A stretch of 38,467 nucleotides of DNA, taken from the NCBI GenBank assembly GCA_031258115.1, contig JAIRNJ010000006.1:1-38467 (forward strand), given 5' to 3'. Positions 1 through 38,467 of the stretch are shown one piece after another (position 1 is the first letter of the stretch; every line of letters starts with the position of its first letter). The notes beneath the pieces are model-generated. The model was not told the DNA's origin, searched no databases, and saw only the letters and a list, made by a program, of their open reading frames with translations. Source of the DNA: Treponema sp. Lineage in GTDB: Bacteria > Spirochaetota > Spirochaetia > Treponematales > Breznakiellaceae. Position numbers and translations under genes: made by a program.

Positions 1-681
1 ACTTCTCCGCGTGGCGGGGAACTCTTTCTTATAGGTGTGGCAGGACACCGGCGCAACCGGGAAGAGGCCATTCAATACGCTCTTGAAGATGCGGCCCGCA
101 AGGCGGCCCTGTATCAGCATGTCTGGGCCTATTTTGCCCTGAGGGAAAAGAGGGGTCTGGGGTATCTGGATATTGATATAGCCACGGACAAGCGGCTCGT
201 CTATGCTGAAGATTATAAAAAATACACGGCGAATCTTAGGTATGACGCCTCCGCCGATATTTTTGAAAACCGGGATTTTGTCATGGTACGAACCCGTTAT
301 GCCGCTTCGGCGCCGGCTGTGGATCATCTTGTTTCCGAGGGCCGGCCTTCCTGGACTGAGGTTCCGCCGCAAAGGATCTCTTCCTATCCTGCGGGTGTCG
401 GCTATGCAAACCCCCACCGGAATGTAAAGGATGCGGTTTCCGCTTCCTGCGAAGCTGCGGTCTATGCCCTGGTACGGAATTTGTCCAGTACGGTCAGTTC
501 CAGTCAGACCGCAATTGATGAAAATGGAAGTTTCCTGAGTACCAGGAAAAACGACACCGTCAATGAGGTTGTCTCTTCCGGGGCGCTGAGTGGTTTCTAT
601 GTTCTTGAAATATGGATAGATCCGTCGAACCGGTCTGTATGGACTCTGGCAATATGCAGCGGAAACGGCGGGGAAAAATAA
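1..681 (+). CDS. LPP20-like envelope protein, 5'-truncated by the window edge
   Basis: The reading frame is open from base 1 and ends at the TAA at 679-681, so the gene starts outside the window. The GTG at 37 is an internal valine, not a convincing start, because the residues before it (GGELFLIGVAGHRR) already fit the family. The opening stretch, a glycine-rich strand (FLIGVAG) followed by an alanine-rich helix with A..A...AA.KAALY spacing, resembles the core of LPP20-type lipoproteins, which are exported envelope proteins of unknown biochemical role. The second half alternates hydrophobic and polar residues, as expected of a soluble beta/alpha domain. It lies 10 nt upstream of the LpoB-like gene and is probably the first visible member of the lipoprotein operon. 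A signal peptide and lipobox, if present, are outside the window. Family assignment is by pattern only. Confidence 0.6.
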   Translation, partial: TSPRGGELFLIGVAGHRRNREEAIQYALEDAARKAALYQHVWAYFALREKRGLGYLDIDIATDKRLVYAEDYKKYTANLRYDASADIFENRDFVMVRTRYAASAPAVDHLVSEGRPSWTEVPPQRISSYPAGVGYANPHRNVKDAVSASCEAAVYALVRNLSSTVSSSQTAIDENGSFLSTRKNDTVNEVVSSGALSGFYVLEIWIDPSNRSVWTLAICSGNGGEK

Positions 682-691
682 GGGGGAAAAA

Positions 692-1294
692 ATGAAGAAA
701 TTTTTTTTACTTATCGTTGCGGTCGTTGCGGCGCTCTGCATAAGCGCCTGCGCTTCCGGTCCCAAGGTCAGCAGGGAATCTTCGCAGGAGGATCTTTCCG
801 GGTACTGGAACAATAATGATGTTAAAATTGTCTGCAGCGATCTTATTGATCAGTGCCTCAACAGCAAAACCATCATTGCCGCCTATGCGAAAGAGCAGCG
901 GGTTCTCAGGGTTATGGTTGGAACTTTCAGGAACGAAAGTGACGAACACATCAATACTTCCATTATTTCTTCCACCATGGAGATAACGCTGGACAATTCA
1001 GGGATCTTCCGTTTTGTGGAAGGAGGGGAAGCCCGTGAACAACTCCGGGCGGAGCGGCAGGATCAGCTCTACAATGCCAGTGAGGCAACCGCCCCGGAAC
1101 TGGGGATGGAGACTGCGGCGGACTACATACTGACAGGTTCGGTGAAGAGCAGTGTTGACCGGGCGGGAAACCGGACCAGCCGTTCATACATGGTACGGGC
1201 GGAGCTTACCGACATAGAAACCAATGAGCGGGTCTGGAGCGGCATGAATACGGATATCAACAAGACCGTGGTTAATCCTTCGGCAAAGTGGTAG
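692..1294 (+). CDS. LpoB-like penicillin-binding protein activator, lipoprotein
   Basis: 200-residue lipoprotein with a hydrophobic signal (residues 2-19) and a spirochete-tolerated lipobox ISAC, with Cys20 as the acylated residue. The mature part matches the LpoB fold pattern: a strand RVMVGTFRNESDEHINT, a helix ending in a phosphate-site-like strand (FRFVEGG), a loop EAREQLRAERQDQ, then ADYILTGSVKSS and a final strand RAELTDIETNERVWSG. In enterobacteria LpoB is an outer-membrane lipoprotein that reaches through the periplasm to stimulate PBP1b; here the same role in peptidoglycan synthesis is inferred. The length is close to the family norm of about 200. Start ATG at 692 follows a purine-rich AGGGGGAAAAA ribosome site. 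It sits between two other predicted lipoprotein genes with short gaps, so co-transcription is very likely. Confidence 0.8.
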   Translation: MKKFFLLIVAVVAALCISACASGPKVSRESSQEDLSGYWNNNDVKIVCSDLIDQCLNSKTIIAAYAKEQRVLRVMVGTFRNESDEHINTSIISSTMEITLDNSGIFRFVEGGEAREQLRAERQDQLYNASEATAPELGMETAADYILTGSVKSSVDRAGNRTSRSYMVRAELTDIETNERVWSGMNTDINKTVVNPSAKW

Positions 1295-1315
1295 TGCGGC
1301 GGGGAGGCAGGAACG

Positions 1316-2629
1316 GTGAAGATAAAAAAACAGGCCGTACCGGCACTAATTCTGCTTCTTCTCCTGAATTCCTGCTCTTCCGAGCCCCGGCGCCGTGTGG
1401 ATGGACTGGCTGAACGGGAACAGTTTCTTGAAGCCGCGGACAACCTGGAAGAACACAAAAAGAAACTGTACAGGAATATTGATAAACCGCTCTACTATCT
1501 GGACAAGGGAATGCTGACACATTATGCCGGTCTCACCGGGGAGTCCATAGAACTTCTGCAGACCGGGGAGCGGGCCATTGAAGAGGCTTATGCAAAGAGC
1601 ATTACTCAGGAAATCGGCACCTTTCTTGTAAACGACAATGTCAGGGAATATGACGGTGAAGACTACGAAGACATCTACATAAATACTTTTAATGCGCTCA
1701 ATTATTACCGCCAGGGGGACACGGAGGGCGCGCTGGTGGAGATCCGGCGGATGAATAACAAGATCCGTTATCTTTCCACCAAGTACGGAGCCGAGGTGAG
1801 CAATCTGCAGCGCTATGCCCTTGAAAACGGAACCGAGATTCCCCCTTCGGATATTGGAGACATGCAGTTTTCCGATTCCGCCCTGGCCCGCTATCTGGGA
1901 CTTCTCTTTTACCGGGGTGAAAGGCTCTTTGACGACGCACGGATCGATCGGGAGGGGCTTAAACTGGCCTTTGCCAATTCGCCTTCGGTGTACAATTACC
2001 CCGTACCGGCATCGGTGGACGGAGAACTTGAGATACCCCAGGGCCATGCACGGCTCAATATCATTGCCTTTACCGGCTTCTCCCCGGTAAAGGAGGCGGT
2101 TACCCTGAGAATCCCCATAGGATTGACGAATTATGTCAAAATATCCCTGCCCAGGATGGTATACCGGCCTTCCCGCATCAAAGGGGTGGAGATATTGCTG
2201 GATGACGGAAGGCGGGAGAGGCTTGAACTCCTCGAAGATATTGAAGCGGTAGCCAGGGAGACCTTTAAGGAAAAAGAAAATATGATCTATGTTAAGACCA
2301 TAGTCCGGGCGATTGCGAAATCTCTTGCGAGTTACGCGTGGGATGCGGCCGCGGATGAGACGGAGGATGGTGTAGCGAGTCTTGTGTTCAGCCTTTTGGG
2401 TCTTACCAACAGGATCTATGCGGAAGCCAGCGAACAGGCGGATTTGAGGGTCTCCCGTTACTTTCCCGGCAAGGCCTGGATCTGCGGGGTAAATCTGCTC
2501 CCCGGAATTTATTCCTTTACGGTGAATTATCTTGATCCGTCCGGCGGGATTGTCGCAAGTTCCCGGTATGAAGATGTGATCATTCTCAGGAATCAATTAA
2601 ATTTGACGGAGGCAATATGTCTGCAATAA
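1316..2629 (+). CDS. COG3014-type lipoprotein with TPR-like helices
   Basis: 437-residue predicted lipoprotein. Start is GTG at 1316, preceded by GGGGAGGCAG; the signal (AVPALILLLLLNSC) ends in a lipobox LNSC. The N-terminal 200 residues look helical and TPR-like (LDKGMLTHYAGLTGES, then NALNYYRQGDTEGALVEIRR). This is the pattern of the COG3014 family, which is often encoded next to LpoB-like and LPP20-like lipoproteins. The C-terminal part is beta-rich (RLNIIAFTGFSPVKE, then FSFTVNYLDPSGGIV-like strands) and may be an exported domain of its own. No catalytic motif was seen. The biochemical function is unknown; the operon context points to a partner in the PBP activator system. Its 3' end overlaps the next gene by 13 nt, which implies translational coupling. 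Confidence refers to the gene and its exported nature; the family name is less certain. Confidence 0.7.
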   Translation: MKIKKQAVPALILLLLLNSCSSEPRRRVDGLAEREQFLEAADNLEEHKKKLYRNIDKPLYYLDKGMLTHYAGLTGESIELLQTGERAIEEAYAKSITQEIGTFLVNDNVREYDGEDYEDIYINTFNALNYYRQGDTEGALVEIRRMNNKIRYLSTKYGAEVSNLQRYALENGTEIPPSDIGDMQFSDSALARYLGLLFYRGERLFDDARIDREGLKLAFANSPSVYNYPVPASVDGELEIPQGHARLNIIAFTGFSPVKEAVTLRIPIGLTNYVKISLPRMVYRPSRIKGVEILLDDGRRERLELLEDIEAVARETFKEKENMIYVKTIVRAIAKSLASYAWDAAADETEDGVASLVFSLLGLTNRIYAEASEQADLRVSRYFPGKAWICGVNLLPGIYSFTVNYLDPSGGIVASSRYEDVIILRNQLNLTEAICLQ

Positions 2630-3777
2630 AAATAAAGACGCTTGTGGCGTTGGTAGTAATACTGTTATGGGCCGGCTGCGCCGGTGCGCCGCCCCCTTCC
2701 GGCGGAGGCGGCAGCGCTTCTGCCGAGGCTGCCGCATCTTCGGCCCTGGCCGCCATGGACGGCGGCGGAAATGCGGGGCCGGTTCCGTCTTCCGCGGGGA
2801 CGGCAAAACCGGGCGAGGAGCCTCTGTGGGTACGCAGTCCGGACAGGGTTTACAGTACTTTACAGTATGTAAGCGCCGCAGGTTACGGGAGCGACAGGAC
2901 TGTTGCGGAAAAAAATGCGTTAGCAAACCTTGTTTCCCGCTTCGGGCAAAATATACATGCCGATCAGAGGGTGGTGGAAACCTATACGGAAGCGGCCCGG
3001 AGCGGCTCCCTCCAGTCATGGGCCGCCGGGACTGATGTAACCAGCACGGTGAACATCAGCAATTCCCTTGATACCCTGGTGGGCGCGGAAATCAAGGATC
3101 ACTGGTTCGACGGCAAGAGTACCTACCATGCGGTGGCGGCGCTGGAAAAAACCGCGGCCCGGGAGAGTTACGGGAGCCTCATCAGGACAAACCAGGACAT
3201 CATCGAAGGGCTTACCGCCATGACGGATGCGGAAAAAAACAGTCTTGACGCATATTCCCGCTACCGGCTTGCCGCGGCCATTGCGGACATGAACGGCAGT
3301 TATGCTTCCGTGCTTTCCTATGTGGGAGCGGAAGGTTCCGGCGTGGATCTTAAAACCCTCAAACCGGGCAATGAGTACCGTCTGGCCGCGGTGGAGATAA
3401 CCAAAAACATCCCCATCTATGTCAATGTTTCGGGAGATAGAAACAACAGAATAAAAAGCGCCTTTTCCCAGGTTTTAAGTAAACAGGGGTTTAGAACCGG
3501 GCAGAGCAATTCCCGTTATGTCCTGGACGTAAACTGTGCCCTGGAACCGGTGGAGTATCCGGGACAGACAAATAAATTTGTCCGCTACAATATCGACGCC
3601 AATCTTGCCGACAACGGAACAGTGTTACTGCCCTGGAATATCAGTGATCGTTCAGGCCATGTTTCCGTAGAGCAGGCGGAAAACAGGGCGTTAAGCGCCG
3701 CGGAAAAGAAGATCGGCGACAGTTACGGCGAAGAGCTTACCAGGTATCTTTCAAGTCTGCTGCCCGAAAAAAAGTAG
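2617..3777 (+). CDS. LPP20-family lipoprotein
   Basis: 386-residue predicted outer-membrane lipoprotein. ATG at 2617 is preceded by GGAGGCAAT and overlaps the end of the upstream gene by 13 nt. The signal peptide (residues 6-20) ends in a lipobox WAGC (Cys21). It is followed by a long Gly/Ala/Ser/Pro-rich linker (about residues 23-65) that could span from the membrane anchor to the folded part. The next segment, LWVRSPDRVY...YVSAAGYGSDRTVAEKNALANLVSRFGQ, is the LPP20 signature of a strand plus an alanine-rich helix. A second alpha/beta domain follows (IPIYVNVSGDRNNRIKSAFSQVL), ending near ALSAAEKKIGDSYGEELTRYL. Function is unknown in detail; the company of an LpoB-like protein suggests an envelope or peptidoglycan role. 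It is the last gene of the operon and is followed by a strong palindrome. Confidence 0.75.
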   Translation: MSAIKIKTLVALVVILLWAGCAGAPPPSGGGGSASAEAAASSALAAMDGGGNAGPVPSSAGTAKPGEEPLWVRSPDRVYSTLQYVSAAGYGSDRTVAEKNALANLVSRFGQNIHADQRVVETYTEAARSGSLQSWAAGTDVTSTVNISNSLDTLVGAEIKDHWFDGKSTYHAVAALEKTAARESYGSLIRTNQDIIEGLTAMTDAEKNSLDAYSRYRLAAAIADMNGSYASVLSYVGAEGSGVDLKTLKPGNEYRLAAVEITKNIPIYVNVSGDRNNRIKSAFSQVLSKQGFRTGQSNSRYVLDVNCALEPVEYPGQTNKFVRYNIDANLADNGTVLLPWNISDRSGHVSVEQAENRALSAAEKKIGDSYGEELTRYLSSLLPEKK

Positions 3778-3787
3778 GCGGATGCAA

Positions 3788-3824
3788 GACTTATTCAACA
3801 ACCAACCGGGTTGTTGAATAAGTC
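3788..3824. repeat. Perfect 15-bp inverted repeat in spacer, possible operon-end hairpin
   Basis: Arms 3788-3802 (GACTTATTCAACAAC) and 3810-3824 are exact reverse complements, separated by a 7-nt loop (CAACCGG). The hairpin lies 10 nt after the stop of the LPP20 gene and 20 nt before the AAA+ gene. No T-run follows on the plus strand, so it is not a classic intrinsic terminator. It may act as an mRNA 3' end, a factor-binding dyad, or a copy of a dispersed genomic palindrome. Confidence 0.75.
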
Positions 3825-3844
3825 CAATACCGGGGAGGGGGGAT

Positions 3845-5605
3845 ATGAAACAATATATTCGCAAATATAAGGAATTCATCGACAATCTGCCTGTCTGGGC
3901 CGAAGAACTGGCAAACAAATATGGTTCCAAGACCGCCAACCTCTATATACTGCACGGGAATATACGGGACTATCTTCCCCATGAGCAGAACGAAGGAGAG
4001 TTTATCTTTGCCAGGGTACAGGACTACATTTCCGAGGTGCTCTTCGGCAACCGGCACATCATTGTCTTTTATGACCGGTCTTCCGGAATAAGTTTCTGTA
4101 CCGATGAAATGAAGAAGGACTACGTTTCCGTGATGAGCCGCTGTTTCCCCGAGGCCGATCCTGCGGATTTTTTTTCTACCGATCCTACAAAAAGTTTTAC
4201 CCATCTTGAAAAATATTTCCTCCTCAGGATTCCCAGGGATAACCGGGACGGAGAATGCCGCATGGTGCTTATTATCGACTATGCGGAAACCATCGCCCCG
4301 GCAGGAGAGCTGATCCGGCTTTCCGAGGAGGATCGGTTCTGTTTTGTTACCCTGAGCCGCTGGGCCAATAACCCGATCTTTACCGATGGCGACATATCCG
4401 TCATCCTCCTTACGGAAAACCTTTCCGATCTTTCTTCCCGCCTGGTTAATTCCCCTTCCACTGTGAAGGTAGGAGTTCCCTTCCCCGACGAAGAGACCAG
4501 GGAAAGTTTTCTGGTTTCAAGGCAGCAGGAGGGGAGGCTTCCCCTGGAGAAGGGGCTCTTTCCCCAGCAGGTTGCGGCAATGACCAGCGGCCTTAATCTG
4601 ATGCACCTCAACCAGATGATCATGGAACGGGAGGAGGAAGGCCAGGCCCTCACGCTGGATTACCTGAGACGGGCCAAAAAGCTGATGATCGAGAATGAAG
4701 CGGCGGGTCTCCTTGAATTTATGGAGACCGGTTTTACCCTGGATGACGTTTCCGGGCATGAGTATGTAAAGAAGCAGTTCAAGAACGCCGCCAAGGCTAT
4801 CAAACACGGGCAACTGGATGTACTTCCCATGGGCTACCTGATTGCCGGGCCCGTGGGTACGGGAAAGAGTTTTATGGTCAGCGCCTTTGCCGGGGAGATC
4901 GGCATTCCCATGGTGAAGTTCCGCAACTTCCGCTCGAAATGGCAGGGGGTAACCGAATCCAACCTGGAACGGGTACTCAACATCCTCAAGTCCATGGCCC
5001 CCGTGGCGGTGATGATTGATGAGGCGGATGCTTTTTTGGGAGACCGGGATCAGGAAGGGGATTCGGGGGTGAGTAACCGGGTCTTTGCCCAGATTACCAG
5101 CTTTATGGGGAATACCGAGTACCGCGGGCGGATCATCTGGTTCCTCATCACCTGCCGGCCCGACCTTATTCCCATCGACCTGAAACGCCAGGGCCGGGCG
5201 GAGGAACATCTTGCCCTTTTTTACCCGGAAACCGATGAAGAAAAAGTGGCTCTCTTCAATACCCTGGTAAAAAAGAACAAACTCCAGGTACACAAATTTT
5301 CCATTACAGAACTGTTCCGCAGGCACCACTACGAGATGAGCGGCGCAGACCTTGAAGCCCTGCTGGTGCGGGCCAAGCAGAAGGCCATTTTGGAAAACCA
5401 CACCTTTATCAGCCGGGAAGACATGGAAGAGGTGATGGAAAACTACAACCCGCCTGCCTATCCCCACGAGATCCGTTTACAGAATCTGGTAGCCGTCCGG
5501 GAGTGTACCTCCAAACGGATGGTTCCCAAACGTTTCCAGATGGACGACACCAGGCTGATGAAGGAGATCCAGGAACTCAAAATCCTCTCGGGGGAGCGGG
5601 GCTGA
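3845..5605 (+). CDS. Two-module AAA+ ATPase with degenerate first module
   Basis: 586-residue cytoplasmic protein with no signal or membrane segment. The C-terminal module (about residues 300-500) is a complete AAA+ domain of the FtsH/Cdc48/proteasomal-ATPase type: Walker A GPVGTGKS (Lys341), Walker B VAVMIDEADAF (Asp392-Glu393), a sensor-1-like stretch FLITCRPDL and a GR arginine-finger-like pair in KRQGRAEEH. A small helical lid follows (MSGADLEALLVRAKQKA). The first half (about 20-290) keeps AAA-like landmarks, such as a strand ending in IIDYAETI, a sensor-like VILLTENLSDL and a lid-like helix bundle, but has no recognisable P-loop; NLYILHGNIRDYL stands at that position. It therefore looks like a degenerate D1 module fused to an active D2. 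Substrate and partner are unknown. A strong GGGAGGGGGG ribosome site precedes ATG 3845. proS follows after 63 nt. Confidence 0.8.
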   Translation: MKQYIRKYKEFIDNLPVWAEELANKYGSKTANLYILHGNIRDYLPHEQNEGEFIFARVQDYISEVLFGNRHIIVFYDRSSGISFCTDEMKKDYVSVMSRCFPEADPADFFSTDPTKSFTHLEKYFLLRIPRDNRDGECRMVLIIDYAETIAPAGELIRLSEEDRFCFVTLSRWANNPIFTDGDISVILLTENLSDLSSRLVNSPSTVKVGVPFPDEETRESFLVSRQQEGRLPLEKGLFPQQVAAMTSGLNLMHLNQMIMEREEEGQALTLDYLRRAKKLMIENEAAGLLEFMETGFTLDDVSGHEYVKKQFKNAAKAIKHGQLDVLPMGYLIAGPVGTGKSFMVSAFAGEIGIPMVKFRNFRSKWQGVTESNLERVLNILKSMAPVAVMIDEADAFLGDRDQEGDSGVSNRVFAQITSFMGNTEYRGRIIWFLITCRPDLIPIDLKRQGRAEEHLALFYPETDEEKVALFNTLVKKNKLQVHKFSITELFRRHHYEMSGADLEALLVRAKQKAILENHTFISREDMEEVMENYNPPAYPHEIRLQNLVAVRECTSKRMVPKRFQMDDTRLMKEIQELKILSGERG

Positions 5606-5668
5606 AGGCATACCGGTTAAGGCGCGGCCGTCGTTGTTTTTTCAAGCCCTTTATGCTAGCATCTCCCC

Positions 5669-7510
5669 ATGAAGTACAGTCAAGCCTTTATTCCAACGCT
5701 GAGGGAAGTTCCCTCGGATGCAGTTATCGTCAGCCACCGGCTGATGTTCCGCTCCGGCATGATCCGCAAGCTCGGTAACGGTCTCTTTGCCTACCTTCCT
5801 CTGGGGCTGCGTTCCTTCCGCAAGGTCGAACAGATTATCCGGGAAGAGATGAACGCCATCGGTTCCCTGGAGATTAAACCCACCGTGGTGGTGCCCGGCG
5901 AACTCTGGAAGGAATCGGGCCGCTGGGACTCCATGGGCGAGGCGCTGCTCCGTCTCAAGAACCGGCTGGGCCTTGATTTTGTTGTGTCCCCAACCGCGGA
6001 AGAGGCTTTTACCAGCGTTGTCCGGGATGAGCTTTCCAGTTACCGCCAGCTTCCCCTTTCGCTTTACCAGATAAATACCAAGTACCGGGACGAGATCCGT
6101 CCCCGTTACGGGGTCATGCGGGGCCGGGAATTTGTGATGAAGGATGCGTATTCCTACCATACCGGCGACGAGAGTCTCGATGAGCATTATCAGGCCCAGG
6201 GCAGGGCTTACCGCCGGATCTTCAAGCGCTGCGGCCTTACGGTAATCCCTGTCAAGGCGGATTCCGGGGCCATGGGCGGCACAGGCTCCGAAGAATTTAT
6301 GGTGGAGAGTGAAGTTGGGGACAATACCCTCCTCCTGTGCAGGGTCTGCGATTATTCCGCCAATGTGGAAAAGGCTGAATGTAAACTGGATTACAGCCCC
6401 CGCTTCGACATCAATCTGGCAAAAGGAGCCGCTTCCCGGACTCCCTCCATGGAAAAAATTGCCACTCCGGAAGTCAGGACGATTGAGGAACTCTGCAGCT
6501 TCCTCAAAACCGGTGCAAAGAGTTTTATCAAAACCCTGATCTACCGGGCCCTGAATGTCGAGCTTGACCTTTCCGGCGCGCCGGGCTGCGGCAGCCTGAA
6601 ACAGCAGAAGACTGCTCCCGGCGCTCCCGCATCGTATCCCGAGGCCTTCTTTGCCGTGGCAATCCGGGGAGACCTTGATGTAAACGAGATAAAACTTGCC
6701 GCAGCCCTCAAGGCTTCGGAGGTGACGCTTGCCGCGGATGCCGATGTGCGGCGCATTACCGGCGCCCCTGTCGGTTTTGCCGGGCCTGCGGGCCTTGCGG
6801 CCGTGCCTGTCATCGCGGACTTTACCGTTACCGGTATGAATGACGCGGTTACAGGCGCGCTTGAAAAGGATCTCCACTATCGGCATGCCGCGTACGGCCG
6901 GGATTTTGAAGCATGGCTTATTGCCGATCTCCGTACCGTCAGGGCCGGAGATCACTGTCCTGTCTGCGGCGGGGAACTCTACGAAAAGAAGGGCAATGAA
7001 CTGGGACATATTTTCAAGCTGGGCAATAAATATACCAGGTCGATGAACGTAAGCTATTTGGACGAGGAAGGGAAGAGCAGGATTCCTACCATGGGTTGCT
7101 ACGGCATCGGCCTTGACCGTACCCTGGCGAGTATTATCGAAGAACACCACGATGATGCGGGGATCATCTGGCCTGCCACCGTGGCCCCTTACCATGTGAT
7201 CATAATCCCCATCAAATATGAAGGAACGGTAAAAACCGCGGCGGACACTCTTGCGGCCGCTCTTGAGCATGCAGGCATTGAGGTGCTGCTTGACGACAGG
7301 AATGAAAGGCCCGGCGTAAAGTTCAACGATGCAGACCTTCTGGGAATTCCCTGGCGGGTAGTGGTGGGCGAAAAGAACCTTGCCGCCGGCAAGGTTGAAG
7401 CCAGGCGCCGCAGCGAAAAGGAAAATCGGCTTTTGGATCTAAAGGAAGCCGCGGACAAACTGAGCGGCTGGATCTACGGAGAGATCGGGGAACTCAATTC
7501 TCAATGCTAA
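5669..7510 (+). CDS. proS: Prolyl-tRNA synthetase, bacterial type with editing insertion
   Basis: 613-residue class II synthetase that charges tRNA-Pro with proline in the cytoplasm. The N-terminus MKYSQAFIPTLREVPSDA is typical of bacterial ProRS. Motif 1 is in GLRSFRKVEQIIREEMNAIGS; motif 2 is the RYGVMRGREFVMKDAYSYH region with the TAEEAFT substrate loop before it. The insertion (editing) domain occupies roughly residues 235-400. Motif 3 is seen as GCYGIGLDRTLASIIEEHHDD, and a C-terminal anticodon-binding domain (VIIIPIKYEG..., LLDDRNERPGVKFNDADLLGIP) completes the protein. The length is close to the usual 570-620. The ribosome site is weak. The last 17 bases overlap the 3' end of the convergent transglutaminase-like gene, so the two transcripts are antisense over that stretch. 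Confidence 0.96.
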   Translation: MKYSQAFIPTLREVPSDAVIVSHRLMFRSGMIRKLGNGLFAYLPLGLRSFRKVEQIIREEMNAIGSLEIKPTVVVPGELWKESGRWDSMGEALLRLKNRLGLDFVVSPTAEEAFTSVVRDELSSYRQLPLSLYQINTKYRDEIRPRYGVMRGREFVMKDAYSYHTGDESLDEHYQAQGRAYRRIFKRCGLTVIPVKADSGAMGGTGSEEFMVESEVGDNTLLLCRVCDYSANVEKAECKLDYSPRFDINLAKGAASRTPSMEKIATPEVRTIEELCSFLKTGAKSFIKTLIYRALNVELDLSGAPGCGSLKQQKTAPGAPASYPEAFFAVAIRGDLDVNEIKLAAALKASEVTLAADADVRRITGAPVGFAGPAGLAAVPVIADFTVTGMNDAVTGALEKDLHYRHAAYGRDFEAWLIADLRTVRAGDHCPVCGGELYEKKGNELGHIFKLGNKYTRSMNVSYLDEEGKSRIPTMGCYGIGLDRTLASIIEEHHDDAGIIWPATVAPYHVIIIPIKYEGTVKTAADTLAAALEHAGIEVLLDDRNERPGVKFNDADLLGIPWRVVVGEKNLAAGKVEARRRSEKENRLLDLKEAADKLSGWIYGEIGELNSQC

Positions 7511-9707
7511 TCTGTTTTGTCAGGCCCGGGAGTGTTTTCGCAAGGACGGCCGTATCGCTTTCTATGCCGGCCTCCCAGTCTTCCCGGGCCCAGATCGTGG
7601 TGCTGAGCCTGTCCGCATAGGAGGCGGGCTTGCCCCCTGTCTCTTCAAAGGCGCCGAGGTAGGGATAGAGGGAAGCCAGTCCGGCATTGATTCCGGCAAG
7701 TTCCCTGTATGCGGCGTCTACCGAAGGGTAATCCCTCAGTTCATAGGCGCTGCGCGCAAGGCCCAGCAAAGCCAGTGCGTTCCCGGCATCGGCGTGGAGA
7801 AGTTCCCGGTAGCGGTTTAAGGCTTCCGGAAAGTTTCCCCGGATAAAATTCAGGTTGGCCAGATTCAGTCTGGCCCGGGAACTGTCTGAACGGGTGAAGC
7901 TTTCTTCAGCCTTGTTCAGAATCCCCGCGGAACCGTAGAGATTCCCAAGTCTGTTGAGGAGGGAAGAAGAGGAAGCCGCATTGGAAGCAATTTGATTTTC
8001 CAGATCCCGGATTTTTCGGGCGAGTGCAATGCTGCTGTATACGTCCAGGGAAGCTTCAATAGCAGGAATAATATCTGCCGAATCGGGAAGGCCCCTTGTT
8101 TTCAGGGCGCTGTCCGGTACGCTTACCGGCGGATAAACTTCCCAGGAGCCGGTCATTGGGTAGAGCGCGCTGAACCTTTCCGCAGGCCGGAGGTCCTCAT
8201 CGGCGGCCCGGGAACGGGACCCCGCTTCCTGCGCCCTGGTATCGCTCTCCCCGGAACGGTTGGTTTCATTCCGGTACTGTTTCTGCAGTTTTGAATTCCG
8301 CCATTCCTGGCCTCCGGTTTTCCAGGCATAGTAAAAACCTTCGCCCAGTACGGTAACTTCAAGGGGCGTCCAGTACGTATCCATGTAGTAGATAAGATCG
8401 CCGGGAGAGAAGAAAGAAGCGGCCTCTTCATCATTCATGCCCGAATCAAAGGCAATAAAAATGTGGCCCGGAATCGTGATAAAGGCAGTATCAATGCCGA
8501 GTACTTCCAAAAGGGAACAGAAGAGAATCGAAAGATCGTCGCAGTCGCCGCCGCGGTAGTAGAGTGTCTGGTATGGGTAGTTAAGGCTGTCAAGGCTTGA
8601 GGCATTTTCCTTCATCTCCACATAGGAACTCGAAGGATCGATGATATAGTTCATGCCGTATACATTGAGGGCTTCAAAAAGTCCCAGGGCATATTGCATG
8701 TTCCGGGGTATGTCCGGCCGCATCCGTTCATCGACGATGGATGCTATGTGCCGCGCAAAAAGCCGTGCCGCAGGATCCTGGGCGGAAACAAAAGACGAAG
8801 CGCGGCGGTCGTCGTCCCATGTCATTGCATTGCGGTGGAAGACCGGCATCCGCAGGGGGAACGAAGCCTGCTTGCGGGCGCCGAGGCTCCGGTAATCAAT
8901 GCTCAGTTGGGCGTTGGCATTGATGTTTTCGGTAAGGTTCATCATGGACTCGTTGAAGAGCGCCGTTACCGGAACTTCCGCCGATTCACCCGGCTTAAGA
9001 GCCGGAATGCCGGCAAAAATCGTGGGCCGGTTCATAAAGCGTTCCAGAAAGAAGGAACAATTAATCGCAGTAATGGTGTTGGGTTCGTCATTGGTAACTT
9101 TAATGTATGCAATGGGGTTGTTTTCATACCACGCGTAGGATACGGGGAAAACCCGGCGCTGTTCCAGCATTTCCCCCCTGACGCGGGCCCTGTGTCCCAG
9201 AAGTTCATTCAGGTTGAGGCTTATGCCTCCTCCCAGGCCGACAGTATTGAGGGAAGGTTCATCGCTGTACCATGTGTAGGAAACGCCTGTAAAGAGGGAA
9301 AGGTAGGGGAGGACATGAAAGGCGGCGGAGAGGCCCGTTCCGATTTTTCCGCGGAAACTCTGCTCTCCGTTCCAGTTAAGCTGGTAGAAGCCGAGATCCG
9401 CCTGGATGCGGAGGCTGAAACGGTCGGTAAAACGCCGCTGGAACAGGGGGCCGAGACCTCCCTCAAAAAGGTTGATATATGATCCCTGGATAACCGGCAG
9501 AACCGAAAGGCCGCCGGAAAGGGAAAGCCCGGTAAAGGAGAGTATCGCCCAGTCAATACCCGCGTTTGCCCCAAAACCCGGCCCGGTGTTTTTTGAACGC
9601 AGTGGAACGACCGCCCCCGGCGACACCCTAAAAGACCATACCTGTTCCGCAAAACCGGATACGGCGAGAAACGAAAAGATTAAAACAGCAGCAATGTGTC
9701 TTTTCAC
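7494..9707 (-). CDS. Exported transglutaminase-like protein with TPR tail, catalytic residues present
   Basis: 737 residues with a signal peptide ending near FAVSGFA (about residue 20). Residues 25-165 are aromatic, Gly-rich alternating strands like a small outer-membrane barrel. Residues 190-290 look like an Ig/beta-sandwich domain. A transglutaminase-like core (about 310-480) carries Cys389 in YRGGDCDDLS, His415 in IPGHIFIAF and an Asp near 443 in YMDTYW, the Cys-His-Asp set of that superfamily. After a charged, variable linker (about 478-520), TPR-like helices run from about 590 to 700 (LLNRLGNLYGSAGILNKAEESF). Such proteins act on peptides or peptidoglycan in the periplasm; the substrate here is unknown. 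It lies 20 nt downstream of its paralogue, so the two form an operon. Its 3' end overlaps proS by 17 nt. Confidence 0.78.
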   Translation of the reverse strand: MKRHIAAVLIFSFLAVSGFAEQVWSFRVSPGAVVPLRSKNTGPGFGANAGIDWAILSFTGLSLSGGLSVLPVIQGSYINLFEGGLGPLFQRRFTDRFSLRIQADLGFYQLNWNGEQSFRGKIGTGLSAAFHVLPYLSLFTGVSYTWYSDEPSLNTVGLGGGISLNLNELLGHRARVRGEMLEQRRVFPVSYAWYENNPIAYIKVTNDEPNTITAINCSFFLERFMNRPTIFAGIPALKPGESAEVPVTALFNESMMNLTENINANAQLSIDYRSLGARKQASFPLRMPVFHRNAMTWDDDRRASSFVSAQDPAARLFARHIASIVDERMRPDIPRNMQYALGLFEALNVYGMNYIIDPSSSYVEMKENASSLDSLNYPYQTLYYRGGDCDDLSILFCSLLEVLGIDTAFITIPGHIFIAFDSGMNDEEAASFFSPGDLIYYMDTYWTPLEVTVLGEGFYYAWKTGGQEWRNSKLQKQYRNETNRSGESDTRAQEAGSRSRAADEDLRPAERFSALYPMTGSWEVYPPVSVPDSALKTRGLPDSADIIPAIEASLDVYSSIALARKIRDLENQIASNAASSSSLLNRLGNLYGSAGILNKAEESFTRSDSSRARLNLANLNFIRGNFPEALNRYRELLHADAGNALALLGLARSAYELRDYPSVDAAYRELAGINAGLASLYPYLGAFEETGGKPASYADRLSTTIWAREDWEAGIESDTAVLAKTLPGLTKQISIEN

Positions 9708-9727
9708 TCTGCCCTTCGGCCTCCCGC

Positions 9728-11650
9728 CTATTCTCCCCGCCGCAGCCTTAGCTGTTCAAGTCCCCGCAGGGCAGTGTCGTTTTCTTCATCCATGGACAGA
9801 ACACGGGCGAACCAGTTTTCCGCGGCATCCAGATTTTTTTCCTGCAGGTAGATATTCCCCAGGTTGTTCATGGCGTTTATGTAACCCATAGAAGCGGCCC
9901 GTTCATAGCTGTTTTTGGCTTCCGCCATCATTCCCGACCAGTTGTAGAGATTCCCCAACTGATTGTAGAGTCTGCCGCCGGGATCGGATGCAAGCTGAGT
10001 CCGTGTTTCGCTTATCTTGGGCCCCAGTTCGGCGGCAATATAACGCATGATATCCGTTTCCGCCGCGGCGCGTACCGCTTCATCCGCGGGCTGTTCAAAG
10101 CGCAGGTTCTGCGGCGGGAGACTTGCCGGCGGATAGTTGATCCATGCCCCCCGGAAGCGGTAAAGTCCGGGGCTTTCTCCGGATGCCAGAATTGTTGAGA
10201 GTTTTTCGGCAGCCTTGATCCAGCTATTGGTAAAACCCTCGTTAAAGGCGCCGCATGCCAGCGGCAGCCAGGCCTCGTTATCAATAATAAGGAGCCTTTC
10301 CATGTTGGTGAAAAACCGGGAAGCTTCCTCTTCACTGCTGTCAAGAGAGAAGAAGACAATAAATTCGCCCTCCAGCGGTATGATACCCGCGCTTATACCC
10401 GCGGCTTCAAGCAGCGCTCCATAGAGGAGCCCCATATCCACCGCATCCCCTGTACGGTATGCCATTGTCTGAATGGGGAACTGTACCAGGCTGAGTTCAT
10501 TGTTCTTTATGAGTTCACCCTGGGTATTAACGCTCTTTACCCCTGCACAGATGAGTGCATTGTAAAGGTACATGGCAAACTGCATGTTTTGGTTCAAGCC
10601 GTTCCACCTGCTGCTCCGGGCAAGACCGGTAACCGCCTTCTGGAATTCGAGAATGTCAGGGTCCGTTGGGGATACAAAGGCTGCCAGCGCGGCGCTGTCC
10701 CTCCAGGGGAAACTGTTCCGGCTGTAAACCCGCAGGGAGATGCTGGATACGGAGACCCTTTCCCTGCCCAGTAGCGTATAACGGATCACCAATTCCCCGG
10801 TAATCCTGCCGTTTTCGGTAAAGTTGAGGAGGGCAGGCGCAAAATCCGCGTAAAGCGGCAGTTCACAATGGCGGTTTTTGGGGATCATGGCGAGCGTGCC
10901 GCAGGGATACTCACCGGTAGTGTATTCCCCTGCCCGGAAACTTACCCGTACATTGCGGATCTCGGCGCTTTCCTCGTTACGGATGTTCAAAACGGCCACG
11001 GCATTCCGCTGATACAGTGAACTGAAAACGGGGAAGACGGCTTCATTCTGCTTCACCGAAACCGCCAGACCGGAAGCAGAGGCCCTGGTTTCCAGAACTA
11101 TCTGTACGCCGAGCCCGGTAAAAAAACCGTTGAGGGCCTCATTTCCGTATCTATTGTGGTACTGCCTGAAGCCTCCGTGGGCGGAAATGCTGAAAGAAGG
11201 TGTAAAACGGAAACCGAGTTCCAGATCTCCCTGGAACCAGAGGGAAGAGGAAGAGCTGTTACCCACGATGCCGCCATAGTAACCCAGGGCAAATTCTCCC
11301 CTGGTAAGAAGACGGGACAGGGGATAGTAAAAAAGCCCCAGATTGCCGCCGAGGGAGTAGAGTTGGATGTTCCCTTCCGCCCCGGAACCCAGGGGAAGGT
11401 ATGTGATACTGCTTACAAGACCGGCGCTGTGTCCGAGCCCCAGGGGGTTGGTAAGTATGCTGGAAATATCGGCGTCAAGAAGGAGTTCCCCGCCGCCGCC
11501 TACACTATAGTGGCTCATGTTGTAATCGCCCAGGGGAATGAAGGTAAAGGCTCTCGGGCGTATATTCACATCCAGCGCGGAAAGCATCTGCCCTGCAGAA
11601 AGAATAAGTATAAACAACAGAGACGGATTTTTCCGGTACATAGACGCCAC
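9728..11650 (-). CDS. Exported transglutaminase-like paralogue with lost catalytic Cys and His
   Basis: 640 residues from the GTG at 11650, which has AGGA 10 nt upstream; an ATG three codons in (11641) is the alternative start. The architecture matches the downstream gene: signal peptide (LLFILILSAGQMLSA), Gly/aromatic barrel-like strands to about 190, beta-sandwich, transglutaminase-like core, and C-terminal TPRs (LYNQLGNLYNWSGMMAEAKNSYERA, then AMNNLGNIYLQEKNLDAAENWF). In the core, YRTGDAVDMG replaces YRGGDCDDLS and PLEGEFIVFF replaces IPGHIFIAF. The Cys is Ala403 and the His is Glu429, at exactly the same 26-residue spacing as in the active copy; the codons are GCG at 10444-10442 and GAA at 10366-10364. 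It is therefore probably a non-catalytic partner or ligand-binding pseudoenzyme. It is the first gene of a two-gene operon. Confidence 0.75.
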   Translation of the reverse strand: MASMYRKNPSLLFILILSAGQMLSALDVNIRPRAFTFIPLGDYNMSHYSVGGGGELLLDADISSILTNPLGLGHSAGLVSSITYLPLGSGAEGNIQLYSLGGNLGLFYYPLSRLLTRGEFALGYYGGIVGNSSSSSLWFQGDLELGFRFTPSFSISAHGGFRQYHNRYGNEALNGFFTGLGVQIVLETRASASGLAVSVKQNEAVFPVFSSLYQRNAVAVLNIRNEESAEIRNVRVSFRAGEYTTGEYPCGTLAMIPKNRHCELPLYADFAPALLNFTENGRITGELVIRYTLLGRERVSVSSISLRVYSRNSFPWRDSAALAAFVSPTDPDILEFQKAVTGLARSSRWNGLNQNMQFAMYLYNALICAGVKSVNTQGELIKNNELSLVQFPIQTMAYRTGDAVDMGLLYGALLEAAGISAGIIPLEGEFIVFFSLDSSEEEASRFFTNMERLLIIDNEAWLPLACGAFNEGFTNSWIKAAEKLSTILASGESPGLYRFRGAWINYPPASLPPQNLRFEQPADEAVRAAAETDIMRYIAAELGPKISETRTQLASDPGGRLYNQLGNLYNWSGMMAEAKNSYERAASMGYINAMNNLGNIYLQEKNLDAAENWFARVLSMDEENDTALRGLEQLRLRRGE

Positions 11651-11693
11651 AACTTCATTATCCTACACACGATTTTATGAAAAATCTACCGAG

Positions 11694-11825
11694 GCTCTTT
11701 CAAAACTTCAGTTTTGAAAGAGCAACCACTAAAAAAAGCAGTTTTGTAGGCCGTAGGCCGAAAAACTGCAGGAGCTTCGGCAAGGGACCGCAGGTCCACA
11801 CCAACCGGGTTTTGCAAGAAGCTCT
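11694..11825. repeat. Hairpin-rich spacer with three stacked palindromes
   Basis: This part of the 213-bp spacer between two divergent genes folds into several stems. First, 11694-11706 pairs perfectly over 13 bp with 11711-11723 (loop TTCA). Second, 11738-11745 pairs with 11762-11769 (GCAGTTTT), enclosing a GGCCGTAGGCC-type short palindrome. Third, GAGCTTC at 11772-11778 pairs with GAAGCTC at 11818-11824, enclosing GGACC/GGTCC at 11785-11797. The last 17 nt (11809-11825) recur in reverse complement at 14728-14744. No coding potential and no T-run after the stems was seen, so it looks like a mosaic dispersed repeat rather than a terminator. Confidence 0.7.
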
Positions 11826-11863
11826 ACCGTGAACATTAATTCATTTTGTGATATTGTGGGCGG

Positions 11864-13228
11864 ATGACCCTGTCTTCCCTCTTTAGTGACAAACAATTCT
11901 ACCGTTCCCTTTTTGCCGTTGCCATGCCCATTGCCCTGCAGAATCTGGTGAACGCCTTTGTAAACATGCTGGATACGGTGATGATAGGCCGTCTTGGTAC
12001 CGTGGAAATCGCCGCCGTGGGACTGGCAAACAATTTTTTCTTTCTCTATCAGATCATCCTCTTCGGGGTTAGTTCCGGCGGTTCAATCTTTACAGCCCAG
12101 TTCTGGGGCAAGCGGGATCTTGCCGGGATCAAAAAGAATACCGGTTTCTGCCTCTCTCTCAACCTGGGTCTAAGCCTCCTCTTTGCTTTTGTGAGTTTTC
12201 TGTTTCCCGAAACGATTCTCTCTGTCTATTCCAGGGATCCTGAAGTAATAGAAGCGGGGGCCGTCTATCTTAAAATTCTCAGCTTTTCGTTTACGCCCTT
12301 TGCCGTTGCCCAGGTTTTTACGCTCAGTCTCCGCTCAATAGAAGAGATGCGGCTTCCCATGTTTAGCACCCTCGTGGCCCTTTCCATCAATGTAGTGCTC
12401 AACTATATTTTTATCTTCGGGCTTGGGCCGGTTCCCGCCATGGGAGTTGCCGGCGCCGCGGCGGCTACGGTGGCCGCCAGAGTGGTAGAGGCGATTCTGC
12501 TGCTGGTTCTCAGTTACAGGAGGCGCTATGCGATGGCAGGAAGCTTCCGGGAGATGACCGCCTTCAATTCGGCGTATGTGTTCCGTTTTATCCGGATCTG
12601 CCTTCCGGTTATCCTCAATGAACTGGCATGGTCAAGCGGGATCACCGTGGAGAACATCATCTTTGCCAGAACCCATACCGATGCAATCGCCGCATTTAAC
12701 ATAACAGGAACCGTGTCGCAGCTCACCTGGGTCTTCTTCATGGGTCTGGGAAACGGGGTGGCTGTTCTTATCGGCAAGAAGATTGGGGAACGGAAGGAGG
12801 AGGCCGCCAGGGATTATGCCGCCCGGATTATACGCTTTGCGCCGATGGTGTCTTTTGCCGCCGTATTCATACTGATACCGCTTTCGTGGCTTCTGCCCTT
12901 TATCTTCAACGTGAATGCCAATGTGCTCGCTTCCGCAAAGGCAATGCTCGTGATTCTCGCCTGTTCCTATCCCTTCCGGGCCTTCAACATGTCCATGGTG
13001 ATAGGCATCTGCCGGGCCGGAGGAGACACGGTTTTCTGCGCAATCTACGACGCCGCCTTTCTCTGGACGGTTGCAATTCCCCTGGCCGCAGTTATGAGTT
13101 TTGTTTTCGGCGCTCCGGTATGGGTTCTGTATATCTGCGTAAACCTGGAAGAGGTGATAAAGGCTGCGGCAGGGTTCCGGCGTTACAGGAGCGGCAGATG
13201 GCTGCACAACGTTACCGAAGGAATTTAG
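11864..13228 (+). CDS. MATE family multidrug/cation antiporter
   Basis: 454-residue inner-membrane protein with about 12 hydrophobic segments in two six-helix halves. The N-terminal FAVAMPIALQNLVNAFVNMLDTVMIGRLG stretch, with its conserved Pro and the DTVMIGRLG loop, is the MATE family hallmark. The matching element of the second half is around ICLPVILNELAWSSG. MATE proteins export drugs or metabolites using a Na+ or H+ gradient; the substrate here is not predictable. The length is normal for the family. ATG 11864 has only a modest GTGGGCGG ribosome site. The 3' end faces the sigma-factor gene across 44 bp that contain a small GGCCGAAGGCC palindrome. The gene stands alone on its strand. Confidence 0.93.
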   Translation: MTLSSLFSDKQFYRSLFAVAMPIALQNLVNAFVNMLDTVMIGRLGTVEIAAVGLANNFFFLYQIILFGVSSGGSIFTAQFWGKRDLAGIKKNTGFCLSLNLGLSLLFAFVSFLFPETILSVYSRDPEVIEAGAVYLKILSFSFTPFAVAQVFTLSLRSIEEMRLPMFSTLVALSINVVLNYIFIFGLGPVPAMGVAGAAAATVAARVVEAILLLVLSYRRRYAMAGSFREMTAFNSAYVFRFIRICLPVILNELAWSSGITVENIIFARTHTDAIAAFNITGTVSQLTWVFFMGLGNGVAVLIGKKIGERKEEAARDYAARIIRFAPMVSFAAVFILIPLSWLLPFIFNVNANVLASAKAMLVILACSYPFRAFNMSMVIGICRAGGDTVFCAIYDAAFLWTVAIPLAAVMSFVFGAPVWVLYICVNLEEVIKAAAGFRRYRSGRWLHNVTEGI

Positions 13229-13272
13229 AAGGCCGAAGGCCGGCCCGGAAGACAGCGCCCGTTCATGCTTCC

Positions 13273-14148
13273 TCATGCTACATAGGGCTCAAGAAAATAC
13301 TGTCTGGAGGGATGCTGAAGGCGTTTGAGAGCCTTCTTTTCAATCTGCCTGATCCGTTCCTTGGTAAGATTGAAGTGGTCTCCAATCTCCTTGAGAGACA
13401 TGGGTGTGCAGGAATCAAGCCCGTAACGGAAACGGATAATGTCCGCTTCTGTTTTGCTTAAAGTACCCAGCAGATCTCTAATATCGTCCTTAAGAGCCTG
13501 CTTCATGGTTTTGGCATCGGGGGCCTCGTACTTATCCGCCTGGATGAATTCTTCCAGCGTGGAGGAATCGCTGTTGTAGCTGACGGGATTTTCCAGGGAA
13601 ACCATGTCCCGGCTGATGTTTATCAGCTCGGTTACCGTACTTTTGTCCATGTTGAGCATCCGGGCGATTTCCTTTATCTCCGTTTCACTCGAATGGCATT
13701 CCTGAACCAGCTTCTGGGCCTTTTCAATCTGAATCAGCTCATTGGCCCGGTTAAGGGGAAGCCGTATCATCCTGGCTTTTTCGCAGATTGCCTTGAGAAT
13801 GGACTGACGAATCCACCACACCGCATAGGAGATGAAGTGGAAACCCTTTGTTACGTCGTAACGGTCAACGGCGCTGATAAGGCCGATGTTTCCTTCGCTG
13901 ATAAGATCGTCAAGGGGAAGTCCCTGTCCCTGATACTTCTTTGCGATATTCACCACAAAGCGCAGATTTGAATTGATCAGCCTGTTCTTTGCTTCCTGGT
14001 TACCCTGAGCCGCCTGACGGGCGGTTTCGTTCTCTTCCTCTCTGGAGAGCAAGGGAATGTTGTTGATTTCGTTGAGATACATGGAAAGAATGTTCTCATC
14101 AGAGTTTTTCATTTCCTGCCGGGTTTTCTTTACTTTGGTCGCGGTCAT
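13273..14148 (-). CDS. Small sigma70-family (group 2) RNA polymerase sigma factor, treponemal sigma43-like
   Basis: 291-residue sigma factor. The start is ATG at 14148, with AGGAGG five bases upstream; the open frame continues further upstream but has no family similarity there. Region 1.2 is at residues 18-48, region 2 at 52-125 with the core-binding LPLDDLISEGNIGL (77-90) and the promoter -10-reading helix SYAVWWIRQSI (107-117). Region 3 is about 130-210, and region 4 about 225-280 with the helix-turn-helix SLKEIGDHFNLTKERIRQIEKK. Region 1.1 is absent, so this is not the housekeeping RpoD but a shorter, group 2 (RpoS/sigma43-like) factor. In T. pallidum the gene next to groES (TP1012) is annotated as sigma-43, from memory. 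It is preceded by a sigma54-type promoter (14181-14199), which suggests that RpoN controls it. It ends 44 bp from the convergent MATE gene. Confidence 0.9.
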   Translation of the reverse strand: MTATKVKKTRQEMKNSDENILSMYLNEINNIPLLSREEENETARQAAQGNQEAKNRLINSNLRFVVNIAKKYQGQGLPLDDLISEGNIGLISAVDRYDVTKGFHFISYAVWWIRQSILKAICEKARMIRLPLNRANELIQIEKAQKLVQECHSSETEIKEIARMLNMDKSTVTELINISRDMVSLENPVSYNSDSSTLEEFIQADKYEAPDAKTMKQALKDDIRDLLGTLSKTEADIIRFRYGLDSCTPMSLKEIGDHFNLTKERIRQIEKKALKRLQHPSRQYFLEPYVA

Positions 14149-14180
14149 TTGAGCCTCCTGATTTGCTTGACACCAATAAT

Positions 14181-14199
14181 CAAGCAAAGACCGTGCCAA
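14181..14199 (-). promoter_or_regulatory. sigma54 (-24/-12) promoter of the small sigma factor gene
   Basis: On the minus strand this reads TTGGCACGGTCTTTGCTTG, an essentially perfect match to the sigma54 consensus TGGCACG-N4-TTGC(A/T). The GG (14197-14196) and GC (14185-14184) doublets are exactly 10 nt apart. The predicted start of transcription is about 14172, giving a leader of some 24 nt that contains the AGGAGG site (14159-14154) of the sigma gene at 14148. Enhancer-binding sites were not identified. Confidence 0.85.
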
Positions 14200-14347
14200 A
14201 ATATTCAGAATGTCGAATTTTACAGAATTTTTGTGTATATTATGATGATTTCTTTCAAAACGGTGAATAATTTGTATGAAACGGCTGAAAAAAACCCTCT
14301 CCGCCTCCCGAAAAAGACTCAGGACAGGAATCCCGGCATAAAAAAAA

Positions 14348-14400
14348 GGACATTTTGACACAAAGCTTCAAAAAGAAGCCATTTTCGTGTCAAAATGTCC
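14348..14400 (-). terminator. Intrinsic terminator of groES
   Basis: Perfect 14-bp arms 14348-14361 and 14387-14400 (GGACATTTTGACAC and its complement) enclose a second small stem (GCTTC 14365-14369 / GAAGC 14375-14379). Read on the minus strand, the stem is followed directly by seven T (14347-14341), so it is a strong intrinsic terminator 28 nt after the groES stop. It separates groES from the sigma-factor transcript downstream. The stem is unusually long for a terminator. Confidence 0.88.
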
Positions 14401-14427
14401 CAAACTGAAACAGAAAGGCGCTATGCC

Positions 14428-14700
14428 TTATTCAATGACACAGATAATGTCCGACATCTTGATAACCAGAAAATCGGCTCCGTCGATCTTGATCTGGGTA
14501 CCCGCATACTTGTCGTACATTACCTTCTGACCCGGTTTAACCGTGATAGGGTCTTTTTCGGTTCCCGGCCCCACTTCCGCTATCGTACCCTGCTGGGTTT
14601 TTTCCTGAGCGGTATCGGGGATGATGATGCCTCCGGCGGTTTTCGCCTCATTTTTCTCAAGTTTGACCAAAACCCGGTCTGCCAAGGGTTTTACTTTCAT
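14428..14700 (-). CDS. groES: Co-chaperonin GroES
   Basis: 90-residue GroES (Hsp10), the lid of the GroEL folding chamber in the cytoplasm. The start is the ATG at 14700 (MKVKPLADRVLVK), chosen because GGAGG lies 7 nt upstream and because family members begin exactly here; the upstream in-frame residues are unrelated. Visible family elements are PLADRVLVKLE, the mobile GroEL-binding loop around KTAGGIIIPDTAQEKTQ, GTIAEVGPG, and the C-terminal VMYDKYAGTQIKIDGADFLVIKMSDI. Length and composition are normal. No groEL follows, so the gene is monocistronic, as I recall for T. pallidum too. It has its own TTGACC-N17-TATATT promoter and a terminator. No CIRCE dyad (TTAGCACTC-N9-GAGTGCTAA) is present upstream. 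Confidence 0.97.
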   Translation of the reverse strand: MKVKPLADRVLVKLEKNEAKTAGGIIIPDTAQEKTQQGTIAEVGPGTEKDPITVKPGQKVMYDKYAGTQIKIDGADFLVIKMSDIICVIE

Positions 14701-14727
14701 ATAGATCCTCCATAAATTTTGAATAAT

Positions 14728-14759
14728 AGAGCTTCTTGCAAAACCTGAGCAAGTTTTGC
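14728..14759. repeat. Hairpin/repeat in the groES 5' leader
   Basis: GCAAAAC (14738-14744) and GTTTTGC (14753-14759) form a 7-bp inverted repeat that would lie at the beginning of the groES mRNA. The flanking 17 nt at 14728-14744 are the exact reverse complement of 11809-11825, so a repeat family is suspected. A role in mRNA stability or temperature response is possible but not shown by the sequence. Confidence 0.65.
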
Positions 14760-14767
14760 CTGTATGC

Positions 14768-14796
14768 AATATACAAAAATCGGGACGTAAGGTCAA
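14768..14796 (-). promoter_or_regulatory. sigma70-type promoter of groES
   Basis: Minus-strand TTGACC (14796-14791), a 17-nt spacer and TATATT (14773-14768) match the sigma70 consensus at 5 of 6 positions in each box. Transcription would begin near 14761, giving a leader of about 60 nt that includes the inverted repeat at 14738-14759. The promoter lies immediately after the stop of the TPR gene (14806), so groES can be expressed separately from the operon upstream. Confidence 0.75.
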
Positions 14797-14805
14797 GCTT
14801 TTTTT

Positions 14806-16569
14806 TCAGAGTCCTTCATCTAAACGGCGGAGTTCCAGGCGGGCGGACAGGTTGTTGGGGTTGAGATCCAGGGCGTAGTGCAGGGCCCGGCGGCTATCGG
14901 CGCTTTTTCCAAGGCTGCGGAGGCAGCGGGCAATGCGAACCTGAAGGCGGGAGGCCTTTGCCTTGAGATTTGCGGTATATGCCCCTTCCGCCTCATTCAG
15001 CAGGCTTAGGGCTTTTTCGTAGGCTTCCAGCGCGGCGGAAGGGGCCCTGCGGGCTTCGAGGATCAGGCCCAGATTGGCTTCAATCTGCCATCCGGCGGGG
15101 CTGACGGCACGGAGCAGGCTTTGCGCCTTGTCCAGTTCTCCCCTTTCCATGAGGGAGAGGGCTTCGTAGAAAGCGATCCATGAGCCGTCGAAGCCAGCAT
15201 GAAGTTTTGCGGCTTCAAGGAGTATCGCCGTCTCTTCCCGCTGACGCTGGTAGCTGAAATACCAGGCGGCCCAGTGGTACAGGGCCTCTTCTTCGCTGTG
15301 CCGGTTGACGAGGAGCCATGTTTCCGCAACGGTACGGTCTACGGGCCATGCTTCGGCCCGGCGGCGGAGTAGTTCCAGATCGCTGAGGTAATCCTGCTCT
15401 CCGCCGCTTTCCAGCACCGCCTGGGCCCGGCCGCTTTCCAGAAGCCGGGTGTAGCGGATGGATGCAAATTTGCGGAGGGGGGCTTCGGGATCCTGTGAAC
15501 CTGTAAGGGGGAGAAGGCTAAAGAGTTCTTCGAGTTTTTGGGATTCCTCCTCCCGGTTTTGGGCCCCAGCGGCAAGGTTGTAGAGGCTGCGGGCCTGTAT
15601 GTTCCGGGATGCGGTGTTCAGTTCCATCCGGCCGCCGGAGCCAAGGATGTTCCAGAGATTGCGGGCCTTGCCCCTGTCCCCCGCGAGGGCCAGCGCGGAG
15701 GCGGCCATGGCAAGGCTTTCTTCATCGCCAAGCCGCGCAAAGAGTTCCGCGGAACGGCGGGGATCGCCGAAATCATAGTAAAATTCCGCCGCAAGACGGA
15801 TAAAGGAGGGGGGAATTTCTCCTCTCCCTTCATCCTGAGGGTCCAAGGCATTTGACTGTGCATTCCGGTTAAGCGCGGTAAGGTTTGAGGCAATACGGCC
15901 TGCCGCTCCCGAAATGTCTCCGGCCAGAATGCGGAGCAGAATTATATCCGCGGCAAAACCGGCCTCTTCTTCGATGTCTCCGGCGATTCGGGAGAAGGCT
16001 GTTCCGGTTAAGGTTTCCAGCCCGGAAAGTCCGGCGGCCCTTTGATTGTCCGAAAGATCCCCGAGGAGTACATGAATTGCCAGAACAAGGGGGCTTAGGG
16101 AAGCTTCGCTCATCAGGGCGGCGTAAGAGACAAGGCTGTTCCTGCTTTCACCGGGCGAGGCTCCAAAAAGCAGGGATTCCGCGGCGACCGCTGCCAGGGG
16201 GCCTGAGTAGGGGAAGGCCGCCGCCGCCCTCCGGGCCGCCCCGGTATAGGGCTCAAGGAACCGGGGATCCTCCGCCACAAGCTGCCGCCGGCGTTTAAGC
16301 AGGGAAAGCTGCGCCTCAATGCTGCCTGCCTCCCCCTCAAGCCGGTCGAGGAGCCGCCAGAGAGCTTCATTGTTCCTGCCGCCTGAACGGGAAACATGGA
16401 GATCGTACTCCCTCAGCGACTGATACCAGTCGCCCCGGACAGGAGCCCCATCCGTCCCGGCTCTTTCGGAGAAAAGGGTAAGGGCGATGAGCGATCCAAG
16501 GAGCAGCACGGCGATAGAAAGTCCGGCGATACAGACAATGAGTATCTTTTTTATCCCCGGATCTCTCAC
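14806..16569 (-). CDS. Membrane-anchored TPR-repeat protein
   Basis: 587 residues. A single transmembrane helix at about residues 8-32 (ILIVCIAGLSIAVLLLGSLIALTLF) follows a positively charged N-terminus, so the bulk is probably periplasmic. The remainder is alpha-helical and rich in Ala, Leu, Glu and Arg, with clear TPR-like units toward the C-terminus (WIAFYEALSLMERGELDKAQSLL, LGLILEARRAPSAALEAYEKALSLL, and a final ADSRRALHYALDLNPNN). TPR arrays bind other proteins; no enzyme motif is visible. Its start overlaps the nusB stop by 4 nt (ATGA type), so translation is coupled. In T. pallidum a hypothetical gene (TP1014, from memory) occupies the same place. The function is unknown; an envelope assembly role beside the SurA-like protein is plausible. 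Confidence 0.8.
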   Translation of the reverse strand: MRDPGIKKILIVCIAGLSIAVLLLGSLIALTLFSERAGTDGAPVRGDWYQSLREYDLHVSRSGGRNNEALWRLLDRLEGEAGSIEAQLSLLKRRRQLVAEDPRFLEPYTGAARRAAAAFPYSGPLAAVAAESLLFGASPGESRNSLVSYAALMSEASLSPLVLAIHVLLGDLSDNQRAAGLSGLETLTGTAFSRIAGDIEEEAGFAADIILLRILAGDISGAAGRIASNLTALNRNAQSNALDPQDEGRGEIPPSFIRLAAEFYYDFGDPRRSAELFARLGDEESLAMAASALALAGDRGKARNLWNILGSGGRMELNTASRNIQARSLYNLAAGAQNREEESQKLEELFSLLPLTGSQDPEAPLRKFASIRYTRLLESGRAQAVLESGGEQDYLSDLELLRRRAEAWPVDRTVAETWLLVNRHSEEEALYHWAAWYFSYQRQREETAILLEAAKLHAGFDGSWIAFYEALSLMERGELDKAQSLLRAVSPAGWQIEANLGLILEARRAPSAALEAYEKALSLLNEAEGAYTANLKAKASRLQVRIARCLRSLGKSADSRRALHYALDLNPNNLSARLELRRLDEGL

Positions 16570-17069
16570 GGTTTTTCGGCCCCCAGGGTTTTCCGGATGG
16601 AATCCAGCACGCCGTTGACAAAACGGTAGGACTCATCGGTACCGAATTCTCTGGAGATGCCGATGGCTTCGTTGATGATGATCGAAGGGGCCATATCCTG
16701 AAACATGAGGGCATAGACGCTCATTCTGAGGATAGCCAGATCCACCCGGTTAAGCCGGGAAAGATCCCAGTTTTCCAGATGATTTTTGATCGTGGCATCT
16801 ATGGCTTTGAGATTTTCTATGGTGCCGGTGATGAGAAGCCGGGAAAAACCCAGTGTCGCTTCGTCCATGGCGGCAAGTTTTTCCGCTTCCAGCCAGGAAA
16901 ACCTGAGAAATTCTTCCAAAGGCACAGAAGCCGGTTTCTGCGAATGAGAATGCGTCTGCGAATGCAACTGCGGCTGCATCTGCATCCCCTGGCTTTCAAT
17001 TGCCCGGCGCGATTCCCAGGCATAGAGAGCCTGGAAAGCCAGAATACGCCCTTTCCTTCGGGATGCCAT
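16566..17069 (-). CDS. nusB: Transcription antitermination factor NusB
   Basis: 167-residue cytoplasmic RNA-binding protein that joins NusE at boxA of rRNA operons and prevents early termination. The N-terminus ASRRKGRILAFQALYAWE and the C-terminal block LSRLNRVDLAILRMSVYALMFQDMAPSIIINEAIGISREFGTDESYRFVNGVLDSI are canonical. Family members are usually about 130-150 residues; the excess is a Gln/His/Ser-rich stretch (about residues 27-46) coded by imperfect six-base repeats, between the first and second helices. It starts 8 nt after the SurA-like gene and overlaps the next gene by 4 nt, so the three form one transcription unit. Confidence 0.95.
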   Translation of the reverse strand: MASRRKGRILAFQALYAWESRRAIESQGMQMQPQLHSQTHSHSQKPASVPLEEFLRFSWLEAEKLAAMDEATLGFSRLLITGTIENLKAIDATIKNHLENWDLSRLNRVDLAILRMSVYALMFQDMAPSIIINEAIGISREFGTDESYRFVNGVLDSIRKTLGAEKP

Positions 17070-17077
17070 GAATTAAA

Positions 17078-18130
17078 TTACCAGACTATATTCTTCTCAA
17101 ACACCTGAAAAGACCTGTTTCCCGCCCTCAGTTCGCTTATCAGTTCCTGGCTGACCTGTTCGACGGCAATCTGCTGCCGCTGCAGATACATGCGCTGTTT
17201 GATGTATTCTTTAATGGTAGAACGCGAACCCAGGGGGTATTCGTCCCGGAGTTCAAGGAATTTTTTCCCCAGAATCTGGGTTACTTTGATGATGTGGTAG
17301 CCCTGCACGCCTTCGATGACCCTGGAAACCTCACCCTGCTTCATGCTAAAGCCTACTTTGATGAAATCATCCCCCATGATCTGCCGGGTTTCCCCGTTTC
17401 TGGGCAGTATATTGGAGTCCGCCGCTTCAAATTCGGCGCCCCGAACCTTGCCGCGCTGGGCGGTTTCATCAAATTTGCTGGCGTCCCTGCCTATTTCCGC
17501 GGCGAGCCGGTCCGCTATGGCCTTTGCCCTGGTTTTTCCCGCCTGATCATTGGGCCGGAAGGGAACGTTGATCATGGAAAACCCGAGAAGTCTCGGCTGA
17601 ACAAAAACGGTTTCTCCCACTTCAAATTCATAGGAAACTTCCTCGTCGGTAGGTTCTTTGACCAGGCTCTTGATCGTGTCCTGCTTCTTGGACATCAGAT
17701 ACTTCTGGGTTAAAAGCTGGCGGCGCAGATATTCCCGGAAGGCGGGCATTTCAAGGCCGGTGCCCTGGAGCACACGCTCGGCAAATTCCCTGTCATCCGG
17801 TTCATGGCCGATTTGCTGGGCCATCTGGTAACGGTAGGCATCCAACTGCTGGTTGAGTTCGGTTTCGGAAAGGCTTACCTTGTCCCGTTCCGCGGCCTGG
17901 AGCGCAAGCCGCTCATTGATCATCACATCCAGAACCTGCCGCCTTTCAGTGCCGTTAAGCGTTCTGCCCATGGTTTTTTCCATTCTGGACACTTCATTCT
18001 TCAACATTCTGAGGGTGATGGGATCCTGCCGGACAAGGTTGATCATGGCGACATTTTGAAGATCCGACTGGGCAAACGCAAAGGCGCTTGCCAGAAACCC
18101 CAAGACGATACATAAACTTACTCGTTTCAT
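17078..18130 (-). CDS. SurA/PrsA-like periplasmic peptidyl-prolyl isomerase
   Basis: 350 residues. The start is ATG at 18130, with AGGAAT 5-10 nt upstream; a further ATG at 18136 has no room for a ribosome site. A signal peptide (VSLCIVLGFLASAFAFA) exports the protein. A long helical SurA-N-like chaperone part (about 30-180: NEVSRMEKTMGRTLNGTERRQVLDVMINERLALQAAE, then two more helices) precedes a parvulin-type domain (about 190-310) recognisable by LGFSMINVPF, the GKTRAKAIADRLAAEI helix and the closing EGVQGYHIIKVTQIL. Proteins of this kind help outer-membrane proteins fold. It is the first gene of the operon with nusB and the TPR gene and starts 74 nt after the alaS stop. The spacer upstream is AT-rich and may hold a promoter, but no clean one was found. 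Confidence 0.88.
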   Translation of the reverse strand: MKRVSLCIVLGFLASAFAFAQSDLQNVAMINLVRQDPITLRMLKNEVSRMEKTMGRTLNGTERRQVLDVMINERLALQAAERDKVSLSETELNQQLDAYRYQMAQQIGHEPDDREFAERVLQGTGLEMPAFREYLRRQLLTQKYLMSKKQDTIKSLVKEPTDEEVSYEFEVGETVFVQPRLLGFSMINVPFRPNDQAGKTRAKAIADRLAAEIGRDASKFDETAQRGKVRGAEFEAADSNILPRNGETRQIMGDDFIKVGFSMKQGEVSRVIEGVQGYHIIKVTQILGKKFLELRDEYPLGSRSTIKEYIKQRMYLQRQQIAVEQVSQELISELRAGNRSFQVFEKNIVW

Positions 18131-18204
18131 ATTCATTCCTATATTAAAATATTTATATAAAACAAACGGCGCCCAGGGAAGACACAATCCAAAGCAATGT
18201 TATC

Positions 18205-20010
18205 CTATTCCAGTACCGCCCGGATACGCCTTACCCCGGCGGAGGAACTCTGCTCTTTCTGAATTCTGAATTTCCCCATGATCCCGGTATGCTCTACATG
18301 GGGGCCGCCGCAGACCTCTTTTGAAAAGAAATCCGCAGGAGAGCGGCCTATCGTATAGACCTTCACCTGGTTTTCATACTTTTCCCCGAAAAGGGCGGTG
18401 GCTCCCGCGGCTTTCGCCTCGTCAAGACTCATCACCTCCATGCTTACCGGGAGATCCTTTTCGATCTGCTCGTTTACAATAGCCTGGACTTTGGCGACTT
18501 CATCTTCGGTCATGGACGCAGGGTGGGAGAAATCGAAACGCATCCGCTCCGCCGTTATATTGCTCCCCTTCTGAGCCACGTGAGCCCCCAGCACCATGCG
18601 GAGAGCCTTGTGGAGCAGATGGGTTGCAGTGTGGTATTTGACCGCCATCTCCCCCTGATCCCCGAGACCGCCCTTGAAGGCCTGGCCCGACTGGCTCCGG
18701 GAAAGCTCCTGATGCTTCCGGTAGGCCTCGTCGAACTCTTCCCGGTTCACCTTCATGCCGTTTTCCGCGGCCAACTCTTCGGTTAATTCGATGGGGAAAC
18801 CGTAAGTATCGTAGAGTTTGAAGGCCAGCCGCCCGCTCATGATCTTCCTGGGGTCTTTGAGAAGATTCGGAAGGAGCTTTTCAAATTCGTGTTCCCCTTT
18901 CTGGAGGGTTTCCAGGAATTTCAGCCCTTCCTTTTCCAGTTCCTCAAGGACAAAGGCTTTGTTTTCCGCAAGTTCGGGATAGGCCCCCGAAAATTCAGCG
19001 ATAACCGCTTCCGCCACCACCGAAAGAAAAGCGCCTTCGATCCCCAGCTTGTAACCGTGACGCACCGCCCGGCGGATAAGGCGGCGCAGGACATAACCGG
19101 CCCCCACATTGGAGGGGCTCACCCCTTTGGGATCTCCCAGAATGAAGGTTGCGGAACGCACATGATCGGCGATTATCCTGATGGAACGGTCTCTGTCCCC
19201 GTTTGCGCCGTAAGTTCCGCCGCCTGAGGTCTTGAGAATCGCCGCGATGACAGGGGCAAAAATTTCAGTCTCGTACACGGATTCTTTTCCGGTAAGGATA
19301 GTAACGGTACGCTCTATACCCATACCGGTGTCCACACACTTCCGGCCGAGAGGCTCATAGACCCCCTCGGCGTTTTTATTGAACAGCATGAACACATCGT
19401 TCCAGATTTCCAGCCATTTTCCGCAGGGACAGCCGGGGCCGCAGTCCGGGCCGCAGGCTTCCTTGCCGAAATCGTAGAACATCTCCGAATCCGGGCCGCA
19501 GGGGCCGGTACTTCCCGCAGGGCCCCACCAGTTGTCTTCTCTGGGCCGGAATTTGATCCTGCTTTCGGGAATGCCAAGCCTCTTCCAGACGGCGGCGCTT
19601 TCTTCATCCCTGGGCACCCCTTCCTCGCCCTCAAAAACCGTAACCCCCAGCCTTTCCAGGGGAATGCCCAGCCATTTGGGAGAGGTAAGGAATTCAAAGC
19701 TCATCTCGATGGCCCCTTCCTTAAAGTAGTCTCCCAAAGACCAGTTCCCCAGCATCTCAAAGAAGGTAAGGTGGCTGGAATCCCCAACCGCCTCAATATC
19801 CCCGGTACGTATGCATTTCTGGTAGTCGGTGAGACGTTTCCCCGCAGGATGCTCCTCCCCCAGAAGGTAGGGTACCAGAGGGTGCATCCCCGCCGTGGTA
19901 AAAAGCACCGTCGGGTCGTTATCCGGAAGGAGGGATTTGCCCTGAATCTGGGCATGACCCTTTGATTTGAAGAATTCTATGTATTTTGAGCGCAACTCGT
20001 CGGCATTCAT
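18205..20010 (-). CDS. alaS: Alanyl-tRNA synthetase, short form lacking C-Ala
   Basis: 601-residue class II synthetase. The start is ATG at 20010 (MNADELRSKYIEFFKSKGH), where the family begins; the upstream open frame is unrelated. The aminoacylation core holds LFTTAGMHPLVPYL, GDSSHLTFFEMLGNWS and the motif 3 region VGAGYVLRRLIRRAVRHG. The editing domain keeps its zinc ligands: H-x3-H in TATHLLHKAL and C-x3-H in CGGPHVEH. The protein ends directly after the editing domain (SSSAGVRRIRAVLE), so the oligomerising C-Ala domain present in most bacteria (total about 870 residues) is missing. Spirochetes, including T. pallidum, have this short form. The GPDCGPGCPCG segment is an unusual Cys/Gly-rich stretch in the core. 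A small monooxygenase-like gene precedes it by 62 nt. Confidence 0.95.
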   Translation of the reverse strand: MNADELRSKYIEFFKSKGHAQIQGKSLLPDNDPTVLFTTAGMHPLVPYLLGEEHPAGKRLTDYQKCIRTGDIEAVGDSSHLTFFEMLGNWSLGDYFKEGAIEMSFEFLTSPKWLGIPLERLGVTVFEGEEGVPRDEESAAVWKRLGIPESRIKFRPREDNWWGPAGSTGPCGPDSEMFYDFGKEACGPDCGPGCPCGKWLEIWNDVFMLFNKNAEGVYEPLGRKCVDTGMGIERTVTILTGKESVYETEIFAPVIAAILKTSGGGTYGANGDRDRSIRIIADHVRSATFILGDPKGVSPSNVGAGYVLRRLIRRAVRHGYKLGIEGAFLSVVAEAVIAEFSGAYPELAENKAFVLEELEKEGLKFLETLQKGEHEFEKLLPNLLKDPRKIMSGRLAFKLYDTYGFPIELTEELAAENGMKVNREEFDEAYRKHQELSRSQSGQAFKGGLGDQGEMAVKYHTATHLLHKALRMVLGAHVAQKGSNITAERMRFDFSHPASMTEDEVAKVQAIVNEQIEKDLPVSMEVMSLDEAKAAGATALFGEKYENQVKVYTIGRSPADFFSKEVCGGPHVEHTGIMGKFRIQKEQSSSAGVRRIRAVLE

Positions 20011-20072
20011 GTATGAAGTATAGCAAAATATGGGGTATTGGGGAATAGCCGGGGCGGTAGAAGCCAAGGATT

Positions 20073-20372
20073 CTATTTTTTCCCTTTTACCTCATCATGA
20101 AGGAAAAGCGCTTCTCCGGGTTTGGCGGCCAGGGCTCCAATCTGCGGGAAGAGCCGCTTGAAGTGTTCGGAGGCTTCGTGTTTGGCGTGAGATTCCCTGT
20201 CGGCCCATTCTTCTATGAAGACATAGAGTCCCGGTTCTGCGGCATCCTTGTGGAGCCGGTATTCCAGACAGCCTGAATCCTCAAGGGATGCCGCTATCAG
20301 TTCGCGGAAGAGAGATTCCGCTTTGGCGGTCTGTTCAGGTTTGATAAAATTTTTTGCGATGATCCGTAACAT
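20073..20372 (-). CDS. ABM-domain (YgiN-like) monooxygenase or stress protein
   Basis: 99 residues, one antibiotic-biosynthesis-monooxygenase (ABM) domain of the ferredoxin-like dimeric type. Signature segments are LRIIAKNFIKPEQ, LFRELIAASLEDSGCLEYRLHKD and YVFIEEWADRESHAKHEASEHFKRL, with the conserved EEW and the H near the end of the second helix. Known members act as quinol monooxygenases, heme-degrading proteins or simple stress proteins; which applies here is not visible. The ATG at 20372 has TAGGAG 6-7 nt upstream. It may be co-transcribed with alaS, 62 nt downstream. Confidence 0.85.
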   Translation of the reverse strand: MLRIIAKNFIKPEQTAKAESLFRELIAASLEDSGCLEYRLHKDAAEPGLYVFIEEWADRESHAKHEASEHFKRLFPQIGALAAKPGEALFLHDEVKGKK

Positions 20373-20469
20373 GTGTAACTCCTATATAAGTGATGGGATC
20401 ATATTACTATGAAACGGTTCGGGGGAGTTACGAAAATTTTATCTTCTTTGCGGGATTCTTTTTACCTTC

Positions 20470-21750
20470 TCAGTCGTCTATCGCCCCATAGACCGTTTGG
20501 GCAAAACGTCTGCACAGATCGTCATGGCCCCCGGGTGACCGTTGAATCATAAAAACCGCGGTCAGATCCTCCGCGGGGTCGACACAGTACCAGGTGCCCA
20601 GCGCGCCGTCCCAGGCCCATTCCCCGGCAGAACCGTTGAGTCCGGCGAGGGCGGTATCATCCATGGTGCGGACTCCGAGGCCGTAGCCATAACCGTTTAT
20701 CTGCGGGAAGGCGAAATTTTTCATCTGTGAAGATCGGACATGATTCTTTCGTATCAGGTCGATTGTTTTGCGGGAGAGAATCCTGGCGTTTCCCAATCTG
20801 CCGGAGTTCAGCAGCATCTGCGCGTATTTTCCCATGTCATCCAGCGTGGAAACCAGTCCGGCTCCGCCGCTCTCAAAATGAGGAGGCGCCCGGAATATTT
20901 GCCTGCCGTACTCCAGGACATACTCAGGCGGATTGAATCTGCGTCCCTCCGGTCCGGGGTCTTCATCGGGAGGGAGGGATAATTCGCGGATTTCCCTGAG
21001 TTCATCCCCGGCATACTCATAGGGTTTTACCAGCCGGGAATGTTTTTCCGGCGGAAGATAAAAGGAAGTATCCTCCAGACCCAGGGGATCAAGGATCGTT
21101 TCCTTTATATAGGCGCCCAGAGATTTTCCCGAAAGAACTTCGATCAGCCTGCCCAGAACATCATGGGAAAAACCGTAGAGCCAGTACTGCCCGGGATGGA
21201 AACAGAGGGGGACTGTGGCGGCGGCATCGGCCAGCCGGGCGGTAGTCCAGAATTTTCCCTGAAGCGCATCCGCGCTCATGGCCGCATGGATGTCCCTGAA
21301 CACTCTTCCGCCATAGCTGTTCGCTCCCGGATAGGGGATGCCCGATGTCATGGTAAACAGATGTTCAAAGCTTATAGGATTCCTTGCCGGGACAAGATTG
21401 ACCGCGCCCCGTTCATCGCTTTCAGCCACCTGTATGTTTTTAAAGGCAGGCAGGTATTCCTGAATCGGTTCAGTCAGCCTGAAGAGCCCCTTTTCGTAGA
21501 GGGTCATGGCAGCCACGATGGTGAAGGTCTTGGTCATGGAAAAAATCCGGTAGATGGAATCGTTTTCCATGGGGATATGACGTACCGCATCCCTCATTCC
21601 GAAGCTCTGCTCGTAGGCCGCCAATCCATGACGTATTACCAGGGCTCCCAGGCCGGCAACTTCCCCCCGGTCAACCATACGCCGCAGACATGCGTCGATG
21701 TTTTTCAGTCCCCCGGCGTAAAAACCGCTTCCTTTGATTGCAATTTCCAT
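20470..21750 (-). CDS. Serine hydrolase of the class C beta-lactamase / EstB family
   Basis: 426 residues from ATG 21750 (MEIAIKGSGF). The frame is open further upstream to 21858, but those residues are unrelated and run into the divergent promoter and gene. The beta-lactamase fold is shown by the catalytic motif SMTK (Ser71-x-x-Lys74) in YRIFSMTKTFTIVAAM, a Tyr192-based second motif in YWLYGFSHDVLG, and the GYGYGLGV stretch near the end. No signal peptide is visible, so it is probably a cytoplasmic esterase or peptidase rather than a true beta-lactamase. The length fits the EstB/6-aminohexanoate-hydrolase-like group of 380-430 residues. No strong ribosome site is seen, and the start is the weakest part of the call. 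It is transcribed divergently from the aldo/keto reductase. Confidence 0.87.
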   Translation of the reverse strand: MEIAIKGSGFYAGGLKNIDACLRRMVDRGEVAGLGALVIRHGLAAYEQSFGMRDAVRHIPMENDSIYRIFSMTKTFTIVAAMTLYEKGLFRLTEPIQEYLPAFKNIQVAESDERGAVNLVPARNPISFEHLFTMTSGIPYPGANSYGGRVFRDIHAAMSADALQGKFWTTARLADAAATVPLCFHPGQYWLYGFSHDVLGRLIEVLSGKSLGAYIKETILDPLGLEDTSFYLPPEKHSRLVKPYEYAGDELREIRELSLPPDEDPGPEGRRFNPPEYVLEYGRQIFRAPPHFESGGAGLVSTLDDMGKYAQMLLNSGRLGNARILSRKTIDLIRKNHVRSSQMKNFAFPQINGYGYGLGVRTMDDTALAGLNGSAGEWAWDGALGTWYCVDPAEDLTAVFMIQRSPGGHDDLCRRFAQTVYGAIDD

Positions 21751-21766
21751 AAGAGAAGCATATAAT
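21738..21766 (+). promoter_or_regulatory. sigma70-type promoter of the aldo/keto reductase gene
   Basis: Plus-strand TTGCAA (21738-21743), 17-nt spacer, TATAAT (21761-21766). The -10 box is perfect and the spacing ideal; the -35 matches TTGACA at 4 of 6. It overlaps the first codons of the divergent hydrolase gene. Transcription is expected near 21773, giving a leader of about 42 nt with AAAGGAAG before the ATG at 21815. Confidence 0.65.
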
Positions 21767-21814
21767 CCGCATGGACCTGTGTAAAGGCTGTCAGGCGGCC
21801 TAAAGGAAGCGCTT

Positions 21815-22792
21815 ATGCAATATGTCTTATTATCCCAAAAGGGGCCTTCGGTATCCAAGCTCTGCCTGGGAACCGGTTCTTTCGGGACCGGCCTTCCCAG
21901 GGCCGCGGCCTTTGAACAAATGGATCATTTTTATGAGCAGGGGGGTACTTTTCTGGACACCGCCCGGGTGTACGCCGCGTGGATTCCCGGAGGAGATCAG
22001 GCCAGCGAAAAAACCATAGGCGCCTGGATCAAGGAACGGAAGCTCCGGGATAAAATCGTTATTTCCACCAAGGGCGCGCATCCGGATCTAAAGACCATGG
22101 ACGTACCCAGGATGGGAAAAGCCCAGGTCCGCCGGGATCTGGAGGAGAGCCTTGCCGCCCTGGGAACCGATTGGATCGATCTCTACTTCCTCCACCGGGA
22201 TGATCCCGCCACTCCGGTGACGGAGATCCTTGGCATGCTTGAGGAATTCAGGAAAGAAGGAAAAATACGCCACTACGGCTGTTCCAACTGGAAGCCGGAA
22301 CGCATTGAGGCCGCCGATCAAGAGGCCCGCCGGCTGGGATACGAGGGGTTTATCAGTAACCAGCTTCTATGGTGCATCGCGGATCTCAATGTGCCGGGGA
22401 TAGGGGATAAAACCCTGGCAGCCATGGATAAAGAAACCTTTGCCTATCATACCAGGACCGGAAAATCCGCCATGGCCTATATGTCCGCCTGTAAGGGCTA
22501 CTTTACCAAAAAGCGCCGGGGCCTGCCGCTTGCCCCCGATTTGGAGGCCATGTACGGCAACCCCTCAAACGAGGCCCTCCTCGAAAGGTTCCCCGCCTGG
22601 GAAACGGCCCTCCGGAGCAGCGCCGCCTCCATAGTATTGGCCTACATCATGGCCGGGCCTTTCCCCGCAGTCCCCATCGCTTCCTTTAGTTCCCTTGCCC
22701 AGCTTGACGAGGGATTGGCCGCTTCGGACATCAGCTTTTCCCCGGATATCCTGGAGGAGATACGGAAGTCCCGCCGCTTTCTTTGTCCCTGA
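21815..22792 (+). CDS. Aldo/keto reductase
   Basis: 325-residue NADPH-dependent oxidoreductase of the (beta/alpha)8 AKR superfamily, cytoplasmic. The catalytic tetrad is visible: Asp48 and Tyr53 in FLDTARVYA, Lys86 in VISTKGAH and His127 in LYFLHRDD. SNWKPERIEAADQEA carries the usual strand-6 Ser-Asn. The N-terminus KLCLGTGSFGTG fits the family. The C-terminal part (about 200-325) is lengthened relative to the shortest members (FAYHTRTGKSAMAYMSACKGYFTKK), as in AKRs that act on sugar or steroid-like carbonyls; the substrate is unknown. ATG 21815 has AAAGGAAG about 6 nt upstream and its own promoter. The next plus-strand gene, the sugar-binding protein, is 231 nt away. Confidence 0.93.
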   Translation: MQYVLLSQKGPSVSKLCLGTGSFGTGLPRAAAFEQMDHFYEQGGTFLDTARVYAAWIPGGDQASEKTIGAWIKERKLRDKIVISTKGAHPDLKTMDVPRMGKAQVRRDLEESLAALGTDWIDLYFLHRDDPATPVTEILGMLEEFRKEGKIRHYGCSNWKPERIEAADQEARRLGYEGFISNQLLWCIADLNVPGIGDKTLAAMDKETFAYHTRTGKSAMAYMSACKGYFTKKRRGLPLAPDLEAMYGNPSNEALLERFPAWETALRSSAASIVLAYIMAGPFPAVPIASFSSLAQLDEGLAASDISFSPDILEEIRKSRRFLCP

Positions 22793-22907
22793 GGGGAAGA
22801 GCGGCCGCTTTTAAGGGAAAAATGAAGGGCGCTCTGTTCCGTTCGTGTTGGTTCGTGTCGTGGCAAATTTTTTCAGTACATGTCAAACTGCTGCTTTTGG
22901 AACAGTT

Positions 22908-22915
22908 TCACGTGA
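22908..22915. promoter_or_regulatory. TCACGTGA palindrome, possible operator
   Basis: The 231-bp spacer 22793-23023 before the sugar ABC genes holds no gene. It contains this perfect 8-bp palindrome, a small AAACTG/CAGTTT dyad (22896-22908), an AT-rich stretch at about 22921-22950 that could include a -10 box, and a ribosome-site hairpin. Which protein, if any, binds here is unknown; the YesN-like regulator is the obvious candidate. Confidence 0.35.
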
Positions 22916-22965
22916 TCCGGCCAAAATAATTCTAATAAAAGGTTAAAATAGTTGTGTCTCCATTA

Positions 22966-23014
22966 CAGGAGGCCGTGTTATCCTGCCTGCATAATCAAGC
23001 CATAAGGCAGGAGG
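22966..23014 (+). promoter_or_regulatory. Leader hairpins overlapping the ribosome site of the sugar-binding protein gene
   Basis: TCCTGCCT (22981-22988) pairs exactly over 8 bp with AGGCAGGA (23005-23012), which contains half of the AGGAGG ribosome site (23009-23014) of the gene at 23024. Upstream, CAGGA (22966-22970) could instead pair with TCCTG (22981-22985), giving a mutually exclusive but weaker stem. This arrangement could reduce translation initiation; whether it is regulatory cannot be judged from sequence alone. Confidence 0.4.
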
Positions 23015-23023
23015 AAACGAAGA

Positions 23024-24388
23024 ATGAAAAGATTTATCGTAACGGTTTTTGTTCTGGTTCTGGGCTGCGCTCCGGCATTTGCCGGAGGCGGGAAGCAGAG
23101 TCAAAGCGGCGGCGTGGCGGGGGGAAAGAAGACTGTCTCCTTTTATACCTGGTGGGCGGATGCCGAGCGGGCCATGGGGGAGGCGCTTGTGGCAGAATTT
23201 GAAAAGGCAAATCCGAATTTAAAGGTGGAGCAGAATTATGTGGCCTACAATGATTATCACAGCAAGATTAATACCGTCATGGCCTCGGGGGTTCCCGCGG
23301 ATGTATTTCAGCTTAACGAATTCCTGATAAAGGAATGGGGAAACAAGGACGTTATTCAGGATCAGCGTCCCTATTACCTTGCCGCCGGCATCAACCCTGA
23401 AGAATTTTCCCTCTCCAGCGGCACCTTTTCTACCGGACAGAAACTCTGGGCCATTTCTTACGGAGTAACCACCATTGCTCTGTTCTACAACAGGGACATG
23501 CTGAAGGAAGCGGGTATAACTCCTCCGCCCGAGGATGTTACCAAACCCTGGACATGGGATCAGTATGTGGCGGCCGCGAAAAAGCTCACCAAAGACGCAA
23601 ACGGCAGGACTCCCAACGATGCGGGTTTCAATTACGACAACCTGATTCAGTACGGTACGGTGATGCCGACTTCCTGGATCTATGTGCTTCCCCTGCTGTA
23701 TACCGGCAACAGTTCGGTTGCCAATTCCGCCGGCACAGCCCTGGAGATTACCAGTCCCGCGGGTATAAGAATTATCCAAAGCATTGCCAACCTGGCCCTG
23801 GTTGACAAGGTTGCTCCCACCGTGGCCATGACCAACACCAACGCATTCTCAAGCCTTCCCACCATGCTTATGAACGGCCAGTTGGGTATGTTTATCGGCG
23901 GAACCTTCCAGTTTCCGGATTTCAAAAATGAAGGATACGATGTAGGTATTGCCCAAATTCCGTCATTCTCCGGCAGGGGGGACAGCATGACTCTGCCCGG
24001 CGGGTTTGTGCTGGGTAAAGGCGCGGGAAATGACGCCTTTAGTCTTGCGCATTTTATTTCAAATTACAATAACTGGGTAACCGCGTCCAAAAGCTCCAAA
24101 GTGGCCCTTACGCAGCTTCCCGATACCCGGTCTACCTATACCGATCCGGCCCTAAATGCCGCCTGGATTGCCCAGTTCGATGCCAATCTGGCCAAGGTTG
24201 CCGGGGATATAATCCAGAAGGCATGCCGGCCCAGCGAGAGCATCAACCTGAAGAATTTCTCCGAAATCATGGATCAAACCATCGCGCCTGTGCTGGACAA
24301 GGTCTGGCTTGGATCCGAAACCGCACAGCAGGCTTTGCCGCCCCTGAATCAGGTGCTGCAGGGTAAGCTGCAGGGTGTCTGGGATTAA
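23024..24388 (+). CDS. ABC transporter sugar-binding protein (family 1)
   Basis: 454-residue extracellular solute-binding protein of CUT1 sugar ABC systems. The export signal has a possible lipobox VLGC and also a type I-like site AFA-GGG, so the mode of anchoring is ambiguous. The mature part begins with a Gly/Ser linker, followed by KTVSFYTWWADAERAMGEALVAEFEKANPNLKVE and the family's second landmark VPADVFQLNEFLIKEW. Later landmarks are WAISYGVTTIALFYNRDMLKEAGI, and MLMNGQLGMFIGGTFQFPDF at the hinge, then LPGGFVLGKGAGN. It captures a carbohydrate in the periplasm and hands it to the two permeases that follow. ATG 23024 has AGGAGG 9 nt upstream. The neighbouring GH36-like gene suggests an alpha-galactoside, which is inference. 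Confidence 0.95.
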   Translation: MKRFIVTVFVLVLGCAPAFAGGGKQSQSGGVAGGKKTVSFYTWWADAERAMGEALVAEFEKANPNLKVEQNYVAYNDYHSKINTVMASGVPADVFQLNEFLIKEWGNKDVIQDQRPYYLAAGINPEEFSLSSGTFSTGQKLWAISYGVTTIALFYNRDMLKEAGITPPPEDVTKPWTWDQYVAAAKKLTKDANGRTPNDAGFNYDNLIQYGTVMPTSWIYVLPLLYTGNSSVANSAGTALEITSPAGIRIIQSIANLALVDKVAPTVAMTNTNAFSSLPTMLMNGQLGMFIGGTFQFPDFKNEGYDVGIAQIPSFSGRGDSMTLPGGFVLGKGAGNDAFSLAHFISNYNNWVTASKSSKVALTQLPDTRSTYTDPALNAAWIAQFDANLAKVAGDIIQKACRPSESINLKNFSEIMDQTIAPVLDKVWLGSETAQQALPPLNQVLQGKLQGVWD

Positions 24389-24403
24389 GGTAAAACGCCC
24401 GCG

Positions 24404-24425
24404 CCCCGCCGTTTAGCCGGCGGGG
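24404..24425 (+). repeat. GC-rich intercistronic hairpin after the binding-protein gene
   Basis: CCCCGCCG (24404-24411) pairs perfectly with CGGCGGGG (24418-24425) across a 6-nt loop. No T-run follows, so transcription probably continues into the permeases. As in malE-malF-type operons, such a stem can protect the binding-protein mRNA from 3' decay and give it higher expression than the permeases. It is placed 15 nt after the stop, and 34 nt before the next ATG. Confidence 0.65.
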
Positions 24426-24459
24426 TGTATCTCGTTACTCGTTACGGAGGGGAGCCGGC

Positions 24460-25371
24460 ATGGCTGTTTTCAACAATCGGGTGCATAAAAACAGTATCGA
24501 ACATTCCCAGTTCCGCTGGGGCTATATCTTTCTTGCTCCCTGTATCCTGGGGCTTGTAATATTTCATTTTGGGCCCATGCTGTACAGCCTCCTTATCAGT
24601 TTTACCCGCTGGGACATGATTACCCCCGCACAATTCACCGGCCCGGGAAACTATGTGGAACTGCTCAGGGAACCCCTGGTGGGCCTTTCGATCCGGGTAA
24701 CCCTGTACTATGCCCTTCTTACGGTTCCCCTCATAACGGTCGTTACCTTTCTCGTCGCCGTTCTTTTAAGTTCCGGCGTCAGGGGGATTTCGGTATACCG
24801 CACCATTTTCTATATCCCTTCAATAGTGCCGGTTGTGGCTTCTTCCGCCCTGTGGCTCTATATATACAATCCCATGTTTGGGCTTTTAAATTCCCTGTTC
24901 AGATCCCTCGGGCTGCCCCCCCAAAATTTTATCTTTAGTCCCGAAGGAGCCGTACCGGGGCTCGCCATCATGGCGGTATGGATGGCGGGTAATACGGTGG
25001 TCATCTATCTGGCAGGGCTTCAGGGAATTTCCCGGAGCCTCTACGAAGCCGCGGATCTTGACGGGGCAAACGCGGTTCAGCGCTTTTTCCACATTACGGT
25101 TCCCGTGATGACGCCGATTATTTTTTACAATATGCTTATGGCCCTCATCGGCGCCATGCAGACTTTTACCCAGGCTTTTATCATGACATCCGGAGGGCCC
25201 GGCAACGCAAGCCTATTCTATTCATTGTACCTCTATCAGCAGGCTTTCAAATATCAAAAAATGGGTTACGCTTCGGCCCTTTCCTGGGTGCTTTTTATCA
25301 TTGTCGCCCTGCTGACCGCGCTGGTGTTCCGCAGTTCCCGTAAATGGGTTTTTTATGAAAGCAAGGGGTAG
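24460..25371 (+). CDS. Sugar ABC transporter permease, MalF/UgpA type
   Basis: 303-residue inner-membrane protein with six hydrophobic segments (first at about 20-45: IFLAPCILGLVIFHFGPMLYSLLIS). The ATPase-coupling EAA loop is SLYEAADLDGANAVQRFFHITVPVM (about 191-215). The N-terminal GYIFLAPCILGLVIF and LYSLLISFTRWDM are typical of CUT1 first permeases. It forms the transmembrane channel with the next gene product. ATG 24460 follows GGAGGGG. The 72-nt spacer upstream contains a GC-rich hairpin. Only 6 nt separate it from the next gene. Confidence 0.95.
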   Translation: MAVFNNRVHKNSIEHSQFRWGYIFLAPCILGLVIFHFGPMLYSLLISFTRWDMITPAQFTGPGNYVELLREPLVGLSIRVTLYYALLTVPLITVVTFLVAVLLSSGVRGISVYRTIFYIPSIVPVVASSALWLYIYNPMFGLLNSLFRSLGLPPQNFIFSPEGAVPGLAIMAVWMAGNTVVIYLAGLQGISRSLYEAADLDGANAVQRFFHITVPVMTPIIFYNMLMALIGAMQTFTQAFIMTSGGPGNASLFYSLYLYQQAFKYQKMGYASALSWVLFIIVALLTALVFRSSRKWVFYESKG

Positions 25372-25377
25372 TCTCTT

Positions 25378-26202
25378 ATGAAAATACGGATGAGCTATGC
25401 GATCAATCTGGTTTTGCTGGTATTTCTCTCTGTTATCATGGTATTCCCCTTTGTCTGGCTGGTACGGAGCGCATTTATGACTCAGCGGGAGATCATGACC
25501 ATTCCGATTAAATGGATACCCAACAGTTTTAACTTTAACAATTTCAAAAACGCCTTTAAGGCCGCGCCCTTTGGGCTGTACTTCTTCAATTCGATTCTGC
25601 TTGCCGTGGTGAACATGGTAGGGCAGATCTTAAGTTCAAGTTATATTGCTTTTGGCTTCGCCCGGCTCCGCTTCAGGGGCAGGGACTTCTGGTTTGCCCT
25701 GCTCCTCTCCACCATGATGATTCCCTATACGGTGGTGATGATCCCCCAGTTTATTTTCTGGAAAACCCTGGGCGCCTATAACACGTTTATCCCCCTGATG
25801 CTTCCCGCTTTTTTCGGTCATGCCTTTAACGTATTCCTGGTACGGCAGTTCTATATGGGGATCCCCAGGGACTATGACGAAGCGGCCCTTGCGGACGGGG
25901 CCGATTATTTTATGATCTACCGCCGTATTGTCATGCCCATGGCAACTCCGGTACTCTGTTCGGTGGGGGTCTTTACCTTTATGAGCTGCTGGAACGATTT
26001 TATCGGCCCCCTGCTGTATCTGGACAAACCGAACCTTAAAACCGTTTCCCTGGGATTGCAGATTTTTATCGGACAGTACACCGGTCAGATGAATCTGATG
26101 ATGGCCGCTTCCAGCGCAGCAATCCTGCCCATGATTGTGATATTCTTCTTTGCCCAGCGTTATTTTATTGAAGGAATAACGTTTTCGGGTCTTAAAGGAT
26201 AA
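25378..26202 (+). CDS. Sugar ABC transporter permease, MalG/UgpE type
   Basis: 274-residue inner-membrane permease with six hydrophobic segments, the second half of the channel. The EAA loop is DYDEAALADGADYFMIYRRIVMPMA. N-terminal VIMVFPFVWLVRSAFMTQREIM and C-terminal AAILPMIVIFFFAQRYFIEGITFSGLKG are canonical for CUT1 second permeases. It follows its partner by 6 nt. No ATP-binding gene follows, so the transporter must rely on a shared ATPase of the MsmK/MalK type encoded elsewhere. The 3' flank contains an 18-bp tandem repeat. Confidence 0.95.
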   Translation: MKIRMSYAINLVLLVFLSVIMVFPFVWLVRSAFMTQREIMTIPIKWIPNSFNFNNFKNAFKAAPFGLYFFNSILLAVVNMVGQILSSSYIAFGFARLRFRGRDFWFALLLSTMMIPYTVVMIPQFIFWKTLGAYNTFIPLMLPAFFGHAFNVFLVRQFYMGIPRDYDEAALADGADYFMIYRRIVMPMATPVLCSVGVFTFMSCWNDFIGPLLYLDKPNLKTVSLGLQIFIGQYTGQMNLMMAASSAAILPMIVIFFFAQRYFIEGITFSGLKG

Positions 26203-26206
26203 GGAA

Positions 26207-26260
26207 GCAGAGTGTTATGTAAGCACAAAGTGTTATGTAAGCACAGAGTGTTACGTGTAA
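26207..26260. repeat. Imperfect 18-bp tandem repeat, about three copies
   Basis: Copies at 26207-26222, 26223-26240 and 26241-26260 share the core GCAC(A/G)AAGTGTTATGTAA with small changes. The repeat fills the 59-bp spacer between the convergent ends of the second permease (stop at 26202) and the YesN-like regulator (stop at 26262). It is not a CRISPR: units are directly adjacent and too short. Its role is unknown; slippage or a protein-binding array is possible. Confidence 0.75.
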
Positions 26261-26261
26261 T

Positions 26262-27722
26262 TTAGTGATGGTGAGCCATGCGGTAATCGCTGGGGGAGAG
26301 GTGATATTTTCTTTTGAAAATTTTGGAAAAGTAATTCGGATCCATATAGCCCACCTGTTCGGATATATCCGTTATTTTTGTATCCGAAGAAGTCAGGTAT
26401 TCTTCCGCTTTTCCCAGACGCATCTCTTCCAGGTATTCCACAAGGGTAAGTCCTGTTTTTTCCCTGAAGCGGCGGCACAGGTAGGAGGGGGTTACATAGA
26501 AGTGACCGGATAGATCATTCAGAGTGATGTTGTTCCGGTAATTCTGTTTCAGGTATTCGATAACAGCCGGGATGAGTTCCCTGCTTCTGCCTGCGGCGCC
26601 GATGATTCGGGCCAGTGAAGAGGCGGTTCCGCTGAGAAAAGCCTTTAGGGTTTCCAGGTTTGGGTAGCGGCATAACGCAAAGGGAGACAATTCCAGTTTT
26701 AGCGGGCCGGGCATGGATATATTATGGGTTACATATTTATTGATGAGAAGAAGGATTATGTGCCGGTAAAAGGAACTCAATTCTCCAATTGTTTCATCTC
26801 CGGCGCCTATCTGGTCAAGGAGAATTCCAATCGCAATGCGGCAGGAATCCTGTTGTCCGTTTTCTATCGCATAATCCAGCAATCCCGTATCGGTAGAGAA
26901 ACCGGCGGTTTTTCCGGAACATTCGATCAGGACGGGCCGGAGGAAACGGCTGTTCAGGGATTGTTCAAGACGCTCCGTGAGAAGTTCCAGGGCCTCCGCC
27001 TGGGGATAGGCATAGACAAAGGACATACCGGCCCGGACCGTCAGGGGCTGGAGGACAGGATGCAGATCCCTCCGGGGCATTACACAATCCGGACGATAAT
27101 AGAGCCGCAGGTTTCCGACATTCTGAAAGTAGAGGGAAAGCCTGTTCCCCTTTTCTTCTTCCGGGGAACCTTTAAGAAAGACATGGAGATTTTTCCCTTC
27201 CTTTTCATGTTCGTTAAGAATATCGGCCGACGGGGCATAGGCAGCCAAAAGCGTGCCCCCGCTGAGGATGCGTCTTCCCCCTGTGATATATTCGTCATAA
27301 AGGGCCGAACCGTCTTTTTCAGGAATTTTTTTTCTGCGCTCCTGCCGAATCTGTTTGACCGCGGAGGCAAGCACCGCGTTGAATTCTTCGGTGTCAATGG
27401 GTTTTTTAAGGTAATCCATTACGCCGCTCTGAATGGCTTCCCTCATGTGGGCGAAATCGTCGTAACCGGTTATGATAACGAATTTGGTGGAACAGTCAGG
27501 ATCTTCTTCCCGGATTCTGCGTACCAGGCTGAGGCCGTCGGCGCCGGGCATGTTAATATCCACAAAAAAAACATCAGGCTTTGCCGACCAGTAGAGAATC
27601 ATCGCTCTTTCGGCATTATCCGCACAGCCCAATACCCGGACGGGAGTGCCGGAACTCCGCAGGCGCAGCATAATGCTCTGCTGTATCAGGATCTCATCAT
27701 CGGCAATACACACATCGTACAA
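26262..27722 (-). CDS. YesN-type response regulator, REC plus AraC-type DNA-binding domain
   Basis: 486 residues from a TTG start at 27722, chosen because GGAGG lies 8 nt upstream and because the receiver domain begins immediately (YDVCIADDEILIQQS). The open frame reaches 27896, but that part has no family similarity and runs into the divergent gene. The receiver has Asp8-Asp9, the phosphoacceptor Asp55 (VFFVDINMPG), Thr85 and Lys107. The middle region (about 130-370) is a linker without a recognised motif. The C-terminal 100 residues hold two helix-turn-helix units: YNNITLNDLSGHFYVTPSYLCRRFREKTGL-like, then TKITDISEQVGYMDPNYFSKIFKRKYHLSPSDYR. It is the cytoplasmic partner of the YesM-like kinase and probably activates the sugar genes. 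Its position, beside the ABC operon and divergent from the GH36 gene, supports this. Confidence 0.93.
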   Translation of the reverse strand: MYDVCIADDEILIQQSIMLRLRSSGTPVRVLGCADNAERAMILYWSAKPDVFFVDINMPGADGLSLVRRIREEDPDCSTKFVIITGYDDFAHMREAIQSGVMDYLKKPIDTEEFNAVLASAVKQIRQERRKKIPEKDGSALYDEYITGGRRILSGGTLLAAYAPSADILNEHEKEGKNLHVFLKGSPEEEKGNRLSLYFQNVGNLRLYYRPDCVMPRRDLHPVLQPLTVRAGMSFVYAYPQAEALELLTERLEQSLNSRFLRPVLIECSGKTAGFSTDTGLLDYAIENGQQDSCRIAIGILLDQIGAGDETIGELSSFYRHIILLLINKYVTHNISMPGPLKLELSPFALCRYPNLETLKAFLSGTASSLARIIGAAGRSRELIPAVIEYLKQNYRNNITLNDLSGHFYVTPSYLCRRFREKTGLTLVEYLEEMRLGKAEEYLTSSDTKITDISEQVGYMDPNYFSKIFKRKYHLSPSDYRMAHHH

Positions 27723-27747
27723 AGAATCTTCCTCCACACCGGATGTA

Positions 27748-27778
27748 ATTATATCATGAAAATAAGAAAAAGGATCAA
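27748..27778 (-). promoter_or_regulatory. Possible sigma70-type promoter of the YesN-like gene
   Basis: The minus strand carries a perfect -10 TATAAT (27753-27748) with a TTGATC-like -35 (27778-27773) at a long 19-nt spacing. Transcription would begin near 27741, 6 nt before the GGAGG at 27735-27731. The 88-bp spacer between the two divergent genes must also hold the GH36 promoter, for which no clear boxes were seen. Confidence 0.45.
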
Positions 27779-27810
27779 TAAACACAAAACAAAACACAGG
27801 AGGCATCATT

Positions 27811-29835
27811 TTGAAAAACCTGAACGGAAAGGCGGTCCTGCACTTTACCTGGGCGGAAAAAGCGGAATTCAGCAAGGGCGGATTTTCTTTTGCCATTGCT
27901 CCGCCTTGCGTTGAGATTAACGGCGTTCTGCTAAATGCCCGGCCGGACTTGAGGCAAACCGAAGAAGCGGGGCTCTACCGTTACATCCTTTCCGAAAAAG
28001 CCGAAGCCCTCATGGAGATGAGGTCTTATCCCGGTTTTGCCCGGCTCCGTTACCTCTTGAAAGGAGAGGGTGCAGAGCTTACCAAATCGAAAGGGAAGGA
28101 CAACTTCTCCTACACCGGTTTTGAAATTCCTGAGCACAGCAAAATAACCGAGCTGCAGATCAACCAGTATGCCGCTACCCGGCATGCCTATCTTCCCCAG
28201 ATACTGGAACGCCCCGAGGCCGAATGGCTTGGGGAACTTTCGTTTTCAGGTCCAATCCTCCTGGCGGAGTGGGTTCCCGAACCGGGGAAGAAACATACGC
28301 TGCTCTGTGCCTATGAACACGGCGGCGAATACACCGATGATTTTCTTAAATTCAATTTACGGCGCAGGGACGGCGTTTTCAATGTGAGCCTGGAATGCGG
28401 CGACGGAACTTATTGTAACAAAACCTGTTTCAGCGATAAAAAGCCCTATGTTACGCCCTGGTTTCAGATAGGATTCTGCGAAGGCGGCAGGGAAGACATG
28501 CTCAGGGCCTACAGAAATTTTATGCTCCACGACATGGGTGAATTGTCATCGAGAACTCCCTACATATTTTACAATACATGGAACAATCAGGAACGGAACC
28601 GGGCTTTCCGGGGACGCAGGTATCTTCAGGATATGAATACCGAAAGGATGCTTAAAGAAATTGATCTTGCCCACCGTATCGGCATTGATGTCTTTGTCAT
28701 TGATACCGGATGGTATAAAAATACCGGAGACTGGGATGTGGATCTTGATCGCTTTCCCGATGATCTCGGAGAAATACGCAGACGTCTTGAAGCTTACGGG
28801 ATGAAGCTGGGGCTCTGGTTCAATCCTTCGGCCGCCGCGCTGAGTTCCAAGATCAGCCGGGAACATCCTGAATACCGGAAACAGTTTGAAGGAAAGGATG
28901 TGAACATCGGGCCTGTGTGGGAAACGGAAGAGAGTTACAGCATGTGCCTGGTAACCGATTACGCCGATTGGCTTATCGAAAAGCTTGTGGGCATAGGGGA
29001 GCGTTACGGTGTTCGTTACTTCAAATGGGATGCGGTGGACATGAGAGGCTGTACGTCGCCGCATCACAATCACGGAGGGGAAGGAACAGGAGCGGAAGAG
29101 AGGGAAAAGAATTTCCGCTTCCAATGCGGCTTGTCCCTGACCCGTATCGCATCGGAACTGAGCCGGAGACTGCCGGGTGCCATTGTGGATCTCGATGTAA
29201 CCGAAGGCCGCCGTTATGTGGGCCTGGGTTTTCTTGCGGCCGGAAAATTCTTCCACATGAATAACGGCCCTTATTATCACGATTTTGACATTCCCAATGC
29301 CAGGGATACCTACCGGGAAAACTGGAATGTCTTTTTTTATCCCGGCCCGGCGCGCAACCATGTATGCCGTCAGTCCCTGGCCTATGACGCCCTTATTCCA
29401 TCCCTGCTCTTCCTGACGCATTTTCTCCCCGACGGGCCGTCCTGGGCCCGGCAGAACGCCCTCGCCTCCCTCTGCCTTGGGGGTAACGGAATCTGGGGGG
29501 ATCTCCATTCGCTTTCCGATGCGGACATTGAGGAAATTTCCTTCTGTATCAACAGCTATAAGAGAGTTGCCCGTGATGTAACGGAAGCGTATCCTGTGGT
29601 TTCAGGTTTTATCGGCGCCAGCCCGGAGATTCATGAAAAGATAAATCCGGAAACCGGCATGGGTCTTGTGGCTTTTTTTACCAGAGAGCCTGCTGATGTG
29701 GTATACTGTACCCAGGCCCTGGACACGATACCCTCCGTTTCAGGCGCCGATGAGTGGGAAAAACTCGAAGGCGGCAGGGTGAAAATTTGTATGAAGCTGA
29801 AGCAGAATGATGCACGACTGGTATTTTTCGGATAA
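27811..29835 (+). CDS. GH36-like alpha-galactosidase
   Basis: 674-residue cytoplasmic glycoside hydrolase, no signal peptide. The start is TTG at 27811 with AGGAGG 7 nt upstream. The N-terminal ~250 residues form a beta-rich domain (ILLAEWVPEPGKKHTLLCAYEHGG is typical). A (beta/alpha)8 catalytic part starts near residue 250 with PYIFYNTWNNQ and includes IDVFVIDTGWYKNTGDWDVD, GMKLGLWFNPSA and YFKWDAVDM. Asp407 in KWD is the expected nucleophile of clan GH-D, by analogy with KWDMN in GH36. The general acid is less clear; candidates are the Asp and Glu of IVDLDVTEG (around 460-465), because the usual Gly-rich loop is not obvious. Exact specificity is inferred. The kinase gene overlaps its 3' end by 29 nt, so translation is coupled. 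Confidence 0.8.
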   Translation: MKNLNGKAVLHFTWAEKAEFSKGGFSFAIAPPCVEINGVLLNARPDLRQTEEAGLYRYILSEKAEALMEMRSYPGFARLRYLLKGEGAELTKSKGKDNFSYTGFEIPEHSKITELQINQYAATRHAYLPQILERPEAEWLGELSFSGPILLAEWVPEPGKKHTLLCAYEHGGEYTDDFLKFNLRRRDGVFNVSLECGDGTYCNKTCFSDKKPYVTPWFQIGFCEGGREDMLRAYRNFMLHDMGELSSRTPYIFYNTWNNQERNRAFRGRRYLQDMNTERMLKEIDLAHRIGIDVFVIDTGWYKNTGDWDVDLDRFPDDLGEIRRRLEAYGMKLGLWFNPSAAALSSKISREHPEYRKQFEGKDVNIGPVWETEESYSMCLVTDYADWLIEKLVGIGERYGVRYFKWDAVDMRGCTSPHHNHGGEGTGAEEREKNFRFQCGLSLTRIASELSRRLPGAIVDLDVTEGRRYVGLGFLAAGKFFHMNNGPYYHDFDIPNARDTYRENWNVFFYPGPARNHVCRQSLAYDALIPSLLFLTHFLPDGPSWARQNALASLCLGGNGIWGDLHSLSDADIEEISFCINSYKRVARDVTEAYPVVSGFIGASPEIHEKINPETGMGLVAFFTREPADVVYCTQALDTIPSVSGADEWEKLEGGRVKICMKLKQNDARLVFFG

Positions 29836-31597
29836 AATCCGCAAGGCAAATTTAAGGCAGAAGCTGATTGTTCTCATTTCGTTTACCGTGACGGTGATTC
29901 TTCTTTACTGTTTTATGGTATTCGTCATTACCAGTTACAAGAACTCAAGGAGGGATCTTGATAACTATTTACGGAACAGTTACTTTCTGAAAAAAGAGCA
30001 GCTCAATTCGTATCTTTCCCGTATTGATTATACGGCGTATTCGGTTATGTTCAGCAATTGGGTACAGAGGCTCATGGTTATCGACAGGGTAGCGTCCCTT
30101 GCGGAATTCCAGGAGTATCAAAGAAATGTGATCCATTTCCTTAGCAGCCTTTCCAGCGTTAACGATGATCTTTCCTTTGTGCTTCTCTCGGACAGCGCCA
30201 TGGTGTGGAGCAATAACAGCCTTCATTATAATCTTCAATATGACATAACGAAGCAGCCCTGGTTTAACGAACTTTCAAGCCGGAACAAGTATATTGAATA
30301 CGGGAAAAGCGAACTGTTTGCCGGTCTTGGAGACCGCTGGTCTATGACATTTTATTACACCGTGATTAGCTATTATAACTTTTCTCCTTTCGGCTATCTT
30401 GCCATCAACATAACCGGGGAGAATTTAAATTTTTTGATTGCCAACTCCAACAATTCAATTGAGCATAAAACCGCCTTTCATGCAGGTAACGGGGAGGGCA
30501 GGGAAGAATGGATTGTAATTGACGACCGTGAAGGCAGCACCATTCTTTCCAATATGCCCCCAACCGAGTCCAAAGACCGGCCTTTCTCCCCGGGCCCCGG
30601 CTGGTTTTCCCTAAGCGAACCGCTGATGGACGGCCGCTGGACCTTCAATGTATACATCAGGAACAATGTTAATCCCTTCAGCGGCCTTGGAAGCCTCAAT
30701 CTGATATTCCTGCTTCTTATTCCCATCATTATTTTATTTGTCATGATCATCGCGGCCTTTTCCCGGTATCTTACCATTCCGATTGTGAAGTGCAAAAACG
30801 CCATGCTGGAAATACGGAACAAAAATTTTGGCCTTAGCCTGGAGAATCACTATCAGGATGAAATAGGGGAACTTATTTCCGGGTTCAACGACATGTCAGG
30901 AGATCTGGCTCTGCTTCTCAGGGAGAATGCGGAGATTAACGCTCTTCGCCGCGAAGCGGAAATAGATATGCTCCAGCAGAAAGTGAACCCGCATTTTTTG
31001 TACAATACCCTGGAAATCATCAATGCCCTTATCCTTGGAGGAAAGAGCGGCGATGCGGTACAGGTATGCGAACTTCTGGGGAAGATATACCACTATAATC
31101 TCATGAATCGCAAATGGGTAAGCCTTGGCGAAGAATGTGAATATGTAAAAAAATATTTGAATATCCTCAAATACAAGATGAATTATTTGACGGTAGTATG
31201 GGAAATTGATGAAGAGGCATTGAAAACGGATTTTCTTAAACTGATCCTTCAGCCTCTGGTGGAAAATGCGGTACGGCACGGACTTCGTTCAAGGCAGGCG
31301 GACGCGTGTCTTACCATCAGAATCACTCTGAGGGGGGAAAGGACTGAGCTTGTTGTCATGGATAACGGTTCGGGCATTGATGCCGGGGATCTTGCGGACA
31401 TAGAAAAGAATCTGGCGGCGCTGCGGCAGGGGACGCCCTCAGACAGCCCCCATATAGGCATTCCCAATGTATATCAGCGGCTTTATCTGGAATACGGTCA
31501 GGCTATGGAATTTAGTATCGAGTCCCATCTGGATTACGGGACAAAGATTGTCATTATCCTGCCGGTAAAAATTTCCCCTCTCCCCGGTAATCAATAA
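29807..31597 (+). CDS. YesM-type sensor histidine kinase (His_kinase / HATPase_c)
   Basis: 596-residue inner-membrane sensor with a transmembrane helix at about 18-43 and another at about 298-320 (LIFLLLIPIIILFVMIIAAF), with an extracytoplasmic sensing domain of about 250 residues between them. A HAMP segment (YLTIPIVKCKNAMLEIRNKNF) follows. The phosphoacceptor His396 lies in the family box VNPHFLYNTLEIINALI. An ATP-binding region includes LILQPLVENAVRHGLRS (N box), VMDNGSGIDA (G1) and IGIPNVYQRL (G2). It signals to the YesN-like regulator, which lies on the other side of the GH36 gene. The start is one of two adjacent ATGs (29807 or 29810), inside the GH36 coding end. The last 44 bases overlap the convergent jetD. 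Confidence 0.93.
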   Translation: MMHDWYFSDKIRKANLRQKLIVLISFTVTVILLYCFMVFVITSYKNSRRDLDNYLRNSYFLKKEQLNSYLSRIDYTAYSVMFSNWVQRLMVIDRVASLAEFQEYQRNVIHFLSSLSSVNDDLSFVLLSDSAMVWSNNSLHYNLQYDITKQPWFNELSSRNKYIEYGKSELFAGLGDRWSMTFYYTVISYYNFSPFGYLAINITGENLNFLIANSNNSIEHKTAFHAGNGEGREEWIVIDDREGSTILSNMPPTESKDRPFSPGPGWFSLSEPLMDGRWTFNVYIRNNVNPFSGLGSLNLIFLLLIPIIILFVMIIAAFSRYLTIPIVKCKNAMLEIRNKNFGLSLENHYQDEIGELISGFNDMSGDLALLLRENAEINALRREAEIDMLQQKVNPHFLYNTLEIINALILGGKSGDAVQVCELLGKIYHYNLMNRKWVSLGEECEYVKKYLNILKYKMNYLTVVWEIDEEALKTDFLKLILQPLVENAVRHGLRSRQADACLTIRITLRGERTELVVMDNGSGIDAGDLADIEKNLAALRQGTPSDSPHIGIPNVYQRLYLEYGQAMEFSIESHLDYGTKIVIILPVKISPLPGNQ

Positions 31598-32828
31598 TCT
31601 CCTGTTCCACTCCGCGGCCGGTTTCCACTATACGGCGTATCAGATCTTCAAGGCCGGGAATATTTTTTGTATCCTCCCGGATCTTTTTTGTTTGATCCAG
31701 CATGTTCCCGGTAAGCGGTCTGGCCCAGGGAAGATAGCGGTCAAATATGGCGGCGTTCATCGCTACGGGAGATACCGGTTTTTCCGCAATATCCCTGACA
31801 TTCTGAAGGATGAGGATACCGTCGGGATCAAGGTCGCCGGCGTGATAAAAGCGGAAACCGGATGCCGAAAGAATTTTGATCATGGCTGCGGCAGCCTGGT
31901 TGAGATAACCTCCGACGTAAAGAAAGACATCTATGCCCTGCCCGAATTTATCAGGATCTCCCAGCATATAAAAAGTTTCCAAATTCTCTATCGTTAAAAC
32001 GGCAGGCGCTTCTACAGTGTTTATCGTTTTAATGGTTCCGATTTTCAGGATGCTCTGCAGCGGAAAGCCCAGAATTAAACCATTCGCATTAACAAGATGC
32101 GGGCCGGAATTGTCTCCGTATTCAAAAATGATTTTTCCTGAAATCATGGTTTCGGGAAAAGAACGCCGCAGAAACGAAAGATCCGGAGGGGAAGGCCGGT
32201 CATGGCCGGCTTCGGGAAGAATTCGCTCCGCTCTTCCCTGTTTTTGAACCCGGGACAGAAGGGGATTGAAAAGATCCAGCAGATGTTCCAGCCGCTTGGA
32301 ATCCCTGTAAAGGGAAATAGACAGAGCCCTCGTGGTCAGGTTTACCGGTTCGGCGGAAGCAAAGACCTCAAGGAGGAGGACAAGATCCCCGGCCGCCTCA
32401 AGATCCATTCCCCGCCCGATTTCCGCAGGACTAAAATACCGGGAAAGGTAATTCAGGAAGGGGTGATAATTCTCCGGCAGATCCCGGATTTTGTCCTTAA
32501 ACAGCGCCCTGATTTTTTCGGCTTCGGCCCTTGGGTTTTTTCTGCCTGATTCCTCAAAGAGTTTCCCGATATCCGGGCAGTTAAGCGTCTTGAGCCGTTC
32601 GCCCCTGCTCCGTTTTTCCCAGTTCAGAACCAGCAGGCCTTTTCGTTCCAGCTCTTCGGCGGCTTCAAGCCATGATTCTTTTTCATCAGGAGGCGCCGAG
32701 TCGAAATCCGGAAATATTGAGGCGGACTGAAGACGCAGGGTATTCTTCTCCATCCCCCCGGCCCCGGCGGCGGAAACAAAGTAGCGGCCAATAAATGCAT
32801 TGATGATTTTTAATTCCCCGTCATTCAT
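31554..32828 (-). CDS. jetD: Wadjet nuclease subunit JetD (TOPRIM)
   Basis: 424 residues from ATG 32828 (MNDGELKIINAF), which overlaps the jetC stop by 8 nt and has GGGGAAGAG upstream. A helical and winged-helix N-terminal part is followed by a TOPRIM-type domain: the conserved Glu281 in TIENLETFYML and the Asp332-x-Asp334 pair in HAGDLDPDGI, as in topoisomerase VI-like nucleases. JetD of Wadjet systems cuts the circular plasmid DNA that the SMC complex has reeled in. It corresponds to the DUF2220-type C-terminal domain. It is the last gene of jetA-B-C-D, and its 3' end overlaps the sensor kinase gene by 44 nt on the opposite strand. Confidence 0.88.
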   Translation of the reverse strand: MNDGELKIINAFIGRYFVSAAGAGGMEKNTLRLQSASIFPDFDSAPPDEKESWLEAAEELERKGLLVLNWEKRSRGERLKTLNCPDIGKLFEESGRKNPRAEAEKIRALFKDKIRDLPENYHPFLNYLSRYFSPAEIGRGMDLEAAGDLVLLLEVFASAEPVNLTTRALSISLYRDSKRLEHLLDLFNPLLSRVQKQGRAERILPEAGHDRPSPPDLSFLRRSFPETMISGKIIFEYGDNSGPHLVNANGLILGFPLQSILKIGTIKTINTVEAPAVLTIENLETFYMLGDPDKFGQGIDVFLYVGGYLNQAAAAMIKILSASGFRFYHAGDLDPDGILILQNVRDIAEKPVSPVAMNAAIFDRYLPWARPLTGNMLDQTKKIREDTKNIPGLEDLIRRIVETGRGVEQEIIDYRGEGKFLPAG

Positions 32829-35800
32829 TTCCGCTCTTCCCCGCGCCGCCAATTTCAATGTCGCTCAGATCCATGGCGTCAATATGACAGTCCCGTACTT
32901 TTACCGCGCTGCCGAAACGGCTTATCACATTGATCCTGTCCATGTAGGGGCCGATGGCTTCAATTTTTTCGGGCGGAACGGAGGTAATAATCTGGAGATT
33001 AAGGTCGCTGTAAAACGAAAGTATCTTGCCGATCCGTTCATCGTCCATGCGGTTAAAGGCTTCGTCAAAAATGACAAGCCTCACGGTACTTTCAGGACGG
33101 GCCTTGAAGAAACGGTAGAAACTGGCGGCAATGGCAACATAGTAAGGGGTCTGGGATTCGCCGCCGGATTTTTCCTTCAGTACTCTGGAAAGGGAAAGTT
33201 CCACCATGGCTCCGGTTTTTTCATCGATGGTATCGGTTTCTTTGATCTTGATGTCATAATGAAAATAACTGCGATAATCGCAGATGTCCCGCAGCTCTTT
33301 CGAGTCCAGGGGAGAAGTAAGTATTCTGTCGAAAAGATCCTGGGCCGCCCTGCGTTCACCGGGATCGGCAAGCTGTTCAAAGAGTCCGTCTTGCACGGAG
33401 GGAATTTTTGCCGCCGTGCGTATGACTTCGATCTGCCCTTTCCTGTCGCTCAGTTCTTCCAAAGTGAAATAATACTGATCCCGTCCAAAATGCAGGGTAC
33501 GGAGTATTTCGTTGATCTCCTTGAAACTTTCCCTGGCTTCCTCAATGTGCTCATTCAGGCGGGAGATAAAATGATCTTTGAATTCTTTTTCCGCGTCCTG
33601 ATAGGCTTTGGCGATCTTCTCCCTATACTCCGGAAGCTCCGAAGTCTCAAGCCGTTTCAGCAGGTTTTCCGCTTCGGCGTTTTCCCCAGGCTCCATCCCC
33701 AGGAGATAATGGAATTCATGTTCATAGCCGGCCACAAGTTTGTTGTATTCTTTCTTGAGGGAATCCGTCCGGGTTCTGAAAGTTTTCAGCGTGGACTCAT
33801 AGGTGGCGCTAAGCTCTTCAATGCTGTTTTTGGAAAGTTTCTCCGCCGCGTAAGTTTCGCACTCGCCAATCATGAGGGGATATTCGCCGCCGAAGGCTTT
33901 TATGGCATCTTCTTTTTCTTCCTGGGTGCGGGTAAACAACTCAAAATCATCCCGGCACACGGAAAGTTTATTATTCAGGCTGCCTGAGTTTTTCTGGAAT
34001 CTGTCGTTGTCTTCCTTTATCAAAGAGAGCCGGGCTTCCAGTTCTTTGCGCTTTTCTTCCAGTTCCCGGAAGGACTGGGTATCTACCGCGCCAAGTTCCT
34101 GCTCCGCCCCGGCAAGATCGTCCCGGAGGGCCGCGGCCGCGGCAATGGAGGGGAAGAGGTATTTCAGTTCCGGCAGGAAACGTATGACCCGGCTGCAGCA
34201 ATCCTCGCGGCCTCCGGCTTCCCGTTCTTCCCTTTCGGCCGTGGCCGCCTCCGCCTCAACCCGCTGCATCTCGGCGGTAAGAAATTTCCGCCTTTCCTCC
34301 AGGGCCGATCTTCCCAGATAATGTCTTCTATACACATCTTCTTTAATGCGGGAAGCGGTATGGTTTGTGTAGGTCATGCATTCTTTTGTAATGGCCGAAT
34401 CGTATTGCTTGAGGCTGGAAAGGTCGGCCCGCATTACCTTTCCCAAAATAAAATCAATGTATATGCGGGCGTAGCCGTCAGCCTTGACAAATTCCGCAAG
34501 AGACCCCCTTTTTACCGAAGCGCCCGCGGCCGAATGCGGCCGCATTTTTTCGATGTTGGGGATAAAGGCCCCCGCCACAGAGCGGGGAAGGCGGTCGTAC
34601 ACTTCCAGAGCTTTCTGAAATTCCAGAGGGTTTACCAGTACGGCAAAGCGGCGGGTGTTGAGCCAGCCTTCCACCGCATCCACCCAGGCCTCCTCGGTGA
34701 TTTCCGCAGCCTCCGCCAGAAAGAAGGCCTCGATGCCGGCTTTTTCCAGGGCGGCCCTGAGTTCCCGCGGCGCATCGGGATAACGGAGTATGCCCCGTTC
34801 CAGATCCGCCAGTTCGGAGCGTATGTCCTTGAGTTTTTCGGCGGCCTCTTCCCTTCTTTTCCCGGCAGCGTATCGCGTGTCCTGATATTGTTTGGCCTCG
34901 GCGGAAATTGTTTCGGTTTCATCGTCGAACTTTTCGGAAAGGGGACGATTAAGCAGGGCTTCACATTGAGCCTTCAAATTCCTGTAACGTTCACCCTGCT
35001 CTTCTTCTCTGGCAAGGTCGTTTTTTATCCTGTCAATTCGGCGGCTGATTTCCTCGTAGAGCCGGTGGGCGTCATTGGCGGCGAGGCTCAGATCGGCGGC
35101 CCGGAGTTCCTGTTCGAGATCGATGCGCTTCTGATTCAGGGAAACAATTTGCCGGTTAACAAAATCAAGTTTGGTTTCGGTTTCCGCCAGTTCCCGGGAA
35201 GCCTTTTCTTTTTTTTGTTTTTCGTTTTCATGTTCTATTTTGAGTTTCAGGTATTCCTGTTTCAGGATGAGGCCGTCGTATTTCCTCCACTCGGCAGCCT
35301 TGGCGCAGATTTTTTTCAGAAACCCGATTTTTGCGATGGCTCCTTTTGCCTGGCGATCCGCCTCCTTGTAATTTTCAAGATTCTGTTTCATATCCTGAAT
35401 GGATACGGGATTTTCCTCAAGAATAAAATCGCAGACAAACTGATCGATGGAATCCAGGGGCTTGAAGCTGATGGAACGGGTGAGGGAATCAAGATAGGGG
35501 TTTATATCGGCCTGCCTTTTGAACACGCCAAGCCTGTTGGTTATGTCCCGCAGATACAGCCGCTTCACTTCGTAGGCTTCGATTTTCAGGGCGGCAAGAA
35601 CGTCTTTGAACTGACGGAACAACAAGGGTGCGGCGGCGGGCGCTTCCTCCGCGCGGACTGTTATGTCCCTGATGGAAACATTTCCTCCCGCCCAGAAGTG
35701 TTCGCTGTAATGATTGTCCCTGTAGGCTTCGATGCAGACCCCGCAGGCAAAACCGCCGTCTTTTTGTGTGCCGGCGTCCTGCTTCCATTCCAGCATCACA

Positions 35801-36078
35801 TGGGCCACCGTATCACCCCGGCGGTACTCGGTAACATCGCTGCCCAGCTTGCAGCGCACATAACCCATAAGGTCACGGCCACCGCCCCGCCTCTCCTCCG
35901 CGGCGGAATTGAACCGGGCCATCCGCAGATTGGCGGCAAGCGCGTACTGTATGGCATCGATGATCGTGGACTTGCCGGAGCCGTTGTCCCCCGCCAGGAG
36001 GCAGCGGTTTCCTATTTCGATCACCGTATCTTCAAAATTGTGCCAGTTAACCAGGCGGATCCGTTCCAGGGTGATCAC
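32821..36078 (-). CDS. jetC: Wadjet SMC-like ATPase JetC
   Basis: 1085 residues, the motor of the Wadjet DNA-loop-extruding complex. It has the SMC/MukB-type layout. The N-terminal head carries Walker A AGDNGSGKST (Lys36). Two long charged coiled-coil arms follow (about 230-460 and 600-860), rich in Glu, Lys, Arg and Leu. A hinge-like globular part between them (about 470-590) contains AWVDAVEGWLNTRRFAVLV. The C-terminal head carries the ABC signature SGGES (971-975) and Walker B VIFDEAF (Asp1005-Glu1006), followed by the IITSVPPEKIEAIGPYMD stretch seen in JetC. It overlaps jetB by 4 nt and jetD by 8 nt, so the whole operon is translationally coupled. The neighbours rule out a stand-alone SbcC or MukB. 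Confidence 0.93.
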   Translation of the reverse strand: MITLERIRLVNWHNFEDTVIEIGNRCLLAGDNGSGKSTIIDAIQYALAANLRMARFNSAAEERRGGGRDLMGYVRCKLGSDVTEYRRGDTVAHVMLEWKQDAGTQKDGGFACGVCIEAYRDNHYSEHFWAGGNVSIRDITVRAEEAPAAAPLLFRQFKDVLAALKIEAYEVKRLYLRDITNRLGVFKRQADINPYLDSLTRSISFKPLDSIDQFVCDFILEENPVSIQDMKQNLENYKEADRQAKGAIAKIGFLKKICAKAAEWRKYDGLILKQEYLKLKIEHENEKQKKEKASRELAETETKLDFVNRQIVSLNQKRIDLEQELRAADLSLAANDAHRLYEEISRRIDRIKNDLAREEEQGERYRNLKAQCEALLNRPLSEKFDDETETISAEAKQYQDTRYAAGKRREEAAEKLKDIRSELADLERGILRYPDAPRELRAALEKAGIEAFFLAEAAEITEEAWVDAVEGWLNTRRFAVLVNPLEFQKALEVYDRLPRSVAGAFIPNIEKMRPHSAAGASVKRGSLAEFVKADGYARIYIDFILGKVMRADLSSLKQYDSAITKECMTYTNHTASRIKEDVYRRHYLGRSALEERRKFLTAEMQRVEAEAATAEREEREAGGREDCCSRVIRFLPELKYLFPSIAAAAALRDDLAGAEQELGAVDTQSFRELEEKRKELEARLSLIKEDNDRFQKNSGSLNNKLSVCRDDFELFTRTQEEKEDAIKAFGGEYPLMIGECETYAAEKLSKNSIEELSATYESTLKTFRTRTDSLKKEYNKLVAGYEHEFHYLLGMEPGENAEAENLLKRLETSELPEYREKIAKAYQDAEKEFKDHFISRLNEHIEEARESFKEINEILRTLHFGRDQYYFTLEELSDRKGQIEVIRTAAKIPSVQDGLFEQLADPGERRAAQDLFDRILTSPLDSKELRDICDYRSYFHYDIKIKETDTIDEKTGAMVELSLSRVLKEKSGGESQTPYYVAIAASFYRFFKARPESTVRLVIFDEAFNRMDDERIGKILSFYSDLNLQIITSVPPEKIEAIGPYMDRINVISRFGSAVKVRDCHIDAMDLSDIEIGGAGKSGNE

Positions 36079-36686
36079 GATTCGCCGCCTTCATCTTCAG
36101 CGTCTCCGGTTTTGTTTTGCAGATAGGAAACGGCCTCGTCTATGCCGTCCCGGTCTATGCTGAGGGGAATACTCGGGTAGAGCGTGATGAGCCCTTCGGG
36201 ATCGGCATAATCCTGGGTATCCACGGTGATTAGTTTGCAGGAGGAAAGCCGGCGTATCACATTGATGAGCGCGGTCTTTCTGATTTCCTCCCCGGTCATC
36301 GCGTTGTATTTCTGCTGAAAATCGGAAACGGTCGCCACGGGGAAACCGGTCAGGGAAACTTCGATTTTTTTGTCCTCGTACAAAAGACGCAGAACCACAA
36401 CGGCGCAGATCTCTTCCCGGGAAAAATGCAGCCTGGTATTCCCCTGACCCCGGAAGGCTATGACCCCGAGGCTTTCGTCCCTGACCAGGGACGCGTCCAT
36501 GCAGGAAAACCATGCTTCAAAAAGGGCGATGTTCCGCGTAGTAAAATTGTAGAGTTCCCTCTCTTTTTCGATGCCGCGGATGATAAAAGTTTTCGAGGTG
36601 AGGGTGCGGATAGCCAGTCTGAACCGTTCAAATTCATCGGATGACAATTCCTGTATCCGGGAGAGGGCATCAAGATCCTGATTCAT
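36075..36686 (-). CDS. jetB: Wadjet KITE subunit JetB (DUF4194-like)
   Basis: 203 residues, a small MukE/KITE-like winged-helix protein. Visible family features are the LYNFTTRNIALFEAWFSCMDASL helices, the RLHFSREEICAVVVLRLLYEDKK stretch of a winged helix, VSDFQQKYNAMTGEEIRKTALINVIRRLSSCKLI, and the wing-like VDTQDYADPEGLITLYPSI. It bridges the kleisin and the SMC arms in the JetABC motor. It overlaps jetA by 17 nt and jetC by 4 nt. The acidic tail (GDAEDEGGES) is short and probably disordered. Assigned from context and the DUF4194 pattern. Confidence 0.88.
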   Translation of the reverse strand: MNQDLDALSRIQELSSDEFERFRLAIRTLTSKTFIIRGIEKERELYNFTTRNIALFEAWFSCMDASLVRDESLGVIAFRGQGNTRLHFSREEICAVVVLRLLYEDKKIEVSLTGFPVATVSDFQQKYNAMTGEEIRKTALINVIRRLSSCKLITVDTQDYADPEGLITLYPSIPLSIDRDGIDEAVSYLQNKTGDAEDEGGES

Positions 36687-38205
36687 TTTTAGACACTTCC
36701 CTTCTCAACCGTATGTCCGGGACTACATAACCGGCGGCGCTCACGGTCTTATCCGGATCGTTTTCATTTTCCTCTATCTTGTAGTCAAAATCGTTTCTGG
36801 AATCTCCGTAGAGCAGGGAATAGACAAAACGGATAAAAGAATTCTCATCCCTGATAAGTTCCGCCGGGAACAGGACGCGCTCCTTCCCGCCCTGTTCGTC
36901 AAGCCATGCCCTGACCCGCTTGAGCGAAAGGCGGCGCCTCATGCGTTCGAAAAACTCAGCCTCGTTTTTGGCAAGGGCTTCCGTATCCGCCGTTGAAACC
37001 GGAACGGAGAAATCGCCTTCCTCCCGCGGGCGGCGCAGCAGAAGAGTAGAGGGGGAAAGAAAACTAATCCGGTGAAGCCTGTGGGCAAGATGCTCCCGCA
37101 GATCCCCGTCGCCTGAGGAAAGGGCCTTTATCACATTGCCCAGCTTCCCCGCCACGGTACTGTCCGGCTCGATATAAGCCTTGATTATTTCGGTGCTTGA
37201 CCGGGAATAATCGGCATTGCGCCTGTCTATTTCATCCTCCAGCGGATCCACAGACCGGAGATCGTCCCGTGTTTCCTCCAGCATGAATTCCAGTTTTTTC
37301 CGGCATTCTTCCCGGCTGGTCTGAAGTATCCTCAGATACTTGCCCGCGCTGGCATCGAGCCATTCGTCGTTGTGGAGCAGATCCGTCACCTGACGGAAAA
37401 TGATCTGACGGTAACGGGAAACATTGTCCGAGGTCTTGAGCCGTTTATAGGCTTTGTCCAGAACTTCCCCGGCGTAGAGATCGTAATGCTCATGCAAAAC
37501 CGAAGCGGCCTTTGATCTTACCGCCTCGGCATTCAGTTTATCGTAATAGCCCTTGATGCTCTGGGATAAAACCTTGAGAGAGTCGATGAGGGCGCGGGAT
37601 TCTTCCCTGGCCTTGAGTACCATGAAATGACCGTTCTCCTCCACGGCGTCTCCGCAGAGGGAGGAATAAACATTGACCACGTGGCTTTCGTATTCGGTTT
37701 TAAGACCCTCATCAACACGGATCAGGGATTCAAAGAAAGGTTTGCCCCAGGCGGTGATATTGATGACCCTGGTAAAGTCCGCCAGCCTTTCTTCGCCAAG
37801 CCAGCCGGCGCTGATAAGACGCCTTAAAAAACGTCCCGCCAGGGCGCGCAGGTTCTCGGCTGAGTACTGCGGGGAAACAGTTTCCTCCGGGGAACTCTGT
37901 CCCTGCCCCGCAGAGGGCCCGGGATTCCCGAAGTCCAGTTCCGGAGTTTCCTCATCTTCCCCTGTCCCGGTACTTTCCGGATCTTCGAAGCCTTCCTCCT
38001 CCTCTTCCGCAAGACTGTCCTGGTGCAAACCAAGGTAGTTCATGAATTCCCGGATTACCAGTTCCCGTTCAAGACCCCGTGTATTTTCCTGAAAAAGACG
38101 GTAATAGAGCACCAGAAGGGCGGCGTAATGCTGCCGGTTCACTCGTGCCAGAGGAGAGAAAAAATTTCCGGGCAAAATAGAAAAAACCCCCATACCGGAC
38201 GGCAT
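36670..38205 (-). CDS. jetA: Wadjet kleisin-like subunit JetA, type II-like
   Basis: 511 residues from ATG 38205; a second in-frame ATG at 38193 begins MGVFSILPGNFFSPLARVNR, where homologues of this kind usually start, so the real start may be there. The N-terminal winged-helix part (about 15-60, HYAALLVLYYRLFQE) is followed by an acidic, Pro/Gly/Ser-rich linker (about 63-112, with EEEEE), a helical middle and a C-terminal part ending in YVVPDIRLRREV. This pattern suits the DUF5716-type JetA of type II Wadjet systems more than the DUF3375 type I form. It is the kleisin that closes the SMC ring. A near-consensus promoter lies at 38212-38240, which leaves little or no leader. The subtype is inferred, not proven. 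Confidence 0.82.
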   Translation of the reverse strand: MPSGMGVFSILPGNFFSPLARVNRQHYAALLVLYYRLFQENTRGLERELVIREFMNYLGLHQDSLAEEEEEGFEDPESTGTGEDEETPELDFGNPGPSAGQGQSSPEETVSPQYSAENLRALAGRFLRRLISAGWLGEERLADFTRVINITAWGKPFFESLIRVDEGLKTEYESHVVNVYSSLCGDAVEENGHFMVLKAREESRALIDSLKVLSQSIKGYYDKLNAEAVRSKAASVLHEHYDLYAGEVLDKAYKRLKTSDNVSRYRQIIFRQVTDLLHNDEWLDASAGKYLRILQTSREECRKKLEFMLEETRDDLRSVDPLEDEIDRRNADYSRSSTEIIKAYIEPDSTVAGKLGNVIKALSSGDGDLREHLAHRLHRISFLSPSTLLLRRPREEGDFSVPVSTADTEALAKNEAEFFERMRRRLSLKRVRAWLDEQGGKERVLFPAELIRDENSFIRFVYSLLYGDSRNDFDYKIEENENDPDKTVSAAGYVVPDIRLRREVSKNESGS

Positions 38206-38211
38206 TTTTTA

Positions 38212-38240
38212 ACGGTACGGCAGGCAATTTTCTTTGTCAA
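38212..38240 (-). promoter_or_regulatory. Probable jet operon promoter
   Basis: Minus-strand TTGACA (38240-38235), perfect at the -35, then a 17-nt spacer and TACCGT (38217-38212), which keeps the key T, A and final T of a -10 box. Transcription is expected near 38205, so the mRNA would be leaderless for the ATG at 38205, or carry a 12-nt leader for the one at 38193. The IS left end lies 19 bp upstream of the -35, leaving the promoter intact. Confidence 0.55.
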
Positions 38241-38258
38241 TGGGTAACCGTTCACCAT

Positions 38259-38467
38259 CAGGGCAACAGCACTTACTTTTTTATGATAGGATAAAAGTCA
38301 AAAAGCCCTTGAGGGAGGGGAACAATGGAACTATCAGAAGAAGCGGTAAGACGGATGAAAGATAATCTGGGAGGGATACCGGATCCGAGGAGGCAATGGG
38401 GATATATACGGCATAAGTTGATAGACCTGTTGGTCATCGGGCTGTGTTCGGTCATAACCCGGGGCGA
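38259..38467 (+). mobile_element. Left end of an ISAs1-like insertion sequence, truncated by the window
   Basis: The element is recognised from the transposase N-terminus at 38325. The left boundary is proposed at the CAGGGC at 38259, which resembles ISAs1-type terminal repeats that often begin CAGGG; about 66 bp separate it from the ATG, a normal length. The right end, the second terminal repeat and any target duplication lie outside the window, so the boundary is tentative. Confidence 0.55.
38325..38467 (+). CDS. ISAs1-family DDE transposase, N-terminal 47 residues only
   Basis: ATG 38325 follows the ribosome-site-like GAGGGAGGGG. The frame stays open to the end of the window. The N-terminal IPDPRRQWGYIRHKLIDLL and LLVIGLCSVITRG are the typical start of H-repeat/ISAs1 transposases (the DDE_Tnp_1-associated domain: IPDPR, then HxLxDLLVIALCAVI). 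The DDE catalytic residues lie beyond the window, so integrity cannot be judged. Confidence 0.85.
   Translation, partial: MELSEEAVRRMKDNLGGIPDPRRQWGYIRHKLIDLLVIGLCSVITRG

Follow-up and report, generated by a model that had tools for sequence, protein, structure and literature searches.

Organization of the sigma43 locus

The window (the whole 38,467-nt stretch of Treponema sp. DNA that was analyzed) contains, on the minus strand, a sigma factor gene of the sigma43 type, a sigma-54 promoter box directly before it and the groES gene further upstream. The features of this locus, in order of position, are the following:

13273–14148, minus strand: coding sequence of a sigma-70-family (group 2-like) sigma factor, "sigma43"/TP1012 type, 291 aa (translation, Pfam)
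14154–14159, minus strand: Shine-Dalgarno AGGAGG (sequence)
14172, minus strand: predicted transcription start (+1) with a 24-nt leader (from the −12 geometry)
14183–14199, minus strand: sigma-54 (−24/−12) promoter box TTGGCACGGTCTTTGCT, exact consensus, GG at 14197–14196 and GC at 14185–14184
14339–14401, minus strand: long hairpin and T-run after groES (RNA fold −32.3 kcal/mol, z −9.25)
14346–14362, minus strand: proximal enhancer-like dyad TGTGTCAAAATGTCCTT, three mismatches, centre at about −156 from the box, 40 nt from the distal dyad
14386–14402, minus strand: distal enhancer-like dyad TGGGACATTTTGACACG, two mismatches to TGKRTCANNNTGAYMCA, centre at about −196 from the box
14428–14700, minus strand: groES (Cpn10), the gene upstream of sigma43 (Pfam PF00166)

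The sigma43 protein contains regions 1.2, 2, 3 and 4 (PF00140, PF04542, PF04539 and PF04545, all above the Pfam cut-off) but not the long N-terminal domain that RpoD has, an architecture like that of the group 2 sigma factors. None of the NCBIfam equivalog models matched it at cut-off and, by those rules, it is therefore neither RpoD nor a proteobacterial RpoS. Related genomes carry separate RpoD genes. The reading frame stays open 5′ of the ATG as far as a GTG at 14361; the Shine-Dalgarno sequence and a comparison with orthologues support the ATG at 14148 as the start codon.

Direct reading of the minus strand at 14199–14181 gave TTGGCACGGTCTTTGCTTG, in which GG and GC are exactly 10 nt apart, the strict sigma-54 geometry. 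The box matches GG-N10-GC with TGGCAYR-N4-TTGC exactly and lies 34 nt from the ATG. These observations bear out the original prediction, which had described the spacing of the two doublets and a strong AGGAGG before the ATG of a 291-residue protein. It had also placed the transcription start near 14172, the same position as that obtained here. In addition, a sigma-70 promoter may be located ahead of the sigma43 gene.

The consensus TGGCAYRNNNNTTGCW has a single exact match in the window, namely the sigma43 box, and matches with two mismatches occur at chance level. In the whole source genome (2.9 Mb, 92% complete, 326 contigs), 10 exact sites were found compared with one for the reversed pattern, so that about 0.01 exact site is expected per window. 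Most of the genomic exact boxes sit just before open reading frames. Those at L001, L003, L004, L005, L006 and L009 precede genes for an HlyD/CusB-type membrane-fusion protein, a PdxA-like protein, an aldehyde dehydrogenase, a membrane-type protein without assignment, a protein with an LPD13 domain and a small protein of the exported type. Another exact box (L008) falls within a coding sequence, probably by chance.

Conservation of the promoter box in Spirochaetia

Orthologues of sigma43 were collected from named genomes, from 394 genomes of the order (354 with a match) and from 128 genomes of the class Spirochaetia, and their upstream DNA was compared. The 174 loci obtained corresponded to 164 distinct ones once duplicate copies of the same genome had been removed. 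An exact box was present at 126 of these, a box with one mismatch at 34 and a box with two mismatches at three, while one locus had none; 160 of the 164 therefore carry the box with at most one mismatch. Conservation of the motif among treponeme sigma43 promoters, which the original prediction had named as a check, was thus observed. In shuffled upstream regions, an exact box was found in 0.06% and a box with one mismatch in 0.4%. No box was found at 26 RpoD or other sigma loci taken as a control (best matches with 2–4 mismatches). The RpoN promoter of Borrelia rpoS is experimentally established, and its box was recovered by the same script as a positive control. Column counts of the sigma43 boxes revealed that GG, CA, TTGC and the next T/A hardly vary, whereas the spacer and the flanks drift, which is the pattern expected of a sigma-54 site.

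A good box was missing at four sigma43 loci (L230, L250, L271 and L273). At L230, L271 and L273, altered boxes (TGGCCC..., GGGAACAAATATTGCT) were seen, perhaps representing diverged promoters. In the T. denticola-like genome G002 (genus g54), TAGCA replaces TGGCA in the box of sigma43 and in that of the second sigma factor described below, and the sigma43 box of another T. denticola-like genome of this genus, G006, has the same change (L188, L292 and L371 for the two genomes). Recognition by RpoN may have shifted in these two genomes, or the promoters may be weakened.

The T. pallidum gene TP1012 belongs to the same orthologous family and is likewise adjacent to groES. It is one of five sigma genes (PMC8525777, PMC5015957); its protein has been detected (PMC5015957) and its transcript was found at the same level in rabbit infection and in culture (PMC8525777). 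Genome G013, a single contig of 1.14 Mb with a divergent groES that was taken as T. pallidum or its nearest kin, contains the exact sigma43 box TGGCATGATATTTGCT.

Paired palindromes upstream of the box

Word counts in the DNA 5′ of the boxes showed an extreme excess of ATGACACA, TGTGTCAA and ATTTTGAC. The enriched words build the palindrome TG[TG]GTCA-WWW-TGAC[AC]CA (TGTGTCA-N3-TGACACA). This dyad, with no more than two mismatches, was found in 130 of 159 distinct promoters versus 0.6 in shuffles. Pairs of dyads (summed mismatches of six or fewer) were then counted at spacings of 18–74 nt. Pairs 40 or 41 nt apart were present in 123/159 promoters, versus about 0.2 in shuffles (at 40 nt), and none of the other spacings in this range occurred in more than nine promoters. 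The centre of the proximal dyad lies 48–274 nt upstream of the box (median 128). The dyads of the window itself are weaker, with two and three mismatches. By sequence, predicted activator sites are thus located upstream of the sigma-54 promoter.

In its −24/−12 box and palindromic upstream sites for an AAA+ activator with a Fis-type HTH, the arrangement is similar to that of NtrC/NifA-type promoters. It differs from them in the sequence of the palindrome and in the fixed 40-nt pair, and the binding protein here is a candidate. We know of no site that matches this palindrome together with the fixed 40-nt pair, and the paired dyads upstream of the sigma43 boxes are reported here as new.

In the source genome, further paired dyads were found only before two Hsp20 genes, at L010 (contig C269) and L398 (contig C7). 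The sigma-54 box is exact at L010 and has one mismatch at L398, and both have the 40-nt dyad pair. This sharing suggests that the likely output of the system is a stress (protein-damage) response. GroES and IbpA are included in a list of sigma-54-associated chaperones, and sigma genes (COG0568) are among the sigma-54-associated families generally (PMC12316311).

The dyad pair was not found at the sigma43 locus of the T. pallidum-like genome G013, in which it differs from the locus described here; since the box is kept there without the pair, the enhancer is not universal. Another exact box of this genome, L392 TGGCATGGTTTTTGCT (C1:1136989-1137004, minus strand), is located directly before a Dps/TpF1-like gene, and no enhancer dyad was found at it. 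Single dyads were also noted inside rpsA, 5′ of the GAF-type activator gene, and were rejected as sites because their conservation is that of coding sequence.

RpoN and candidate activators

The source genome encodes RpoN (DNA-binding domain, E 1.5e-51) and three full NtrC-family AAA+ activators (each E < 1e-71), so that both components for which the original prediction had suggested searching were found. The first activator (L012) is an AtoC-type response regulator with receiver, AAA+ and Fis HTH domains, encoded beside a histidine kinase; the others are of the NtrX type (L013) and of the GAF type (NifA-like, L014). The rpoN gene was found in 367 of the 394 genomes of the order. As it is near-universal there and absent mainly from incomplete bins, its loss could not be used as a natural experiment.

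In a survey of activators, which covered nine genomes, the AtoC/Rrp2 type was the sole kind present in all genomes checked (8/8). L012 is 54% identical to Borrelia Rrp2 over the full length, and the Rrp2 of T. denticola is a predicted sigma-54 activator (PMC12070737). The protein that binds the dyads is most likely the AtoC/Rrp2-type regulator, although with clear doubt. A possible but less favoured alternative is the same circuit with the GAF-type L014 or the NtrX-type L013 as the binding protein. The T. pallidum-like genome, which keeps the box, has neither the GAF-type activator nor the dyad pair; the Treponema genomes G002 and G133 have this activator and keep the box, G002 with the pair as well; and Borrelia Rrp2 acts on a different sigma lineage. 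However, in G399 (about 95% complete) both the box and the pair are present, and an AtoC-type activator was the only one found.

Relation of the dyads to the probable groES terminator

The hairpin and T-run at 14339–14401, kept in five genomes of the same genus, are probably the intrinsic terminator of groES. In the window, the dyad pair doubles as the stem of this hairpin. This overlap with a strong terminator provides a second possible cause for the conservation of the dyads in this genus, where one element may serve both functions. The dyads could accordingly be a conserved terminator or, as such palindromes are also of a suitable size for other regulators, the site of a repressor or another factor, and not the enhancer of a sigma-54 activator. 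We consider this unlikely in view of the fixed 40-nt spacing and the position 48–274 nt upstream of the box. Moreover, the pair occurs at loci with groES on the same strand, at loci with a divergent groES and at loci where no groES was found within 1.5 kb. It also precedes the two sigma-54-boxed Hsp20 genes, where groES is absent. The groES terminator was rejected as the sole cause of the dyads on these grounds.

A second sigma factor and the relation to Borrelia RpoS

One of the 10 exact sigma-54 boxes of the source genome (G000) precedes the gene of a second group 2-like sigma factor (L007, L312; 282 aa; G000:C128:4038-4936). Among its 39 distinct loci, the box was exact at 25, had one mismatch at 13 and two mismatches at one. 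At 42 loci of this gene, the sigma43-type dyad occurred at the level of shuffled sequences. The second-sigma promoters have their own palindrome instead, TGTAT-N8-ATACA, with GTAT-N8-ATAC present in 23 of 38 (0.1 expected), and an enhancer common to both sigma genes was therefore rejected. At the threshold used, the second sigma factor was not found in G013, where sigma43 is present. Borrelia genomes searched with the sigma43 query returned RpoD and RpoS only.

The Rrp2–RpoN–RpoS cascade of Borrelia burgdorferi is similar to the arrangement described here in that a strict −24/−12 RpoN promoter lies 20–60 nt before a small sigma-70-family gene, and in that an orthologous Rrp2/AtoC-type response regulator is present in the source genome. 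It differs in the lineage of the sigma factor. It also differs in that no dyad pair was found 5′ of Borrelia rpoS, whereas the sigma43 promoters have the conserved 40-nt enhancer-like pair, for which a functional need is predicted. Rrp2 has been reported to activate Borrelia rpoS without an enhancer (Blevins 2009, as cited in PMC11109971).

The tree of these sigma factors has long branches; in a careful tree from which the longest rows were excluded, Borrelia RpoS grouped with the second sigma factor (support 100/99). A clade of Borrelia RpoS and sigma43 was rejected (AU p = 2.8e-5), and with it the identification of sigma43 as Borrelia RpoS. It is thus very improbable that the RpoN–sigma43 link is the Borrelia RpoN–RpoS link by descent, even though both genes have a sigma-54 box near the start and Rrp2 is orthologous to the AtoC-type regulator. 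The RpoN–RpoS-like cascade of the original prediction therefore holds as regulatory logic, a sigma-54 box before a sigma gene, but not by descent.

These comparisons point to two parallel RpoN-to-sigma circuits, of which Borrelia appears to have kept one and T. pallidum the other. On a reading that we favour only slightly, the Spirochaetia ancestrally had two circuits from RpoN to a sigma-70-family factor, each with its own palindromes: one with sigma43 and Hsp20, the other with the RpoS-type factor. Borrelia would have kept only the second and lost its enhancer, and T. pallidum only the first, with loss of its enhancer pair; the Borrelia cascade would then be a remnant of an older system with two branches, and T. 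pallidum would have an RpoN–sigma43 cascade.

Proposed regulatory circuit

The original prediction of a sigma-54 promoter before a sigma43-type gene agrees with the exact box, its conservation throughout the class and the presence of rpoN and NtrC-type activators. With a probability of about 0.86, we propose that the motif is a genuine RpoN promoter within a class-wide unit that ties sigma43 synthesis to an NtrC-family activator. The box, its conservation, rpoN, the activators, the dyad pair and the sharing of the pair with Hsp20 genes are all read from sequence. It is extremely improbable that the box arose by chance or is a disused relic: single motifs are common in general, but this one is conserved across families with a nearly invariant −24 G and TTGC core amid varying flanks and spacer, the RpoD controls were negative, the paired dyads are placed where an enhancer should be, and a relic would implausibly have to persist in every one of these genomes.

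In the proposed RpoN circuit, a signal would act through a histidine kinase on the activator, most likely of the AtoC/Rrp2 type. The activator would bind the two palindromes 40 nt apart, about 100–230 nt upstream, loop to the RNA polymerase–sigma54 complex at the −24/−12 box and open the promoter. Sigma43 transcribed from the box would then direct a second set of promoters; the Hsp20 genes would be parallel direct targets, with a wider set reached via sigma43. In flagellar hierarchies from sigma-54 to fliA (sigma28), for example in Vibrio, RpoN also transcribes a sigma gene in a two-tier system. Unlike in those hierarchies, the second tier here would be a group 2-like sigma factor with a link to Hsp20 and not FliA.

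The open-access literature searched treats the Borrelia cascade in detail, but no link between RpoN and treponemal sigma43 was found in it, although older predictions in subscription journals are possible. Treponema is absent from the text of a survey of sigma-54 regulons (PMC3162934). Judging from the open literature searched, neither the role of RpoN in treponemes nor the way in which their sigma43 is regulated appears to have been studied. The promoter and enhancer pair offer a concrete circuit with a predicted start, predicted binding sites and first targets (sigma43 and Hsp20). The RpoN–RpoS pathway of Borrelia, considered unusual, would become a single branch within a design common to the class. 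An RpoN-to-sigma43 cascade is predicted in T. pallidum, a species with few known regulators.
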